Shown here: in pieces, positions 1 through 64,000 of the stretch
Layout of the letters: every line of letters begins with the position of its first letter
Position numbering within the stretch: the stretch's first letter is position 1
Assembly: GCA_918797485.1 (NCBI GenBank)
Contig: CAKKNE010000003.1
Coordinates: 1,364,001-1,428,000 of the forward strand
DNA from: Pelagomonas calceolata
Lineage: Eukaryota; Sar; Pelagophyceae; Pelagomonadales; Pelagomonadaceae
Direction: 5' to 3'
DNA length: 64,000 nucleotides
Position numbers and translations under genes: made by a program
Notes under the pieces: model-generated
Seen by the model: the letters and a program-made list of their open reading frames with translations, nothing else
Told to the model about the DNA's origin: nothing
Databases searched by the model: none

Positions 1-3000
1 GCATTTGGGACGAGGCCGGCTGTTCTGTCGCGCGCGCGCGGCCTTTGACGGCGTTTCGTTGGATTCATATGATCGCTCGTTGTTGGCCGTATCTACACAA
101 GTCCCGCCGCGCGTCTTTGCCTGCCGCGACCTGCCGCTCGGAAATGAAACTGAATTTGAGGTCGGCGACCGCGTCCAGGCGCGGTGGAATGGGGAGCCCA
201 CATGGTATGTCGGGACGCTTACGTCCGTAAATCCCTACGCTATTGACTACGACGACGGCGACCACGAGGATGATGTGGACTTGTCATTAATTCGCGCGTC
301 GCGCCTGCCGGACCCGCCCCGGTACCCGACGCCCGATGCCGCGCCGCCGACCTGTTCCACAGTACTAGAGGGGCGCGACGTCGGCGCCCTCTGCGACGTG
401 GCCTGTTTTGCGAACGACGGCGTCTTCGCGGCCAAGGGCGAGGACTGCTGGTGCGGCGAGGCAACTCTAAAATTGCATGGTAAAGTAAAAGCCGTCGCTT
501 CTGCGTCAAAACATGTCGCTTGTGCCTGCAGTGACGGCGCCGTGCGCATCCTCAAGGTGGATACATCTATCATATTGTTACATTCCCTGAGGAACCCCAT
601 CGACAAGGTCCAGTTCTCTTCACCAAGTTTCGGCGCCGGCGGCGAGCATTTGGTAGCAGCGGCGCACGTCGGGTCGCAGGTCCAATTTTACGTGTGGGAG
701 GTCCAGAGCGGCCACTGTCTGGCGCGGCCGCGCGACGACGACAAGGACTCGCAGGACCGCGGGCCAATTCAAGCACTCGCGTGCCACGCGAACGGGGCCG
801 TGATCTGCACGGCGGCCGCGCACGCGTCCCAGCACGCGATCCGCGTCTGGGCGGCGCCCGACGGTTTTAGTTGGCGGGCCTACGCGCCGAACTTTGAAGA
901 ATTACACGAGAACATTACTTATAACGAGCGCGAGGACGAGTTCGACACGACCGTGGATAGCAAGGCCCCGTCGCATCCGCAAGCGGAGATTGAGGCGCTG
1001 CTGGGCGCGCATGGGTGCACTCTAGACGATGTTTTGAGGGTGGAACCGACGGTCTTCGACGCGGCGTCGGGCGAGTGGGTGCCGAACGCGGACGGGACCG
1101 AGGAGCTCGCCTTCGACGATACGTGGTCGGCGCCGGAGCGCGCGCGCTTCCGCCGGGCGCTCGCCGCGCTGCAGGGCGAGGATGAAGCGGAGGCGCCGGC
1201 GGCCGTGGAGGTGGAGGTCGTCGCGGAGGAATCGGAGCTGCTCGACGCCGTCGGCCTCCCGCCGCGGTCGCGGTCGCGGTCGCCCTCGCCCGCGCCGTCC
1301 TGGTCGTCAGAGGAGGACGAGGAGCCGCCCGCGTCGCCGGCGTCGTCGCCGTCGCTGCCGTCGTCGTCGCCGTCGCTGGAGCCGGCCCCGAAGGTGACGC
1401 CGCCCTCGCCGCCGGCCTCGCCGCCGCGGGAGACGACGAAGGCGTCGCCGCTCCGAGTGAAGCAGGTCGCTCGGCAGAGGAAGACCGCGCCGCCGCCTCC
1501 AGCCGTTGGCGGGGTCGCGGCGGCACCCCCACGGCAGAGGAAGGCCGTGCCGCCGCCACCGCCGCCGCCGGCCGTTGTTGAGCTCGCGGCGGCACCGCCG
1601 CTCCATCGTGCCACGCCCGCGGCCGGCGACTGGCGCATCATTGGCGCGCATGTACAAGATTCCGACGATGCGACGGTGCGCGGCGTCGTGACCGATTGCA
1701 CCCACGCTTTCAAGGAAGTAACGACGACGACTGGCTCCGTGGTGATGATGCGACGCTCAAAATTGACGCGAACGACGCTGACGGACGAGGAAGTTGCGCT
1801 CTGCGCGCGCCCAACGTCACTGAAGGACTACGTGCAAGCACGGATTGACGGCACGATACGGGTGAGCCACGGCGAGAACGGTCGAGAATTTAAGAACTGC
1901 TACACGTGCGCGGACGGCACGGAGCGGCGGCAATTCGAGGTCAAGGCTACTCATGTTCGGTGTGCCCTCTGTGGTGATGCGCATACGTGGTCCTTGGAAA
2001 CCGACTCCCTAGTTCTCTTGAATTCTCTCAAGCAGCACTGTGGCCAGACAAAAAGCAATCTCCTCTGTGTGCAGCAGCACCTCGACCGCCTCGACCAGTC
2101 TGTGGGCGCGGGCGCCGAGCAGTCGCTTGAGTCCGACGACGATGACTCGGAGGACGTCCAGTCCGCATGCGCGGAGTCCGAGAATGACGAGTTGGACGAC
2201 GAGTGGGGTGCGGAGCAGCGGCCGACGCGCCGGCACTTGGTCGCCGCGGCGGAGGCGGCGCCCGCTGAGCAGTCAAGCGAGGACGAGGACTTGGCCACAT
2301 TGCGCAAAGCCAAGCCGACGAATAAACCGCGCGACGCGTCGATGGCGCCGGAACCGGTGACCATCAACGCGCACAGCTGGCGCTGCGTCGGAGCGCACAC
2401 CGAGGACGCCAACGATCCGACGGTCCGCGGCATCATCACGAGCTGTCCCAGCACATCAACCCGGGAAGTGACGACGACGACGGGCACCGTTGTCATACTG
2501 AAGACCACTGAGATCATACAGACGACGTTGACGGACGACGAGGTCGCGCGGGCTGTGCGCCCGACATCCATGAAGGACTACGTGCAGGCGCGCATCGACG
2601 GAACCATCGAAACCCGCTGCGGCGGCCGAGACTACAAGAATTGCTACACGGCCGCCGACGGCACGGCGCGGTGCCAGTTCAAAGTAACCGCGACTCACGT
2701 CCAGTGCGCCATCTGCCCGGACGCGCCGACGTGGTCCTTGGATGCCGACTGTGTGAGACTTCTCAAGGAGCACTGTGGCCAAACGGGGGGTAGGGTCAAA
2801 CACGTCCGGAGCCTCGAGGCATCGCTGGCGTCGCGCGCGCTGCCGTCGCCCAAGAAAGCGCCGCCGATGTCGCCCGCGCCGATACCGAAGCGCAAGAAGC
2901 CGTCGCCCCTCGCGACGGAGAAGAAGGCCTCGCCCCTCGCGACGGACCCGCGGAAGCGCGCGAAGCAGCTGTCGGGCGCCGAGGCCGCGCAGGCGCGGGC

Positions 3001-5701
3001 GGAGGCCGTCTGGGCCGGCCTGACCGCGCCGTCCGCGCCGCCGCCGCCGCCAACGTTTCCGCCGTCGCCGCCGCCGCATCCGCCTATCTACTTCGACGTC
3101 TACACGATTGACGGCCTCGGCGGCACGCAGCTCTTCGGGCGCCTGGACCTGTCCGGCGCCGAGCGGCTCACGTTCGGCCGCGACGGGGAGCACGTCGACG
3201 TGCCGCTCGACCACGTGTCCATCTCGCGCCACCACGCGACGATCCGCTTCGAGGGCGACGTGACCTACATCGCGGACATGAAGTCGAACAACGGCACCTT
3301 CGTCGTCACGGCGCCGGGCGAGGCCGATGAGCGCGTCACGACGTCGCGGCTCCGCGAGGGGAGCGTCCTCCGCTTCGGTCTGTCGCCCTACCGCTACGTC
3401 CTCCGGCGCAGCGAGGACGGGCTGCCGCGGCCGGCCGGAGACACGTGGCCGCGGCTGGCCGAGATCGGGTCGAGCGGCGCGAAGCGCGGGGCGCCCATCC
3501 CGAAGAAGCCGGACGCGCCGCCGATCCCGAAGCGGGTGCGGCCCGAGTCGCTCGCGGCCGTGCCGCCGCCGCCGTCACACGACCGGCGCGGCGACTGGCG
3601 CGGGCGGGCGCCGCACGAGGGCGATCGCGATCGCCGCGGGCCGTCGACGAGTCCCCGCGCCAACTTCGGCGAGCGCCTGGCGGACCGCGCGGCGCGCTTC
3701 GGGCCGCCGCCCGGTCCGCCCCCGTTCGAGGCTCGCCTGGCCGACCGGGCGGCGCGCTTTAGCCCTCCGCCGAGTCCCCGCGGCAACTTTGGCGAGAAAA
3801 AAGCGGCCCGCGCGGCGCGCTTCGGGCCTCCGCCCGGCCCGTCTCCCTTCGAGGCGCGCCTGGCGGACCGCGCGGCGCGCTTTAGCCCTCCACCGAGTCC
3901 CCGAGCGGGCGACGCGGGCGGTGGCCACCGCGGGCCGCGCGGGCCGGAAGCGCCACACGGCTTCGGGCCGACGGCACTCAGCGAGGCCTTGAGCCACCGC
4001 CTCAACGCCGACGCGCTGCGTGCGCTCGCCGAGCTCGAGACGGCCGACGCCGACGCAGTCTTGCAGCGGCTCGAGAAGGCCGGCTCGACCGTGCGCAATC
4101 CGTCGACCTGGGTATGCCAGGCGGCCAAAACGCTACTCCGCGCCTACGCTGCCAGGCGGCCGCCTCACCAAAAGCCCCCGGGCCCGCCCCCTAGAAGGAG
4201 AGGCGTCTGCCAGTGGTTCGACCCCGAAAGAAAGCACGGCTTCATCAAGCCCGACGGCGGCGGCGCCGACCTCTTCGTGCACCAGATGGACCTGCGGGCC
4301 GGCACGGAGATCACGGAAGGCGACGCCGTCGAGTTTGGGACCGCGGACTATCAAGGCAGGGAGAAGGCCGTCGACGTCACCAAGGTTGAACGATACGCCG
4401 CCTGGGGGGTGGGGCCTCTTCCGGACGGCGCAAACCCCAGGAAAGTTTCCGTGGGGAATATCATATACGAGGCGAGCGAGTCAGAGATCAAGGCCTTCTT
4501 CGCAGCCGTGGGGGAAATGACCGATGTGCAATATCCACTAGATGCGACCGGCCGCCCCAAAGGCATCTGCTTCATCACGTTTGCGTCTGCCGAAGCTGCG
4601 AGCCGGGCCATCGCCACGATGAATAACGCGGAGTTTGGGGGAAGAAAGCTCCGCGTGGGTTGGCCGCAGTTCGACCGCTGCCAGTTCTCGCACGATGGGC
4701 CTCAGGGTCGCGGTCGCGGCGGCTTCGCGGGAACCGTCCTCGCGAGACACTGCGCCGATGCTCGATCTGCGGCGCCGGGCGACGGCCACCGCGAGCCGCG
4801 CGGGCCGGCACCGCCGCATGATTTCCCGCCACGCCGCTTCGGGCCGACAGCACTCAGCGAGGCCGTGCGTCGCCGCCTCCACGCCGACGCGCTGCGTGCG
4901 CTCGCCGAGCTCGAGACGGCCGACGCCGACGCCGTCGTCCAGCGCCTCACGCAGAAGGGGGCGGAGGTGCTCAACCCGTCGGCCTTTGTGTGCCAGGCGG
5001 TCAAAACGATACTCCGCGACAGGCGTGACGGCTTTGCGCGGCCGGGCGTTGTGCCGCCTCTTCCGGACGGCGCGAACCCCAGGAAAGTCCGCGTGAAGAA
5101 TATCACCTTTACTGCGAGTGAGCCAGAGATCAAAGCCTTCTTCGCAGCCGCGGGGGAAATGACCGATGTGCAATTGTGCAGAGGCCACTGCTTCATCACG
5201 TTCGCGTCTGCGGAAGCCGCGAGCCGGGCCATCGCCACGATGAATAACGCGGAGTTCCAGGGAAGAAAGCTCCGCGTGGGTTGGCCGGTATTCGACCGCT
5301 GCCGCGGAGGCTTCGCGGGAGCCGACATCGCGAGACACTGTGCCGATGGTCGATCTACGGCGGCGGGCGGGCGGGAACCACCGCGCGTCCCGCTCGACAG
5401 CCTCCAGCGCCTACCGCCGCCGAGCGCGCGGGGCAACATGGCGCCGCGGCCCGACTATCCCCGACCGGACCAGCGCCGCGGTCTGGGCCCCGACGAGTGG
5501 ATTTGTGGTGCTTGCGGCGGCGACAACTTCGCCCGGCGCCGTGAGTGTCGCCGGTGCGGCACGCCCAAGTCGTCGGGCGAGCACTGGGAAACCAACTACG
5601 GGTTTCAAGTCCCGCGGCCGACGCCGCCGCGCCGCCGCAGCAGCAGCCGGTCGCGGTCGCGGTCGCGCGAGCGGCGCGGCCGGCGCGGCCGTCGTTCCTA
5701 A
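1..5701 (+). CDS. Mosaic RNA-binding protein (Tudor/WD/FHA/CSD/RRM/RanBP2-ZnF/RS), 5' partial
   Basis: The frame is open to the left edge and has no ATG in its first ~570 codons, so the true start lies outside the window. Domains seen, numbered from base 5: Tudor/Agenet-like strand pattern (~52-95, VGDRVQARWNGEPTWYVGTL); WD40-like segment (~120-300); two copies of an unknown Cys/His domain (~540-695 and ~786-942); FHA domain (~1028-1136, HVSISRHHATI and SNNGTF); Arg/Pro repeats (~1218-1300); hnRNP Q-type acidic domain (~1320-1382); cold-shock domain (~1399-1462, KHGFIKPDGGGADLFVH); RRM (~1472-1556); second acidic domain and RRM (~1609-1762); RanBP2 zinc finger (~1829-1861, C-x2-C-x10-C-x2-C); RS-rich tail. 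The content points to a nuclear pre-mRNA-binding or splicing-linked scaffold; that role is inferred. It ends 46 bp before a convergent gene. Confidence 0.88.
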   Translation, partial: HLGRGRLFCRARAAFDGVSLDSYDRSLLAVSTQVPPRVFACRDLPLGNETEFEVGDRVQARWNGEPTWYVGTLTSVNPYAIDYDDGDHEDDVDLSLIRASRLPDPPRYPTPDAAPPTCSTVLEGRDVGALCDVACFANDGVFAAKGEDCWCGEATLKLHGKVKAVASASKHVACACSDGAVRILKVDTSIILLHSLRNPIDKVQFSSPSFGAGGEHLVAAAHVGSQVQFYVWEVQSGHCLARPRDDDKDSQDRGPIQALACHANGAVICTAAAHASQHAIRVWAAPDGFSWRAYAPNFEELHENITYNEREDEFDTTVDSKAPSHPQAEIEALLGAHGCTLDDVLRVEPTVFDAASGEWVPNADGTEELAFDDTWSAPERARFRRALAALQGEDEAEAPAAVEVEVVAEESELLDAVGLPPRSRSRSPSPAPSWSSEEDEEPPASPASSPSLPSSSPSLEPAPKVTPPSPPASPPRETTKASPLRVKQVARQRKTAPPPPAVGGVAAAPPRQRKAVPPPPPPPAVVELAAAPPLHRATPAAGDWRIIGAHVQDSDDATVRGVVTDCTHAFKEVTTTTGSVVMMRRSKLTRTTLTDEEVALCARPTSLKDYVQARIDGTIRVSHGENGREFKNCYTCADGTERRQFEVKATHVRCALCGDAHTWSLETDSLVLLNSLKQHCGQTKSNLLCVQQHLDRLDQSVGAGAEQSLESDDDDSEDVQSACAESENDELDDEWGAEQRPTRRHLVAAAEAAPAEQSSEDEDLATLRKAKPTNKPRDASMAPEPVTINAHSWRCVGAHTEDANDPTVRGIITSCPSTSTREVTTTTGTVVILKTTEIIQTTLTDDEVARAVRPTSMKDYVQARIDGTIETRCGGRDYKNCYTAADGTARCQFKVTATHVQCAICPDAPTWSLDADCVRLLKEHCGQTGGRVKHVRSLEASLASRALPSPKKAPPMSPAPIPKRKKPSPLATEKKASPLATDPRKRAKQLSGAEAAQARAEAVWAGLTAPSAPPPPPTFPPSPPPHPPIYFDVYTIDGLGGTQLFGRLDLSGAERLTFGRDGEHVDVPLDHVSISRHHATIRFEGDVTYIADMKSNNGTFVVTAPGEADERVTTSRLREGSVLRFGLSPYRYVLRRSEDGLPRPAGDTWPRLAEIGSSGAKRGAPIPKKPDAPPIPKRVRPESLAAVPPPPSHDRRGDWRGRAPHEGDRDRRGPSTSPRANFGERLADRAARFGPPPGPPPFEARLADRAARFSPPPSPRGNFGEKKAARAARFGPPPGPSPFEARLADRAARFSPPPSPRAGDAGGGHRGPRGPEAPHGFGPTALSEALSHRLNADALRALAELETADADAVLQRLEKAGSTVRNPSTWVCQAAKTLLRAYAARRPPHQKPPGPPPRRRGVCQWFDPERKHGFIKPDGGGADLFVHQMDLRAGTEITEGDAVEFGTADYQGREKAVDVTKVERYAAWGVGPLPDGANPRKVSVGNIIYEASESEIKAFFAAVGEMTDVQYPLDATGRPKGICFITFASAEAASRAIATMNNAEFGGRKLRVGWPQFDRCQFSHDGPQGRGRGGFAGTVLARHCADARSAAPGDGHREPRGPAPPHDFPPRRFGPTALSEAVRRRLHADALRALAELETADADAVVQRLTQKGAEVLNPSAFVCQAVKTILRDRRDGFARPGVVPPLPDGANPRKVRVKNITFTASEPEIKAFFAAAGEMTDVQLCRGHCFITFASAEAASRAIATMNNAEFQGRKLRVGWPVFDRCRGGFAGADIARHCADGRSTAAGGREPPRVPLDSLQRLPPPSARGNMAPRPDYPRPDQRRGLGPDEWICGACGGDNFARRRECRRCGTPKSSGEHWETNYGFQVPRPTPPRRRSSSRSRSRSRERRGRRGRRS

Positions 5702-5747
5702 CTATTGTGGTGTTGTTTATCACTTACTACACATCTTGGGGGAACGC

Positions 5748-6709
5748 CTAGGCCAGAGGCAGGTGCTCCTTGAGGTAGCCGACCGCCTCGGTCATCGCGT
5801 CCTTGATCGCCGCGGCGACCGCCGGGTCGGACGCGTCGCCGCGCGACGTCCAGCCGTGCTCCTGCTCCGGGAAGGTCTTCTGCTTCGAGCCGGCGGGCAG
5901 CTCCTTGATCACCGAGCCCTCGGGGCCGTAGAGGGCGGGGTCGTCGGACTTGGCGGGCATGATGTAGTGCGGGGCCTGGACCTGTGCGGACGTCGACAGA
6001 TGAGTGATTGTGCGCGTCCACCATCGACGCTACGTCTGCGTGATTGTACCTAGGACGCCGCTTCGATACCTTCTTGGCGAGGGCGTGGACCTCACCGCCG
6101 TGAGCGGCCACGATGTGGCAGGACGGGTGGAAGATCACGCCGACCTTGACGTCTGCGTGGGGATTTGGGCGGTGAGTGACGCGTCGCGTCGGTGGCGTAC
6201 GAGCCCACGCCGTCGCAAGTCGAAGGCTTCGCGACGGACGCCGGACACGGACCCGTCGTCATGGCCGACGTCTCAAAGCAGGCCCAGCCGCCCCAGCAGC
6301 AGCCGACGACGCCGAGGGACGTCGCGCCCTCGGCCTTGGCGTACGCCAGGAGAGCGTTCACCTTGGAATCGATGCCGTCCCATTTGACGGTCTTCACCCA
6401 CCCCATGAACTCATCCATACGCGAGCCAAGGTCGAAGTCCGGCGGCAGGCCGTCGCCGTCCGTGCCGCCCTGGAACGCCGGCTGGAGAACTTTCGGCACG
6501 TACGTGCGGTAGCCCTGCTCGGCGAACGCGTCGGCGAGCGCGCGCGTGCGGCCGCTGTCCCAGCCCCACACGTCCGGGAAAAGGATGACCGCGGCCTTGG
6601 ACTGGGCGCCGGTCTCGTAGAATTCGACGCCGTCGACGGCCTTCTTGGAGCCCTTGGTGGCTGGCTTTGCAGCCAAGTATGGCAGAGCTGAGGGAGGGCA
6701 GCACGACAT
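5748..6709 (-). CDS. Dienelactone hydrolase family protein (3 exons)
   Basis: Exons on the minus strand are 6709-6253, 6152-6070 and 5981-5748; joined they give a clean 257-residue alpha/beta hydrolase. The nucleophile elbow is GCCWGG (Cys), and the C-terminal His lies in QEHGW; the family (carboxymethylenebutenolidase-like) uses a Cys-Asp-His triad to open lactones or cleave small esters. Exon 2 (VKVGVIFHPSCH) and exon 3 (VQAPHYIMPAKSDDP) are conserved family segments, which fixes the splice choice: donor G|GTCCGT with acceptor CACGCAG (phase 1), and AAG|GTATCG with CGCACAG (phase 0). There is no signal peptide, so it is probably cytosolic. A secreted paralogue lies directly upstream on the same strand (7079-7951). 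Substrate unknown. Confidence 0.88.
5982..6069 (-). other. Intron 2 of the dienelactone hydrolase gene, introner-like core
   Basis: 88-nt intron from GTATCG to CCGCACAG. It carries GCGTCGATGGTGGACGCG, matching the introner core in the other orientation, followed by a CACTCAT-type acceptor region like other introns of this window. Confidence 0.68.
6153..6252 (-). other. Intron 1 of the dienelactone hydrolase gene, introner-like core
   Basis: 100-nt intron between G|GTCCGT and CCCCACGCAG. It contains ACGCCACCGACGCGACGC, one base from the core of the full introners at 34604-34805 and 59482-59652. Terminal repeats and target duplication are not recognisable, so it would be an old or decayed copy. 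Confidence 0.7.
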
Positions 6710-7078
6710 TTTTGTTGGCTGCGCGGTGGCGGTCTTGTTTTTGGAGCTACACGAACCTATGGTTGTGTTGCGGGCGTTGCAGCGATGTGTTGCTGCAGCG
6801 ATGTGATCGATTTGAGTGGTTGCGAGATGGCTGCCTGAGAGCTCCTAGCAAGTTCCACTAGAGTTCTGCCGGGCTGTCGCCAATCTGAAGACAAGTGCAC
6901 GCCCTCGGACCACCACAACAAGCAATCCAATGACACATCTCACCTTCTTAGACAGACTAGACCGAGACCACTGGCCTCCCGTCCGGGGACGGTTACGCTA
7001 GAATCTTAAGCCTGGCCGCCAGAGGGGATATGTTCAGGGATGGGGGCGGCGAGTGGCGAGCAATGCAGAGGAGCGTGC
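6710..7078. other. Intergenic, 369 bp, upstream of the dienelactone hydrolase gene
   Basis: Spacer between two minus-strand genes; it should hold the promoter of the 6709 start and the 3' end of the 7951 gene. A CTAGTGGAACTTGCTAGG segment near 6843-6861 (minus) loosely resembles the dispersed GCTAG palindrome. No RNA gene or ORF supported. Confidence 0.4.
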
Positions 7079-7951
7079 TCAGAGGTACTTCTCGAAGAAA
7101 TCAAAGAGGCTGCCCCACGCCGCGTTCGCGACGTCGGCGTCGTACGGGTAGAACGTCTTGTCGAAGCCGATCGCCTCGAAGCCCTCGTCTTTCGCCGTCT
7201 CGTTGGCGTAGGGCTCGGGCGACTCGTTCATGAACCCGTGGCCGATCTCTCCTTTGTACACCTTGACTGTATAGTCCTTGTTGCCCGCGTCCGCAAGCTC
7301 CTGCTCGAGCTTCGCGGCCGTGGCCGGGTCCGAGAAGCCCCCGAACAGGTCTAGTTCGCCGCTCGACCAGAGCACGGGCTTTTTCGTCGACGTCGTGGTG
7401 TCGAAGCAGCCAGCAGGCTGAGGTGCGTAGCCGTAGAACGGCGCGCCCGCGGCGATGTCGTCGCAGGCCTGGAGCGCGCACAGCGCGAGCGCGCTGCCCA
7501 TGCAGAAGCCCGTCACGCCGACCGTGGAAGCGCCGGTGTCCTTTGCCCACTTCGCGATCGTGCAGATCTCCTGGACGGCCGTCGGAAAATCAAGCTCACT
7601 CATCAAGTGATTCGCCTCCTCGGCCTCGACGCCTAACTTACCTTTGTAGAGGTCGGGAACGAGCGCTCGGTAGCCGGCCCCCGCTAGCTTCTGCGCCTTC
7701 TTGATGTGTTCTTCGTTGAGCCCCCACCACTCCTGGACCACGATCACGGCGGGCTTCTCGCTCCCCTGGTAATCCGAGTCCAGCACCGCTACCGTGCCGG
7801 TGCTCATGAGCGAACCGGCGGTGTTCGTCTGGTTGAGCCGGAGCGGAACGAGCGTCGGACACGTCGTCTTCAGCTCTTCCGCATGGAACTCGCCGAGGGC
7901 GTCGACGGCCGCCGGCAGCGCCGCGAGACAGAGGAGCAGTTTAGCGTTCAT
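7079..7951 (-). CDS. Secreted dienelactone hydrolase paralogue
   Basis: 290 residues, single exon. The open frame extends to 8128, but the upstream part is translated minisatellite; the ATG at 7951 is followed by a good signal peptide (MNAKLLLCLAALPAAVDALG), so it is chosen as start. Family features: VQEWWGLN near residue 85, nucleophile elbow GFCMGS with Cys, GELDLFGG in the acid region, and GHGFMN with the catalytic His. This is closer to the canonical bacterial/fungal dienelactone hydrolase pattern than the neighbour at 5748-6709, so the pair is an old rather than recent tandem duplication. Likely secretory pathway or extracellular; substrate unknown. Confidence 0.87.
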   Translation of the reverse strand: MNAKLLLCLAALPAAVDALGEFHAEELKTTCPTLVPLRLNQTNTAGSLMSTGTVAVLDSDYQGSEKPAVIVVQEWWGLNEEHIKKAQKLAGAGYRALVPDLYKGKLGVEAEEANHLMSELDFPTAVQEICTIAKWAKDTGASTVGVTGFCMGSALALCALQACDDIAAGAPFYGYAPQPAGCFDTTTSTKKPVLWSSGELDLFGGFSDPATAAKLEQELADAGNKDYTVKVYKGEIGHGFMNESPEPYANETAKDEGFEAIGFDKTFYPYDADVANAAWGSLFDFFEKYL

Positions 7952-8390
7952 GGCTACCTGCGATGGCGTCGACCGCTCGCGTCGCGACGGCGGGTGGCGC
8001 TCGTGGTTGAGGGTGGCGCTCGCGCTCGCGACGGCGCGGGTGGCGCTCGCGGTCGCGACGGCGCAGGTTGGGTTTGCGACGATGCGCCCGGCGAGACGAC
8101 GTCGCCACGGCGCTCCGGTGGGTCGCATCGAGACGTGAAGCGGTCAACGCGCGCGCGAGGGCTGCAAAGCCAATGAGGGTGATTGGGTTCAATGATAATC
8201 TGTAACCCATTTCACGACTGCGGCTCGTTTGAGGGACGCGCAGACGACTCGTACACTGTATTGCTACCTTTTTCGTGCTACAGAGGCGAAATACCTCTTG
8301 TTTGCGGCAAGTTTTGGACCCCCACAAAACAGGTTTCGAGACGCGCGAGTGAGAGAGCAAGTCGTATGGAAGCAAACAAATTACAACAAC
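7952..8390. other. Intergenic, 439 bp
   Basis: Between the secreted dienelactone hydrolase (upstream side) and the 3' end of the 8391-8864 gene. It contains the minisatellite at 7976-8067; the rest shows no supported gene. Confidence 0.4.
7976..8067. repeat. GC-rich tandem repeat, ~27-bp period
   Basis: About two and a half imperfect units built on GGGTGGCGCTCGCG and TCGCGACGGCGC lie directly upstream of the secreted dienelactone hydrolase start. On the minus strand they would translate as an Ala/Thr/Ser-Val string, which is why that frame looks open; it is not counted as coding. Confidence 0.7.
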
Positions 8391-8864
8391 TCACCACCGC
8401 TCTCCCTCGAGCTTCGCCAGGACGTCGTCGAGCTGCCCCCGCAATCGCCCGGGCGCCGAGCGCATCTGGGCGGCCTTCTTCTTGCGGCGCGCGAGCGCCT
8501 TCGCCTTCGCCTTCTCGGCGTCGTCGCGCCGCTGCTGGCGCTCGGCGGCGGCCGCGTCGCGCGCGGCGCGGACCTTCGCGAAGGGGTCGCGCTTTCGCCG
8601 CTTCTCTCGTTTCTTCGGCGCGGGTTCACCCTTCGCCTCGGCCTCGGCGCGGGCGCGCTTCTGGGGCTTCGTGAAGTCGCGCTCCGTGCCGACGTCGCCG
8701 TCGCGCTTGCGGAGCTTCTCGTAGCTGCGGATGAGCTTGGCGTTTTTGTAGAACTCGCGCTGCTTCTTCCGGCGGCCGGGGTTGTGCGCCTTGCGCGTCA
8801 GGTAGTCGAAGTCGAGCTTGCCGCCGCGCGGGCCCACCGGCATGGGGCGCTTCGCCGACGCCAT
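8391..8864 (-). CDS. Small basic Fyv7/TAP26-like protein (probable rRNA processing)
   Basis: 157 residues from the ATG at 8864 (MASAKRPMPVGPRGGK). The frame is open further upstream but runs into low-quality Arg-rich sequence and the divergent promoter. The protein is very Lys/Arg-rich and mostly helical, with FDYLTRKAHNPGRRKKQRE near the start and a C-terminal MRSAPGRLRGQLDDVLAKLE segment. The pattern R-x-G-x(3)-Q-x(4)-LL-x-K matches the end of Fyv7/CCDC59 (TAP26) small-subunit rRNA-processing proteins. Fyv7 is needed for 18S processing in yeast; transfer of that role here is inference from a short motif. A generic nucleolar basic protein is the alternative. Divergent from the fusion gene at 9130. 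Confidence 0.62.
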   Translation of the reverse strand: MASAKRPMPVGPRGGKLDFDYLTRKAHNPGRRKKQREFYKNAKLIRSYEKLRKRDGDVGTERDFTKPQKRARAEAEAKGEPAPKKREKRRKRDPFAKVRAARDAAAAERQQRRDDAEKAKAKALARRKKKAAQMRSAPGRLRGQLDDVLAKLEGERW

Positions 8865-9129
8865 GGCGTTACGGCGCGCGTTGCGTCGTGTCGCAGTCTC
8901 CGCGAGCGCTGCGGTGAAGCGCTGTGCCGCAGTCCGCGAGCGGCGCTGCGGTGAAGCTCTGAACGAGGTCTTACGACGCGTCGAGCCGCGCCGCGGGCCG
9001 GAGCGATGCGAAAGTGCTGTGTATGCCTGCACAGGCTGCTGCTTGCGCGACGGCGTAACTCTGGCTATCACTCTGCCCAGCGCTTCAAATCGCGAGCATA
9101 GATCGCACACGATCGAAGGATCGTGGTAG

Positions 9130-11559
9130 ATGCCGCTAGGTCGCCCGCAGAGAGCACTGTCGCCCACGGCGCTGAGGGCTGCAGCAGCCTGCAATCGACC
9201 TCAGCGCATCGTGAGCGATAGCATTTGTGCTCAAAACGCTTGGGCACGTCCACAGTGCTCTCACAAGATGTGCAAGCCGGCACCTGCTGCGAACGGCACC
9301 GCTTCGGACACTAATACACCAACAAAACAATGCAGCATCTGCAAGACCACCTTCCCGAGCCGCAGCGCGTTGTTCAAACACTTAAGAAGTGGCGCCTGCG
9401 ACGCGCGCCTCGCGCAAGCGCCGACCAAAGCGAACGCGATCCTCCAAATCGGCTACCACAGCAGTACACCGGACGCCGTCGAGGCCGCGCTGCGCCGCGC
9501 CGTCGGCGCGGCGGGCGCGGTCAAGGGCCGGACCGGCGCCTCGTCGACCACGCGGGCGCACCTCGCTTTGGCGCCCGGCGCGTCGGCGTGGGGCGACGTC
9601 TGCGCGTGCTGTCTGCCGCCCTGCGAGGATGACGATAAATGGGTCGACGCCGCGAACGCGCGAGCCGGTGGTGCCGTGGAGATCCTGCGACGAGCACCCC
9701 TCCTACAAAACTTCAAGGCCGACGCCTGTTCGTCGCAGCGGGTGGAGGTGCTGGTTCCCTCGAAATACATCGGTGAGCTCAAGGCCTTCCGCGACGCCGC
9801 CACAGCTTTATTGATCGAGAAGCGCGGCGCCCGCAGCGTCGCGCGGTCGTGGCACGCGTTCTGCGACGACGACCTGCCATCGACGACGCGTCGCTGCTGC
9901 CCCGGCGACCAGGCGTCGTCGTGTACAGTCAAGAAAGTGCACGTCAAGACGTATGACGACAAGTGGGTCGTCGTCGCGCTCGAGGCGGACCGCTTCCTGC
10001 GGGGCATGGCTCGTAAAGCGGTGAGCCTCGCGGTGTTCGCGCACGCGGGCGTCATCGCGGACGTCGCTTTACATGATGAGGCCGCCTTCGTACGGCCGTG
10101 GGCCTCGGACGTGCTCGAGGCGCTGGGGCCCGCTATTGATCCTCGTTCTGAAGGCCTGGCCTGCTGCAAGTTCGCGGCCTGCGAGCGCGTGGCCAACGCG
10201 TCGGTCGACGCCGTCCGCGCGGGCGACGGCGCCCGGACCCTGGCTTTCCGGGAGACGTGTCGCAGGCACGGCGCTTGTATTGAGGTGGAAGCGTCCTGGG
10301 CCGCCGCGGAGGCGTACTGGCGCGGTCGTCGTTCTGAAACCTGCGTCTTACCGGAGCCGCGACTGGAACCGCCGCCCGAACCTTATGAAGCCGCTCTAAC
10401 AGCACTAAGAGCGCTGACGGACCGCGGCTGGCCGTCTTCATCAACAGCTCGGTCGAAGCTCCTCGTTTCTTCTGATGAGGGCGGCTCCTTCTCCGTCGGC
10501 GCCACGCCCACGGCCCACCAGCCGAACAACAACGCGGAAAGCGACGTCGTCGCCGCGGTCTTCGCGCTGGAAAGAGAGTTAATAAAGCGCCACTTCCCAT
10601 CCAGACAACCGTCGACGATGTGCGCGATCAACCGCTCGGCGCGGTTCCGGCCGCACCTCGACGCCGGCGCGGGCTTCGGCCAGCGCACGTCGCTCATTGT
10701 GGGGTTGGGCGACTATACTGGAGGCGGTTTGGTCGTGGAACGCGTCGAAAAAAATATACGCTACGCGCCTCTACAATTCGACGGCTGGCGCGAGCGCCAC
10801 TGGACTCTACCATTTAAGGGCGAGCGCTTCTCGCTGGTCTGGTTCACGCCGCTGACCGTCGCTCCACCAGTACCGAAGCCGCCGCTGCCGCCCTTCGTGC
10901 TAGAGGCATGCAAAGGGGACCTGCCGGCGCCGCCGTCTCCTACGCCGACGATCGAGCGGCTCGCGCCGGGCTGCGTGCTCGTGCGAGGATTTTTAGATGT
11001 AACTAAACAGCGCAACGTCGTCTCATCAATTGCCGGCCGGGCCTTCGCGGCGCGCGCCTACGACGGCGGCGGCGCGCTGAAGTGCCGGACGGTGTGTCTC
11101 GGGGGTCAAGACTGGGACCACGCATCGAATGCCTACGTTGCGACGGACGGCGCCGTGCCGCCTTTACTGGAGACGGTCGCGCGCGACGCCCACGCGGCGG
11201 CGGCGGCGGCCGATGGAGCCTTACCGGCCTTCGACGTTCCCGACGTCGTCGTGTGCAATTTTTATGAAGAAGCGGGCCGCATGGGCCTCCACCGCGACGA
11301 CGCGGAGTCGTCGGAGGCGCTCGCGCGGGGAAGTCCCGTCGTGTCGCTGTCGTTCGGCGACGAGTGTGTGTTCGCTCTCGCGCCGTCGCGGGACGCCGAG
11401 CGGACGCGAACGACGCTGCGGTCCGGCGACGCGCTTATTTTTGGTGGGCCCTCGCGGCTCGTCTATCATGGCGTCGAGCGCGTCAAGGCGGGGACTGCGC
11501 CCGCCGCGCTGGGGATGCGTGCCGGGCGGCTGAATTTGACTTTTCGATCTGTAGTGTAG
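9130..11559 (+). CDS. C2H2 finger + degenerate TruA-type PUS + two Fe(II)/2OG dioxygenases (AlkB-like C-terminus)
   Basis: 809 residues from ATG 9130; a second in-frame ATG at 9268 is an equally good start. Order: C2H2 finger (~67-90, CSICKTTFPSRSALFKH); a TruA-like region (~105-420) with GRTG where the family has GRTD, plus SSQRVEVLVPS and FLRGMARK typical of that fold; a first 2OG oxygenase (~440-575) with HLD at ~508, H in RHWTLPF ~557 and R in GERFSL; and a second, AlkB-type (~690-809), with NFYEEAGRMGLHRDD (H721, D723), H in LVYHGV ~780 and RLNLTFR at the end. AlkB enzymes oxidatively demethylate nucleic acids; TruA enzymes make pseudouridine in tRNA. The missing Asp suggests the PUS part binds RNA without catalysis. 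A tRNA or mRNA modification enzyme is inferred. Confidence 0.85.
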   Translation: MPLGRPQRALSPTALRAAAACNRPQRIVSDSICAQNAWARPQCSHKMCKPAPAANGTASDTNTPTKQCSICKTTFPSRSALFKHLRSGACDARLAQAPTKANAILQIGYHSSTPDAVEAALRRAVGAAGAVKGRTGASSTTRAHLALAPGASAWGDVCACCLPPCEDDDKWVDAANARAGGAVEILRRAPLLQNFKADACSSQRVEVLVPSKYIGELKAFRDAATALLIEKRGARSVARSWHAFCDDDLPSTTRRCCPGDQASSCTVKKVHVKTYDDKWVVVALEADRFLRGMARKAVSLAVFAHAGVIADVALHDEAAFVRPWASDVLEALGPAIDPRSEGLACCKFAACERVANASVDAVRAGDGARTLAFRETCRRHGACIEVEASWAAAEAYWRGRRSETCVLPEPRLEPPPEPYEAALTALRALTDRGWPSSSTARSKLLVSSDEGGSFSVGATPTAHQPNNNAESDVVAAVFALERELIKRHFPSRQPSTMCAINRSARFRPHLDAGAGFGQRTSLIVGLGDYTGGGLVVERVEKNIRYAPLQFDGWRERHWTLPFKGERFSLVWFTPLTVAPPVPKPPLPPFVLEACKGDLPAPPSPTPTIERLAPGCVLVRGFLDVTKQRNVVSSIAGRAFAARAYDGGGALKCRTVCLGGQDWDHASNAYVATDGAVPPLLETVARDAHAAAAAADGALPAFDVPDVVVCNFYEEAGRMGLHRDDAESSEALARGSPVVSLSFGDECVFALAPSRDAERTRTTLRSGDALIFGGPSRLVYHGVERVKAGTAPAALGMRAGRLNLTFRSVV

Positions 11560-11574
11560 TGATTTAAACATGTA

Positions 11575-14313
11575 TTACCTTCCAAGCGGCGTCATACTCC
11601 CTAATTCCCACGAAGCCGGTGGCGGCGCCGACGCGACCGACCACGTCTGCGACCGCGCCAGGGGCGGGCGCCCGGTCGAGGTCGACGCGGACGTCTCGTC
11701 GTCCTCGGCGAAAGACACGGCCGACGGTCGCGGCCGCGTCCGGCCCGGCGGCACGAGCCCATAGGCCAGCAATTGAGCCTCCACGTCCGGGTCCTCATCC
11801 AACAACATGGGCGTCCCGGGCGGCGGCGACGACACGGCGCGCTCCGGGTGCACGGCCCGCACGATGGTCGACGAGGCGGTAGAGCCCTCGTCGGCCACGG
11901 CCTCAAGCGGCTCGAACTGCGCCGTCTGCGTGTAGACCGTGGCCTGGGGCCCGACCGTCGCGCCGCCCTCGAGCTCCGAGTCCTCCGGGTTCAGAGATAA
12001 CGCCGAGGGCTCCGGGGATAAGGCCGCGCGCTGCTTCTCGGCCAGCAAACGTTTGGCGGCGTCGCGCTCCTCGCAGGCCATGCGCGCCTCGCGCTCCTGC
12101 TGGGCCAGCGTCGTGCGCAGCTTCAGAGTCTTATCTTCAAGCTCGGCCTTCTCCCTCCTCAGCCGCTCGGCCTCGCGCCGCGCGGCGTCCTCGCGCTCCT
12201 TCAGGGCCGCCTTGAGTGATTCAATCTCGGCCGCGTGCGCCTTACTAGAATCCGCCTCGCTCTCGGACGCGCGCTCGTCGAGCTGATGTTGTAAACGCTG
12301 CGCTTCCGACGCCTCGCGCTCGGCGAGTTGGTCCTGGAAATGGGACAATTCCTCCTGCAACCTTGAAATTTCGGCACCGTGCAGCGTCACGGACTCGTCG
12401 CGCAAGGCGCGGTCGCGCTGCGCGAGCATCTCTGACAAGCGCGCGACCTCAGCGGCGTGGGCCGCCTCGGAGTCGTCTCTGAATGAAGTGGACTCCGCGA
12501 GTTGGGCTCGTAGCCGTTCCACTTCTGATGCGCTGTCGTCTGTGGTTTCTTGCAGAGACGACGTGAGCGCAGACGGCATCGCCGCGGGGTCCAATGAAGC
12601 GGTAAACAAAGCCGAGGGCTCCGCACTGACAGGAGCGAAGCGCGCCTTGAGGGGTTGTTCCGCAAAATCGGAGTCCTCGAAGCGTAGTAACCGAGAGGGC
12701 GCCTCGTCCACAGAGCCAGTTAGTGCCGAGGGCTCGGGCTGCACGTCGAGCGATGCTGTCAACAGAGCCGACGGTTCCAGGCTGACGGACTGCCTCAAGA
12801 TGGTGGGAGAGAACATTTCCAGGGAAGGCGCCGGCGCCGCCACCACTGGACTTTTCGCGGCCTCTAGTTGCAAGCGCTCCGCTCTTCTTTCAGCCCGTTC
12901 CTCCTCCTCCCTTTGCACATCTCTTTCTAGCTCTCGTATCCTTCGATCTCGTCTCACGAGAGCCTCCCGTTCGAAGTAGATCGTCTTCGCCTTCTCCCGG
13001 CGCTTCTTATCCAAATCAGAAATAGCTGCGTCGAGCTTCGCGACGCGGACGGACTGCTTGAAGGACGGCGGGCCGCTTATCGACGATTGTAAGTCGTTCT
13101 TCTTCCCCTTCAGCGTCTTGAGTTTCTCCTCGAACTCTCTGAGTAGCTTCTCGGACTCGCGCTGTCTACGTCTACCTCTCCGTTGTTCGGCCCGCGTGAA
13201 CTCGAGATGGCGTTGCGCAGAGGTAGTTCGGTCCGACGCGGTCGACTGGAAGAAGGACGCTTGCGTGACGGTGACGGGCGCCTCCTCGATCTTCTCGACT
13301 GTTTGTGGGGGCGGCTCATAAGCGATCGTCTTGGTCCTCGCTTGTTCCTCGTCGATGTATTGATGAATAGTACCTCGAGGCATCGCCCTTAGTTCGGTGA
13401 GCAGTTGCTTCTCGGCGTCGGTGTTCGCGCCGTAGTAGTGCGGCAATTGCACGACCGCCCTTTTTGATTGTAAGACAGAAGGCACGAAGTCGTCCCCTCG
13501 CAAGTCATCAAAGCCGGGATGCGCATGAGGTAACAGTAAGGGGTTCCTTCGGGCCGTCTCGTAGTCCAAATATCTACCGTAGTCCTCCAAAAACTCGACA
13601 TCACTTAACATGGTCAGGACGTAGGGCTGGCCCCCCAGGTCGAAGCTAGGTGCGGCATCACCTAGTAATGATCTTCGCTGAGCCAGCAAACCGGCTACCT
13701 TCCTCGTGAGCACTCGGAGCTCCTCCACGACTTTTTTGAGGCCTTTCGGCGGGCCCTTCTTCACCTTGCCGTCCCGCTCTTTGATCGCGCGTACGAGCTC
13801 GTCGTCTTCATCGAGAGTTGTCTCCTGGACCTTCTTCTTCCTCTTTTCTCGCCTTTCCACGATCTCGTGGGCCCGCCTTAAGCAGTCATTCCGCCGCAAG
13901 GCCAGTCGAACCACATCGAGCTCCGTCGCATAACCAGCCCCAATCTTCTCGTACGTGACACCGGGCCCGCCGTGCTGCTTTGTGGTACTAGAGACGAGTA
14001 GAGGCAGTCCTGGAGCCTCGAGCGGCACGGGGTCGACGATCGGCCGCGTCGACGGACTCGCCTGTTTCTCGGCCTCATTACGAGGTTGTTTGATGGCGAT
14101 TGGTTTATTCTTGACGCGTGTCTTCGCCTTCTGCTGCTCGTTGAAGATGAGACGTAATGCGCGGGGGCAGCGCGGATCATGAAACGCGTCGTACGGACTT
14201 AAGCCCTCCAGCGTGATGTTCGGCGCCGTGTCCGTCCAGCCACTTTCCCGCATGCGCTGCACTATGAGTGAGGGGCCCCCATGGCCCTTGGTCTTGGGCT
14301 TGCCGCGGGCCAT
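11575..14313 (-). CDS. Large coiled-coil protein, function unknown
   Basis: 912 residues from ATG 14313 (MARGKPKTKGHGG). The N-terminal ~370 residues are basic and partly globular, not recognised. Long charged helices follow (~380-480, then ~620-760) with heptad-like Leu/Glu/Arg patterns, consistent with coiled coil. Between and after them a short motif EPSAL(L/F)TASL or close variants recurs about five times (~residues 515-600, again ~768). The C-terminus is rich in Ser/Thr/Pro and Glu. No enzymatic motif is visible. A cytoskeletal or basal-body scaffold is possible but unproven. It is convergent with the dioxygenase fusion gene, only 15 bp between stop codons. Confidence 0.8.
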   Translation of the reverse strand: MARGKPKTKGHGGPSLIVQRMRESGWTDTAPNITLEGLSPYDAFHDPRCPRALRLIFNEQQKAKTRVKNKPIAIKQPRNEAEKQASPSTRPIVDPVPLEAPGLPLLVSSTTKQHGGPGVTYEKIGAGYATELDVVRLALRRNDCLRRAHEIVERREKRKKKVQETTLDEDDELVRAIKERDGKVKKGPPKGLKKVVEELRVLTRKVAGLLAQRRSLLGDAAPSFDLGGQPYVLTMLSDVEFLEDYGRYLDYETARRNPLLLPHAHPGFDDLRGDDFVPSVLQSKRAVVQLPHYYGANTDAEKQLLTELRAMPRGTIHQYIDEEQARTKTIAYEPPPQTVEKIEEAPVTVTQASFFQSTASDRTTSAQRHLEFTRAEQRRGRRRQRESEKLLREFEEKLKTLKGKKNDLQSSISGPPSFKQSVRVAKLDAAISDLDKKRREKAKTIYFEREALVRRDRRIRELERDVQREEEERAERRAERLQLEAAKSPVVAAPAPSLEMFSPTILRQSVSLEPSALLTASLDVQPEPSALTGSVDEAPSRLLRFEDSDFAEQPLKARFAPVSAEPSALFTASLDPAAMPSALTSSLQETTDDSASEVERLRAQLAESTSFRDDSEAAHAAEVARLSEMLAQRDRALRDESVTLHGAEISRLQEELSHFQDQLAEREASEAQRLQHQLDERASESEADSSKAHAAEIESLKAALKEREDAARREAERLRREKAELEDKTLKLRTTLAQQEREARMACEERDAAKRLLAEKQRAALSPEPSALSLNPEDSELEGGATVGPQATVYTQTAQFEPLEAVADEGSTASSTIVRAVHPERAVSSPPPGTPMLLDEDPDVEAQLLAYGLVPPGRTRPRPSAVSFAEDDETSASTSTGRPPLARSQTWSVASAPPPASWELGSMTPLGR

Positions 14314-14758
14314 AACGCGGCCGCGGGAACCGCCGGCGGGCCGGGCGCCTCTCCGGGCAGCCGCGCAGGCGCGTGGGGCAGCGCGCTCCCCAGCACCAAG
14401 CTTCGCGTTAGCACAGAGTCCGCCGAACCCGCACGGTTAGGAGGCAGTATGTTGCTCCAGAATCGTCCCGAGATGGGCAGAAACGGAGCCATCGGGGAGA
14501 ATCGCGATAGCTCCAATGACTCTAGTGGCTTTGTGCGCTAGCTCGTCCATCTCCCGCGCGACAAGCGCAAGGCCATAGCGTTGGCATCTCTGCTTGAGGG
14601 AGGCTAAATCACACTGATCGATTGCGTTTTGCAAAACGCACCAAATTTTGCGAAGTTTGCTGCCAGCACCAGCTGAAACTAGTTGGTCACAGGCTTTTTG
14701 CAGCCACCACTGCACACAAATGTGCTGCGCAGCGATGCAAAGCAGCTAGCATTTGCCG
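14314..14758. other. Divergent intergenic region, 445 bp
   Basis: Shared upstream region of the coiled-coil gene (minus) and the LSm-domain gene (plus). Minus-strand frame 14437-14715 (92 codons) is open but has no family match and lies in the promoter space, so it is not called. No RNA gene seen. Confidence 0.4.
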
Positions 14759-15469
14759 ATGGCCGACGAAGACGCCTTCGCGCGGCGCGTACGTGCCTTC
14801 TACGAGGCCCACAACCCCGAGCGTCTCGACCTCGTGCCCGAGATCGTGTCGAAATACCGCAATCAACAGGACAAGCTCTGGGCCAAGCTCGAGAAGAAGT
14901 ATCCCGGGACGGCGACGTCACGTGATGATCGATTAGACTTTCGGAGTCGCGCGTTCGACGCGCGCGCTGCTTTATGTGAGCCCGGTCTGAGACCGCCGGT
15001 GCCGAACGCCCCACCTTTGGACAATTTATCGAAATTCCGGCCTTTTTTACCGCATTCATCGGAATATCATGATACGCGAGTGAAGCAGGGCGCGCACCAC
15101 GTCGTGAGGGAGCCGTCTGCTACCTCGACGAATAGAGGCGTGGCGCTCCTGTCCCAGGTCACTGATACATTAAGAGAGGGGCCCCACTCGTTATTATGGA
15201 GAGCGTTGCGGGATAGAGTTAGAGTGCGCGTGACGCTGCGGCGCATCAACTCCATTAGAGGGGTGGTTGTCGGGCACTTGAAAGCATTTGACCGACACAT
15301 GAACCTGCTGCTCGTCGACGCGGCCGAGACGACGACGCCGAAAATGCGCAACCCTGCGCGCGCGCGGCCGCGGACGCGGCACCTCGCCCAGGTGCTCGTG
15401 CGCGGCGACAACGTCGTGCTCGTGGCGTTGGAGGGCGGGTCGAGTAGTAGGCCGAGGCCGGATCGGTAG
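14759..15469 (+). CDS. LSm11-like Sm-fold protein
   Basis: 236 residues from ATG 14759 (MADEDAFARRVRAFY). The N-terminus has a short helical module, FYEAHNPERLDLVPEIVSKY followed by LWAKLEKKYP, seen in front of various eukaryotic proteins. The C-terminal half is an Sm fold: Sm1 strand pattern VRVTLRRINSIRGVVVGHLK then AFDRHMNLLLVDA, and Sm2 LAQVLVRGDNVVLVAL. AFD in the RNA-binding loop plus a long gap between Sm1 and Sm2 is most like LSm11 of the U7 snRNP, which acts in histone mRNA 3' end processing. Another divergent LSm protein is possible. Stop is 15 bp from the convergent MYND gene. Confidence 0.75.
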   Translation: MADEDAFARRVRAFYEAHNPERLDLVPEIVSKYRNQQDKLWAKLEKKYPGTATSRDDRLDFRSRAFDARAALCEPGLRPPVPNAPPLDNLSKFRPFLPHSSEYHDTRVKQGAHHVVREPSATSTNRGVALLSQVTDTLREGPHSLLWRALRDRVRVRVTLRRINSIRGVVVGHLKAFDRHMNLLLVDAAETTTPKMRNPARARPRTRHLAQVLVRGDNVVLVALEGGSSSRPRPDR

Positions 15470-15484
15470 TGTTGTTAACTAAAA

Positions 15485-16645
15485 TCAATCGCCCCTTGCG
15501 TCGGTGGCGTCGGCGCGCGGCGGCGGCGTTTCGTGGGCGCGGAGCGCGGCTCGCGCATGCCGCAGGGACATCTCGATCTCACTTGTGGTCGGGTGCGCGC
15601 CGCCAAGCACGCGACGCGCGGTCCGTTCCGTGTCCTCGAGCGTCGTCACGGCCTCGCGGAGATCGTCGAGCGTGGCGCCGGGGTCAGTGTAGAGCGCTCC
15701 CGCGTAATACCACCTCATCTTGAGTGTGAGGATATTATCATCTCCGAGAACGCGTCGGGCCACGGGTATCGTCTTGCGCAGCAGCGACTTGGCCTCTTCG
15801 AAGCGTTGTAGATCAACAAGGCTCGATGCGTAGTTGTTGGCTGATCGGATTGTATCACCATCTTCTTCGCCCAATAGCCTCAATGAATCATAGTATACGC
15901 CCCGTTCGAGCTGTAGGGCCTGTTCCATCCGCCCTAGCGCATGATACGAGTTCGCAAGATTTGTCTGCGAGACAAGAATATCAATTCCTGATGCGCCAAC
16001 GCGCCGCGTGATAGAGAACTCGGCCTCTCTCACGGCCAACGCGTCCTCGTGGTGTTCTGCGTCGTGTAAACCGTTCCCGAGACGCGTCATCGCCGCGCCC
16101 CGAGCCCAGTCATCCTCCGGCCGACCCAGGTACGTCTTCCAGCACGCCCACCCGAGGGCACACGTCACGACGCCATGGTAATTTTGCTCGCACAGGCTAC
16201 ACGAGTGCCACCGGCACCATCTCTCGTCGAGCGTCTTGTCGCCCAAATTGTTCTCCAACGCCTCCGCGAGCAAAATCTTCGCCTGCTCCGCCAAACACGA
16301 CACATGCGCGAAGCCCGCCGTCCCGCGGCACGAACACCCGCGCACGAGGCCCTCCTTCGTTTTCCAATGCAAGGCTTGCGTGCAGATGTAGCACGTCTGC
16401 CCCTTCGTATCGTCCGCGCATTTCTCGACCGCGACCGCGACGGTCTCCGTGTATCTCTTATTGGCATGAAATTGTTCCGCGCCACCAGCCTTTTTGATTT
16501 TCTTGCAGAGCTTGTCGTGACCACCCTCTTCCCAGTGTTGTTTCTGGCACTCGGCGCCGCAGTAGCGCGTGCTGCAGCGGCCGCATTTCTTGCCCAAGGA
16601 TAAGCCAAGCTCGGTGGCGCAGACGGCGCACTGCGTGAGGATCAT
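15485..16645 (-). CDS. MYND zinc finger / RING-CH-like / TPR protein
   Basis: 386 residues from ATG 16645. A MYND finger comes first (~5-47, C-x2-C ... YC-x2-C-x3-HW ... H ... C), then a RING-CH-like Cys/His cluster (CYIC at ~85; GCSCRG; H-x2-C in AHVSCL; C-x2-C in CSLCEQ), then kinesin-light-chain-style TPR units (~190-350). MYND fingers bind proline-rich partners; RING-CH domains act in ubiquitin ligases, so an adaptor or E3-like role is conceivable but not shown. A paralogue with the same order lies at 49183-50571, and a broken relative at 18595-19384. Divergent from the PH-domain gene with a ~186-bp shared promoter. Confidence 0.85.
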   Translation of the reverse strand: MILTQCAVCATELGLSLGKKCGRCSTRYCGAECQKQHWEEGGHDKLCKKIKKAGGAEQFHANKRYTETVAVAVEKCADDTKGQTCYICTQALHWKTKEGLVRGCSCRGTAGFAHVSCLAEQAKILLAEALENNLGDKTLDERWCRWHSCSLCEQNYHGVVTCALGWACWKTYLGRPEDDWARGAAMTRLGNGLHDAEHHEDALAVREAEFSITRRVGASGIDILVSQTNLANSYHALGRMEQALQLERGVYYDSLRLLGEEDGDTIRSANNYASSLVDLQRFEEAKSLLRKTIPVARRVLGDDNILTLKMRWYYAGALYTDPGATLDDLREAVTTLEDTERTARRVLGGAHPTTSEIEMSLRHARAALRAHETPPPRADATDARGD

Positions 16646-16831
16646 ATTATAACGCGCGCGTGCGCTCACGTATTCGGAGCGCTGGGGTTTGTAGGCCTCT
16701 TTTTGGGCTGTCTCTGGCAGAGATCACTGGTCTCTGGCAAAGCATCTCCGCATCTCAACGCCGCCGCAGGGCTGCCCCCGGACCGGGACGGCCTAGGGCA
16801 TCGTCCTCGGCCGCGCTGGCAGCGCAAGGCG

Positions 16832-18514
16832 ATGTTTCTCGACGCCCTCGTGACGGCGCGCGCCGACTTTGAGGCAGAATTAGAGCGCCACGAGAAGTCG
16901 CTGGAGTCCGCCGAGGAGGAAGTCAAGCGCGACGAGCACGCGGCGCGGCGCGACGTGGCCCTCGCCGTCTCCGCGGCCGTCGGCGGCTTCGCGTCGGCCG
17001 CCGCGCCGCCGCTGCCGCCGGGCCCGCGCGACGACGACGCGCCCATCACCTTGCCGGACGCGAAGCCGGCGGTCGTGCTCGCGCGCGCGGCGCTGCAGCT
17101 CGCCGAGGCGCGACTCGACGAGCCCCGGACCGGCATCATTAGGGTTGGATATTTGCGGCGCGTGGCGCGGCGGAAGAAGCCGCCGTATCGCTTCCACCGC
17201 ATTGAAATTAGGAGAAGACCCGGCGCCGTCGCCGTGCTCGCCTCGGCGCCGTCGACGGCCGACGGCAAGGAACGCACCGTTCAGTTGTTGCGAGGCCGCT
17301 GCGTGATCGCCGTCGCCCAGGTCGGGAAAAGAGGCGAGGCGTTTTCGGTCTCGAAGGACGGCGAGCGGACGGTCTGGTTGTGCGCTTCCACGAGAGAGCG
17401 CGATGATTGGTTGAGGTGCCTCCAGGCGTCTTTAGATGATGAGCCGGCGCCGATCAGCAACGACGACGCTTCAGCCATGTTCGACGCCGCGGCCGCGCGG
17501 GCGGCTCGCGCGACGGATCGCGAGACGTACGTCGACGCTTTGAGAAGTGTAGCCTCTCTGGGACCTTCCGTGCAGATCCACACGAAGCGCGACGCGTTTC
17601 CCGCGGCGTGTGCGTCCTTCGTCGCAGATGTAAGGCGTGTCAAACAGGACGACGATTTAGGAACCGAGGAGCCTTTTGAGCGGCGCTTCGAGCAGATGCG
17701 CAAGGACATGCGGAGGGACCGCGTCGCGGTGGACGGCGAGGTCTGTCGGTCGTCGAACGTCGACGCGCCGGAGACGATCGCCGCTGCTTTAGCTGCGAGA
17801 ATCCTCGAGGAATCAAGACGCTTGACCAAGGGTCCCCTCGCGGAGCTCACCGAGAGTGGTGCCCTCACGCACGCCGCCCATATACTGGTAGAGTGCACTA
17901 GGACTGTCTCGGGCGGCGACGCCTACGCGTGCGTGCGACGATTGTGCGCGCCACCAGGAGTCGACCACGTCGTCGTGTGTCCCTTGAACGCGCGCGCGTC
18001 GCCGTTGGACGTCCGCGTGCGCCTCACGAAGGGCGTGGTGCAGGAACCGGTCCCGCCGCCGCCGCCACCACCCACTCGGTCGCCACCTGCTTTGTTATTC
18101 GCGCACAAGCTCTTCTCGTCCTTAACGTCGCCGAGCGGCGAGGCCTCTTCCCAGAATTTCGCCGACCGGCCGTCGTCGCCGTCGTCGTCGCCGCCGAGCG
18201 GCCGCGCTTCCACAACAGACGTGCCGCGCGACGACTCGTCGAGTTCCGACGACGAGGACCTCGCGGTGAAGCCGCGGCGGCGCGCGGGCCGCGCCCGCGT
18301 CGACGTCGCCGTGCGCGCGACCACTCTCTACCGCGTCTGCACGACGGACCCGCGCGACGCGCGCGACGATACGTGGGCGCTGGTGCGCGCGGTCTGGGAC
18401 CGGACCTTCTCGGTGCTCGGCCCGCCCGCCGGCGGCACGCCCCGCGCGGGCGACGCGGTGGTGCACATCGGCGTGTCGGACTTCCTGTACTGGGAGCCGC
18501 CGGAGGACCCTTAG
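16832..18514 (+). CDS. PH-domain protein with N-terminal helical (BAR-like) region
   Basis: 560 residues from ATG 16832, the first ATG in the frame. The first ~60 residues (MFLDALVTARADFEAELERH and onward) form a charged helix resembling the BAR stretch that precedes PH domains in ACAP/APPL-type proteins. The PH-like domain covers ~105-210, opening with GIIRVGYLRRVARRKKPPYR and closing with the typical helix TRERDDWLRCLQASL. The remainder is helical, followed by a Pro-rich stretch (~405-420), a Ser/Asp-rich linker and an unrecognised C-terminal segment. A membrane phosphoinositide-binding role is inferred from the PH domain. No ArfGAP zinc finger is present. Confidence 0.75.
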   Translation: MFLDALVTARADFEAELERHEKSLESAEEEVKRDEHAARRDVALAVSAAVGGFASAAAPPLPPGPRDDDAPITLPDAKPAVVLARAALQLAEARLDEPRTGIIRVGYLRRVARRKKPPYRFHRIEIRRRPGAVAVLASAPSTADGKERTVQLLRGRCVIAVAQVGKRGEAFSVSKDGERTVWLCASTRERDDWLRCLQASLDDEPAPISNDDASAMFDAAAARAARATDRETYVDALRSVASLGPSVQIHTKRDAFPAACASFVADVRRVKQDDDLGTEEPFERRFEQMRKDMRRDRVAVDGEVCRSSNVDAPETIAAALAARILEESRRLTKGPLAELTESGALTHAAHILVECTRTVSGGDAYACVRRLCAPPGVDHVVVCPLNARASPLDVRVRLTKGVVQEPVPPPPPPPTRSPPALLFAHKLFSSLTSPSGEASSQNFADRPSSPSSSPPSGRASTTDVPRDDSSSSDDEDLAVKPRRRAGRARVDVAVRATTLYRVCTTDPRDARDDTWALVRAVWDRTFSVLGPPAGGTPRAGDAVVHIGVSDFLYWEPPEDP

Positions 18515-18594
18515 TAACTTGGATTTGTGTGAACTTGCGGGGCCACGTCGGGGCGTGCTGTGGACTAGCTAGTCCGGTAATACTATGAGGCCAG

Positions 18595-18828
18595 CTATTA
18601 CTCCTCCTCGGACGGACGCGCCCGAGCGCGTCCGTCCGAGCGGCGCGAGTCCTCGTGGCCACCCCCGACGACGCCTCACGCTCACGGAGCGCGTCTCGCG
18701 ACTCTCGCTGGTTTCGTTCAATCACCCGTACAAGCGGGTGCGCGCCACCGAGCACACGCCGCGCGGTCCGTTCTAAATCCTCCAGCGTCGTCACGGCCTC
18801 GCGGAGATCGTCGAGCGTTCTCTCTCGC
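18595..18828 (-). pseudogene. C-terminal fragment of a MYND/TPR family gene (inverted half)
   Basis: On the minus strand this reads TLDDLREAVTTLEDLERTA then RVLGGAHPLV, matching the last ~70 residues of the gene at 15485-16645 almost word for word, then loses similarity. No start, no zinc fingers. At about 18828 it abuts a plus-strand fragment of the same family, so this is half of a head-to-head rearranged copy. Confidence 0.8.
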
Positions 18829-19384
18829 GACAGGCCACTACGAGGACGCGTTGTCCGTGAGAGAGGCCGAGTTGTCTATGCTGCGGCGACTTGGCGCAGG
18901 AGAACTAAACATTCTCCTCACCCAGAGCAATCTTGCGAGTACATATGATGCTCTAGGACGTCATCAAGACGCCATGCGGATGTCGCGAGACGTATACTTC
19001 GGGCGTTTGAAGCTCCTCGGCCAGGAACATAGAGACAGCCTCATAGCAGCCCTCAACTACGCGTCGTCCCTTGTTCAAACAGAGCGCTTCGAAGAGGCCA
19101 GGTCGCTGCTGCGCGAATATATGCCCGTGGCACGACGCATTCTCGGTGCGGGTCATGATCACACGCTTAGGATGAGGACGATTTACGCGTCGACGTTCTC
19201 CCTGGACGCCAATGCCACGCTCGACGATCTCCGCGAAGCCAAGACGACGTTCGAGGAGACGAGAAGGACCGCGCAGCGCTTGCTCGGCGGCGCGCACCCG
19301 ATCGTAGCGGCGATTGATATAGAGCTTGAAGTCGCGCGAGCCGCGCTCCGCACCCGCGAGACGCCGTCGCCGGGGGTTGCGTAA
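18829..19384 (+). pseudogene. TPR-half fragment of a MYND/TPR family gene
   Basis: From ~18829 an open frame of ~185 codons corresponds to the TPR half of the 15485-16645 protein (YEDALSVREAELSMLRRLGA; NYASSLVQTERFEEARSLLR; TLDDLREAKTTFEETRRTAQ). It begins without an ATG at the equivalent place and has no MYND or RING-CH part. The frame is uninterrupted to a stop at 19384, so decay is recent or a shorter protein from an internal ATG (around 18881) is still made. The same TLDDLREA coding block exists inverted at 18770-18828, making a ~60-bp inverted repeat. Confidence 0.75.
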
Positions 19385-19464
19385 CTGGTAGCAATTGAGT
19401 GATCCACTGACCCGTGACGACGAGACGCCATCAGTAAGCGAATAATATACACCAACAGATTACT

Positions 19465-22400
19465 CTACAATAGGTCCAGCTTCCGGCCGCTCGACCCGAT
19501 GCCGACGGGAGAGCTAGGTTTTCTCCCACTCGACGACCCACCGAGCGGAGAGCCACCAGCGGATGGAGGTACCGGCGTCGGCGGCCGCGAGTCCTTCGCC
19601 GGCGTCTGCATCGACGCGACGCGCTCCAAGACGCCCGGCGAGTCGGGCCGGCGCATGGGCGTGTCCGAGGCGAGGCGCGACGAGGGCACGGGCGCGTCCT
19701 CGTCCGGCGCCGCTACTAAATAGTCCGCGACGCGGTCCACAATTGTAGAGGTCTTCTCCTCGGGCAGGCCTATTGAATCGACGACGGACACCAGCGCTCG
19801 TAAGACGGCGGCGTGGGCCCTCAAACTCTTGAGTAATTCCGCCGCGGGCCCCGTCTCCCTCCTAAGTCGATTGCGGATCCACAGCAACCCACCGCCGTCG
19901 TCCGCCCGCACGAAGGCCGCGCCGCCTCGGTGCACGTACTGCCGCGTCACGACCCCCTTTGTGCCATTTCGAGGCGTCCGCTGCGCCGCCGACGAGGCTG
20001 CCACTGCTGATGCGGAATCCCGCACGAAATCTAGCCGAGCCGTCAGCGCCCGCTCGACGGCCGCCGACACCTTTTGAGACTTAAGAGCGCCGTTCAGGAT
20101 GGGCACGTGCGCGATGAAGGGATGGATATTGACCCGGACCGTGTACTCCGGCACTTGTACTAGTGTCAAGCGCAGCTGCGTCGCTCGCCTTCTGACAGCT
20201 TGGAGAAAGTCTCCCACCACATGCCCCGAGCAGAGTAACCAATGTAATGCTAATCGATAACACCGGTCTCTAGCGACCACAGAGTCACATTCAAGAGCGA
20301 GCCACTCGTCGCGCCAGCCGCCGTCGCTTTCTAATCCTAGTCCTAGTAACCGAGGTCTTCGGTATAGCGAAGTGCTACCTTCGACCCGACCCACATCTAG
20401 TGGAGCTTCACCCTGGCGTCTTTTACCATTTAGGAACGCCTCGAATTTAGAAAAGCGCGTCGCGTAGTCGTCGCCCTCCAGATCGTCTTGGAGTCGAGGC
20501 GGCACGACCGCTAACAGTACCCTTCTTAGTTTGACCGACTCCAGAGTGACAGACGGCGGCAGATAGCCCGCCAAGACCTGATCTAAAGTGTTCCAGTTCG
20601 TCTCCGGCGCGGGATATTTCAGAAACGTCTGTTTCTTCGTCTCGAAGGTCCCCGTCTCGCCGCACCACAGTCCATACTGGTAATCGAACCTGTTGGCCGG
20701 GTCCGCATTTGAACCGAATCTTGACCGGTAGGCCCTTACATCCACTCGTCGCTCGACGCGATTATAAGCTAATACTTGTATGCGATGGCCCATCGACAAC
20801 GTGTAGATCGACGGCTTCTGGGTTCTCGACCGCCGCCGTTGCGACGGGGGAAACAAGTCGCGCGCGTTGTGCAGGGACCGGTCCATCTGTTGCGCGACGC
20901 GGCCCTCGAGCGTGGGCTGCGACGCGTCCCTTCTGAGCGAGGGTGGCCTTTCTTGGGCATCTTCGACGAGCTGATAATCGCCCGCGATCCTTTGCGCGAC
21001 CATCTGCGCGACCGTCTCGGCCGCCGCTTCGTCCGTACTCACCGTAAAGACAATCGAATGGTTCGCCTCCTCGAAGGCGTTGGCTCTCCCAAAATCCTCC
21101 GGCAATACGTCGGTCTCGACGGGTAGTACTGCTGGTGTACTCAGTGAACGCCAATTGGGGCCCGGCACCCTGCCAGCCTCGGCCAACTGAAACTCGTCCT
21201 CGCCGTCCGGGAAGACGTGGGACCACCTCCTCCTATTGTGACTGAGTCGCTGGAGGACATCAAATTCGTCGTCCTTACGGAACGGATTCACAAACCGCAG
21301 GTGCGCGGGCGCGTCGGCGAGCCGGTCGGGGTCCTCCTGGTGGACCCGCGACGCTTTGGAGGTTTGCTGGCGCTTCTCCTGGGACGCGAGCTCGTTGTGG
21401 AGTAACGACGCGCCTTGGCGCGGCGGCGAGGCCTTCTTGTTCACTAGTCTCGTCTCGTCGGAGGGTCGGCGCTGTTTCGTCGGTCTCGGCGGTGGCGGCC
21501 TGGCTGCCGCTATCGCTTGAGAACCCCCAAGTAAACCAGCGCCCGGGATGGGTCTCGGTGGTGATTGGCCCTTCGTGATCGGATCGCCAAAAGAAGCCCC
21601 TCTTCTCCGACGCATCGGGGGCTGGCTCCGGGCCAAGAAAGAGCTCTCCTGGGGCGGGCTCCCGAACTCACCGGTTATTGTCCTTGAAGGTTTGATGTGA
21701 GGAGTCTCGTCGGCCGGGTCGCCGTAGTAGGCCATCATGTCGTGGGCGTCGAACTTGGCCGCGAGGTCCTCCGGCGCCGGTGTGGGAGGTGGTCGCGGGC
21801 GCGTCGCGAGTTGTCGCGGTCGCTGTTGACTGCCTGATAGCGTTCTTCTCGAGACGGGAGGCGATTTCGAGGCCGTCGTGGAGAGACTTCCGGCGAAGGA
21901 CGCCGCGACGTCGTAGGCATAGGGTAAGGCCTCGTCGTCCTCTTCACTCAGCATCGACGGCGTCCGTCGATGAGTCTGGTCAGGCGTATCGTCTGGTGTC
22001 GACTTGTCCCTCCAAGACAGAGATACTCCACTATCCGACGGGCTTCCGAGGTGGAGCCAGGGCCGCCAGGGCGCGCCGGCCGACGACGCGAGCGACGACG
22101 CGTCCTCATTGGACGCATGCCCTAGAGACTGGGCCAGGTTCCCCGGACTCCCGAACGATACGGACTCTTGCCTATCTCTCGAGGACTTTTTCTGCTGGAT
22201 GAAGCGTCGAGGTCGTTGGAGAGGCGGTTGCGACGTGTCTAGCTCCGCCCCCACCAAGTGAGCGAGCAAATCCGGGACACGCCTTCGTCGCTGAGCTAAT
22301 GCTCGTAACCTCACTTGTTGCTCCTGATCCACAACGGGCTTCAACTCCTCCTCCTCCGGTTCCGTCGTAAGCAGATCCAAGCGCGCCATGCGCCAGCCGT

Positions 22401-23748
22401 CGCGAGCGCGTCGAGGCGCCGCGGCAGCGACCCAAGCGAGCGCGTCGGCCGCTCGCTCGGGGTCGACGAACGACAAATTGATCCAATGAGGAACCTCGTA
22501 GGCCGTAGCTTTCGTGTTGTTGATCCCTCTATGCATGAAGATGGGCGCCGTGTGGAGAGGGGGCACCGCTAGCGACAACATGTCCATGCCAATCCCATTA
22601 TCCATCATGCGCTGCTTCGTAACTCTCGCGAGTCGCGCGTCGACGGCGAAGACGCCACTCCCGGCGGAGATCAAGACTATCGAATTTCCTGTTCTTTGGA
22701 CGTCTCTATCCATGTAGTGCTTCTCCAGTACGTTTAGGGTGAGGTTGATGGCCTCCAGCACGTTGCCGTCGGCGGCGCGGCAGACTCGCAATTCATTCGG
22801 CGGCACTACTGATGCTAGGGATGCGGCGAAGGCCACTAATTCTCGTTTCAGGGCTGATACGAGTGTAGCTGGTTCCGCCTTCGAAGCGGCCTCGTTTTCT
22901 AGCACTACTCGGTAGACGTCTCTGTGTCGCTCGATGCCGCCGCCCGAGACTCGCGCAAACAACACCACGGACAGGGAGTGGTTCACGTCTAATTTCCTCC
23001 ACCTCTGGAGCAAGGGTGCCGCGAAACCGTCGACGAGTCGCTCCACATGCGTCGCGCCGTCCGCCCCACCGGTGGGCTCCCAGGACTCGTAGGACAATTG
23101 CACCAACCAAAAAATGCGTGAAGATCTTGTTCTGAATGTCAATCGCGTCGACGCAACAACACACCCCGACGCGAGCACGCCACAAGATTCTTTCGCTCTC
23201 AGGACGTTCGTCGACGCGCGCATGCCGCCGACCGCGACATGTTGCCCGACATGCAACGTCCTGCCAATCACCAACCGCTTGAAGCGCCACAGGTCCGCCC
23301 GCGACACGAACTGGTCCTTGAACATGAATTCCACGTACTCGGCCGCAGCTTCATTGGCGGGGTCGTTGCACGGTTCTACAGAAGCGTCGGCCCAGGGCGC
23401 GACGTCGAAGGCCTCGGCCACCGGTTTCAGGAGTGACAAAGCGAATCTTTTCGACTTTGTGGTCTCGTCCTCGTCCTTCATGAGCGTGGCCCTCAAAACG
23501 ACGCGCGCGGACTCGTTGTTCTTCGTGCTGAAGTCGACGAAGACGACACCTCCGTCTTTTACATCTGGAAAAGCTGTTGGCGAGACTAATAACTCTTCGC
23601 TGCTAAACGACGAGTCGTGGACGAAGACCTTGACCGTACTGGTTTGTGGTTCCTCGGCCGGCTTCTGTTCCGGACTCGTCTCCATTTTTTTCTCTTGCGC
23701 CGCGTCTCTTATGTACAAAAATGCGAGGTCGCTGGCGCTTCGGCGCAT
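19465..23748 (-). CDS. IML1: IML1/DEPDC5-like GATOR1 subunit
   Basis: 1427 residues, single exon, ATG 23748. DEPDC5/IML1 is the GATOR1 subunit that restrains TORC1 at the lysosome/vacuole when amino acids are scarce. Family blocks seen: FRTRSSRIFWLVQLSYESWE (~195-215), the vWA-like core NSIVLISAGSGVFAVDARL (~355), GIGMDMLSLAVPPLH, FDYQYGLWCGETG with a WNTLDQVLAGY block (~1020-1060), and the C-terminal QYVHRGGAAFVRADDGGG (~1266). A ~350-residue Ser/Pro-rich linker fills the middle. The DEP domain normally between the last two blocks is not visible. Nitrogen/amino-acid control of TORC1 is known for the family; its place in this alga is inferred. Confidence 0.86.
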   Translation of the reverse strand: MRRSASDLAFLYIRDAAQEKKMETSPEQKPAEEPQTSTVKVFVHDSSFSSEELLVSPTAFPDVKDGGVVFVDFSTKNNESARVVLRATLMKDEDETTKSKRFALSLLKPVAEAFDVAPWADASVEPCNDPANEAAAEYVEFMFKDQFVSRADLWRFKRLVIGRTLHVGQHVAVGGMRASTNVLRAKESCGVLASGCVVASTRLTFRTRSSRIFWLVQLSYESWEPTGGADGATHVERLVDGFAAPLLQRWRKLDVNHSLSVVLFARVSGGGIERHRDVYRVVLENEAASKAEPATLVSALKRELVAFAASLASVVPPNELRVCRAADGNVLEAINLTLNVLEKHYMDRDVQRTGNSIVLISAGSGVFAVDARLARVTKQRMMDNGIGMDMLSLAVPPLHTAPIFMHRGINNTKATAYEVPHWINLSFVDPERAADALAWVAAAAPRRARDGWRMARLDLLTTEPEEEELKPVVDQEQQVRLRALAQRRRRVPDLLAHLVGAELDTSQPPLQRPRRFIQQKKSSRDRQESVSFGSPGNLAQSLGHASNEDASSLASSAGAPWRPWLHLGSPSDSGVSLSWRDKSTPDDTPDQTHRRTPSMLSEEDDEALPYAYDVAASFAGSLSTTASKSPPVSRRTLSGSQQRPRQLATRPRPPPTPAPEDLAAKFDAHDMMAYYGDPADETPHIKPSRTITGEFGSPPQESSFLARSQPPMRRRRGASFGDPITKGQSPPRPIPGAGLLGGSQAIAAARPPPPRPTKQRRPSDETRLVNKKASPPRQGASLLHNELASQEKRQQTSKASRVHQEDPDRLADAPAHLRFVNPFRKDDEFDVLQRLSHNRRRWSHVFPDGEDEFQLAEAGRVPGPNWRSLSTPAVLPVETDVLPEDFGRANAFEEANHSIVFTVSTDEAAAETVAQMVAQRIAGDYQLVEDAQERPPSLRRDASQPTLEGRVAQQMDRSLHNARDLFPPSQRRRSRTQKPSIYTLSMGHRIQVLAYNRVERRVDVRAYRSRFGSNADPANRFDYQYGLWCGETGTFETKKQTFLKYPAPETNWNTLDQVLAGYLPPSVTLESVKLRRVLLAVVPPRLQDDLEGDDYATRFSKFEAFLNGKRRQGEAPLDVGRVEGSTSLYRRPRLLGLGLESDGGWRDEWLALECDSVVARDRCYRLALHWLLCSGHVVGDFLQAVRRRATQLRLTLVQVPEYTVRVNIHPFIAHVPILNGALKSQKVSAAVERALTARLDFVRDSASAVAASSAAQRTPRNGTKGVVTRQYVHRGGAAFVRADDGGGLLWIRNRLRRETGPAAELLKSLRAHAAVLRALVSVVDSIGLPEEKTSTIVDRVADYLVAAPDEDAPVPSSRLASDTPMRRPDSPGVLERVASMQTPAKDSRPPTPVPPSAGGSPLGGSSSGRKPSSPVGIGSSGRKLDLL

Positions 23749-24090
23749 GCGCTGGTGGCTCTGATATTATTGGTGCACGGCGCGCGCGGCGCGGTGCGAC
23801 ACTCTGCTGAGAGCAGTTGTCTGGTCTAACACTTCTGCGTGCCGCTGGGAGCTGTTGCTTTGCAGCAGTAACTGTGATGCCGTCCTTGTCACCACGGCAA
23901 CCACAGATTTGAGACACTCGCCCGCAGGGCCTCCGCAGCACTCTGCACCGCGACCGGGAGGAGCTAGCGTGTCGAGACACACTAGCACTGTCCGGAGGCG
24001 TGCGAGTGCGTGTAGACTCAACCAGGAGAAAAGATACGATAAATTCGACTTAGAAGAAACGACAATAAAAACGGCACACCAAAGGATGGA
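23749..24090. other. Intergenic, 342 bp
   Basis: Promoter side of the IML1-like gene and 3' end of the phosphatase gene, both on the minus strand. No motif or gene recognised beyond that. Confidence 0.35.
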
Positions 24091-25104
24091 TCACGCCAGC
24101 GCGATCCGCTCCCGCGCCGTCAGCACGGACTCGAAGTTGTGCCGCGGCGCCTCGTCGACCGCCGAGAGCTCGACATCATCCTCCACGACCAAACCGCAGA
24201 CGACCGCGACGTCGTCCTCCTTGCCGCCCTCGAAGCTCAAGCCGTCGTCGCGCGCCGACGCCGCGAAGGGCGTCACGGCCGCGTCCTCTCCCGCTATTGA
24301 GACTGCGACCCCTGCCAACGTCTCCGCGAGCGCGTCCAACGCTTCGCGCGCGGGGTCCCGGCCCGCGGCGTCGTCCGTCATGCGCTGGACGCGTTTTGAT
24401 AAACCACCAAAGGCGTTCTGGTGCGCCGCCGCGGCCCAGAGCGCCGGTAATCGGGGAGCGATAGTTGCCAGGGTCGTACTATCGAAGACGTTGTCCCAGT
24501 AGCCGTCCGTCGCCGCAATCACCAGGTCGCCGCTCCTCACATGCGCGGCGATGGTGTCCGCGCCGCAGGCGCCCAAATCAGCATCGGCGGGCGCCTCGTC
24601 CGACGCCGAGGCCTGGTAAGGACAATTGAAATAATGGGTTTGGTCGTGGGTCCTTAGTAGTATCCGCGGCCACAATTGTACAACGTCGCCTCGTTTGCGC
24701 GGCGTCGGCCTCAGCACGATCAAGGCGGAGTCGCCGAGGTTCGAGACAGAAAGCGTCGCGTCGTCAAGAGTGGCGACCAACAGAGTCGACGAGCCGCCCT
24801 TTTTGCACAAGACGTCGTCCTTGACCGCCTCCCTTGCTTTCGCGACGGCCTCGTCCGCGGGTCGCCTCTCGGTCACCGCGTGCGCCAATAAACGTCGGCT
24901 GAACGCCCCAGGGTCGACGCCCTCGCGCTTCGACCCGCCGACGCCGTCGGCGACGCCCAACGCCGCCTGCCGCGACGACGCGTAGAAGGCGTCCTCGCCG
25001 TCCTTTTTATCCGGGTGGGGCACGAGGTGGGCGCCGACGAGGAGCTTGAGCGTGCGCCGCGGCGTGCGTGGGCGCAGCGCCCTTGTGGTCGCACTACGCA
25101 GCAT
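24091..25104 (-). CDS. PTC7: PPTC7/PTC7-like PP2C phosphatase, probably mitochondrial
   Basis: 337 residues from ATG 25104. The first ~20 residues (MLRSATTRALRPRTPRRTLK) are Arg-rich without acids, as in mitochondrial presequences. PP2C metal and core motifs are present: KKDGEDAFY (~33), GVADGVGG (~50-57), GGSSTLL, NLGDSAL, DGYWDN (~198) and a final DDVAVV (~300). THYFNCPYQ at ~155 is a signature of the PPTC7/Ptc7 branch. In yeast Ptc7 dephosphorylates coenzyme Q biosynthesis proteins in the matrix; the same role here is inferred. The dispersed GCTAG palindrome lies at 25189-25211, ~85 bp upstream. Confidence 0.88.
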   Translation of the reverse strand: MLRSATTRALRPRTPRRTLKLLVGAHLVPHPDKKDGEDAFYASSRQAALGVADGVGGSKREGVDPGAFSRRLLAHAVTERRPADEAVAKAREAVKDDVLCKKGGSSTLLVATLDDATLSVSNLGDSALIVLRPTPRKRGDVVQLWPRILLRTHDQTHYFNCPYQASASDEAPADADLGACGADTIAAHVRSGDLVIAATDGYWDNVFDSTTLATIAPRLPALWAAAAHQNAFGGLSKRVQRMTDDAAGRDPAREALDALAETLAGVAVSIAGEDAAVTPFAASARDDGLSFEGGKEDDVAVVCGLVVEDDVELSAVDEAPRHNFESVLTARERIALA

Positions 25105-25188
25105 GGGAAATGATGGGAAGCACTTATATGAAGGCCTGGGGCTGTAATTCGCCTGCCAATCCAGCAGCGCCGCGGCAGCTGGCTTTGC

Positions 25189-25211
25189 GCTAGTGTCTTA
25201 CCGACGCTAGC
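25189..25211 (-). promoter_or_regulatory. Dispersed GCTAG palindrome, copy upstream of PTC7-like gene
   Basis: A 23-bp imperfect palindrome with arms GCTAGCG and CACTAGC and centre GTAAGA (minus orientation), in the divergent promoter between the phosphatase gene and the PhyH gene. One of the two best copies of a motif found 5' of about ten genes here. Confidence 0.65.
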
Positions 25212-25414
25212 TGCGCAGGCTGCGCGCTTGGGCAATTAGGGCAAACAGGAGCAAGCAGGGACGGTCTGGACACATTAGCATTGCCACAATCGATACGTGC
25301 AAAGACACGACTGGCAGTTTTGCGCGTGGTGCCACTGGTGGCTCCCAGCAGTGCACTGCTCTCACAAGAGTGCAGGGCTCAAACGTGCTCAAAACGTGCT
25401 CATAGCGGGCACAA

Positions 25415-26473
25415 ATGAGCTCGGACGACGAGGATGAGGCCTCAGCACGCCTCGTGGCAGCCGTGCGGCTGGCCGAGGCCGGTGCCACGGCGCGAGCGAC
25501 CGGCGACGAGAAGAAGGCCAAGAAGCGCTACCGCAAGGCCGTGAAGCAAGCCGCCGCCGCCTGCACGAGCGGTGTCGCCTCCGCCGCCGCGCTCGCCGAG
25601 GACCTGTTGACCCGGGTCGAGCAGCACGACGCGCCCACCGAAGCTCTGCCGGACCTGCGCACGAATATCGAAGATCTCGACGACGCGGCGACCGCGCTGG
25701 CGGCCGGCGGCGTTTGTCTGCTGGAGGAATGCGTGCACGTCACGGAGGCCGGCGGCATGATGCAGAGTGCATACATCACGTTGGATCTCGTCCGGGCCGC
25801 CACGCGCGACCAGTACGGCGACGACGCGCATTTCTCGTTCAAGGAGGCGGCGCGGCGCTGCAAGGGCCGCATCGACGCGCGGCTCGACGCGAGCGACGTG
25901 GAACCGTGGTCCATGGCCACGAAGGCCCTCCGCGACTACGCCGCACACCTCAGCGACGTGCTCCGGCCGTTGATCGATCGCGTCCTGGGCGACGACGCGA
26001 AGTTGGCCTACGTGGGCCTCGTGTCGTCGGGCCCCGGCTCGGTCGCGCAGCCGTGGCACGCCGACGGCGTGCCGCTCTTCCCCGGCAGCAACGACCTGCC
26101 GGCGCACGCTTTGAACTGCTTCGCGCCGATCGTGAATGTTTCGAGACGAATGGGCCCGACCGAGTTCGTGCCCGCGTCGCACAAGCCGGGCCCCGTGGCG
26201 CGCGCGCTGGAAGCCGCGCTGCAGCGGGGCCGCGAGCCGGCCGACGTCTTCAGCCCGGAGCTCTCCGTCGGCGACGTTTTGGTCTACGACCAGCGGACGG
26301 TGCACCGCGGCGTCCCGAACCGGACGAAGGACGAGCGGCCCATCCTCTACCTGTTGTTCGCGCGCCCCTGGTTCCGAGAACACATAAACTTCGGGGAGAC
26401 GTCGCTCTTCGACCGGAATCGCGACCGGCGCCCGGCAGCGAAGAAGAAGCGGCGACGGCCGGCGCCAGAGTAA
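25415..26473 (+). CDS. PhyH-like Fe(II)/2OG dioxygenase
   Basis: 352 residues from ATG 25415. The N-terminal ~75 residues are charged/helical with a TPR-like feel. The catalytic domain shows iron ligands H and D in QPWHADGVPLF (~215) and the distal H in QRTVHRGVPN (~296), followed by an Arg ~11 residues later for 2-oxoglutarate, the phytanoyl-CoA dioxygenase pattern. GDVLVYD precedes the second His as usual. PhyH proteins hydroxylate lipids, sterols or small molecules; substrate cannot be told. The Lys/Arg-rich end (PAAKKKRRRP) resembles a nuclear localisation signal, odd for a metabolic PhyH. Confidence 0.84.
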   Translation: MSSDDEDEASARLVAAVRLAEAGATARATGDEKKAKKRYRKAVKQAAAACTSGVASAAALAEDLLTRVEQHDAPTEALPDLRTNIEDLDDAATALAAGGVCLLEECVHVTEAGGMMQSAYITLDLVRAATRDQYGDDAHFSFKEAARRCKGRIDARLDASDVEPWSMATKALRDYAAHLSDVLRPLIDRVLGDDAKLAYVGLVSSGPGSVAQPWHADGVPLFPGSNDLPAHALNCFAPIVNVSRRMGPTEFVPASHKPGPVARALEAALQRGREPADVFSPELSVGDVLVYDQRTVHRGVPNRTKDERPILYLLFARPWFREHINFGETSLFDRNRDRRPAAKKKRRRPAPE

Positions 26474-26951
26474 TCGACTTGTAGGATGTATCTTGAAGCC
26501 TCGACGCGCCGACGGGCGTTCGGCCGGATTTCTGTGACGGTGCTAGTGCCAGCCGGCAGGGTCTATGGGCGGAGCTTCTAGGGGGGGAGCCACCGCGCGT
26601 CGGGCGTCAGGCCGCACCAGTGTACCAGCGCGATGCGAGCGGTCTTTTCAAGAAGATCCAGAAGACTCCGTCCGAGCTGGGAGGGGATGCAGAGACCTCC
26701 GCCAGCGAGCTTCACCCTAGCGCGTTTTCAGCCCGGCGCGGGGCGCGCTTCTGGACAGCGACGTTTATTGCGGCGCGCCGCCCCTACCGCCACGCGCAGC
26801 AGCCCCACGGCGCGCGCGGCCCTTTTGCCTTCGGCAGAAGCAGCCCGCATCGCAAAAAGGCAGGCCAGCGCGGCGGTTCTGTCATAACAGCACACAGCGA
26901 GGCAGGGCGCAGAAGCAGCCCCCGCGCCGCAAACCGGTATAAAGTAGTAAG
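26474..26951. other. Intergenic, 478 bp
   Basis: Contains a GC-rich segment at about 26538-26610 (ACGGTGCTAG, then TGGGCGGAGC) repeated in diverged form at 36735-36790, also downstream of a plus-strand gene. Later part has near-repeats of GCAGAAGCAGCCC (26831 and 26909). Holds the promoter of the LtrA gene; no gene called. Confidence 0.45.
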
Positions 26952-28844
26952 ATGGGCCTCGGCCGCAGCAAGGAGGAGGAGCCGCCCGACGATGCGGCGC
27001 CCCCGGCGCCGGCCGAGACGCCGCCGGCGGCGGGGATCACCTCCGACGAGGAGGAGGCCGTCCAGGTGCGCAAGGCGGCGCGCGCGCGGCGCGTCAAGGG
27101 CATCACGGGCAGCCCCGGCGTCCACTCCTTCCACAAGCAGAAGAACTGGGGCGGCGAGACGCCTTCTAGGAGACAAGAACTAGCCCGCCGCGTGCAGGAG
27201 CACCACGACGCCATTTTTGACACCGACGCGACGATGTTCGACGCGTCGCAGAGGGATGTGGGCGTCTTCGAAATTATTGATGGGCCCTACACGCCCCCCA
27301 TGACGCTCGACGAGTACGAGGAGGAACTCGATGGCGAGGAGTACAAGTCGTCGTGGGACGAGTTGTTTTTCGATTTAGCATTAGTGGCGGCCTTCGGCAT
27401 GCTCGCGAACATTTTGAGGGCGGGCGGCCACAAGAGCCCGCACGACCACGGCGAGGACGAGCACCACGACGACCACGAGGACCATCGCCGCTTATCGGGC
27501 GGCTTTGAGCTCGTGCCCACTTCCTTCCACAACGCCATCATCCTTTATTGTCTTGAGACGTCGGCCGTCATTGCGGTAAGACGCTTCACGGACGGTCATA
27601 GGAGCCAGTGGCGCCGCAACGACCTCGTCGGTAGCGTACTACTCCTAGCTCGGGCCGTCTGCGTGTTGGGGATGGCCGCCTGCGCCATTGATGCGGAGGA
27701 GGGCATCTGGCGCTTCCACGCGTTTGCTGTTGTGGCTAATGGTATTGGTCTGATATCAGTGTTAGATTCGTTATGGTCGCGGCCCAAGCGCTGGAGAACA
27801 TTAAAAACGGAAGCCATCAACCTGACGCTGAACATCGTCTTCTCGCTCATTTACGCCTGCCTCTTCTGCCCCCAGATCGGCGACATGATGACGCGGCACA
27901 CCGAGGACCACGAAGATAAGGTGCGGAACACGGCGGCCGACATCGCTTTCCTCATCTGGGGCCTCTACACGCCCTTCATGTTCTGCGGGTCCTGGATGCT
28001 GCCCGGCGCCGGCATCGCGATCGGCGAGCACGAGCACCACCACGACGAGGAGCGGGGCCACGACTACTACGTGAACCATGATGGGATCGTGCCGGTGAAC
28101 GTCGAGTACGTCTCGGAAAGATTTGGGTTATTGATCATCATCACGTGCGGCGAGTCGTTATTTGCCGGCGCGGCCATCGTCGCGTCGTCGAGGAGCATGC
28201 TGAGTTTGTTGATGGCCGGGTTATGTGTCTATTTCGCTCTCCTGGTCAAGTTACTGTATTTCGAGCTGCAGGGCCACGTGAGCGAGCACGCCATGGACAT
28301 TAGTCAAATAAATGGGGTGCTGTGGACGCTGGCCCATCTGCCGGTCTTCGTGTGCTCGGCCGGAGCCGGGGCGGTCTTGCACTGGGCGGCCATCGACCCG
28401 CAGGAGAACCGGTGGCAGATCGACGAGCGCAACCTGTTTCTGGGGTTCACGTGCCTGCTCCTCTTCTCGCTGTCGCTCATCATGCTCCTCCACGGCCGCC
28501 TGCACAACGACCGCAAGCACTGGTGGACGAAGAAGTACACCCGGATCTTCGTGCGCATGGCGCTCTCGGTCATCATGATCTCGGGCATCCAGATCAAGGA
28601 CCACGACAACCTGTGGGTGCTCATCTACGTCTGCTCGTTCATGACGGTGGACTTCATCTACGAGTTCGTTTGTAAAAGAGCGATCTCCTCAGAACACGCC
28701 CGCGAGGTCAAGGAGCACTCCTCGCCGGATCTCAGCGCTTCCTCCAAGCACCACAAGCACCACAACAAGCACGATCATCATGCTTCGCCCGCGGCGCCGC
28801 CCGACCCGGCGCCGGCACCGGACGACCACAAGCACGAAGCCTAG
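26952..28844 (+). CDS. LtrA-family polytopic membrane protein with His-rich loops
   Basis: 630 residues from ATG 26952. After ~130 hydrophilic residues comes the LtrA hallmark SSWDELFFDLALVAAFG (~132-149), then about nine to ten hydrophobic spans to ~595, including ERFGLLIIITCGESLFAG (~386), the second conserved LtrA block. LtrA (low temperature requirement A) proteins are widespread in bacteria and algae; their transported or sensed molecule is unknown. Three His/Asp/Glu-rich tracts stand out: HDHGEDEHHDDHEDH (~163), GEHEHHHDEERGHDYY (~358) and a His/Lys tail (~598-612). These could bind zinc or another metal; that is inference. Confidence 0.84.
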   Translation: MGLGRSKEEEPPDDAAPPAPAETPPAAGITSDEEEAVQVRKAARARRVKGITGSPGVHSFHKQKNWGGETPSRRQELARRVQEHHDAIFDTDATMFDASQRDVGVFEIIDGPYTPPMTLDEYEEELDGEEYKSSWDELFFDLALVAAFGMLANILRAGGHKSPHDHGEDEHHDDHEDHRRLSGGFELVPTSFHNAIILYCLETSAVIAVRRFTDGHRSQWRRNDLVGSVLLLARAVCVLGMAACAIDAEEGIWRFHAFAVVANGIGLISVLDSLWSRPKRWRTLKTEAINLTLNIVFSLIYACLFCPQIGDMMTRHTEDHEDKVRNTAADIAFLIWGLYTPFMFCGSWMLPGAGIAIGEHEHHHDEERGHDYYVNHDGIVPVNVEYVSERFGLLIIITCGESLFAGAAIVASSRSMLSLLMAGLCVYFALLVKLLYFELQGHVSEHAMDISQINGVLWTLAHLPVFVCSAGAGAVLHWAAIDPQENRWQIDERNLFLGFTCLLLFSLSLIMLLHGRLHNDRKHWWTKKYTRIFVRMALSVIMISGIQIKDHDNLWVLIYVCSFMTVDFIYEFVCKRAISSEHAREVKEHSSPDLSASSKHHKHHNKHDHHASPAAPPDPAPAPDDHKHEA

Positions 28845-28963
28845 TCCATGGCGTCAAGGACTGCAGCAATTAATTCCCGCGCCGCGCGCCCCGCGGCCAT
28901 CGTACAACATTCTAAGTTACCACAAAGTCACAAGTTAGAAACGCCGCCGCGCCGGATCGCGAG

Positions 28964-30100
28964 TCAGCGGGGGCTCCGGAGCGGCTGCGTCATGCGGGGG
29001 TTCATGTGCCCAGGTATCGCCATGCTTGTCGCCGTTGCCGCGAGCGAGCGCGAGAGTCTGCTCGCCGGTGGAGGAGGAATCTGGGCAGCTCGTTTCGCCC
29101 GCTCCGCCTCGGCAAGCGCGGAAACGACTTTAACGCCGTCGCGGAACCGCGCCTGGAGCCGCCGCCGCGTGAGGTCGTCGACGTCGCAGCGGACCTCGAG
29201 CTGGGGCCGCGCCCGCGGCGTCGGCTCGTCCGTGTCCATGTCATCGAACGGATCCGCGCCGGCGCCCCAACAGGGCAGCACAACAGCCGGCGCGACTGCC
29301 CGGCTCGCCAGCACGCGTCCGAGAGTCGGTCCGTCGGCCCACGAGCAGCCCCGCACGTCGAGAAGGCGTAGGCCATCGAGCGCGTCCACCGCGTCGGCGG
29401 CGGCGCGCGGCGCCTGACCCGGCGTGCTCAGCGCCCGCGGCGCGAGCGTCAGCTCCTCGAGATCCGGCGCCGCAGCAATGAGCCGCCGCACGAACGCCGC
29501 CGTCGCGTGTGGGACGTCGAGCGCCAGCGCTCTGAGGCGAAGGCAGCCGGAGAACTGTTGAACCGGCGCACTATCCCAGGCTGACGCGGCGACAGCACCG
29601 GCGGACGACGGCACGATCTGATTGAGGCCGGCGTCGGTCACGCTTTCGCCAGCGATGGCCAAACGCTCGACGTCGGAGCCCACCACGAGTCCAATCAGAG
29701 CGTCGTCGAAGAGCCGTCGTTCCGACGCAACCGCCGCGATGGTCTCGAGCGCGCGGCCAGGTAGCAGCGAGAACACAGGCGCGGCGGCGTCCGGAGGATA
29801 TCTGTCTAAGTGAGCACCGATGACGCGTGAGCAGGCATCCAAGAGGGTGCCCGTCGGCGCCGGTGCTCTCAGGCCGAGCGCCGCTGGCGCGGCGGTCGTC
29901 CGCGGTCGCTTCGGCGCGCGCGGCAGCGCGGCGAGCAGTTCGCGCACCGAGAGCGTGGGCTGTGTGGTCCGTGGTCGCTCCGGCCGCGGGAGGAGGCGTT
30001 TCAGGTCGTCACGCGTGTCCCGCGCACGCATGCGGTCTTGCGCGGCGCGGCCGCGCTTGGAACCGGCGCCTTGGCTCTGCTTGCCTTTTTTGCGGCCCAT
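28964..30100 (-). CDS. Leucine-rich-repeat-like protein, basic N-terminus
   Basis: 378 residues from ATG 30100 (MGRKKGKQSQGAGSKRGRAA). The first ~75 residues are Lys/Arg-rich and likely nuclear or nucleolar. The middle has LRR-like strands (VERLAIAGESVTDAGLNQI; LRLRALALDVPHATA; LEELTLAPRAL; LRLLDVRGCSW) as in the cysteine-containing LRR class found with F-box proteins, though no clear F-box is visible. An acidic DPFDDMDTDEP patch follows (~280). Role unknown. A perfect 35-bp tandem repeat lies directly upstream (30102-30173). Confidence 0.7.
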   Translation of the reverse strand: MGRKKGKQSQGAGSKRGRAAQDRMRARDTRDDLKRLLPRPERPRTTQPTLSVRELLAALPRAPKRPRTTAAPAALGLRAPAPTGTLLDACSRVIGAHLDRYPPDAAAPVFSLLPGRALETIAAVASERRLFDDALIGLVVGSDVERLAIAGESVTDAGLNQIVPSSAGAVAASAWDSAPVQQFSGCLRLRALALDVPHATAAFVRRLIAAAPDLEELTLAPRALSTPGQAPRAAADAVDALDGLRLLDVRGCSWADGPTLGRVLASRAVAPAVVLPCWGAGADPFDDMDTDEPTPRARPQLEVRCDVDDLTRRRLQARFRDGVKVVSALAEAERAKRAAQIPPPPASRLSRSLAATATSMAIPGHMNPRMTQPLRSPR

Positions 30101-30101
30101 G

Positions 30102-30173
30102 ACTACTGTGACGAATCACGTCTGCGCCCACGTCTGGTACTACTGTGACGAATCACGTCTGCGCCCACGTCTG
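30102..30173. repeat. Perfect 35-bp direct repeat in divergent promoter
   Basis: Copies at 30102-30136 and 30139-30173 are identical and 2 bp apart (period 37). Each contains TGACGAATCACGTC followed by TGCGCCCACGTCTG. They sit against the start codon of the LRR-like gene, so they probably lie in its promoter or 5' UTR. Confidence 0.85.
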
Positions 30174-30351
30174 CGCCCACCTTGGCTCTACTGAGACTGA
30201 GCCAGCACTGCTGGCTGGACAGGCCTCGCCCGCCTGAGATCCTCGAACGCTGCTGTACGTGGTCGACGGCTTGGCCTTGCGAGCCTCTCTATAGGGCGCC
30301 ACACGGCCACAACTACTCACGCTCACTCGTTGCTGGTCTGTGCTTGTGCTT

Positions 30352-30374
30352 GCTAGTGCCTTACATTCGCTAGC
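30352..30374 (-). promoter_or_regulatory. Dispersed GCTAG palindrome, copy at 30352
   Basis: 23 bp with arms GCTAGCG and CACTAGC and the core GTAAGG (minus orientation), ~60 bp upstream of the GT41-like gene and ~250 bp upstream of the LRR-like gene. Confidence 0.6.
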
Positions 30375-30428
30375 TTTTGTGGGCGCCGGGGCCGCGGGCA
30401 GCCTTACGCCATGGAAAAGCAGCCATAG

Positions 30429-32579
30429 ATGCCGCGCGCCATGTCGCGGCACCTCTGGTGCGTCCTACTCGCCGCCGCAGCGCACGCATTTCCCACCAAC
30501 GACGCGGAACGCACCGCATTCGCCTACCTCATCAATGGCACGGAGCCCGCAGACGGCCTGCTCGAGGTCGACGCCGCGGCTGCGGCCAGCGCGCACGTCG
30601 GAATGCTCGCAAACAGCGGTCGCATCGCGCCGAACGACGCCGCGCTGTGCGCGGACCGCGCGCGCCGGGCGGGCCTGCCCCACGCCGCCGCGGCGCTCTT
30701 CAACAACGTGGCGCTGCTGTGCGGCGAGATCTACGGCGGCGACGCGTCCTGCGACCGCGGGGAGATGTACGAGCGGGCGCACGACGCGGCGCCGGGCCTC
30801 GCCGGCGTGACGCTGAATTACGCCTACTTCCTGGAGCAACGCGACGACCCGCTCGGCGCGGCCCGCGTGCTGCGGCGGGGCGCCGAGGCATCAGAAGCGG
30901 ACGGCGACGCCTACGGCGCGGCGGGCATTCGGGTCATGGCCGCGTCGCTCTGCCAGCCGCACGTGCGGCGGGCCCAGGACGCGCCGGCGCGCTACGCGCG
31001 ATTATTAAGGAGGCTCGAGGACCTCGCCGTCGACCTGGAGCAGCAAGACATACAGGGGGACGCGCGAAGCCTAGTGGGCAACATGCCCATCGCCTGGCCC
31101 TATCTGGGCTACGCATTCTATCCCCTCGCGAAGAGGCTAGGGAGATTGTACGCCGCGGCCGGCGTGCAGCCGGCCGGCGTCGCGCCGTACTGTGCAAAGG
31201 AGCCGCGGACGAAGCCGCGCGTCGCGGTCGTTGCTGAATTCGGCGGCAACACGTCGCCCGGCTTGCTCTTCGTCAACGTCTTCAGGGGCCTGCGGGAGAA
31301 ATATTCAGATCGCCTGGAGCTGGGCATCGTCGTGCCGGAGGGCCTGGACACGGACTTCACCGCTTCTGCCATAGACGCCGCGGCTTTTGTGGTCTACATC
31401 CCGTCCGACGACATGGTCGAGGCGGCCAACGTCATCGAGCAGGCCCGGCCCGACGTTTTGGTGTATCTCGCGCTCGGTTTGGCCCACCAGACCTACGCGC
31501 TGGCGCGGCGGCGCCTGGCTCGCGTCGTTCTGGTCTTCGGCCACGGCCACCCGCTGACCTCTGGTTTGGATACGGTGGACTACTTCGTCTCGTCAGAGTC
31601 GTACGAGCGGGACCCGACGTGGCCGAACCGCGGCGCTTCCAGTAGACACGCCATTAATGCGGAGGCGGCCGTATTTTTCGACGATGATTCTATGGTGCTC
31701 GGCGCCTCGAGTGACGCCGACGACGCGGCTAGAAAAGCGGCGGGCTTAGCACCTGATTATGGCGCAACGGGCGCTACCCTAAGGCTCGACGCCGCGGCGC
31801 CGCGCGGCGACGGCGCCCAGAAATATGAAGAGCAACTCGTGTTGTTCGAGCACTCGTCCATTGGCTTCGACGAGCCGCCAGCACCGCCCTATTCAACACG
31901 TGCTGACCTCGATCTGCCAGAAAACGCCCCGGTCTTCTGCGTGCTGCAGCACTCGAAGAAGCTGCATCCCGACTTTGATGCGGCCCTCGCATCGGTACTA
32001 GAAAAGGCCCCCGAGGCGTTCATCTTGTTGTTGGAGGGCGCGCGGACGCATGTGCCGCGCTTCAATCAATCACTAGGCGAGGACGCGCTCGAGCAGTTGA
32101 TCTTCCTGCCGCGCATGAGCCGCGAGCGAGTCTTGCAGGTCGTATCCCAATGCGACGCGTTTCTGGACACGTACCCCTGGGGCGGAGGGGTCACGGTGCT
32201 CGAGTCCCTAGCGATGTGCACGCCCGTCGTCGTCCTGCCGCGGAAGACGACGATCCTCCAGCTCGGCCTGGGTCATTTAAGAACGATCGGGCTGGAGCGG
32301 GACCTCGCGGCGCGCGACGTCGACCAGTTTGGCGCTATTGCGGCGCGGCTCGGCACGGACAACTACTTCCGGCAGCACATGCGCCAGACGATTTGTACGC
32401 GGAAGAAGCTGCTTTTTATGAGCAATGAGAGCGTCGACGAGTGGGCGCGGTTCCTGATCCACGTGGCGCACGACAAGGCCGCGGTCGACCTGAAGCCGGA
32501 GACGTGGCCCTGGGAGAAGTCGCGCGAGCTGCACCGCGAGCAGGCGGCGCGGGACTACGAGAGGGGGTGGGCGTTCTGA
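30429..32579 (+). CDS. GT41-like (O-GlcNAc transferase-type) glycosyltransferase with signal peptide
   Basis: 716 residues from ATG 30429; a second ATG at 30441 starts the better signal peptide (MSRHLWCVLLAAAAHA). A helical TPR-like region covers ~60-200. The catalytic region resembles GT41: KPRVAVVAEFGGNTSPG (~258), VLVYLALGLAHQTYALA, HGHPLTSGLDTVDYFVSSES and YPWGGGVTVLESLAMCTPVV near the end. OGT transfers GlcNAc to Ser/Thr of nuclear and cytosolic proteins; a cleavable signal instead places this enzyme in the secretory pathway, perhaps on cell-surface glycoproteins. Donor and acceptor are unknown. Confidence 0.82.
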   Translation: MPRAMSRHLWCVLLAAAAHAFPTNDAERTAFAYLINGTEPADGLLEVDAAAAASAHVGMLANSGRIAPNDAALCADRARRAGLPHAAAALFNNVALLCGEIYGGDASCDRGEMYERAHDAAPGLAGVTLNYAYFLEQRDDPLGAARVLRRGAEASEADGDAYGAAGIRVMAASLCQPHVRRAQDAPARYARLLRRLEDLAVDLEQQDIQGDARSLVGNMPIAWPYLGYAFYPLAKRLGRLYAAAGVQPAGVAPYCAKEPRTKPRVAVVAEFGGNTSPGLLFVNVFRGLREKYSDRLELGIVVPEGLDTDFTASAIDAAAFVVYIPSDDMVEAANVIEQARPDVLVYLALGLAHQTYALARRRLARVVLVFGHGHPLTSGLDTVDYFVSSESYERDPTWPNRGASSRHAINAEAAVFFDDDSMVLGASSDADDAARKAAGLAPDYGATGATLRLDAAAPRGDGAQKYEEQLVLFEHSSIGFDEPPAPPYSTRADLDLPENAPVFCVLQHSKKLHPDFDAALASVLEKAPEAFILLLEGARTHVPRFNQSLGEDALEQLIFLPRMSRERVLQVVSQCDAFLDTYPWGGGVTVLESLAMCTPVVVLPRKTTILQLGLGHLRTIGLERDLAARDVDQFGAIAARLGTDNYFRQHMRQTICTRKKLLFMSNESVDEWARFLIHVAHDKAAVDLKPETWPWEKSRELHREQAARDYERGWAF

Positions 32580-32903
32580 TCTTTTTTTTGTGGCGGTAAC
32601 TATCTTTGTGCTTCTCTCCTCCTTCCTACTGACCTACGCAACCGCAGGAACCTAGTCTCCTGGAGCGACGTACGCGCGGGCGCGGCACGCGCATATAAAG
32701 AACGTCCCCAATTTTCGCGCTATGCAGTTCCACCAGATCGCGGCAATTCGCGACACGAGGATGCAAGGTTAAGAGCCGGGCGATATACTTCCGCACACTG
32801 CGTGCGGCAAGTCGCATTGAGGGCGCGACGCATAAGTATACGTTATTATATTAAGTCCTTGGCGTCTTCGCGGTCAAGACTAAGACTACTGGAAATAACA
32901 TTA
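32580..32903. other. Convergent intergenic region, 324 bp
   Basis: Unusually long gap between two converging genes. A minus frame 32626-32817 (63 codons, ATG) exists but has no recognisable product. A TATATAAAG-like string (ATATAAAG at ~32693) is seen. Nothing firm is called. Confidence 0.35.
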
Positions 32904-35429
32904 CTACAGGATGTGCTCATCATCCTTCCCGTACAAGAATCCAACACGCCCGATGTTTTTCTTCGACCGCCGCTTCGGCCAACAAGCGAAGATGAGTGAA
33001 ATCACCAGCCACCCCGCGAAGATCTGCTGCATCTGTAAGGCGCCGTAACTTTCACCGATGTCCTCACCGATCAACTGGAACACGCGGACTTGTCCAGTCA
33101 ACGCGACTATCAGCAATAGTAGACATATCGACGACGAGCACCGGCAGCAACACCGCAGGACGATCGTCAGTAATGCCAGAGCGGCAGAAACTCCCATGAA
33201 CGCAACATACGTCGCCTCGGTGGCAGCGTCCGCGGCCCGCGCAACCCTTCGTAGCCGCGCCCGACGCGCGTCGGCGCGGTCTGAGAGCTCGGTCGACGGC
33301 CGCCCAGGACACGCTCGGTTATCTAACTGAGGCGGCTCCTTCGTCGACACAGCCGGCGCCTCCACAAATAGTCGCTCCCAGGCCGGTCTGTTCCAAGCTC
33401 TCTCCGCCTCCGCACATTTCGCCTCGAAGGTCTGGACGGCGCGCCCGTGGCCTGCGCGCGCGACCGGTGAGCACCGCCACGCCATCGAGCGTCGATCTCA
33501 TCATGGGCGGGTCGCGGAGATGGCGTCGAGCAGAAGGCACCGTAGGGACGCCGCGCCCCGCAGTCATTCGATTCGGAGCTCCCGCGCGATAAGCGTAAAC
33601 GCGCCCACTCGCGGATCGCAGCTTTAGTCTCATCAGTCAACGCCGCGATATGTGATCTCGTGAACGACGCGTCGTCGCCCTCCGCGGCCTCAATAACAGC
33701 GGCCTCAGCCTCAACAGCCGCGCCGTCGGCGGCGCGCTCCGCCGCCGCAATACACGGCTCCGGCGGGTCGCTGGCGGGAAATCCGACGCACGTGCGGTCG
33801 AATGCCGTCTTCGCCTTGAGCGTGGCATTGGCTATGAGGACCGCCTTGCCCATCTTCGAGGCCGTCATGCGGAATTGATCCACAGTTTCTTGAAGCTCGA
33901 CGCGATGGCGGTCCCGAAATCCCGATAAGACTGGCGCGCCTTCCTCCCGACTCAACCAGTCCATCGACGCTTCGAACTCACAGCCACGGACCCCATGCTG
34001 GTCCACTTTCGCCAAACGTTCGTCGTCGGGGAGCCCCTGCAAACACGATATCAGCGCCCGCTTCGCCGCGTAGAGTTCCGACGACGACAGGTCCGCCTCC
34101 GCGCGGCCGTTCTTGCCGCGCACGCTCCCAGCCACCTCGGCCACGGCCTGCTTCGCGACGGCCTTTGCGCGTTCAATGGCGGCGGCCTTCACCGCAGCAT
34201 TGCCATCTTTCTCGAACTCCGCCTGGGCCGCGATGACACCTGTGCGCACATCAACCAGTGAGTCGGGTGCTAGAGCGGCGAGAGACCCACACCGCCACGC
34301 CATTGAGCTGGCGTCGCGTCGATGGCGTGAAGGTCATGACTGAGCCGTGGACGGACACACGCCGTGATATTTGATTTCTGCACTGAACAACGCCTTCCTT
34401 CTCCGCCTCTATCAACATCGCGTCGATGGCAGACTTCTCCGCGGGCAGCATCAATCCGCCAACTATTTCCCCCACGGCTACTTGGGCCTTCTCGATCGCG
34501 ATTTCCTCCCTCGCTTCGAGCGCGACGTGTGCGGAAAACGCTTCGCTAGCTCTGGCAATCTCCGCGGCGTCGGGTTCCGCACCCGCCTTCGCGGCGACCT
34601 GGCCTGTGTGGAAATCAAATTTTACGGCGCGTTCGTGCTGAATCGTCGCGTCGACCTGCACGCCATCGACGCGACGCCTGCTCGATGGCGTGGCGCTGCG
34701 GGTCCCTCGGCGCTCGACTGAGCCCGCGCGGCCGCGTCATCACCGAGAAATGACTTCGTGAAGAAAAATCGGGTGCACCCGACACACTGCTTGATTTCCA
34801 CACAGGACCTGGCCCTTCCAGACCTCCAAGAGCGCTTTCGCTTTGTCCTTGGCGTTTTTGTCGACCGCGGCCTCCGCTTTTGTGATCATGTCGGCGATGG
34901 CCTGGGCGTTGTTCTTCTGCAGTCGCTCGGCCTCGTCCGCGAGCGTTCTCAGCAGAGACGGTGCGGTGGCGGCGGCCCGGCGCAATACGGCCGCCGCCGC
35001 CTCGTACTGGGCCTCCCGCAGCTCCGAGGCGGCCATGGCCTCGTCCGGCGCGAGGCCCTTCTCTGACAGGAAGGCCGCCACCGCGCCGCGGAAGGCTGCG
35101 GCGGCGTCCTCGCCGGACTCGACAAGCGGCTCTTTCTCAGAGGCGGGCTCGGAAGCCTCCTTCGGGGCCGCGGCGCCGCTGTCGCCCGTCGCCGCGGACG
35201 GCACGACCTTATTTTGGTCTTTTGCTTCCAAAGCGCCCAGCGCTGCGGCGGAGGCGTCCGCCTGCTGCGCCCAGTCCTTCGGGTTATTGTGGCGCGGGTT
35301 CATCCGCGGCGGCGGCGCGGCCGCGGACTGGCCCTGCACCGCCGCGGCCTCGCCGTCCATCGAGACCGCGTCGACGTCGACGGCCGTGGCCGCGGCGGCT
35401 GCCAGCACGAGCACCAATGGCCTCATCAT
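32904..35429 (-). CDS. Secretory-pathway membrane protein, unknown, four exons interrupted by introners
   Basis: Exons: 35429-34809, 34598-34394, 34239 to about 33601, and 33451-32904; joined ~670 residues. The start MMRPLVLVLAAAAATAVDV gives a signal peptide. The body is Ala/Glu/Lys-rich helix with QVAAKAGAEPDAAEIARA and VIAAQAEFEKDG continuing smoothly across the first two junctions, which is how they were fixed. The last exon has two or three hydrophobic spans (ATYVAFMGVSAALALLTIVL; SSSICLLLLIVALTGQV; QIFAGWLVISLIFA) and a short basic tail. No family recognised. The donor of the third intron is tentative (GC|GTTTAC at 33600 keeps phase). Confidence 0.68.
33452..33600 (-). other. Intron 3 of the membrane protein gene, introner-like
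   Basis: Acceptor CGCGCGCAG is clear from the frame of the last exon; the donor is tentative. Inside, GACGCCATCTCC and CGACGCTCGATGGCGTGGCGG match the paired core of the full introners, in the same orientation as intron 2. No target duplication recognised. Confidence 0.6.
34240..34385 (-). mobile_element. Introner (intron 2), opposite orientation, diverged
   Basis: 146-bp element whose ends read CTGTGCGCACATCAACC and TTTGATTTCTGCACTG, degraded versions of the CTGTGTGGAAATCAA terminal repeat. The central CGCCACGCCATTGAGC ... CGTCGATGGCGTGAAGG pair is inverted relative to 34604-34805. It forms a 154-nt intron, 34393-34240. Flanking 8-mers (GATGACAC, AACAACGC) no longer match well, so it is older. 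The reading frame requires donor GAAG|GCGTTG, that is GC instead of GT. Confidence 0.8.
34596..34813. repeat. 8-bp target site duplication GACCTGGC flanking introner
   Basis: Identical copies at 34596-34603 and 34806-34813 bound the element, showing insertion by a cut-and-paste type transposase rather than by reverse splicing. Confidence 0.9.
34604..34805 (-). mobile_element. Introner (intron 1) with perfect 8-bp target duplication
   Basis: 202-bp non-autonomous DNA element. Terminal inverted repeats are CTGTGTGGAAATCAA at the left and its complement TTGATTTCCACACAG at the right. GACCTGGC is duplicated exactly at 34596-34603 and 34806-34813. The host gene is on the minus strand; removal of 210 nt restores LLEVWKGQ-VAAKAGAE. 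This works either as GC-AG from the first base of the upstream copy or as CAG|GT...CAG|GT using the target copies themselves; the mRNA is the same. Confidence 0.92.
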
Positions 35430-35810
35430 GACCCAGCACTGAAGCGTGGGCTTTTCCGCGCTGGGGTTTCGCGACAATTACGATACGTGGGTTCAAAATC
35501 ACAGCTGTGCGCGTGCAGCACTGTCACGGCAGGCGGATGGCTCGAGCGACCCGGCAATATTAGCTAGCGGTCAGTAAGACACTAGGAAGTAGCAAAACTG
35601 TGAGCTATTTCAAGCCTATTTGTCGTCTCGCGGCTTAAAAGTGCTAGAAAATATACGTTGACGAACGAGGCAAGCAGGTCTGCGCACTCCTGCTTCCGCC
35701 GTGAACCGGAGAGCTTCATCAAGGGCCCAGCCAGGTTTGCGGCTGCCACACGCGTGCGCGAGCGCACGCCTTCGACGCGGCTCCTAAAGGCTGGTGTTCC
35801 GCACTGTTGC
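35430..35810. other. Divergent intergenic region, 381 bp
   Basis: Shared upstream region of the membrane-protein gene and the TDP2-like gene. Holds a GCTAG palindrome copy at 35563-35585. An open frame from 35658 continues into the phosphodiesterase, but it lacks an ATG before 35811. Confidence 0.45.
35563..35585 (+). promoter_or_regulatory. Dispersed GCTAG palindrome, copy at 35563
   Basis: Reads GCTAGCGGTCAGTAAGAC followed by ACTAG; ~225 bp upstream of the TDP2-like start in the divergent promoter. Confidence 0.55.
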
Positions 35811-36698
35811 ATGAAACGCCTCCTCCTGCTCGCGATGGCCTCGTTCGCGACACCCGACGACGAACCGCATACGCCGGACGGGACTGAGGCGTGGACCCAG
35901 CCCCGCGAACTCCGCGGCAGACCACCTCTCCGCATCATCACCTGGAACGTGTGGTTCGACCACCGGCGACAGAAGGAGCGCCTCAAATTACTTCTCGCCC
36001 TGCTCGCGAAGGAGAACGCAGACTGCATCGGCCTTCAGGAAGTAACGACGGAGGTAGCAGCGAGAATACGGCAGCACGCCGGCGTCACGGCGAGGTACGA
36101 CATCTCGGAGAACGACATTAGCGCGTATGGGTGCCTGCTACTCGTCAGAAGGGAGCTGAACCCAGCTTTTGCGGAACTGCAGCTCCCAACCACCATGGGC
36201 CGCTCGCTCGTCGCGGCGGAGCTCGATACGTACGGCCACGCGGGAACGCGGCGCCGCGTCGTCGGCACAGTCCATTTAGAATCGCTCGATACGGAACGGA
36301 CGCGCGCGGCCCAGCTGCGGCAGATCAGCGCCGTCGAGGGCCTCGATGTCCTGTGTGGGGACTTTAACTTCGACGAAGTCTCTACGTGGGGCGAGTGGCG
36401 CCAGCCAGAACGAAAACGGCCTGCGTCAGCGCTGGAGAACAACGTGCTCGCGCGGGCGCTGCCCGACTTCGTGGACGCCTGGGCGGCCGTGTTTCCAAAC
36501 AACCGCGGCTTCACGTTCGACGGCGAGCTGAACCCGTGGGTCCGCGACCGCGGCGAGCGGATGCGTTACGACCGCGTTATGGTTCGACGAAGCCTCGGGC
36601 GACCCGTCGCCGCGGAGCGCCTCGGGACGACGCCCGCCGGGGACGGGCTGTTCGCGTCGGACCACTTCGGCCTGCGCGTCGACGTCGTGATGTTGTAA
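35811..36698 (+). CDS. TDP2-like endonuclease/exonuclease/phosphatase family protein
   Basis: 295 residues from ATG 35811, the first ATG of the frame. EEP-fold motifs in order: TWNVWFD (~44), GLQEVT (~71), GDFNFDE (~183), RYDRVM (~258) and SDHFGLR (~283), giving the Asn, Glu, Asp, Asp-His metal and catalytic set. The TWN and LQEV spacing and the SDHFG ending are closest to tyrosyl-DNA phosphodiesterase 2, which removes topoisomerase II adducts from DNA 5' ends. The N-terminus (MKRLLLLAMASFA) is hydrophobic and may be a signal, so a secreted or organellar EEP enzyme of other specificity is an alternative. Confidence 0.78.
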   Translation: MKRLLLLAMASFATPDDEPHTPDGTEAWTQPRELRGRPPLRIITWNVWFDHRRQKERLKLLLALLAKENADCIGLQEVTTEVAARIRQHAGVTARYDISENDISAYGCLLLVRRELNPAFAELQLPTTMGRSLVAAELDTYGHAGTRRRVVGTVHLESLDTERTRAAQLRQISAVEGLDVLCGDFNFDEVSTWGEWRQPERKRPASALENNVLARALPDFVDAWAAVFPNNRGFTFDGELNPWVRDRGERMRYDRVMVRRSLGRPVAAERLGTTPAGDGLFASDHFGLRVDVVML

Positions 36699-37011
36699 GA
36701 GTCGTGTTTTTGTTAATACGTTGCCCTGTTGTAAACGGTGCTAGGACAAGTGGGCGGAGCCCCTAGGGCGGGGGACACCGCACGCCCCGATTCATCCTGT
36801 CGCGAGCCGTTTTTTTTCTAGTGTGTTAGCACATCTAGCTCTTTATTGAAGGTTGCTCCAAGTGGAGGGTGGCTCAGGCTGCGCTGTGAGACACCACGAG
36901 GCCGGCGCGAGTTTTTAACACGTTGTCTCATTGCGTGCTAACACCCACCGCAGCCCACGGTGCGTTGCGTGCCAGCAATCGCCCGTCGCTGGCAAGTTGC
37001 TGCAGAGCACG
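36699..37011. other. Intergenic, 313 bp
   Basis: Contains the second copy of a diverged GC-rich repeat (36735-36790; compare 26538-26610) and a weak GCTAG palindrome (36819-36840, CTAGTGTGTTAGCAC...). No gene supported. Confidence 0.45.
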
Positions 37012-38649
37012 ATGAGAGCGCGATATGCGGCGAGCGCTGTTGCGGCGCTAGTCAGCCTAGCAAGCGCCTCCCAGCCGCCCGGCGGCGGTTGGGGCTACAA
37101 CAACTACCCGCCGCCCCAACAAGAGCAGCCGCCGCAGCAATGGGGCGGCTACCAGCAGTACGGCGAACAACCGCAGTACGGCTCCGAGGCGGTGGAGCCC
37201 GCCACCGCTGACGACGACGCCGACGCCGACGCCGAGGCGGTCGAGGCCGACGTCGTTGCGGAGCCGGCCAACGAGACTGCTGTCGAGGCCGCCGACGCGG
37301 ACGACGAGGCGCCGAGCACCGAGCCGGAAGTCGAGGTCGCCGAGTACGCGTACGACGACGGCCGCGGCACGTCGGCGTACTACGGCGAGGTGCGGGCCGA
37401 GTACCAGGCGCCCTCTCCTTCGGAGCCCGAGAGCGAGCCCGAGGCGCCTACAGGTGGCGAGGCTGTGCCTCCGGCCGGCGAAAGTTCTGGCGAGGCGCCG
37501 CCGCCGCCTCCACCACAATGGGGCGCCCCGCCACCGCCCGGTCCGCCCGGCTTTGGTGCGCCGCCGCCGGGCGGACCGCCTCCGGGCTTTGGGGCGCCGC
37601 CGGGCGCCCCGCCGCCGCCACCGCCGCCTGCGTGGGGCGAGCACGGTGGCGCGCCGCCGCCGGGTTCGAGTGGACCCCCTCCGGGCCCTCCTGGCGGCGC
37701 GCCGCCACCGTGGGGCGCACCTCCGGGCGCGCCGCCGCCTCAGCAGCCGCCGTGGGGCGCGCCTCCGCAAGAGCAACCGCCGTGGGGCGCGGCCCCGGGC
37801 CCGGCCTCCTCAGACCTGCCGCCGTGGGCGAGCGGCGCGCCGCAGCAGGAGCAGCCGCGCGGGCCCGGCCTGATGGGTCGTATCTTTCGGGGGAACCGAA
37901 ACAACCAGAACCAGAACCAGGGCTTCGGCCAGGACCCCTACGGCGCGCCGCCGGGCGCGGCCGCGCCGCCGTGGGGCGCGCCGCCTGGTCAAGGACCGCC
38001 GGGCGCGCCTCCGGGACGACAAGGACCGCCCGGTGGGCCGCCTGGCGCGCCGCCGGGCCGACCGGGAGAGATCGTGCCCTGGGGCCAAGGGCAGGGTGGA
38101 CCGCCGCGGGGTCCTCAGGGAGGCAACGACGTGTCGGGCATCTACTACCAGCAGCAGATGCTCGTGACGCGGCGCGGGAACGGCGGCGGTGGCCTCGGCG
38201 CGACGGTCGCGTCGGCGGGCATAGGCGCCGCCACTGGTGTGGGAGGTCTGCTCTCCAAAGTGAAGGGCGCGATGGCAAGGCCGCAACAGGCCGAGGCGTG
38301 GCCGGGCCAGCAGAGCGGCTACCCGCCGCAGCAGGGCGGTTATCCTGGCGCGCCTGGTGGTGGTCCTCCGGGCTTTGGCGCGCCGCCGCCTCCGGGCGGC
38401 CCTCCTCCTCCGGGCTTCGGTGGGGCGCCTCCGCCGCCGCCAGGCGGTCCTGGCGGTCCTCCGCCTGGATTTGGGGCGCCTCCGCCGCCGGGCGGGCCGC
38501 CGCCAGGTTTTGGCCCGCCTCCTGGCCGCGGCGGGCCGCCGCCACCGCCTGGTCCGCCCGGGCGCGGGCCGCCGCCGCCGCCACAGGGTGGCCCGCCGCC
38601 ACCGGGTGGACCGCCGCCGGGCTATCCGCCGCAGGGCTACGGCCGCTAG
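37012..38649 (+). CDS. Secreted Pro/Gly-rich low-complexity protein
   Basis: 545 residues from ATG 37012, which opens a signal peptide (MRARYAASAVAALVSLASAS). An acidic Asp/Glu/Ala segment (~65-160) follows, then long repeats of PPPGFGAPP, PPWGAPPGAPP and GGPPPG up to the C-terminus. A short non-repetitive island lies at ~375-425 (IYYQQQMLVTRRGNGGGGL, GLLSKVKGAMA). No enzymatic domain. Composition suggests an extracellular matrix or condensate-forming protein; this is inference. The very high GC skew of the repeats creates long spurious frames on the other strand. Confidence 0.8.
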   Translation: MRARYAASAVAALVSLASASQPPGGGWGYNNYPPPQQEQPPQQWGGYQQYGEQPQYGSEAVEPATADDDADADAEAVEADVVAEPANETAVEAADADDEAPSTEPEVEVAEYAYDDGRGTSAYYGEVRAEYQAPSPSEPESEPEAPTGGEAVPPAGESSGEAPPPPPPQWGAPPPPGPPGFGAPPPGGPPPGFGAPPGAPPPPPPPAWGEHGGAPPPGSSGPPPGPPGGAPPPWGAPPGAPPPQQPPWGAPPQEQPPWGAAPGPASSDLPPWASGAPQQEQPRGPGLMGRIFRGNRNNQNQNQGFGQDPYGAPPGAAAPPWGAPPGQGPPGAPPGRQGPPGGPPGAPPGRPGEIVPWGQGQGGPPRGPQGGNDVSGIYYQQQMLVTRRGNGGGGLGATVASAGIGAATGVGGLLSKVKGAMARPQQAEAWPGQQSGYPPQQGGYPGAPGGGPPGFGAPPPPGGPPPPGFGGAPPPPPGGPGGPPPGFGAPPPPGGPPPGFGPPPGRGGPPPPPGPPGRGPPPPPQGGPPPPGGPPPGYPPQGYGR

Positions 38650-38721
38650 GTGCCCGTCTAAGTATCGACTACAAGACGCTAAATTACGCCCGGCTCCTAA
38701 CTAGAACAGGCCCGACCACAA

Positions 38722-39087
38722 CTACGCGTAGTTGAATCGGAAGATGACGTTGTGCAGGTAGTACTGGCCCGGTGCCGACGCGACGAGCTGGAACACCTCG
38801 GAGTATTTGAGCGGCTTGCCCTGCTCCACGAGGATGTTTCCCGTGCAAAAGACGAGGATGGCGTTCGGGTTCGTCGACGGCTGCGTCTCGATGGTCTGGG
38901 GCTGGTGCTGCACCGGCGGCAAGGTCCGTAGTTTTTCCATGATGGCCGGCGCGCCCGCCTTCGGGCCGTCGCCTTCAAAGGTGAACTGGGACTCATTTCG
39001 GAATAATGCTGCGAGGCCTTCTCTATTGGTATCGAAGAGATTGTAGTAGTGCGGGATGAATGCTTTTGCTACGTCGTCGGCGGACAT
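38722..39087 (-). CDS. NTF2: Nuclear transport factor 2
   Basis: 121 residues from ATG 39087 (MSADDVAKAFIPHYYNLFDT), the usual size of NTF2 (~125). Landmarks: FIPHYYNLFDTNREGLAALF at the start, the FTFEGDGPKAGAPAIMEKL segment, QPQTIETQPS and the C-terminal YYLHNVIFRFNYA. NTF2 is a homodimer that brings RanGDP back into the nucleus. The open frame upstream to 39111 begins with TTG and is not needed. Stop is 72 bp from the converging Pro/Gly-rich gene. Confidence 0.93.
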   Translation of the reverse strand: MSADDVAKAFIPHYYNLFDTNREGLAALFRNESQFTFEGDGPKAGAPAIMEKLRTLPPVQHQPQTIETQPSTNPNAILVFCTGNILVEQGKPLKYSEVFQLVASAPGQYYLHNVIFRFNYA

Positions 39088-39600
39088 GGTGCTGGTATCA
39101 CCTGGGCTCAAATGCCGCTGCTGATTTCAAAGGTGGCCAGACACAGCTGGTTTCAAACTCGTCGTAGGCGGCGCGGAAGAAGCCGCGACTGCACAGCACT
39201 CAAGATGCTGCTGGAAACGGTCCACAGCTGCAGCTGCGGCGCCGGATATTGTCTCGGCGGCCCTAAAAACGCAGATAAAGGCGGCGCGGCGCGATCAAAA
39301 CCCGAATTGCGCACAAAAACAGGCATGCTTCCTTCGAAAACAAACGTCTTCTAACGACGTATGCTATCCGTAGCATCGAGCAAGGGGCTGCGCCGCGTGC
39401 GGGTCGCTAGCGCTGTAAGACACTAGAGCAAGCAAAAAAATCTCTGCGGCCGAGGGACCGGTGCCCCAGGACGCAGCACACGTCCAAAGAGCTCGCTGCA
39501 CAACTCGCCTGACAGCGCCTCGACGCCGTCGACGCAGCGCCGCCGCCGCCAAGCCACAAATCAGCCGGCTCTCCAGCAGCCGAAGCAGACCCAAGACAAG
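39088..39600. other. Divergent intergenic region, 513 bp
   Basis: Promoter space of NTF2 (minus) and VPS4 (plus). A GCTAG palindrome copy is at 39406-39426, ~180 bp before the VPS4 ATG. No other gene seen. Confidence 0.45.
39406..39426 (+). promoter_or_regulatory. Dispersed GCTAG palindrome, copy upstream of VPS4
   Basis: Reads GCTAGCGCTGTAAGACAC then TAG; one or two bases shorter than the consensus in the left half. Confidence 0.55.
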
Positions 39601-40932
39601 ATGAGCAACAACTTCACGGAACAAGGCATAGCGGTGGTCAAGGAGGCCATCCAGGCCGACAACGAGCAGGACTATGCGAAAGCTTTAATGTTGTACAAGC
39701 GCGGCATCGAAGTTTTACTCACTGGTGTCAAATACGAAAAAAATGACACCGCAAAAAACATGATTTTGAAGCGCGTCGAGGGCTACATGAAGCGCGCGGA
39801 GGACCTGAAGGAGGTCGTGAACCAGCAGCGCCAAGGACCGACCAAGGGCGGTACGGGTACCTTGGACAAGGGCAAGGGCGAGCCTGACAATGAGCAGTCG
39901 AAGCTCCAAGAACAACTCAGTTCGGCCATCGTTACGGACAAGCCCAACGTCAAGTGGGACGACGTCGCCGGTCTGGAAGGTGCGAAGGAGGCTCTCAAGG
40001 AAGCTGTGATTCTCCCGCGACGGTTCCCGCAGTTGTTTGTTGGCAAAAGGCGACCGTGGCGGGGGATTTTATTGTTCGGGCCCCCTGGTACCGGTAAGTC
40101 GTATTTAGCCAAGGCCGTGGCCACGGAAGCCGACGCGAAATTTTTTGCCGTTTCTTCCTCAGACCTCGTGTCGAAGTGGCAGGGCGAGTCTGAGAGATTA
40201 GTGAAGAATCTGTTCAGCATGGCGCGGCAGGAGGAGCACGCGATCATCTTCGTGGACGAGATCGACTCGCTCTGCGGGTCTAGAAGCGAGGGCGAGTCCG
40301 ACGCCACGAGAAGAATCAAGACCGAGTTCCTCGTGCAGATGCAGGGCGTCGCTTCCGCAAAAGATGGATTACTCGTATTGGGCGCCACGAATATTCCCTG
40401 GGACCTGGATCCCGCCATCAGAAGACGTTTTGAAAAAAGAATCTACATCCCTTTGCCCGAAGGTCCCGCGCGGGCGACGATGCTGAAGATCCACCTCGGG
40501 AACACTCCCAACCAACTCACCCAACCGGACTTCGATCGGCTGGGCATGCAGGCCGATGGGATGTCCGGGTCCGATCTGTCGATTGTGTGTCGCGAGGCGA
40601 TCATGGAGCCCATGCGGACGTGCCAGAAAGCTAGACAGTTCCGACCGGTTGTGGTAGATCATCAGGAGATGCTGTCGCCGTGCGAGACGTACCCGTCGTG
40701 CGCGTATTGTCCGATCGACTTGAGCGATGCGCCGGCGTCGAAGGACCCGTGCCAGTACTGCGGCGCCGTGCGCATGACCATGTACGACATGCCCGACCCC
40801 TCGCTCATGCTGCCGCCGGTCGTGTCCGTCAAGGACTTCGAGTCGAGTCTCGAGCGGATCAAAAGGACGGTGGCCGAGGAGGAGCTCACGCACTTCGAGG
40901 AGTGGGCCGAGGAGTTCGGCCAGGAGGGCTAG
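39601..40932 (+). CDS. VPS4: VPS4 AAA ATPase with Cys-rich insertion
   Basis: 443 residues from ATG 39601. A MIT domain (~1-75) is followed by the AAA module: Walker [10 protein letters not shown] (~160), Walker B IIFVDEID (~215), sensor and arginine-finger region [15 protein letters not shown], and the family ending [15 protein letters not shown]4 disassembles ESCRT-III in endosomal sorting, cytokinesis and membrane repair. Oddity: the beta-domain region, canonically LTPCSPGD-type, has [14 protein letters not shown] and then [11 protein letters not shown], giving two CxxC pairs 13 residues apart, a plausible zinc knuckle. Stop is 31 bp from the converging gene. Confidence 0.95.
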
Positions 40933-40963
40933 GAGGTCGCGTTCGACAATTGTGTAATTTTCG

Positions 40964-41503
40964 TCAACTTATTGAATATGTCGCGGCGCACGCGACGGCC
41001 GCGCCCGACGCGTGCCAGAGGCCGTGCGCGAGCTGCCAGTCTTCTGGTCTGTCTAAATCTTTCATGCGCTGCGCGTAGACAAACAGGGCCGCGGGAACGA
41101 GGCCGAGCGCGAAGAGCTCGGGCGCCTCTTGGCTCAGAAGGAAAGCCAGTCGCAGGAAATTAAAGGACGCGAGGACGCGGTCGACGCCGTGCGCGGGGCT
41201 GGGCCCGCCGATGTAGACGTAGTCCGCGAGCACCGACACGAGCGCCTGAAAGACCCAGAGCGCCTGCTCGGTCGGGTCCGGCGTGCACGCCGCGGGCAGC
41301 GCGAAGAGCGCCCCCGACAGGCCCGAGACGGGCGCACGCAGCTCGTCGAGCGTCCAAGTCGGCGGCATGTTGCTCGCGGTCAGGTCGGTTGTTCGTACTC
41401 GTATCTGCTCCCGTAGTGATGTCGCGACGGTGTCCAGTTGTGGTGCTTTGAGTGCTGTCGCAGTGTGCAGCCAGCAGAGCAGGAGCAGAGTGGCTATGAG
41501 CAT
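40964..41503 (-). CDS. Small multi-span membrane protein, unknown
   Basis: 179 residues from ATG 41503. MLIATLLLLCWLHTATALKA looks like a signal peptide or first span; three or four further hydrophobic stretches follow (ALWVFQALVSVLADYVYIGG; LRLAFLLSQEAPELFALGL; PAALFVYAQ; GAAVACAATYSIS). Near the end, AHGLWHASGAAVA recalls the HxxWH motif of CREST/PAQR-type membrane hydrolases, but the match is too short to assign. Neighbours give no functional clue. Confidence 0.68.
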   Translation of the reverse strand: MLIATLLLLCWLHTATALKAPQLDTVATSLREQIRVRTTDLTASNMPPTWTLDELRAPVSGLSGALFALPAACTPDPTEQALWVFQALVSVLADYVYIGGPSPAHGVDRVLASFNFLRLAFLLSQEAPELFALGLVPAALFVYAQRMKDLDRPEDWQLAHGLWHASGAAVACAATYSIS

Positions 41504-41634
41504 GGTTACGAGTTGTAGAAGTCCGTACGCGCGTCCAAAGTATTGTGGCTTCAGAAATGAAATTTCAGCGGTGCTAGATCATGCGCTGCTTTGCTTAATT
41601 CAGCTGTGGACGTCCGCACCGCGCGTTTGGTGGT

Positions 41635-41658
41635 GCTAGCGTCCTGTAAGACACTAGC
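41635..41658 (+). promoter_or_regulatory. Dispersed GCTAG palindrome, copy at 41635
   Basis: Reads GCTAGCGTCCTGTAAGACAC then TAGC, complete arms; ~50 bp upstream of the caspase-like gene. Confidence 0.6.
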
Positions 41659-41708
41659 AGCAAGCCAAAAAACGCTGCGTACACATTGATGCAAATCCTG
41701 GCTTAATT

Positions 41709-42572
41709 ATGCAAGAAAGAAGCGCCCTGTATCGATGTTTTGCAGTGGCAGCGCTTGCGGTAGCCGCACGGAATGCCATCACCTCCTGGCAGCACAATGC
41801 ATGGACAGTGGTTTCAAGGCCGCCAACCGGTGCGACACGCGGTGCAGCGCTGGTCTTCTACCCATATGATTCTGCGGACCACAATGGTGCGTACAAATTA
41901 GATGGCCACGCAAGGCAGCGCGCCCTGGAGTTAGCCGCGACGGTAGTACGCGTGGGACGCGTCGGCGCTGCCAAGCGCTGGCTAGCACACGCATCGCCGA
42001 ATTCGCTCCGACACGTCTCCTTGGGTGGGCACGGCAATTCCACTCGAATAATGTGGGGCGACGGCAGGTGCCACGAGAGCGATCGGACATGTGGCCTCTG
42101 GCCCGACAATAAAGGCTTCCTGGCGTTATTGAGTTCGCGCCTCACGGAGCGCGCGGTCGTCGTCCTCGAGAGCTGTTATGCCTTGTCGATGGCACCTGCC
42201 ATCGCGGCATCATTACGACTTGGCGCGCGGGTCTTCGCCACCGACGCGTGCTACAACCAGGAGCATCTCAAGTACGTGCTCGACGCGAGCGGTGATTTGG
42301 TGCCGATGCTCCTAGACCCATGGCATGCGTCTACTAGGATGCATGTGCTCGTAGCACCCGAGTGCCATGATATGCCATGGATCGCGCCGGAGTGGCTCCG
42401 GACGCTCGGCGTCACCGGGTGCGCGGACGTGACGATGGACGTATGCCTGTCGGACGATGCCGACGGGGAAGTCCTCGACCACAAGGGCCAGGGTCCGGCG
42501 AGCGCATGCTGTCGATGCGGCGCGGGGTGGACACGATCATCATGGTCAAAGCACGTATGGTCCGAGTCTTGA
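41709..42572 (+). CDS. Caspase/CHAT-fold-like protein with N-terminal membrane signal
   Basis: 287 residues from ATG 41709. The N-terminus (CFAVAALAVAARNAI) is hydrophobic, either signal or anchor. The core has a candidate His in LRHVSLGGHGN (~105) and a candidate Cys in RAVVVLESCYA (~152), in the order and spacing of caspase-like/CHAT cysteine peptidases (H-G ... S-C). Trp/Cys-rich segments follow; the last ~30 residues include CCRCGAG. Peptidase activity is suggested by those two motifs only; a distantly related inactive fold is equally possible. Codon use and composition are somewhat less GC-biased than neighbours. Confidence 0.6.
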   Translation: MQERSALYRCFAVAALAVAARNAITSWQHNAWTVVSRPPTGATRGAALVFYPYDSADHNGAYKLDGHARQRALELAATVVRVGRVGAAKRWLAHASPNSLRHVSLGGHGNSTRIMWGDGRCHESDRTCGLWPDNKGFLALLSSRLTERAVVVLESCYALSMAPAIAASLRLGARVFATDACYNQEHLKYVLDASGDLVPMLLDPWHASTRMHVLVAPECHDMPWIAPEWLRTLGVTGCADVTMDVCLSDDADGEVLDHKGQGPASACCRCGAGWTRSSWSKHVWSES

Positions 42573-42625
42573 AGGAAGCTACTGATGTTGTTGAGTCGCA
42601 GTGATGGTGTGCTTACGGCATGGAC

Positions 42626-42639
42626 ACGCCATCGCCGCG
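42626..42639. repeat. Introner-core motif in convergent gap
   Basis: ACGCCATCGCCGCG, the same 14-mer (or complement) found in the convergent gaps at 49113-49126, 52481-52494 and 52512-52525, and similar to the introner core. Confidence 0.55.
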
Positions 42640-42705
42640 AATATAACAATTTGTGTGTCACTGGGACTACGTAGGAGCCGTAGGAGCAATCACAAAACGA
42701 GGCGA

Positions 42706-44064
42706 TTAATCATTCACAGGGGGCGGCAGCACAAGCTCCGATCGTTTCGGTGGTGACGGCGGCGGAGGCGTCGAGACGCCGGAGGCCTCCGTAGTAGGCG
42801 GTGGCACAGGCGGCGGCGCCGCGTTGGCGAACACGGCATCGTGCGCCGTGGTCGACGCGAGCGGCTTGCACGGCGGACAAGGTCGCATCTGCGCCGTCAC
42901 GGGCACGGTCACGACGTGCTCCAACCCGAGCATCTTGAGGAACGCGTCAGTCTGCGGGTTCGCCTCCTGCAGGGGATTGAAGCGGTGCCGCGGCGGGTGC
43001 CAGGGCGGACCTGATAAAGGCGGCACGCGCAGGGGCGCCTCGGCCGGCGCGCCCGCCCTCCTACAGTACTTCTCGGCCCGCGCGCGCGCGCCCGCGATGT
43101 CCGCCGACGACGGTCTTTGAAATTCCTCGGGGATCGGCGGCGCCCGCGCCGGCGGCGGCTCAAAACCCAATAAAGAGTGCGTCTTGATGAGGATCGCGAG
43201 CCACTCGGCGTCGTACTCGAGTTCTACTGGGCCACTTTTAGACCGCTCGACCGTGATGAGCTGCAGGAAATCCCGGCGCGGGAGGCACTTGTCCAAAGCT
43301 AAAAAGCGAGTGGGCTTCCCGCCGTCCCCGTGGTTCACCAAAGCAGCAAACTTGCAGTGCAGGTGCGCCGAGAACCAGTGCGCCGGCTTGAGGGCGTTCA
43401 ACAGAATCTCGTTCGCCGGGCTGCCCAGGTCGTTGCGCTGCATTTCGTCCCTAAAATGGGGCTTCCGCCGCGCCAACCCCGCGGCGTCGCCGTGGCGCTC
43501 CACGCCCCGCGGCCAGTCGTGGCTGACGACCGCGTCCACGGATCGCTCGCCTAACAACGCGAGGCGAAACACGTCGACCTCCCGCACATGGTAGGCCGAT
43601 CTAATAACGTCTCTGACATCTACTCTTTCGGCTCGTAACTCGTAATGATTGAGCTGGTAGTGCCGCTTGTGCCAAATCCCGGAGGCCCCCACGAGCCGCC
43701 ACCCGCCCACGTTTATACAACCAGCCGCCCCCATATAGTAGATGTTCGGCGCGACCCAGCCGCCGTAGAACAGTGATCCGAGGAAATTCGAGGCTTCGTG
43801 GTTGCCGCCGACGAACACGGTCAGTACCGGTGCCTTTTTTTCGCCGGACCAGTACTTTTTGAAATCTTTCAGTTCGCGGTATTTCGGCGGCACCGCGAGC
43901 GCGTCGTAGTCCTGCTCGGCCCTTAGGCTCTGGAAGTCCCCGCAACATAATAATAGGTCGACTTTCACTCCTCGTCTTCTCTCGACCTCTGCGATCGATG
44001 CGTAGATGTTATCCAGTTCGCCGTGACAGCAGCCCTCGACGATGACGTTGAGGTGGCTTGCCAT
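42706..44064 (-). CDS. DBR1: RNA lariat debranching enzyme
   Basis: 452 residues from ATG 44064. Metallophosphoesterase motifs typical of Dbr1 are all present: VEGCCHGELD (~9), LLLCCGDFQSLR (~39), FVGGNHE (~84), SHDWPRG (~172) and AHLHCKFAAL (~224), including the Cys of GCCHG that distinguishes Dbr1. The C-terminal ~130 residues are Pro-rich and variable. Dbr1 hydrolyses the 2'-5' bond of spliced lariats, letting intron RNA be degraded. Divergent from the Gfo/Idh gene across a 342-bp gap. Confidence 0.94.
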   Translation of the reverse strand: MASHLNVIVEGCCHGELDNIYASIAEVERRRGVKVDLLLCCGDFQSLRAEQDYDALAVPPKYRELKDFKKYWSGEKKAPVLTVFVGGNHEASNFLGSLFYGGWVAPNIYYMGAAGCINVGGWRLVGASGIWHKRHYQLNHYELRAERVDVRDVIRSAYHVREVDVFRLALLGERSVDAVVSHDWPRGVERHGDAAGLARRKPHFRDEMQRNDLGSPANEILLNALKPAHWFSAHLHCKFAALVNHGDGGKPTRFLALDKCLPRRDFLQLITVERSKSGPVELEYDAEWLAILIKTHSLLGFEPPPARAPPIPEEFQRPSSADIAGARARAEKYCRRAGAPAEAPLRVPPLSGPPWHPPRHRFNPLQEANPQTDAFLKMLGLEHVVTVPVTAQMRPCPPCKPLASTTAHDAVFANAAPPPVPPPTTEASGVSTPPPPSPPKRSELVLPPPVND

Positions 44065-44406
44065 CGCGTTCCCGCTGTTGCGCTGTGATAGCCCTCAGAA
44101 GAGGGTGCAGCTGTGGAGGTCTGTGCAGCGTCTGTGCAGGGCGCTGTCGCGCCGGCAGCGAGTTAGGCGTTCTTGCCCGCTGTTGGGCGACGCGATGCGT
44201 GTTCTCAGTTGTTAATTTGGCCAGTATTCGCTGCGGTATGGAGCTAAAACAGGCAAGCCAAGCCAAAACTAGTGCGTTGATACGCTAGCTCACGCTTGGT
44301 TTTCATCCGTATCGCTGCGCCTGGCAGTTTATAGCTGTTTCAAGGTGTTGTCGCATTCATTTGGACATCACTGCGTCGCCTCGTCACCGCGCGGTCGCGA
44401 GAAAGG
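44065..44406. other. Divergent intergenic region, 342 bp
   Basis: Promoters of DBR1 (minus) and the oxidoreductase (plus). GCTAGCTCACGC near 44283 resembles one arm of the dispersed palindrome only. Nothing else called. Confidence 0.35.
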
Positions 44407-45850
44407 ATGCCGCGAAGGCTGCTCATCAATGCTGCATGCTTAACCTTGCCCTTGCTGAGTGATGCGCTGTCTCTCACAGGACTGCTGAAACGAAGTAGGA
44501 ATCGTGCACGCGGCCGACGTGTGCTCGAGGACTTTTCTACGCCCTGGCAACTGGACATTCGCAAGGGTTCGACCGGCGTGCTTTATGCCGAGGAAGCTGG
44601 CGCGCAAAAACCAGTCAATTGGGCGTTCCTGAGCTGCGGTCGTGTGGCTCACGACTATGCGAATGCGCTCCGATGCGTCGACGGCGCCAAGCCATACGTC
44701 GTGGCAACGCGGTCTGCAGACGACCTGCCGCGAGCGGAGGCGTTCCGGGACAGGCATGGTTTCGAAAAGGCGGTCGGGACGTACTCCGAAGCACTCTTGG
44801 ACCCGAACGTGGATGTGGTCTACCTCTCATCGCTGCATTCGGCGCGCGTTGAGCATGTCACTGCCATCCTTGAATGTGGCAAGCACTGCGTCGTCGAGAA
44901 GCCGCTTGCGTGCAACGGCGCTGACGGCAGGCGGCTCGTCGAGCTGGCACGGTCGAAGAACGTATTCATGATGGAAGGAATGTGGACCCGCTGCTTTCCG
45001 GCCGTCGAACACGCGCGACGGTTAATAAATGACGGCACGATTGGCGCCGTCACCGCCGTGATCTCCGATTTTGGGTTCGATGCAGCCGATTCAGGCGTAT
45101 ACCCCACAGATATGAACGATCCGTCAACTGGAGACCCAATCTACTTTTCAAAACTTGGCGGTTCTGCATTGCTCTGGGCGGGGCCGTATCCCATTGCGGC
45201 TGGTCTACTTCCCTTTGGCGCAACGGAACCGCGGAGCGTCGCTGCTGCTGGCGTCGTCGATCCAACGGGTGTGGACCTATCGTGCGGCCTCACCTTATCG
45301 TACGCCGCGCCGGGCGGCGTCCCGGTGCCCCAGAAGGCTGGCACTTGCCCGCCGCGCGGCGCGACCGTTAGCTTGTACACAGCGATCGACGCCGAATCGG
45401 CGGAGACAACGACCTACATTGGGCAGAAGGGTCGCATCACGGTACTGCCTCCCGCGCATTGTCCGACAAAACTACGCGTCGAGCTCAAAGGCAAGGGCAG
45501 GGGAAACGCGAGGGTGACAGAATTTGAATTTCCCTTTCCAGAGCCGAAACGGCCCTTCGCGCCCGTCCCCGGCGGCGGCGAAGACGATGTTTTCTTTTAC
45601 CCGAACTCGCACGGGTTTGCGTACGAGGCCGCGGCCGTGACGCGATGCCTCAATGCCGGCCTGACGGTGTGCCCCTGTGTGAAAATCAAGTTTCGCGGCG
45701 CTTCTCGCATACGGCTGAATCTTGCACTTGACTCACTGTTTGATTTCCACACAGGAGTGCCCACAGTACACGCTAGACGAAACGCTCCGAGCACTCTCGC
45801 TCGTCGACGCAGCGCGGAAAGCCATGTCCGAGCCAAATTCCGAGTCATGA
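44407..45850 (+). CDS. Gfo/Idh/MocA-family oxidoreductase (dihydrodiol dehydrogenase-like), 2 exons
   Basis: Exons 44407-45666 and 45755-45850, 451 residues. After a hydrophobic leader (MPRRLLINAACLTLPLLSDA) suggesting signal or organelle targeting, the NAD(P)-binding fold starts at VNWAFLSCGRVAHDYA (~70), with YLSSLHSARVEHV and the catalytic-region VEKPL (~163). The C-terminal half has DFGFDAADSG and GGSALLWAGPYPI, as in dimeric dihydrodiol dehydrogenase-type members. Exon 2 supplies ECPQYTLDETLRALSLVDAA, the conserved final helix, which proves the intron. Substrate unknown, probably a sugar or diol. Stop is 20 bp from the converging GMC gene. Confidence 0.86.
45675..45754 (+). mobile_element. 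Short introner (80 bp) in the Gfo/Idh gene
   Basis: Ends are CTGTGTGAAAATCAAG and TTTGATTTCCACACAG. Flanking copies are GTGTGCCC (45667-45674) and GAGTGCCC (45755-45762), 7 of 8 identical. The intron is 45667-45754: GT comes from the upstream target copy, AG from the element. The left ~40 bp match the left end of 59482-59652 (ACGGCGCG ... GCTGAATC), so it is an internally deleted relative. Confidence 0.9.
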
Positions 45851-45870
45851 CAGTAAGTATTAACAGTACC

Positions 45871-48071
<2,201 letters not shown>

Positions 48072-49094
48072 ATGACGCGACCAAAAGCCGCCGCCGCGCG
48101 CGACCGACGAAAAGCCGCCGCCGAAGAGACGCCGGCCTCGGACGGCGACGCGCCCGCGCCCGCGCCCGCCCCTACTGGAAGAGCGAGTCCACTAGGAGGC
48201 ACCAGTATAGCGCGGCCGGGCCGCGCGAGCCCGCTGGGCGGCACGAGCATAACCGCAGGACGACGCTCTCCACTGGGCGGCACGTCGATCACCGCGGGCC
48301 GCACCTCACCAAAGCTCGGCGGCACGAGCATCGCCGGCGCTACAAGAAGGCCGAGCACGACCCTGTCGCTCAACGACCCCTATCGACCGAGCCTCGGCAA
48401 ACGACCAAGGGCGCCCGGCGCCGACGCGTTGGCTCTGGTGCTCACGCAACAACCGGCCAACGACGACGGCCAGCGCCTGTCCGAGTTCTGCACGACCTAC
48501 AAGAAGAAGGCCGGCGCCAAGGGCATGACCAAAAGACCAAAACAGGAGAAGCCGCCGCGGCCGCCGCTCATCCAGCCCCCTCCCAAAAAACAGGCGCCGC
48601 CGGCGGCGCAGCGGGCCCAGGTGCGGATTGTCGATGGGCAGTTGGTCGTGGCCGAGCCGCAGGCCCCTGAAGAATCAGCTCCGGAGGTCGAGGAAGAAGG
48701 TCTGATCGAAGTGAGGGGCGACGATGCCCCGGGTGCTACTTCTGCCTCGTATAGTAATCGAGTCCCATCCGAACGATGGGGGCTCGAGGAGACAAGAAGG
48801 TTCTACGACGCTCTTAGACGCTTCGGCACGGACTTCACGATGATGCTGACGGCGTTTCCCGGGCGGACGCAACGCCAGCTCAAGAACAAGTTCAAGCGCG
48901 AGAACCGGACGCAGTCGGCCCTCGTGTCTCTAGCCTTGGACGCGTCGATCGCCGCGGACCTGACCGCTCCTTTAGTGATCGAGGCGGCGCCCGTCGAAAA
49001 GCCGTCGTCACGACAAATTACCTACGGGCCGGACGCGGGGGTCTTTCTCTTCGACCCCGCGTTGGACGCCGAGAAGGACCTCAAGCCAGTGTAA
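48072..49094 (+). CDS. BDP1: BDP1-like TFIIIB subunit (SANT domain)
   Basis: 340 residues from ATG 48072. The N-terminus carries four to five repeats of SPLGGTSI(A/T) (~38-90). The SANT/Myb-like domain at ~235-280 (RWGLEETRRFYDALRRFGTD, then FPGRTQRQLKNKFKREN) has the FGTDF and R-x2-QLK-x-KFK features specific for BDP1, the B'' component of TFIIIB that fixes RNA polymerase III to tRNA and 5S promoters. It is much shorter than animal BDP1 but near minimal fungal/protist versions. DNA-binding and TBP/BRF contacts are inferred from the family. Confidence 0.86.
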   Translation: MTRPKAAAARDRRKAAAEETPASDGDAPAPAPAPTGRASPLGGTSIARPGRASPLGGTSITAGRRSPLGGTSITAGRTSPKLGGTSIAGATRRPSTTLSLNDPYRPSLGKRPRAPGADALALVLTQQPANDDGQRLSEFCTTYKKKAGAKGMTKRPKQEKPPRPPLIQPPPKKQAPPAAQRAQVRIVDGQLVVAEPQAPEESAPEVEEEGLIEVRGDDAPGATSASYSNRVPSERWGLEETRRFYDALRRFGTDFTMMLTAFPGRTQRQLKNKFKRENRTQSALVSLALDASIAADLTAPLVIEAAPVEKPSSRQITYGPDAGVFLFDPALDAEKDLKPV

Positions 49095-49112
49095 AAAATA
49101 AAAGTAGTCTAT

Positions 49113-49126
49113 CGCGGCGATGGCGT
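49113..49126. repeat. Introner-core motif in convergent gap
   Basis: CGCGGCGATGGCGT between the BDP1-like and MYND genes; reverse complement of the copy at 42626-42639. Confidence 0.55.
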
Positions 49127-49182
49127 GGGCCCTCTAGGCCGCCTCGTCAGCGACAAGCCTAAACTTGGAGACGCGGCGCTTA

Positions 49183-50571
49183 CTAGTTGAACTCCGGGCG
49201 CCCTCGAGCATCGTCTACATTGATTTCATCTTGCATGGTTCTGGCCACATCATGATCAGCATCGGGCTCAGGGGGCGCGCCGCCGTCGGCCGTGGACTCG
49301 GAGTCCGAGTGCTCGGAGTCGTACACTAACCCCTCGAGCTTCTCCGTAAGCGGGTGATCTTCGCCGAAGGTCTGGCGCGCCGCCTCATAGGCTGCGTCCG
49401 CCACCTCTCCCGCCTCGCGCAGGTCGGCTTCGTCGGCATCCTCGTCGAAAAATATGGATCTCGCATAGTTCCCGCGCCACGAAAACGAGTACTCGTGGTA
49501 CTTGGAGTTGGGCCCGAGTACGCGTTGTGCGTCGGCCATATTCGCCCGCAGCAACGACCTTGCCTCGCGGAGCATTGCCCCACTCGTCGGCTCGCGTTCG
49601 ATCAACGCGGTACACAAGTTGAGGATTGAGATAAGCTTATCTTCTGCGCAGGTCTGCGCGACGATGGGCGTAAAAACTCCGCGCATTCCGTCCTCTCTGA
49701 ACATGAATTCCTTTCCCGCAAGAACCCTGCGGTGGCGGCTAATGGCCTCGTCCTGCCGCCCAAGGAGCATCAAGGTGTTTGCAATGTTGGTCTGAAGAGC
49801 CATGCAACTTTGTGCGAGGTCAAACGAGATTGCCGGGCGATCTGTGAGAAGACTAGGGTTGTGGTGATTAACTATGGCTAAGGAAGCCCCGTAAATGTCG
49901 AGCGCTTCTTGATGAAAACCATTTTCAGCTAAGCTGCCCGCGAGCATATCCATGGCGGCTCGGCGAACGAAGTGATCTGCCGGCTGCTTACTAAGATGTG
50001 CCCGCCAGCACGCCCAGCCCATGGCGCGTTGCACGTCTCCGTGGTATCGCTTCCCACAAAGCCGGCACGACTCCCATAGGCGGAATCTATCTTGGGTCGA
50101 CGCCCACGACCTCGACATCTCGTCATCCATTGCCACTTCCGCTTGGCGCACCAGGCATGAGACGTGCGCGACGCCCATCGCCCCGGCATCGACGCCATCG
50201 CGGTCTCCACACGCGCAGAATCCGTTAACTAAGCCCTCTCCCGTGCGTTGCACGACAGCTTCCGTGCAGATGTAGCACGTCGCGCCCTCCGGAACGTATC
50301 CCGTAGCCTGGGCGACGAGCGCGCCGTGGAAGGCGCATTTTTCGACGGCCTCCGCGACGGCCTCGTCGTATTTTTGGTTCGCGTGAAACTTCTCAGCGCC
50401 GCCGGCGCGCTTGATGCGCTTGCACAGGGGCCGATTGTGACCGCCCGTGTTCCAGTGCTGCGTCTGGCACGCCTGCCCGCAGTAGCGCGTGTGGCACTTG
50501 CTGCATCGCGGGGCAGTGTATGGAATGGGAACAGCGCACGCGGCGCAGGTCGTGAGGATTCCTGGGGTCAT
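49183..50571 (-). CDS. MYND / RING-CH-like / TPR protein, second copy
   Basis: 462 residues from ATG 50571. Same order as 15485-16645: MYND finger (CAAC at ~9, CSKCHTRYCGQACQTQHW, then H and C), spacer GGAEKFHANQKYDEAVAEAV, RING-CH-like cluster (CYICTEA; FCACG; AHVSCLVRQAE; ESCRLCGKRYHG) and TPR-type helices. It adds a Ser/Asp/Glu-rich tail (~425-462). In the RING-CH cluster the CAC-to-H spacing is longer than in the first copy because of an Asp/Gly insert. Sequence identity is moderate, so the copies are old paralogues of an expanded family. Function unknown. Confidence 0.84.
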   Translation of the reverse strand: MTPGILTTCAACAVPIPYTAPRCSKCHTRYCGQACQTQHWNTGGHNRPLCKRIKRAGGAEKFHANQKYDEAVAEAVEKCAFHGALVAQATGYVPEGATCYICTEAVVQRTGEGLVNGFCACGDRDGVDAGAMGVAHVSCLVRQAEVAMDDEMSRSWASTQDRFRLWESCRLCGKRYHGDVQRAMGWACWRAHLSKQPADHFVRRAAMDMLAGSLAENGFHQEALDIYGASLAIVNHHNPSLLTDRPAISFDLAQSCMALQTNIANTLMLLGRQDEAISRHRRVLAGKEFMFREDGMRGVFTPIVAQTCAEDKLISILNLCTALIEREPTSGAMLREARSLLRANMADAQRVLGPNSKYHEYSFSWRGNYARSIFFDEDADEADLREAGEVADAAYEAARQTFGEDHPLTEKLEGLVYDSEHSDSESTADGGAPPEPDADHDVARTMQDEINVDDARGRPEFN

Positions 50572-50676
50572 TATATTGATGGATAAGGCAGCCTAAAAAC
50601 CGTCTCTAGGACCCCAGAAAAAGCGCCGAAGCCGAGAGCTAGCGGCCTGTAAGTATGGGCGGCAAAACCCACACGC

Positions 50677-50780
50677 AAAACTGGAAACTGAAAACTGGAA
50701 ACTGAAAACTGGAAACTCGGAGAACTCGTCAAACTGGAATCTCGAAACTGGGTAAACTGGGCGAACTGGGCGAACTGGGC
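50677..50780. repeat. AAACTGG minisatellite
   Basis: Starts with three units of AAACTGGAAACTGA (14 bp), passes through degenerate units and ends in AAACTGGGCGAACTGGGCG-type 9-10-bp units. The strand is strongly purine-biased with almost no C. Confidence 0.88.
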
Positions 50781-50998
50781 TACGGTCGCGCGTCGCGGTG
50801 CCGCGGGGACGGCGCGGTCGTTGTACGCGTAGCCTACCCTCCCGCGTCTTAGTCGCAGACTTAGAGAAACAAATTACTACATACACTCTTTCATTGGCTC
50901 AGGTTAGCTGGTTGTGGTAGCATTAGGCTTCGCCGGCTGCCCGTCGGTAGCCGCCGCCCCACTCTGCTTTTGACTTGTGATGGGCACAACCAGAGCGT

Positions 50999-51087
50999 CG
51001 ATACGATACGATTTTCGATACGATACGATTTTTGTGGTGTTTTTTTTTTTTGGGGGGGGGGGAGGGGAGGATTCGAGGGGGGGGGGG
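50999..51087. repeat. CGATA tandem pair, poly-T and two 11-G runs
   Basis: CGATACGATACGATTTT occurs twice back to back (50999-51032), then a T run to 51051, an 11-G run (51052-51062), GGGG and GG clusters, and a second 11-G run (51077-51087). The G runs could form a quadruplex in the 3' flank of the 51116-51469 gene. Confidence 0.85.
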
Positions 51088-51115
51088 ACACTAAGGGGGT
51101 TCACGTGAATCACGT

Positions 51116-51469
51116 CTAAGGCGGGCGGTCATCTTCAGATTCACAGTACCGCTCGGCCCAGACCGCAGCCAACACAGGCGGGAGCCGCCGCTTGAGTTTC
51201 GCTGCATGCATGGCCACGCGTTTATAGATCTCGTTCTCTAGATTTCTTCCGTACAATTCGATGCCCGAGACGTCGACCTCGTAGGATGCTGCCCGGTCCC
51301 GCGCGTGTTGCAACCGGTTATACCCGCGCACGGCTACGAACGAACCCTTGATTTCCTCGAGCATGTCATCGTAATCACCATCATACGGTTCATACTCGCC
51401 CAACCTCAAATCTAGGTTTATATCGGAGTTCGGGTTGATTTCCTTGTCCAATTCGAATATCTTGTACAT
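51116..51469 (-). CDS. Small acidic protein of unknown function
   Basis: 117 residues from ATG 51469 (MYKIFELDKEINPNSDINLD). The frame is open upstream to 51823 but that part overlaps the divergent gene and its promoter. The N-terminal half is Asp/Glu-rich (GEYEPYDGDYDDMLEEI), the C-terminal half basic and helical (NEIYKRVAMHAAKLKRR), with no known motif or targeting signal. Composition is less GC-rich than neighbours. It may be a real lineage-specific gene; shortness keeps confidence low. Confidence 0.5.
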   Translation of the reverse strand: MYKIFELDKEINPNSDINLDLRLGEYEPYDGDYDDMLEEIKGSFVAVRGYNRLQHARDRAASYEVDVSGIELYGRNLENEIYKRVAMHAAKLKRRLPPVLAAVWAERYCESEDDRPP

Positions 51470-51477
51470 AATGATCT

Positions 51478-51496
51478 GGTCTGGTAAGACACTAGC
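51478..51496 (+). promoter_or_regulatory. Dispersed palindrome, right half only
   Basis: GGTCTGGTAAGACACTAGC, the right half of the consensus without the left GCTAGCG arm, ~80 bp upstream of the 51573 start. Confidence 0.5.
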
Positions 51497-51572
51497 AATC
51501 ACGCCAGCTGCGCATGCTGCCCAACAATCAAATTCGCACGGCCCAACTCCCCACCGCACGCGCAAAGCACCG

Positions 51573-52460
51573 ATGCGCCACGCCTGGCTGCTCCTGGCAG
51601 CCAGCACCCATGCTCTCATAAAATTAGAGAACAAGACCCACGGCGCATTCATCGAACAGTACACAGTAACACTGCTCAAAGTGTGCGCCGAGCGATGCGC
51701 GAGCGACGCCGCGCTCGACGCGATCGACATCGAGGGCGTGGGCGTCGCCGCGGCGACGCGCGACATCGACGCCGTGCGCGAGTTTGATGCGGAGTTCCTG
51801 CTCGTGTATGGCCCCCAAATCAAAGGTCAGACCTCGAACGTGTCGACGACAATCCAAGGGCGACGGTGGGACGTCTACCTTGGAGGTAGGGCGTACGACG
51901 ATATGGTATGGTGGCTGAGGAGACTCGTACAAGGGAGGGACCCCGTACAAGATGAGCGGCTGGGGTTCCGGCCGGGCCTCTTCAGCGCTTATGATGCGTG
52001 GGGCGAGTGGTCGCTGCGCCTGGGATATCAAAAAAATGACCCTCCGGTGTACGAGCTCGACGGCGGCGCGTTGGAAGCGATCGCCAACGGCGCCGACGAC
52101 CGGCTCTGGGTCGTCTTCTTCTACTCTGATCGAAGTAAGCGCGACCGCGCCGCCAAGGCGTCCGTATTGAGACTGGCGGCGCAATTTAGAGAAAAGCACG
52201 GGACGGCCGTCGCCGTCGGAGCGCACAACGCGCGCGTCTGGCCCGAACGCGCGCGGCAACACGGCCGCGTCGTCGTGTCCGACGGTGGCCCGAAGCTGGC
52301 CTTCGCCTGCCTCCAGAAAGGTAAGTGGCTCAACGGCGCCATGAGCCTGCCCCGAGATTTGGAAAGCGCCATCTACGGCTGGGCCGCGCGGCTCGCCGTG
52401 GGGGGGCTGCCTGACACCGAGTTGACGACGCGGCTCGGGCCGAACGGCGAGGAGTTCTAG
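51573..52460 (+). CDS. Secretory thioredoxin-fold-like protein lacking CxxC
   Basis: 295 residues from ATG 51573, opening a signal peptide (MRHAWLLLAASTHA). One region (~165-265) reads like a PDI-type thioredoxin domain: an extended segment DRLWVVFFYSDRSKRDRAA, then helix VLRLAAQFREKHGTAVAVGA and later VVVSDGGPKLAFACL, but the redox CxxC is replaced by SDRS. No ER-retention motif at the end (GPNGEEF). The N-terminal ~150 residues are not recognised. A non-catalytic PDI-like chaperone is a possible reading, weakly supported. Confidence 0.62.
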   Translation: MRHAWLLLAASTHALIKLENKTHGAFIEQYTVTLLKVCAERCASDAALDAIDIEGVGVAAATRDIDAVREFDAEFLLVYGPQIKGQTSNVSTTIQGRRWDVYLGGRAYDDMVWWLRRLVQGRDPVQDERLGFRPGLFSAYDAWGEWSLRLGYQKNDPPVYELDGGALEAIANGADDRLWVVFFYSDRSKRDRAAKASVLRLAAQFREKHGTAVAVGAHNARVWPERARQHGRVVVSDGGPKLAFACLQKGKWLNGAMSLPRDLESAIYGWAARLAVGGLPDTELTTRLGPNGEEF

Positions 52461-52480
52461 GACCCGCGGCGTGCCCCAGG

Positions 52481-52525
52481 ACGCCATCGCCGCGTGCCCG
52501 CGGTTGTCAGTACGCCATCGCCGCG
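52481..52525. repeat. Two introner-core motifs in convergent gap
   Basis: ACGCCATCGCCGCG occurs at 52481-52494 and again at 52512-52525, between the thioredoxin-like and RRP7-like genes. Confidence 0.6.
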
Positions 52526-52549
52526 GGGACATGTAATATGTATAACAAA

Positions 52550-53014
52550 CTATGAATTAAACTTGCGCCGCGGACCCCGCTTCCGATGGTCCCGCTTCGC
52601 GTCGAGCTCCGCGCGCATCTCTCCCAGCCGCTTCTGCTTCACTTGAAATTTGTAGAAGTCCGCGCTCTTTTCGAACTCTTCATGCTTCTTTTGCTTCTTG
52701 GCGCGCGAAGCGGGCTCTCTTGGTTGATCGGAAACGGCCTTGCGCTTGTAGGTCACGACCTGCCAGCCGTCGGCGTCGGCGCCGGCCTCGCGCTGCGCCT
52801 GGCGCGCCTTCGCTTCCGCGTCGGCCCGGGACTCCAGGGCCAGCAGCGTCTGCTCCGTCTCCGCGGCGAAGTCGGCCGGGTCCCGGTAGCGCGCCGCGTG
52901 GGCCTCGAGCTCCTCGCGCAGGGCCGCGCGCGCGTCGGCGTCGGAGGCGCCGGGGATGACTTCTACTATCCTACGTTTCTTCGCCTTTTTTGGTTGCTTC
53001 TGCTTCTTGGCCAT
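52550..53014 (-). CDS. RRP7 C-terminal-domain protein (short)
   Basis: 154 residues from ATG 53014. The C-terminal half matches the RRP7 signature: DGWQVVTYKRKA, then SADFYKFQVKQKRLGEMRAE and a final RRKFNS, compare the family pattern DGWxxV ... DFYxFQxR ... RKF. The Lys-rich start (MAKKQKQPKKAKKRRIVEV) fits nucleolar location. RRP7 works with UTP-C in early 40S assembly. Here the N-terminal RRM-like half of RRP7 is absent and the whole protein is about half the usual length; it may be encoded separately or lost. Confidence 0.75.
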   Translation of the reverse strand: MAKKQKQPKKAKKRRIVEVIPGASDADARAALREELEAHAARYRDPADFAAETEQTLLALESRADAEAKARQAQREAGADADGWQVVTYKRKAVSDQPREPASRAKKQKKHEEFEKSADFYKFQVKQKRLGEMRAELDAKRDHRKRGPRRKFNS

Positions 53015-53561
53015 CGCTTGCTGTGGGCGGGCGGCGGCGGCTGATGAGAGTTGTGCGCTTGCTTTGTGAGCGGGCGTCGGCTGCTGAGGCTGCGGGCGGC
53101 TGAGCAGTGCGCTTGCTATTTGTGTGATCAGGCGTCAGCTACCGTTGCGGCGGCAGCGTGGCGCTGTCGGTGCGGTCAGCTTCGCGCGGCCGCGGCGTGA
53201 GCAGTGCTGCTACTCTCCTGTGCTGTGTGCACAACTCTCTTCTGCGGCGACTGCGCGCAGCCGGTTTTGCCTACAGCTAGTGCAATGATGTGTTTGCACC
53301 ACTCCGAAGCGCTTCTATCGACAGATGCCGATGCACAGTGCCCAGGCCGTGGGCGTCGCCTGAGGCTGAGTGCCAGAGGCTCGGCTGGTCAGCTGATCAG
53401 GCGGCCTTTGCGTACGGCAAAGCACGGCCTCGGGGACGAAGGACTAGCTACACCACGACTAGGAACCAACGTATTTACGCCGCGGGGGCCCGACGCGCGC
53501 TGCGGCGGACAACCCCACTAACGGAAAGGCCGGCGAGGACCACACAATCTCAGATGAGCAT
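53015..53561. other. Intergenic, 547 bp
   Basis: Upstream of the RRP7-like gene and downstream of the plastid protein gene, both minus. Plus frames 53204-53521 and 53290-53565 are open but lack supporting features. Two TGAGCAGTGC(T/G) repeats (53101, 53198) seen; nothing else. Confidence 0.35.
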
Positions 53562-53879
53562 CTAGAAGTCGAAGTCGTCCTGCGGCACGGCGGCCTTGAG
53601 CAGGTCGACGAAGATGAAGATCCACAGCGCGGCGATCGCGACGGGGAGCACCGACGCGCCGAACGAATCAGGGGGCGTCACGAGGCCCGCGAGCGGCAGC
53701 GCGACGCCGAGCGGCAGCGTCAGCCGGATGTTCTTCTCGGACCAGACCTCCATCGACATGGCCGGCGGCGCGACCCTTTGGCTGCGCGCCGACATGAGCG
53801 CGGCGCCCGAGGCCTTCGGCGCGAACGCCGCGACCGACGCGACGCACAGCGCGGCGGCGACGAGGGTGGCGGGCTTCAT
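53562..53879 (-). CDS. Small plastid membrane protein (bipartite leader)
   Basis: 105 residues from ATG 53879. MKPATLVAAALCVASVAAFAPKAS has a signal peptide ending at an AAF-type site, the ASAFAP-like motif that directs proteins into secondary plastids of stramenopiles. The mature part (~65 residues, from about MSMEVWSEKNIRL) has two hydrophobic spans (LTLPLGVALPLAGLV; ASVLPVAIAALWIFIFVDLL) and an acidic end DDFDF. Size and shape are like a thylakoid small subunit, but I cannot match it to a named photosystem subunit. Confidence 0.75.
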   Translation of the reverse strand: MKPATLVAAALCVASVAAFAPKASGAALMSARSQRVAPPAMSMEVWSEKNIRLTLPLGVALPLAGLVTPPDSFGASVLPVAIAALWIFIFVDLLKAAVPQDDFDF

Positions 53880-54582
53880 CCTTTCTTACCTGTGTGGAGG
53901 AGGCGGTGAATTTCTGCCTGGCGGCTCGACGGTCGATCGGCAGCTGGCGGCGGATAAGCCAGCTGGCGGAGCGGCGGGTCAGCGTCCGTGCCGGCTGTTG
54001 CTAGGTCTCGGCGGCGGCCTCTCGGCGGCAAGTCCTTGCGCGCTTAGCCCACGGCTCGGCGCGGCAAGTCAAAGCTCGGCGAGTTGCGGCATAGCCAATC
54101 TACAGCTACGGCGCGCGGCTTCGCATCGCAGAACTCGCTCCAGCCATGGCGGCGTCGTCAATCCTCCTCGTCAGGCTGTCGTAACGCTGTCGGCTTGCTT
54201 AGACGCGGTTTTGCTGACCAATTTGCTACCTTGCTAATGCGATCAAGCTGGTGAGCTAACGGACCGCGCAATTCCCCCGTTCGACAGAAACCCTTTGGGC
54301 GACCTCAGTCATCGTCGCACCCGGTCCGCACCGCTCTTCCTTTGTTGGACAGCTCGATTCGACCACGTTTCCCATATCAGTCCAAAATCCGCCAAAGCAA
54401 AGAAAACCTCCACCAGAACCCCCTCCCGGCCGACCATTCCCGGCGCCGAGGGCTCCGAGGAACGCTCCCGAGGCCTGCAAAAAGACGGACACTAGCGCGC
54501 CAGGCTAGTGGAGCCCGCAGACATAGCGCCTCGCAGAGGGCAGCCGCAAAAGCCGCCCCAGCCACCACACCAGCCACAAAGG
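53880..54582. other. Divergent intergenic region, 703 bp
   Basis: Promoters of the plastid protein gene and the 54583 gene. A GACACTAGC half-motif is at 54489-54497. A frame continues upstream of 54583 to 54508 without ATG. No RNA gene recognised. Confidence 0.4.
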
Positions 54583-55263
54583 ATGTACGCCGGCTACAAC
54601 CAGTACGAGCTCAAGGGCGTGCGCATCGGCAACTGGGTCGACGAGGCCGCTCTGCTCGAGGCCACGGGGCATAATAGAGGCCCGCGCCCCGGCGAACCGG
54701 ACTTCGGCATCGATAACCCCGAGAGAGTCATCGGCGCGCCCGGCGCCACGCACCCGAAGGACTGGCAGTCGGACTACCAGGCGGGATTTATTGATCACAC
54801 GGGCCGCGACAACTACCGGCCGATGCCCGACCATGGACAAAGGGAAGCCTTGCGACGACAGGCCGTCGCGAAGCGCGTCGAGGAGGAGATGGCCGCCGAA
54901 GAAATGGAAGAAACGAGGCGAAGGGACTCCTTTGCTGGCATGGAAACGGTGGCCCAGGCCTCGTACCAGAAGGCTTCGACCCAGACCTACATCGACGCGC
55001 GGAATGCGGTGCGACCGAAGAAGGCCAAAGCGCCAGGCTTGCCCTGGGAGGAGTTCGCGGCCAAGAGCGTGTTTGATGACGTCGCGACGACGATCTATGA
55101 AGATGCAGTGGAGCTCGGGAAAGCGCACCACTTTGTGGGTGCGGGCCACCTGGATTCGGCGTCGGGCTCCTTCGGCAAGAACACGTCCTTCACGGCGGAC
55201 ATCCACGACCCCGTCAAGGGCCACGCCGACCCGACGCGCGACGACGAGTCGCTCTGCGCCTAG
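54583..55263 (+). CDS. Probable axonemal/microtubule-associated protein, GVRIGNW motif
   Basis: 226 residues from ATG 54583 (MYAGYNQYELKGVRIGNWVD). The opening GVRIGNWVDE plus scattered short motifs (NYRPMPDHG, GSFGKNTSFTADIHDP, hydrophilic, few hydrophobic stretches) is the style of ciliary microtubule inner proteins such as SPAG8/CFAP-type proteins, which thread along doublet tubules. That assignment rests on pattern resemblance only. A flagellate life stage would be implied if correct. The next gene converges after a 179-bp gap with introner-core motifs. Confidence 0.55.
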   Translation: MYAGYNQYELKGVRIGNWVDEAALLEATGHNRGPRPGEPDFGIDNPERVIGAPGATHPKDWQSDYQAGFIDHTGRDNYRPMPDHGQREALRRQAVAKRVEEEMAAEEMEETRRRDSFAGMETVAQASYQKASTQTYIDARNAVRPKKAKAPGLPWEEFAAKSVFDDVATTIYEDAVELGKAHHFVGAGHLDSASGSFGKNTSFTADIHDPVKGHADPTRDDESLCA

Positions 55264-55290
55264 GCTTGCTGCGCGTAACTATCAAGATAT

Positions 55291-55432
55291 CGTCGCGTCG
55301 ATGGCGTTGGGGTACTAATATACTACTATAGACAAGATTAACACATATCGCGTCGCGTCGACGGCGTGGGGAATGACACGCTCGCGGTGTCGCGATGGCC
55401 GGGCCCAACCTCCACGCCGCGTCGACGGCGCC
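55291..55432. repeat. Three introner-core motifs in convergent gap
   Basis: CGCGTCGATGGCGT (55294-55307), CGCGTCGACGGCGT (55354-55367) and CGCGTCGACGGCG (~55418-55430) within 140 bp; probably decayed insertions or a repeated 3' flank motif. Confidence 0.6.
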
Positions 55433-55442
55433 TGACGCCAAC

Positions 55443-56540
55443 TCACGCGCGCCCCAGTACGGTGTCGAAGAACGCCCTCAGGAACGCGTCGCCGTCGACG
55501 TCCACGAGCACCGTCGCCCGCGGCTTTTGGAAACCGGTCACGTCGCCCGTGCGGTCGTCGACGATGCCCTCCTTCGCTAATTGTCTCCTATCCACAAGTG
55601 AGTGGCCGTTCGAGGGATGCAGGGGCTCCGTGACCATGATCTCCACAGGCTCAACACGCGTGCCGTTCGCATACAAAGAAGGATGCAGCAGATACGCGAC
55701 GGGGTGCGCGTCGTGCACCGCAGCATGAGCGCCGCAGAACTTCAAAACCTGGCAGTAGTTCGTCGTGTACCGGCGCCAGGCCTCTGCTAGCAAGGAACCG
55801 CCAATGCCAGCCTTTGTCAACTGTTGCATCTGTTGCACCGTGGCCATGGCCCGCATCGTCACGTCGAGCGGCGCTATGACCAATCGCTCTCCATCCTCCG
55901 ACGAGAAGGCGTCGACGACGACCTTGGCCGCTCTTGAATCGTGGGCGAAGTTCGCCTCGGCTAACGGCGAGACGTTGCCCGGGTGGTCGACGGCGCCGCC
56001 CATAATTAGTACTTGTTTCACTAGTTCTGGGAGTTGAGGCTCCAAGACAACGGCTAATGCTAGATTCGTGGCCGGCGACGTGACGATGATCGTGACCTCG
56101 CCCGGTCTCTCTCTAACTGTCTGCGCGATGAACTCCGCGGAACTCAGGCTTTCGTCGACGTCTCGGTCGCACGTCACTACATCCGCCTCTCCATCAAGAG
56201 GTGGGACGTCCCCGAGGCCGTCCGCGCCGTGGATGTACTTGCCATCGTCGTCGTTCGGCGCCCAATTCCCGAACGCGACTCTACTACCAACGTGCACGGG
56301 CACGCACGGCGCGCCCGCCGCCCTTAATAATCGCTTCGCGTTCGCTGCGGTCTGCCTGACGTCGCCGTGGCAGCCGAAGGACGAGGCGATGCCCAGCAGC
56401 TCGATCGACGGCGAGCGCAGCAGCCACAGCAATGCCGCGGCGTCGTCGATGCCGACGTCGGCGACGAGCACGACGGGAATTTTTTCGGCACTGACGGCTG
56501 TGACTGCTGTGACGCATGCCAGAGCGAGGCCTTTAAGCAT
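55443..56540 (-). CDS. Inosine/uridine-preferring nucleoside hydrolase, secretory
   Basis: 365 residues from ATG 56540, which opens a signal peptide (MLKGLALACVTAVTAVSA); the frame upstream to 56615 has no other need. The Ca2+-binding N-terminal motif reads VADVGIDDA where the family has DxDPGxDDA: the first Asp is replaced, the later three are kept. Further blocks: IVTSPATNLALAV, IMGGAVDHPGNVSPLAEANF, AHDSRAAKVV and HDAHPVAYLLHPSL carrying the second metal Asp. The enzyme would hydrolyse ribonucleosides to base and ribose, perhaps for salvage of extracellular nucleosides. Specificity cannot be read. Confidence 0.87.
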   Translation of the reverse strand: MLKGLALACVTAVTAVSAEKIPVVLVADVGIDDAAALLWLLRSPSIELLGIASSFGCHGDVRQTAANAKRLLRAAGAPCVPVHVGSRVAFGNWAPNDDDGKYIHGADGLGDVPPLDGEADVVTCDRDVDESLSSAEFIAQTVRERPGEVTIIVTSPATNLALAVVLEPQLPELVKQVLIMGGAVDHPGNVSPLAEANFAHDSRAAKVVVDAFSSEDGERLVIAPLDVTMRAMATVQQMQQLTKAGIGGSLLAEAWRRYTTNYCQVLKFCGAHAAVHDAHPVAYLLHPSLYANGTRVEPVEIMVTEPLHPSNGHSLVDRRQLAKEGIVDDRTGDVTGFQKPRATVLVDVDGDAFLRAFFDTVLGRA

Positions 56541-56886
56541 TCTGCTTAAAGCTTGCGAGCGCTGGGGTATGCAGGCGATGCCTGGACGACGGAAAGCGCG
56601 CTTAGTGCTGCGCAATGCTCTTTCGAAGGCACCGAGCTCGTGCGTGAGCTAGGCCAGTAACACACTAGCAAGCAACGCGTCGAGGCCTCCCAAGCGCTTT
56701 GCTCCCCGAGAAATCTGATTAAATATAGTTATTCGAAAACGCGCATCGAACACCCCTCCTTCCCGCGAGGGGAACACGTAGCAACCGAGCGGCGACGGCA
56801 CCCCTCCCCCCGTACTCTAGCCCCGTACTAAACGTCAGGCAACAACGGGAATGCTACGGGACAGCGTCTACAAGGAACAAACAAAA
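56541..56886. other. Intergenic, 346 bp
   Basis: Upstream of the nucleoside hydrolase and downstream of the C2 gene (both minus). A GCTAG palindrome copy (GCTAGGCCAGTAACACAC then TAGC) spans 56648-56669. AT-richer patch ATTAAATATAG at ~56718. No gene. Confidence 0.45.
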
Positions 56887-59800
56887 TTAAACATCCGTCA
56901 GGACAGGCAACCCGTCCGGCAGATACGTGTGCGTCGTCGCGTGCGACGCGTCATCAAACAACTCCTCGGCGACGGACTCCGTCGATATCCGCAGCTTCGC
57001 CTGCTTCGCCGGCCGCTCGAGCGTCTTGATCGATTCCTCCAGTAATGAAAGAGCCGACGTGATGTGCGACCGGTCCTCGACGTTCGCGTCGCGCCACTGC
57101 TTCGCGGCCTCCTTGGCCCTGACCTGCTGGCGCTCCGCGTCCCAGGCTTCATTATCTTCGTGGGCCCACACCACAAACACGTCGACGGCGCCGCGCCACG
57201 AGTCGACCTGCCCCGTGGCCCGTTCCCCGAGCTTCAGCCACGCCCGCCTCGGATAGCCGTCGCGGTACTGCGCGATCCTGACCACGCTCTTGCCCACCAC
57301 ATGTTTTTCACCCTTCTTGTCCACGGCCAGGATGGCAATTTCAAGCGTGGCCTTCGGCGAGATCTCCCGCTCTCGTATTTGTTTGCGCCCCTTGGCCTTC
57401 CACACGACCTCGGCAGCTTCGTCCGGCCTAGAGCCTCCCGAGGCACTCACCGTATCCGTGGTCAGGAAGAGGCGGTGGGCGACCCTAACCTCAGCTAGTA
57501 ACGTAAAGCCGCCCTCCTTGGCGAGGCTCGGGGGCGCTCGCACGCGCGCCGCTCGTACGACCGTGATATGTAGTGCATTCGGCGGCGCCTGCGACGCTAA
57601 AGCTTTGCGCCGTAACATGGCCTCCTTGCCCGTCGGCGGCTCGCCGCTCACACCTAGTCTCTTTGCCCACTCGGCCTCTTCATCTAAACCCATCTCGCGC
57701 GGATTCAGGCGCGGATCAAAAAACCACTTGAGTCGTAAAAGGACGCGGCCGTCGCCGATCCCTGGCTTTGCCGCGAGGCGATTCGCTGCGACGACCTTGT
57801 TGCCAGTCTTCTGGAGCTTCCCGCCTCCCGCGCCGCCGCCGCCGTCGCCGCCAGTCCGGGCGCCGCTGCCGTCGTCGCCGGTTGCGGCGCCGCCAGCCGA
57901 CGCATTTACCGATGCCGGTTCTTCGGAGAAAGCGACTTTTGAACCACGGTCGAAGGAGCTTTTCGGAGAGGCCGCGACGCGCGCGGCCTTCAATCGCTTG
58001 AGCATTGGAGAAACGGCCTTGACCTTGGCTTTAGCGATGTCCCGCGCCAGATTGCCGGGGCTCTTGGCCTGTACAGAATCAGCGGGGTGCGAGGCGGAAA
58101 ACGGCGCGTGGTTCAGCTGCTTGGCCCGGCGCTTCGTCACCACTAAACCGGACGTGAGGACGTGGAGGGCCGGGCGCTTCTTCTTCCGGCGCACGGGCGT
58201 CTTCTTCTTCGTCGATGGCGCCTTGCCGGGCGACCCCTCCTCCTGAGCAGCGGCCTTGAACGCCGCGACGACCTCCAGCTGGTCGTCGACGTGTCCCCAG
58301 CCCCTCTTCGCCCCGGCGGCCGGCGACTTCAGGGCCACCCACGTTTCAGTGTAGTCGAGGCCGTCCTTCGCCACCCCCAACAAGTCCTTGAGCAAAATGG
58401 TATGAGACCCTATCAATTGATCCTGCTCGTCGTTCGCCGCGCACGTGTCGTCGTAGACTTGTACTTTCAACGCTGCCTTCGGCGACGAGTCGAGCTGCAA
58501 CGAGGCTTCTTCATGCCACGAAGGTGTCAACGATCTTTTAATGGTCTCGGACTGCCAGACGTCGCCGGTGAGCACAAAAGTTTTTTGCCGCTTCGCTCCC
58601 GGTTCCGTGGGAGGCAACGACCGTTCTTCCCCCGCACTCAACCGACAGTAGGCGTCTCTAGATGCACCTTCATAGGCCTTCAGATCTTCGGGGTCCGCCA
58701 TGATTTCCGCCCGTACTACTACTACTTCTAGTCGGTTCGGCACGCCTCGCAGCGAAGCCACTTGAAACACGCTCTGCTTGCCCAGTTTGAAGTCGGCTTC
58801 CGTCGGCTTACTTAGTATTCTCTTAGACGGCTTCTTAGTAGGTGCTTCCACAACAACAGGTCGTGGAGCCTCGAAGTATCCATCGGCGGGCCGCGACGGG
58901 TCGAATTTCCAATCTAGGAACACCTCGACCAGGCCCCGCTCACAAATATTCAAATCGCCGGCGAATTTGCTCATCATGGACGCTTTATCTTTCGCCTGCA
59001 GCTCGAACCATCTACGATGCGGCCCCCGTCGTAGTTCCCCGATTCTTATTTGCACCTTGCCAATGAAATCATGCGACTTGACCGCGCCCAGCAGGAACCG
59101 ATCTTCGTCCTGCACAAGTAATTCTAGCATATCAGAGGCCTTGTGGCAGTTGAATACAAAACTTTGATCCCAGACCGGGTTGACCGACGAGCGAACGACT
59201 TTCGTCGATTGCGTTTGATCATTTAGTGTCAAACGACAGACGGGGTCCGACTTCGGCGTGGACAGCAACGCCCAGTCCATGGCCTTGACCTCCTTGGCGC
59301 GGATTATGCGGACGTGCAGGACGTTGGGCGGGTTTTGCTCTGGTGCGTCTGACCATGCTTCTATAAGAGTATCCTCCTCGATGCCGAACACGAGCGCCGG
59401 GTTCTGGCGCCAGCTCACGCAGAGCTGCACCCTCAGATCCTCGTTCTGCAAAACGCGCTCGCCGAAGGTGATGGCCTCCGCCTGTGTGGAAATCAAATTT
59501 TACGGCGCGTTCGTGCTGAATCGTCGCATCTACCTGCACGCCATCGACGCGACGCCTGCTCGATGGCGTGGCGATGCCGGTTCCTCACCGCTCGACGGAA
59601 CCAGCGCGGCCACGTCATCGTGCACCCGACGCGCTGGTTGGTTTCCACGCAGGCCTCCACGGAGTGCTCCAGCACCAAGGAACCGAGCAACGACGACCCG
59701 AGCACACCCTTGTCGCGCACCTCCACCAATAACTCGGCGTGGTCGTCCTCGACGTGCAGACGGACCTCCTCGTTCCACCTCCCCTCGTTATCCCAGGTTT

Positions 59801-60854
59801 TCCCGGACGTGCGGCCCGACGCGCCGTCGCATTTTAGCACGGCGAAGACGCCCTTGTTGGACCGGGGGTCGCCTATCTTGGGACCAGTAGCACCTCGCAG
59901 GAACACGGCCAGTTCGTTCAGTTTCACTGAGCGGTCCCGCTGCTCTTCCCGCTCGATCCAGCACGGCTCTCTCTGATCATTAAAGCGCCACCTTAATGAT
60001 AGTCTTATCGCTCCTTGCTGATCCAGTTGATACCAGGTGTCGGTAGAAGCGTCTAGCGAACCGACCGCGCCGAGCTCGACCCTACCTAGTAAATCGCTTC
60101 CTACCATGTCCTTGTCCCGTACCTCAATGCTGATCGGTGCCGTCCCATCTTCAACCCTCAAAGACAGGAGTTCGTCGAACACGGGATGCAGATTCTTGCT
60201 CACCACGCGACTTTGCGCGGACGCGCCGTCGCACCTTACCACGACGAAGGGGTCGGACGAGCCCTGTCCAATGAGTGAGTGGTCCGCTATTCTTAAGTTC
60301 TTGGCCCTTCTTAAAACGACGCAGAGCTCGTTGGCTCTTCGTGAACCGTCGTCCGTTTCCGGCAGCCTGGCGCGCTCGCTGAACTCGACGGCGTCATATA
60401 CAAGATGCGTCACCACTTGAATCCTACCTTTCTGTTCCCCATTGTGAGTGAGGTCGTACCATGCTTTCCTCGGTTCCCTACCTTGTATCTGTACAGTACA
60501 CGAGCACATGACGTCGTCGGCACTGAGCACGTCGGCGTCCATCACGACGAGTGAGAGCGGTTCGTCCTCATCCCTAGAAAGGAGGAAGGCCTCTCCATAA
60601 TCTGGATTCAGGTTCCTCTTCTTCGTGGTGGTGCGGGCCCGTTCGCCGCAACATTCCAACAAAACATAGGGGTCGCTGCTGTTTTTGGTGAGGAGGTTCG
60701 TGTCGACGGCCGGCAGGTCTCTCGCTCGTATAATGCGCACGTGCAGCGCGTTCGGCGGCTTGGACAGGTCGTCTGGGGCCAATGCTACTGCTGGGGCGTC
60801 CTCCGGTTCTATGACTACCGGTGCCGACGGGGGCTTGCGGAGGCAGGCGCCCAT
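56887..60854 (-). CDS. Six-C2-domain protein, probably acylated, 2 exons
   Basis: Exons 60854-59661 (398 codons) and 59481-56887; 1262 residues. MGACLRKP is a candidate N-myristoylation site with an adjacent palmitoylation Cys. C2 domains begin at ~38 (NALHVRIIRARDLPAVDTNL), ~175 (LCVVLRRAKNLRIADHSLIG), ~310 (third, C-terminal end at the exon junction), ~453 (NVLHVRIIRAKEVKAMDWAL), ~645 and ~1050. The Asp-rich loops (SSDPYVLL, SSDPFVVV) are kept in the first two, fitting Ca2+-dependent phospholipid binding; later ones look degenerate. A W-x-FDP motif follows several C2 units. The two open parts were judged one gene because the intron between them is a clean introner. Role: membrane tether or trafficking, inferred. 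Confidence 0.85.
59482..59652 (-). mobile_element. Introner with near-perfect target duplication in the C2 gene
   Basis: 171-bp element with ends CTGTGTGGAAATCAAATTT and TTGGTTTCCACGCAG (inverted repeats). Flanks GCCTCCGC (59474-59481) and GCCTCCAC (59653-59660) match 7 of 8. Intron is 59660-59482: on the minus strand it starts GTGGAGGC (upstream target copy) and ends CCACACAG. Its left half (TTTTACGGCGCGTTCGTGCT to the CGATGGCGTGGCG core) is nearly identical to 34604-34805, so the two moved recently. Confidence 0.93.
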
Positions 60855-61624
60855 CGTTGCGACTTCTGGAGTGCCTGTGGCTGCCCGTGGGCCTGGGCTG
60901 GGCTGCCCTTGGCACTTGGACCAAGGCGCTGGCTGAAACCCGACAGAAATGGGATTATCCGACGCGCGCGGCCATCTGAGGCCTGGGATTCATCAAGTAG
61001 AGGGTTGATATGTCTCAATCCCGGGTTTCAGGGAGGGGGCCACAGGGGGCCACCTACTAGGAGCTACTAGCCCTTATCCAATCCCTCGACCTTCAGCAAA
61101 CACCTAACTTGCCGTAAATAGCAGCGTCCGCCACCGCGCACTGCAAAACGCATGGGTAGACGTCGTGTCTGAGCTGCGCTGAGGCATTTTGCGAAATCGC
61201 GGCGCCGTCGGTGGCGTGAGCGGGCCAAATCCGCCACATCGCCACGGTGTGGAAGCGCTGCGCGAGCGGCGCCGCCCGCGCGTTGTGGCCACAGCCAGCC
61301 GCGCCAGGCCACGACGCCTGCACCGCGGGTCGCTGCGAGGCAAAAGCGCCGGCCCCTGTGCTGCTTGGCGCCGGTAGCGCTCGGACTTCCGTCATATCCG
61401 ATATTCAAACCAAGCAGCGAGGGCGCGCTCGTCGAAGCGAGCGCCCGTCCGTCGACGCGCGCGCGCCACAGCGGTGCCCCGCCGTCGCAGCGCGGCTCAC
61501 ACACTCCATGCCATGGCCCGCCTCGCGGTGCCGGCGGCGCTCACCCGTCGGTTCCCCACGAGCGCACGCCTTCGACGCGCGCACGCCGCAGCGGTGTGTC
61601 ACCCGGTCCGCTCCGCAGGTCAAG
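60855..61624. other. Divergent intergenic region, 770 bp
   Basis: Between the C2 gene and the light-harvesting gene. Contains a 10-bp inverted repeat pair (60933-60942 and 61022-61031) and GC-rich near-repeats of CGCGCGCACGCC and GCAGCGGTG just before the light-harvesting start. Frames here have no supporting features. Confidence 0.45.
60933..61031. repeat. Inverted repeat CTGAAACCCG / CGGGTTTCAG
   Basis: Perfect 10-bp arms 79 bp apart, with a further GGGATT(C) ... AATCCC pairing inside (60988 and 61016 area). It could be a small MITE-like remnant or a structured RNA; no target duplication was found. Confidence 0.6.
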
Positions 61625-62456
61625 ATGCAGAAGATCATCGCCGCCCTCGCGCTCTCCGGCGCCGCGGCGTACGTCGCGCCCGTCGCGCCGAAGGCGACGT
61701 CGTCGCTCGCCGCGTCCAAGGACGAGGTGATCGCGCTCGCGGAGGCCAACCCCGATTTCCTCGGCAAGGCCATCGGCTTCTGGGACCCCCTCGGCGCCCT
61801 GGACTCGAACTTCTGGGGCCTCGGCAACGAGGGCACGATCGGCTACCTCCGCCACGCGGAGATCAAGCACGGCCGCGTTGCGATGGCCGCGTTCCTCGGC
61901 TACATGGCCGGCGCGACGGAGCTCGTCTCGGGCCCGCACAAGATCCTGCCGTACCGCGGCTTCGAGCCCGGGCTCACCCCCCCGGAGCAGTGGGACGCCA
62001 TCCCCCTCTACGGCAAGCTCCAGATCCTCGTGATCGTCGGCATGCTCGAGTCGTACGGCGAGATCCTCGCGCCCCACTACACCAAGGGCGGCCTCCCGGG
62101 CTACTACCCCCCGATCAAGGGCAAGCGCCCGGAGCTCATCTTCAACCTCTACGACCCCTTCAACTTCTTCGAGGGCGACTCCGCCGAGAAGAAGGTCCGC
62201 GCCAGCGTCCCATTGTGCTTCCTTGCTTCGCTTCCTTGCTTCGTCCGCGCGACCGGCCGCTCACCGTCGATCGTCTCCACAGGCGCGCGGGCGCCTCACC
62301 GAGGTCAACAACGGCCGCCTCGCCATGCTCGGCATCTTCTCGATCATCTCCGAGGCGACGGTCCCGGGCTCCGTCCCGGCGCTCAAGGACATGATCCCGC
62401 CGTACGACGGCAACGTCATGATCCCGTTCTCCGGCGACTTCTCCATCTTCTCCTAG
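61625..62456 (+). CDS. Fucoxanthin chlorophyll a/c-type light-harvesting protein, 2 exons
   Basis: Exons 61625-62194 and 62283-62456; 247 residues. The leader MQKIIAALALSGAAAYVAPVAP is a signal peptide followed by the AAY-VAP variant of the ASAFAP plastid motif. LHC helices: EIKHGRVAMAAFLGYMAG (~78-95, first chlorophyll-binding helix) and, in exon 2, EVNNGRLAMLGIFSIISE (third helix), with a middle helix in YGKLQILVIVGMLESYGEIL. The frame joins as SAEKK-ARGRLTEV. Such proteins harvest light in the thylakoid with chlorophyll a/c and carotenoids. Codon use is extremely biased to G/C third positions, as expected of a highly expressed gene. Confidence 0.93.
62195..62282 (+). other. Intron of the light-harvesting gene
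   Basis: 88 nt, AAG|GTCCGC to GTCTCCACAG, phase 0. Contains a 13-bp direct repeat (TTCCTTGCTTCG twice, ~62219-62243) and the acceptor region CTCACCGTCGATCGTCTCCACAG resembles introner ends, but no target duplication is visible. Confidence 0.85.
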
Positions 62457-63003
62457 ATGTTTGGCCTGTGAGTGTGGGAGCGCAGGCGTCGCGCACAAAA
62501 ACTTGGTTACCCCGGCACTTACTGGCGGCGGCGTAAGGTGCGGTTTATAAACAGTAGTATCATCCGAGTCGGTCGTGGCGCGGCTACCGCGTCCGTGAGT
62601 GGGCGGGTCAACGTGCGCTCAAAGCTTCTCGTGGCGTGGGCGAGGAACCGGGGGCGCGCGGCTTCGGTTCTGAAGGCTTGGGAGAGGTCTGGTGGGGCTC
62701 CAGACGTTTAGCTTGCGCTTGCTAGTGTCTTTACTGCCGCTAGCTTAGTCTCGAGTTTGATTTTCAGGGCCGTCAATAGAGCCGCTCAGACCGCTTTGCG
62801 ACAACTGGGCCGGCTACGCAGCGCCATCGTACTGCAGGGATAGGCGCGCGCTACAGCACTACAGCTGTTCGCCCGCCGCGCGCCGCAAAAACCGCCCCCG
62901 CCATTTAGCACCTTCAGCCGCCTGGCGCGCGGACCGTCTAGCGGCGCCACAGCCTGAGACCGGTACAGAGCGCCGCGCGCACAAAAAACGCGCAAAGCAA
63001 ACC
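62457..63003. other. Intergenic, 547 bp
   Basis: 3' flank of the light-harvesting gene and promoter of the POLD3-like gene. A complete GCTAG palindrome is at 62721-62744. No gene. Confidence 0.45.
62721..62744 (-). promoter_or_regulatory. Dispersed GCTAG palindrome, copy at 62721
   Basis: Complement reads GCTAGCGGCAGTAAAGACAC then TAGC, both arms complete, ~260 bp before the 63004 start but in inverse orientation to that gene. Confidence 0.6.
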
Positions 63004-64000
63004 ATGCCCTTCGGCCAATCATCCGTCAACGCCCCGCCGACGGCCGACGCCGTCGCCGCGGCGCGCTGGGCCGGCCGCGAGGGCGTCTCGACCTCCCAAT
63101 TAAGGAACGCGTGCCCCGCCTCGGACGCGCAGACCGCCCTTGATCAATTGGAGAAGGCGCACCCCGACTGCCAGCGCGCCGTGGTCGTCGTGACGCCGGA
63201 ACGGACAAAATCAAAGCTTGGGACGTCCATCGCCGGCCGGACCATCAGACTAGTGCGGCGCCAGAAGGACAACACCGCACCATTGTACGCCGTCGCTCCT
63301 TCCAGTGAAGCATGGCCCGAGTTGTGGCGCAAGGACGCCGCGGAGGCCGCCCGGCTCCTAGAAGACGAGTCCGACGCGGGAATTGCCTTCCGCGAAGCGC
63401 GGGCGGCGCGCATCCGATGCGACGTCCAGATCTCATCAAAAACGGACTGGGCCGATCCCACGGGCGAGAAGGCCGCGAAGGCCGAGGCCGAGGCGAAGGC
63501 CGAGCGCGAAGCCGCGGAAGCGCGGCGGAAGAAGTCTTCAGCTTTACCCATTGGCTTCGGATCGAAGAAGAAGGGCCACGCGGCGCTCTTTGGTGGTTCG
63601 AAGAAAACTTCCTCGAGCAAGAAGAAGAAGCCCGCGCCCGTTGTCAATAAAAAGAAGCGGCGCATCGTCGAATCGGATGATGATGACGACGAGGAGGACG
63701 GCGATTCTGTGGAGGTCGCGTCGCCCGAGGAGGACGAGCGGCCGCCCATGGAGGAGGCGCGTCGCGGCGTCCCTTCCACGCCGTCGCAGCGACGCCAGCT
63801 CGACAGCGTCGCTCACCGGTCGCGCCCCCCGCAGGAGGAAGAAGCCCCTCCGCCGCCGAAGGAAGAGGCCAAGCCGGGCATGAAATTGGTAGAAAAAACG
63901 TACGTCGACCCGAACGGCTACTTCTGCACGCAGCAGGTCTGGGTCAAGGACGAGAGTGCGGCTACGAAGATGGAGATCAGTGCGCCGAAGGCGAAGCCCG
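63004..64000 (+). CDS. POLD3: POLD3/Cdc27-like DNA polymerase delta subunit, 3' partial
   Basis: Open from ATG 63004 (MPFGQSSVNAPPTADAVAAA) to the right edge, 332 codons without a stop. The N-terminal ~110 residues look folded (WAGREGVSTSQLRNACPASD; IRLVRRQKDN), followed by a Lys/Glu-rich disordered stretch with GFGSKKKGHAALFGGSKK and an acidic DDDDDEEDGD run. Near the edge, EKTYVDPNGYFCTQQVWVKD matches the conserved C-terminal block of POLD3 (pattern TYVDxxGYxxTxxxW), which in the family is followed by a PCNA-binding PIP box; that would fall just beyond 64000. The subunit supports processive replication and repair synthesis. Confidence 0.8.
   Translation, partial: MPFGQSSVNAPPTADAVAAARWAGREGVSTSQLRNACPASDAQTALDQLEKAHPDCQRAVVVVTPERTKSKLGTSIAGRTIRLVRRQKDNTAPLYAVAPSSEAWPELWRKDAAEAARLLEDESDAGIAFREARAARIRCDVQISSKTDWADPTGEKAAKAEAEAKAEREAAEARRKKSSALPIGFGSKKKGHAALFGGSKKTSSSKKKKPAPVVNKKKRRIVESDDDDDEEDGDSVEVASPEEDERPPMEEARRGVPSTPSQRRQLDSVAHRSRPPQEEEAPPPPKEEAKPGMKLVEKTYVDPNGYFCTQQVWVKDESAATKMEISAPKAKP

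Follow-up and report, generated by a model that had tools for sequence, protein, structure and literature searches.

A stretch of 64,000 nucleotides from Pelagomonas calceolata (contig 3, 1364001-1428000; the window) contains a gene interrupted by a 202-bp insertion with matching ends, and this locus raises the question of whether a DNA transposon has become a spliceosomal intron there and, if so, where its splice sites come from. A preliminary description of the window had reported complementary inverted ends and an 8-bp duplication on both sides of the insertion. Sequence inspection bears this out: the terminal inverted repeats (TIRs) are perfect over 15 bp, and the target site duplication (TSD) is perfect over 8 bp (Table 1). 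The description had also found the frame to be smooth after excision, giving no strand. This is true on the minus strand, where the host gene lies and where excision of 34604-34813 links ...EVWKGQ to VAAKAGAEP... in one frame. With the element and 8 bp taken out, the predicted minus-strand junction is ...GAGGTCTGGAAGG joined to GCCAGGTCGCCGCG.... The boundary of this copy is ambiguous, as GC-AG (34604-34813) and GT-AG (34599-34808) registers yield an identical mRNA. Because none of the three open pieces of the host gene matched a Pfam family at E 0.1, it is the reading frame that backs this join.

Table 1. Positions in the window of the 202-bp element, its parts and the other family members (gene orientation refers to the host gene of each element).
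Feature	Position	Strand	Length	Details
Introner element, paired ends	34604..34805	- (= host gene's)	202 bp	
Left TIR CTGTGTGGAAATCAA	34604..34618		15 bp	minus/gene strand reads TTGATTTCCACACAG; inferred to bear the predicted 3' splice site CACACAG
Right TIR	34791..34805		15 bp	exact reverse complement of CTGTGTGGAAATCAA
TSD copy GACCTGGC	34596..34603		8 bp	exon copy, gene orientation
TSD copy GACCTGGC	34806..34813		8 bp	gene orientation = GCCAGGTC; leading GC = predicted donor
Alternative predicted donor GT	34808-34807			equivalent register
Predicted intron, GC-AG register	34604..34813	-	210 nt	element + one TSD copy
Older, diverged family member, degenerate fourth pair of ends	34240..34385	-	146 bp	same gene as the 34604-34805 copy
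Predicted intron of the older member	34240-34393	-		donor GC in TSD1 GCGTTGTT; TSD2 GTGTCATC
Short family member, paired ends	45675..45754	+	80 bp	TSD GTGTGCCC / GAGTGCCC; predicted GT donor
Family member, paired ends	59482..59652	-	171 bp	TSD, gene orientation, GTGGAGGC / GCGGAGGC; C2 domain encoded nearby in gene; predicted GT donor

The GC content of the window is 0.60-0.69 (4-kb steps), and the 15-mer of the TIR occurs in it eight times with up to three mismatches, versus a mean of 0.61 after shuffling. These eight ends form three pairs and a degenerate fourth. The fourth pair delimits the older member in the host gene: its TSD1 and TSD2 are alike at 4/8 bases, the acceptor CACAG precedes TSD2, and its excision keeps the frame (...EAEKE/GVIAAQ..., the slash marking the junction here and below). 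Since this member obeys the same donor and acceptor rule and keeps the frame, the host gene appears to have received insertions twice, at different times. Isolated CGATGGCGTG(G/T) motifs at window positions 33477-33487, 42624-42634 and 49118-49128 resemble the inner hairpin of the introner, have no recognisable ends, and are perhaps relics of older introns.

Copies were counted in a genome assembly of 8 contigs totalling 32,445,274 bases; the published RCC100 genome comprises 32.4 Mb in six nuclear contigs plus plastid and mitochondrion, with 63.6% GC (PMC9481584). The exact 15-mer occurs 790 times in forward and 772 times in reverse orientation (1,562 in all), and the reversed-pattern control gave 0. 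With up to two mismatches the counts were 1,653 and 1,597 (3,250), against 14 and 8 (22) in the control. As each element has two ends, the family comprises about 1,600 elements; the absence of further genomic copies had been named beforehand as counting against the proposed reading, and they are present in this number. A DNA search with the whole element, in which the best 40 of 868 candidates were scored, returned 43 places, 41 of them approximately full length and two fragments; among these best-scoring candidates the window copy matched at 100% and the rest of the 41 at 89-94%.

For the tallies below, elements were defined as pairs of ends with at most three mismatches each and four in total, 45-450 bp apart, and genes were ignored. 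They were taken from 327,165 fetched bases, overlaps included, in which the reversed control yielded no TIR pairs. The 98 pairs obtained were reduced to 74 elements by removing 24 that overlapping loci had contributed twice, as one and the same place or as an identical duplicate; 0 were removed at locus edges. Of the elements, 8 (the window copy among them) and 41 came, neighbours included, from stretches retrieved chiefly for their likeness to the window copy, 23 from contig 1 stretches retrieved by an exact end, and 2 more from the window. Two copies, C3:74849-75053 (L104) and C6:3834414-3834618 (L102), are identical over the core that was compared and lie at near-equal distances from the contig end. 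They are probably a single insertion inside duplicated chromosome ends, which have been described in this species (PMC9481584).

The 74 elements fall into 46 full-length (>=195 bp) and 28 shorter copies (56-194 bp), which have their ends in common. Similarity among copies extends to both boundaries. The full-length copies, mostly fetched by similarity to the window copy, have a median divergence of 3.2% from their own 203-bp majority sequence (range 1.0-8.4%, with the window copy furthest away) and of 5.9% from one another. The majority sequence shares the perfect 15-bp TIR of the window copy. One arm of the inner hairpin, CGCCATCGACGC or CTCGATGGCG, is matched exactly in 45/46 full-length and 18/28 short copies; judged by eye, some short copies have an interior of a second type. 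The 8-bp TSDs are perfect in 47 elements and have one mismatch in 16, two in 6 and four or more in 5. TSDs with at most 2/8 mismatches are thus present in 69/74 elements, and the 5/74 without a recognisable TSD were excluded from most tallies. At locus L098 the element 1467-1669 has flanks GTTCTGGC and ACCAGAAC that are reverse complements at 7/8 bases instead of direct repeats, possibly through a rearrangement at the element, or by chance.

Donor sites were assigned on the assumption that the intron consists of one TSD copy plus the element, so that the upstream copy opens with the two donor bases. All 69 elements with a TSD have GT or GC (GY) at the start of the TSD in one orientation or the other, as compared with 32.5% of flanking 8-mers. 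GY is found in the forward orientation only in 23 of them, in the reverse only in 24, in both in 22 and in neither in 0, where about 8 would be expected under independent end preferences (Fisher p 6e-6). The five TSD-less elements have GY at one end too. To relate GY to the genes, the coding strand was called by a codon-usage model that did not consult the donor and whose table was derived from no more than 38 long frames, all taken from parts of this genome. Of the 47 informative copies, in which GY stands at a single end, 36 have it in gene sense by codon usage and 3 against it, with 8 undecided, so that 36/39 decided cases are in gene sense. A joined-frame version of the test, which works from the frame that is open across the join, gave gene-sense GY in 46/47; both versions share one codon table and are not independent. 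The codon-usage exceptions were L090 (margin 0.18), L096_1495 (0.27) and L101 (0.92, with a stop near the join on the opposite strand), and the joined-frame exception was L096_1495 (margin 0.04).

The predicted sense donors of the 69 copies are 37 GT, 31 GC and 1 GA in the joined-frame version, and 35 GT, 31 GC and one each of CT, GA and CC in the first version, which puts GC at about 45% of predicted donors. Most of these GC donors cannot be re-read as GT-AG, because 20 of the 21 GC-donor copies with a perfect TSD allow GC-AG only; the window copy alone has an equivalent GT-AG register. The two TSD copies differ in 22 elements, at position 3 in seven of them, and in L011, L100, L106_2719 and L113 this position is A in the intron copy and G in the exon copy. 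These position-3 differences may reflect drift to a better donor, although they are few and the change may have run either way.

At the other side of the predicted intron, CAG terminates the outward reading of 72/74 right and 71/74 left ends, in elements that were selected for near-matching ends. Because a CAG acceptor sits at both ends, orientation of the interior should be neutral, and the counts agree: relative to the GY end, the interior has the same orientation in 16 and the opposite in 18 full-length copies, and the short copies gave 7 and 6, numbers that are unsure where the interior differs. Within the end, TTGAT is the putative branch point, a reading that leans on the general branch-point consensus.

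Excision also matters for the encoded proteins. Retention of the insert in the message would cause a frameshift or introduce a stop in 54/59 copies with a strand margin >0.15. Ten joined products, picked by eye from 69 as resembling known proteins and hence favouring recognisable genes, were scanned against Pfam, and in 8/10 a domain spans the junction. Kinase, gamma-glutamyltransferase (GGT), class II aldolase, FkbM and APH-type phosphotransferase domains are among them. A sulfatase domain spans its junction at 25 bits, exactly its cut-off, DnaJ spans by three residues and XRN by five, and the remaining 2/10 products scanned, those of the methyltransferase-11 and C2 genes, had no domain across the junction. 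The kinase junction falls within HRDLKTHN/VLL (motif HRDLKxxN), where the alignment is gapless; the aldolase junction AIE/AGTIKMNID, from a copy with a GC donor, is likewise gapless, and so is the GGT junction, with a one-residue gap three residues further on. The class II aldolase gene (L108) seems to hold a second intron about 50-190 nt downstream of its element (1510-1712), between ...TDTQWSFW and DGIREYE..., where read-through contains the repeated peptide STFAAA; this intron is apparently unrelated to the introner.

Together, the GY rule, the gene-sense bias and the restored domains suggest that the ends carry a 3' splice site in both orientations and that host DNA supplies the 5' site. 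A new copy lands flanked by the 8-bp target duplication, which is itself observed. The inverted 15-mer, reading outward as TTGATTTCCACACAG and ending in CAG, would place a complete 3' splice module on both ends, made up of the branch-point-like TTGAT, pyrimidines and CACACAG, and the module used would be that at the end lying downstream in the transcript. The GT or GC that opens the upstream TSD copy would, judging from the sequence pattern, serve as the 5' splice site. The spliceosome would then excise the element with one TSD copy and leave the mRNA as it was before insertion. Insertions without a gene-sense GY would be lost by selection, which would explain why no GY-less insertion was seen, and the elements would be mobilised by a transposase acting in trans.

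On the evidence of these sequences, the feature is very probably one copy of a non-autonomous TIR DNA transposon, a MITE-like introner that makes spliceosomal introns in genes. The preliminary description had called it an intron born by DNA transposition, and that claim is now supported by TIRs with TSDs, by interiors in both orientations, by the donor at the gene-sense end and by the restored domains. An alternative is that the copies are a plain family of unspliced MITEs lying in genes and that GY is the target preference of a transposase. Among the 56 copies oriented to gene sense, 45 have a purine at the seventh TSD position, which hints at a weakly palindromic target GY....RC, and some transposase preference is likely. 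Such a preference would be blind to the gene strand, and this does not fit the 36/39 or 46/47 copies with gene-sense GY; moreover, retention would break 54/59 frames, and the published intron-length peak matches (PMC9481584). We therefore consider an unspliced family improbable. To tie GY to the gene strand, there must be either selection for splicing, which is far more likely, or insertion that follows transcription. An unlikely proposal is that the act of insertion, and not just the selection afterwards, depends on the transcribed strand, so that the transposase or its choice of target may follow transcription; its basis is that none of the 74 elements, collected blind to genes, lacks GY at both ends, together with the same gene-sense counts (36/39 or 46/47). 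If it were true, and if intergenic copies are as rare as suggested, the element would land practically only as a working intron.

Spread by an RNA route, e.g. by the reverse splicing that has been put forward for introners of fungi (PMC9860276), would agree with the resemblance of the examined copies to spliceable introns. Reverse splicing, however, would produce sense interiors only, and the interior is opposite in 18/34 full-length informative copies, while the perfect 8-bp duplications (47/74) and the TIRs mark DNA transposition. RNA-mediated spread was rejected on account of the two interior orientations and is highly improbable. The probability that the inverted repeat is due to chance or to an assembly artefact is negligible: this reading is refuted by about 1,600 copies, by 0 TIR pairs in the reversed control, and by flanks and TSDs that differ from copy to copy. 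For the preferred reading, that of a transposon spliced out as an intron, the mechanism is by analogy that of the Aureococcus introners, which, as Huff, Zilberman and Roy reportedly described in Nature in 2016, carry one splice site, co-opt the other from the duplicated target and are removed exactly.

The genome paper reports 0.45 introns per gene in P. calceolata with a length peak near 210 bp, which it likens to the introner elements of A. anophagefferens (PMC9481584). An element of 202 or 203 bp plus 8 bp gives 210 or 211, equal to this peak. The introner likeness of the species was thus already known from intron length; the passages on these introns, from what size, contigs and GC indicate to be the same genome, deal with length and contain neither TIRs and TSDs nor a family sequence or figures on donors (PMC9481584). 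The anatomy of the family, the roughly 45% GC donors, the orientation symmetry and the older copy in the same gene are new. Literature searches on introners in P. calceolata or pelagophytes matched the genome paper alone (PMC9481584), and those combining Pelagomonas, transposon and intron returned that paper and an otherwise unrelated phage paper.

Compared by description, the introners of Aureococcus anophagefferens, likewise a pelagophyte, are also short TIR elements with constant-length direct repeats (PMC7789003), and their length class of about 210 bp is like that of the Pelagomonas family (PMC9481584). They are described as having canonical splicing motifs (PMC7789003), in contrast to the approximately 45% of predicted GC donors found here; GC donors do reach up to 50% in some introner families (PMC9860276). 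The introners of Symbiodinium divide the labour between element and duplication in the same way but differ in a 4-bp TSD and in the host (PMC9860276). Those of an Aureococcus sp. MAG, from the genus of the best-known pelagophyte introners, share the 8-bp TSD, but they bring both splice sites with them and lengthen the mRNA by 12 nt, whereas the Pelagomonas family would add nothing (PMC9860276). Pelagomonas is not named in the main text of that study (PMC9860276).

With these copies, an oceanic picoeukaryote offers an example of intron birth that is recent, abundant and base-exact. If nearly all of the about 1,600 copies are introns, they would make up about a fifth of the approximately 7,500 predicted introns (0.45 x 16,667). 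The donor comes from the 8 bp of host sequence that happened to be duplicated, which also makes the family a large natural experiment on the tolerance of the spliceosome; in the 69 copies the predicted donor is GT in 37, GC in 31 and GA in 1.

As to carriage, introners are said to have moved horizontally (Gozashti and others, in 2025). In viral contigs the exact 15-mer was found once each in 43 stretches, which were scanned for exact ends. Across these stretches (345,046 bases, from partly incomplete contigs) two loose partner ends without a TSD were found and taken as chance. Nothing in the 43 stretches, none of which has a second end with a TSD, points to viral carriage, and this candidate was rejected.

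Genome searches with Pfam profiles for hAT, MULE, KDZ, IS1595/Merlin and P-like RNase H did not find a transposase with the ends of the family. The MULE and IS1595/Merlin profiles had no genome match; KDZ and P-like RNase H had none either, and control genomes were equally silent. The hAT search yielded one ORF with a weak match to the dimerisation domain (22.3 bits, cut-off 21.4), and the 9.9 kb around it contain no family end with fewer than four mismatches. The TIRs thus gave no link of the family to non-autonomous hAT elements, as they are not shared with this sole hAT-like ORF in the 9.9 kb covered. The hAT-like gene (L083) lies on contig 4 at 4495000-4504900, with ORFs at 4881-7043 and 7086-7751 on the minus strand. 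The 67 bp preceding its hAT-like ORF align to the introner interior, and from this similarity the transposase-like gene itself seems to hold an old introner.
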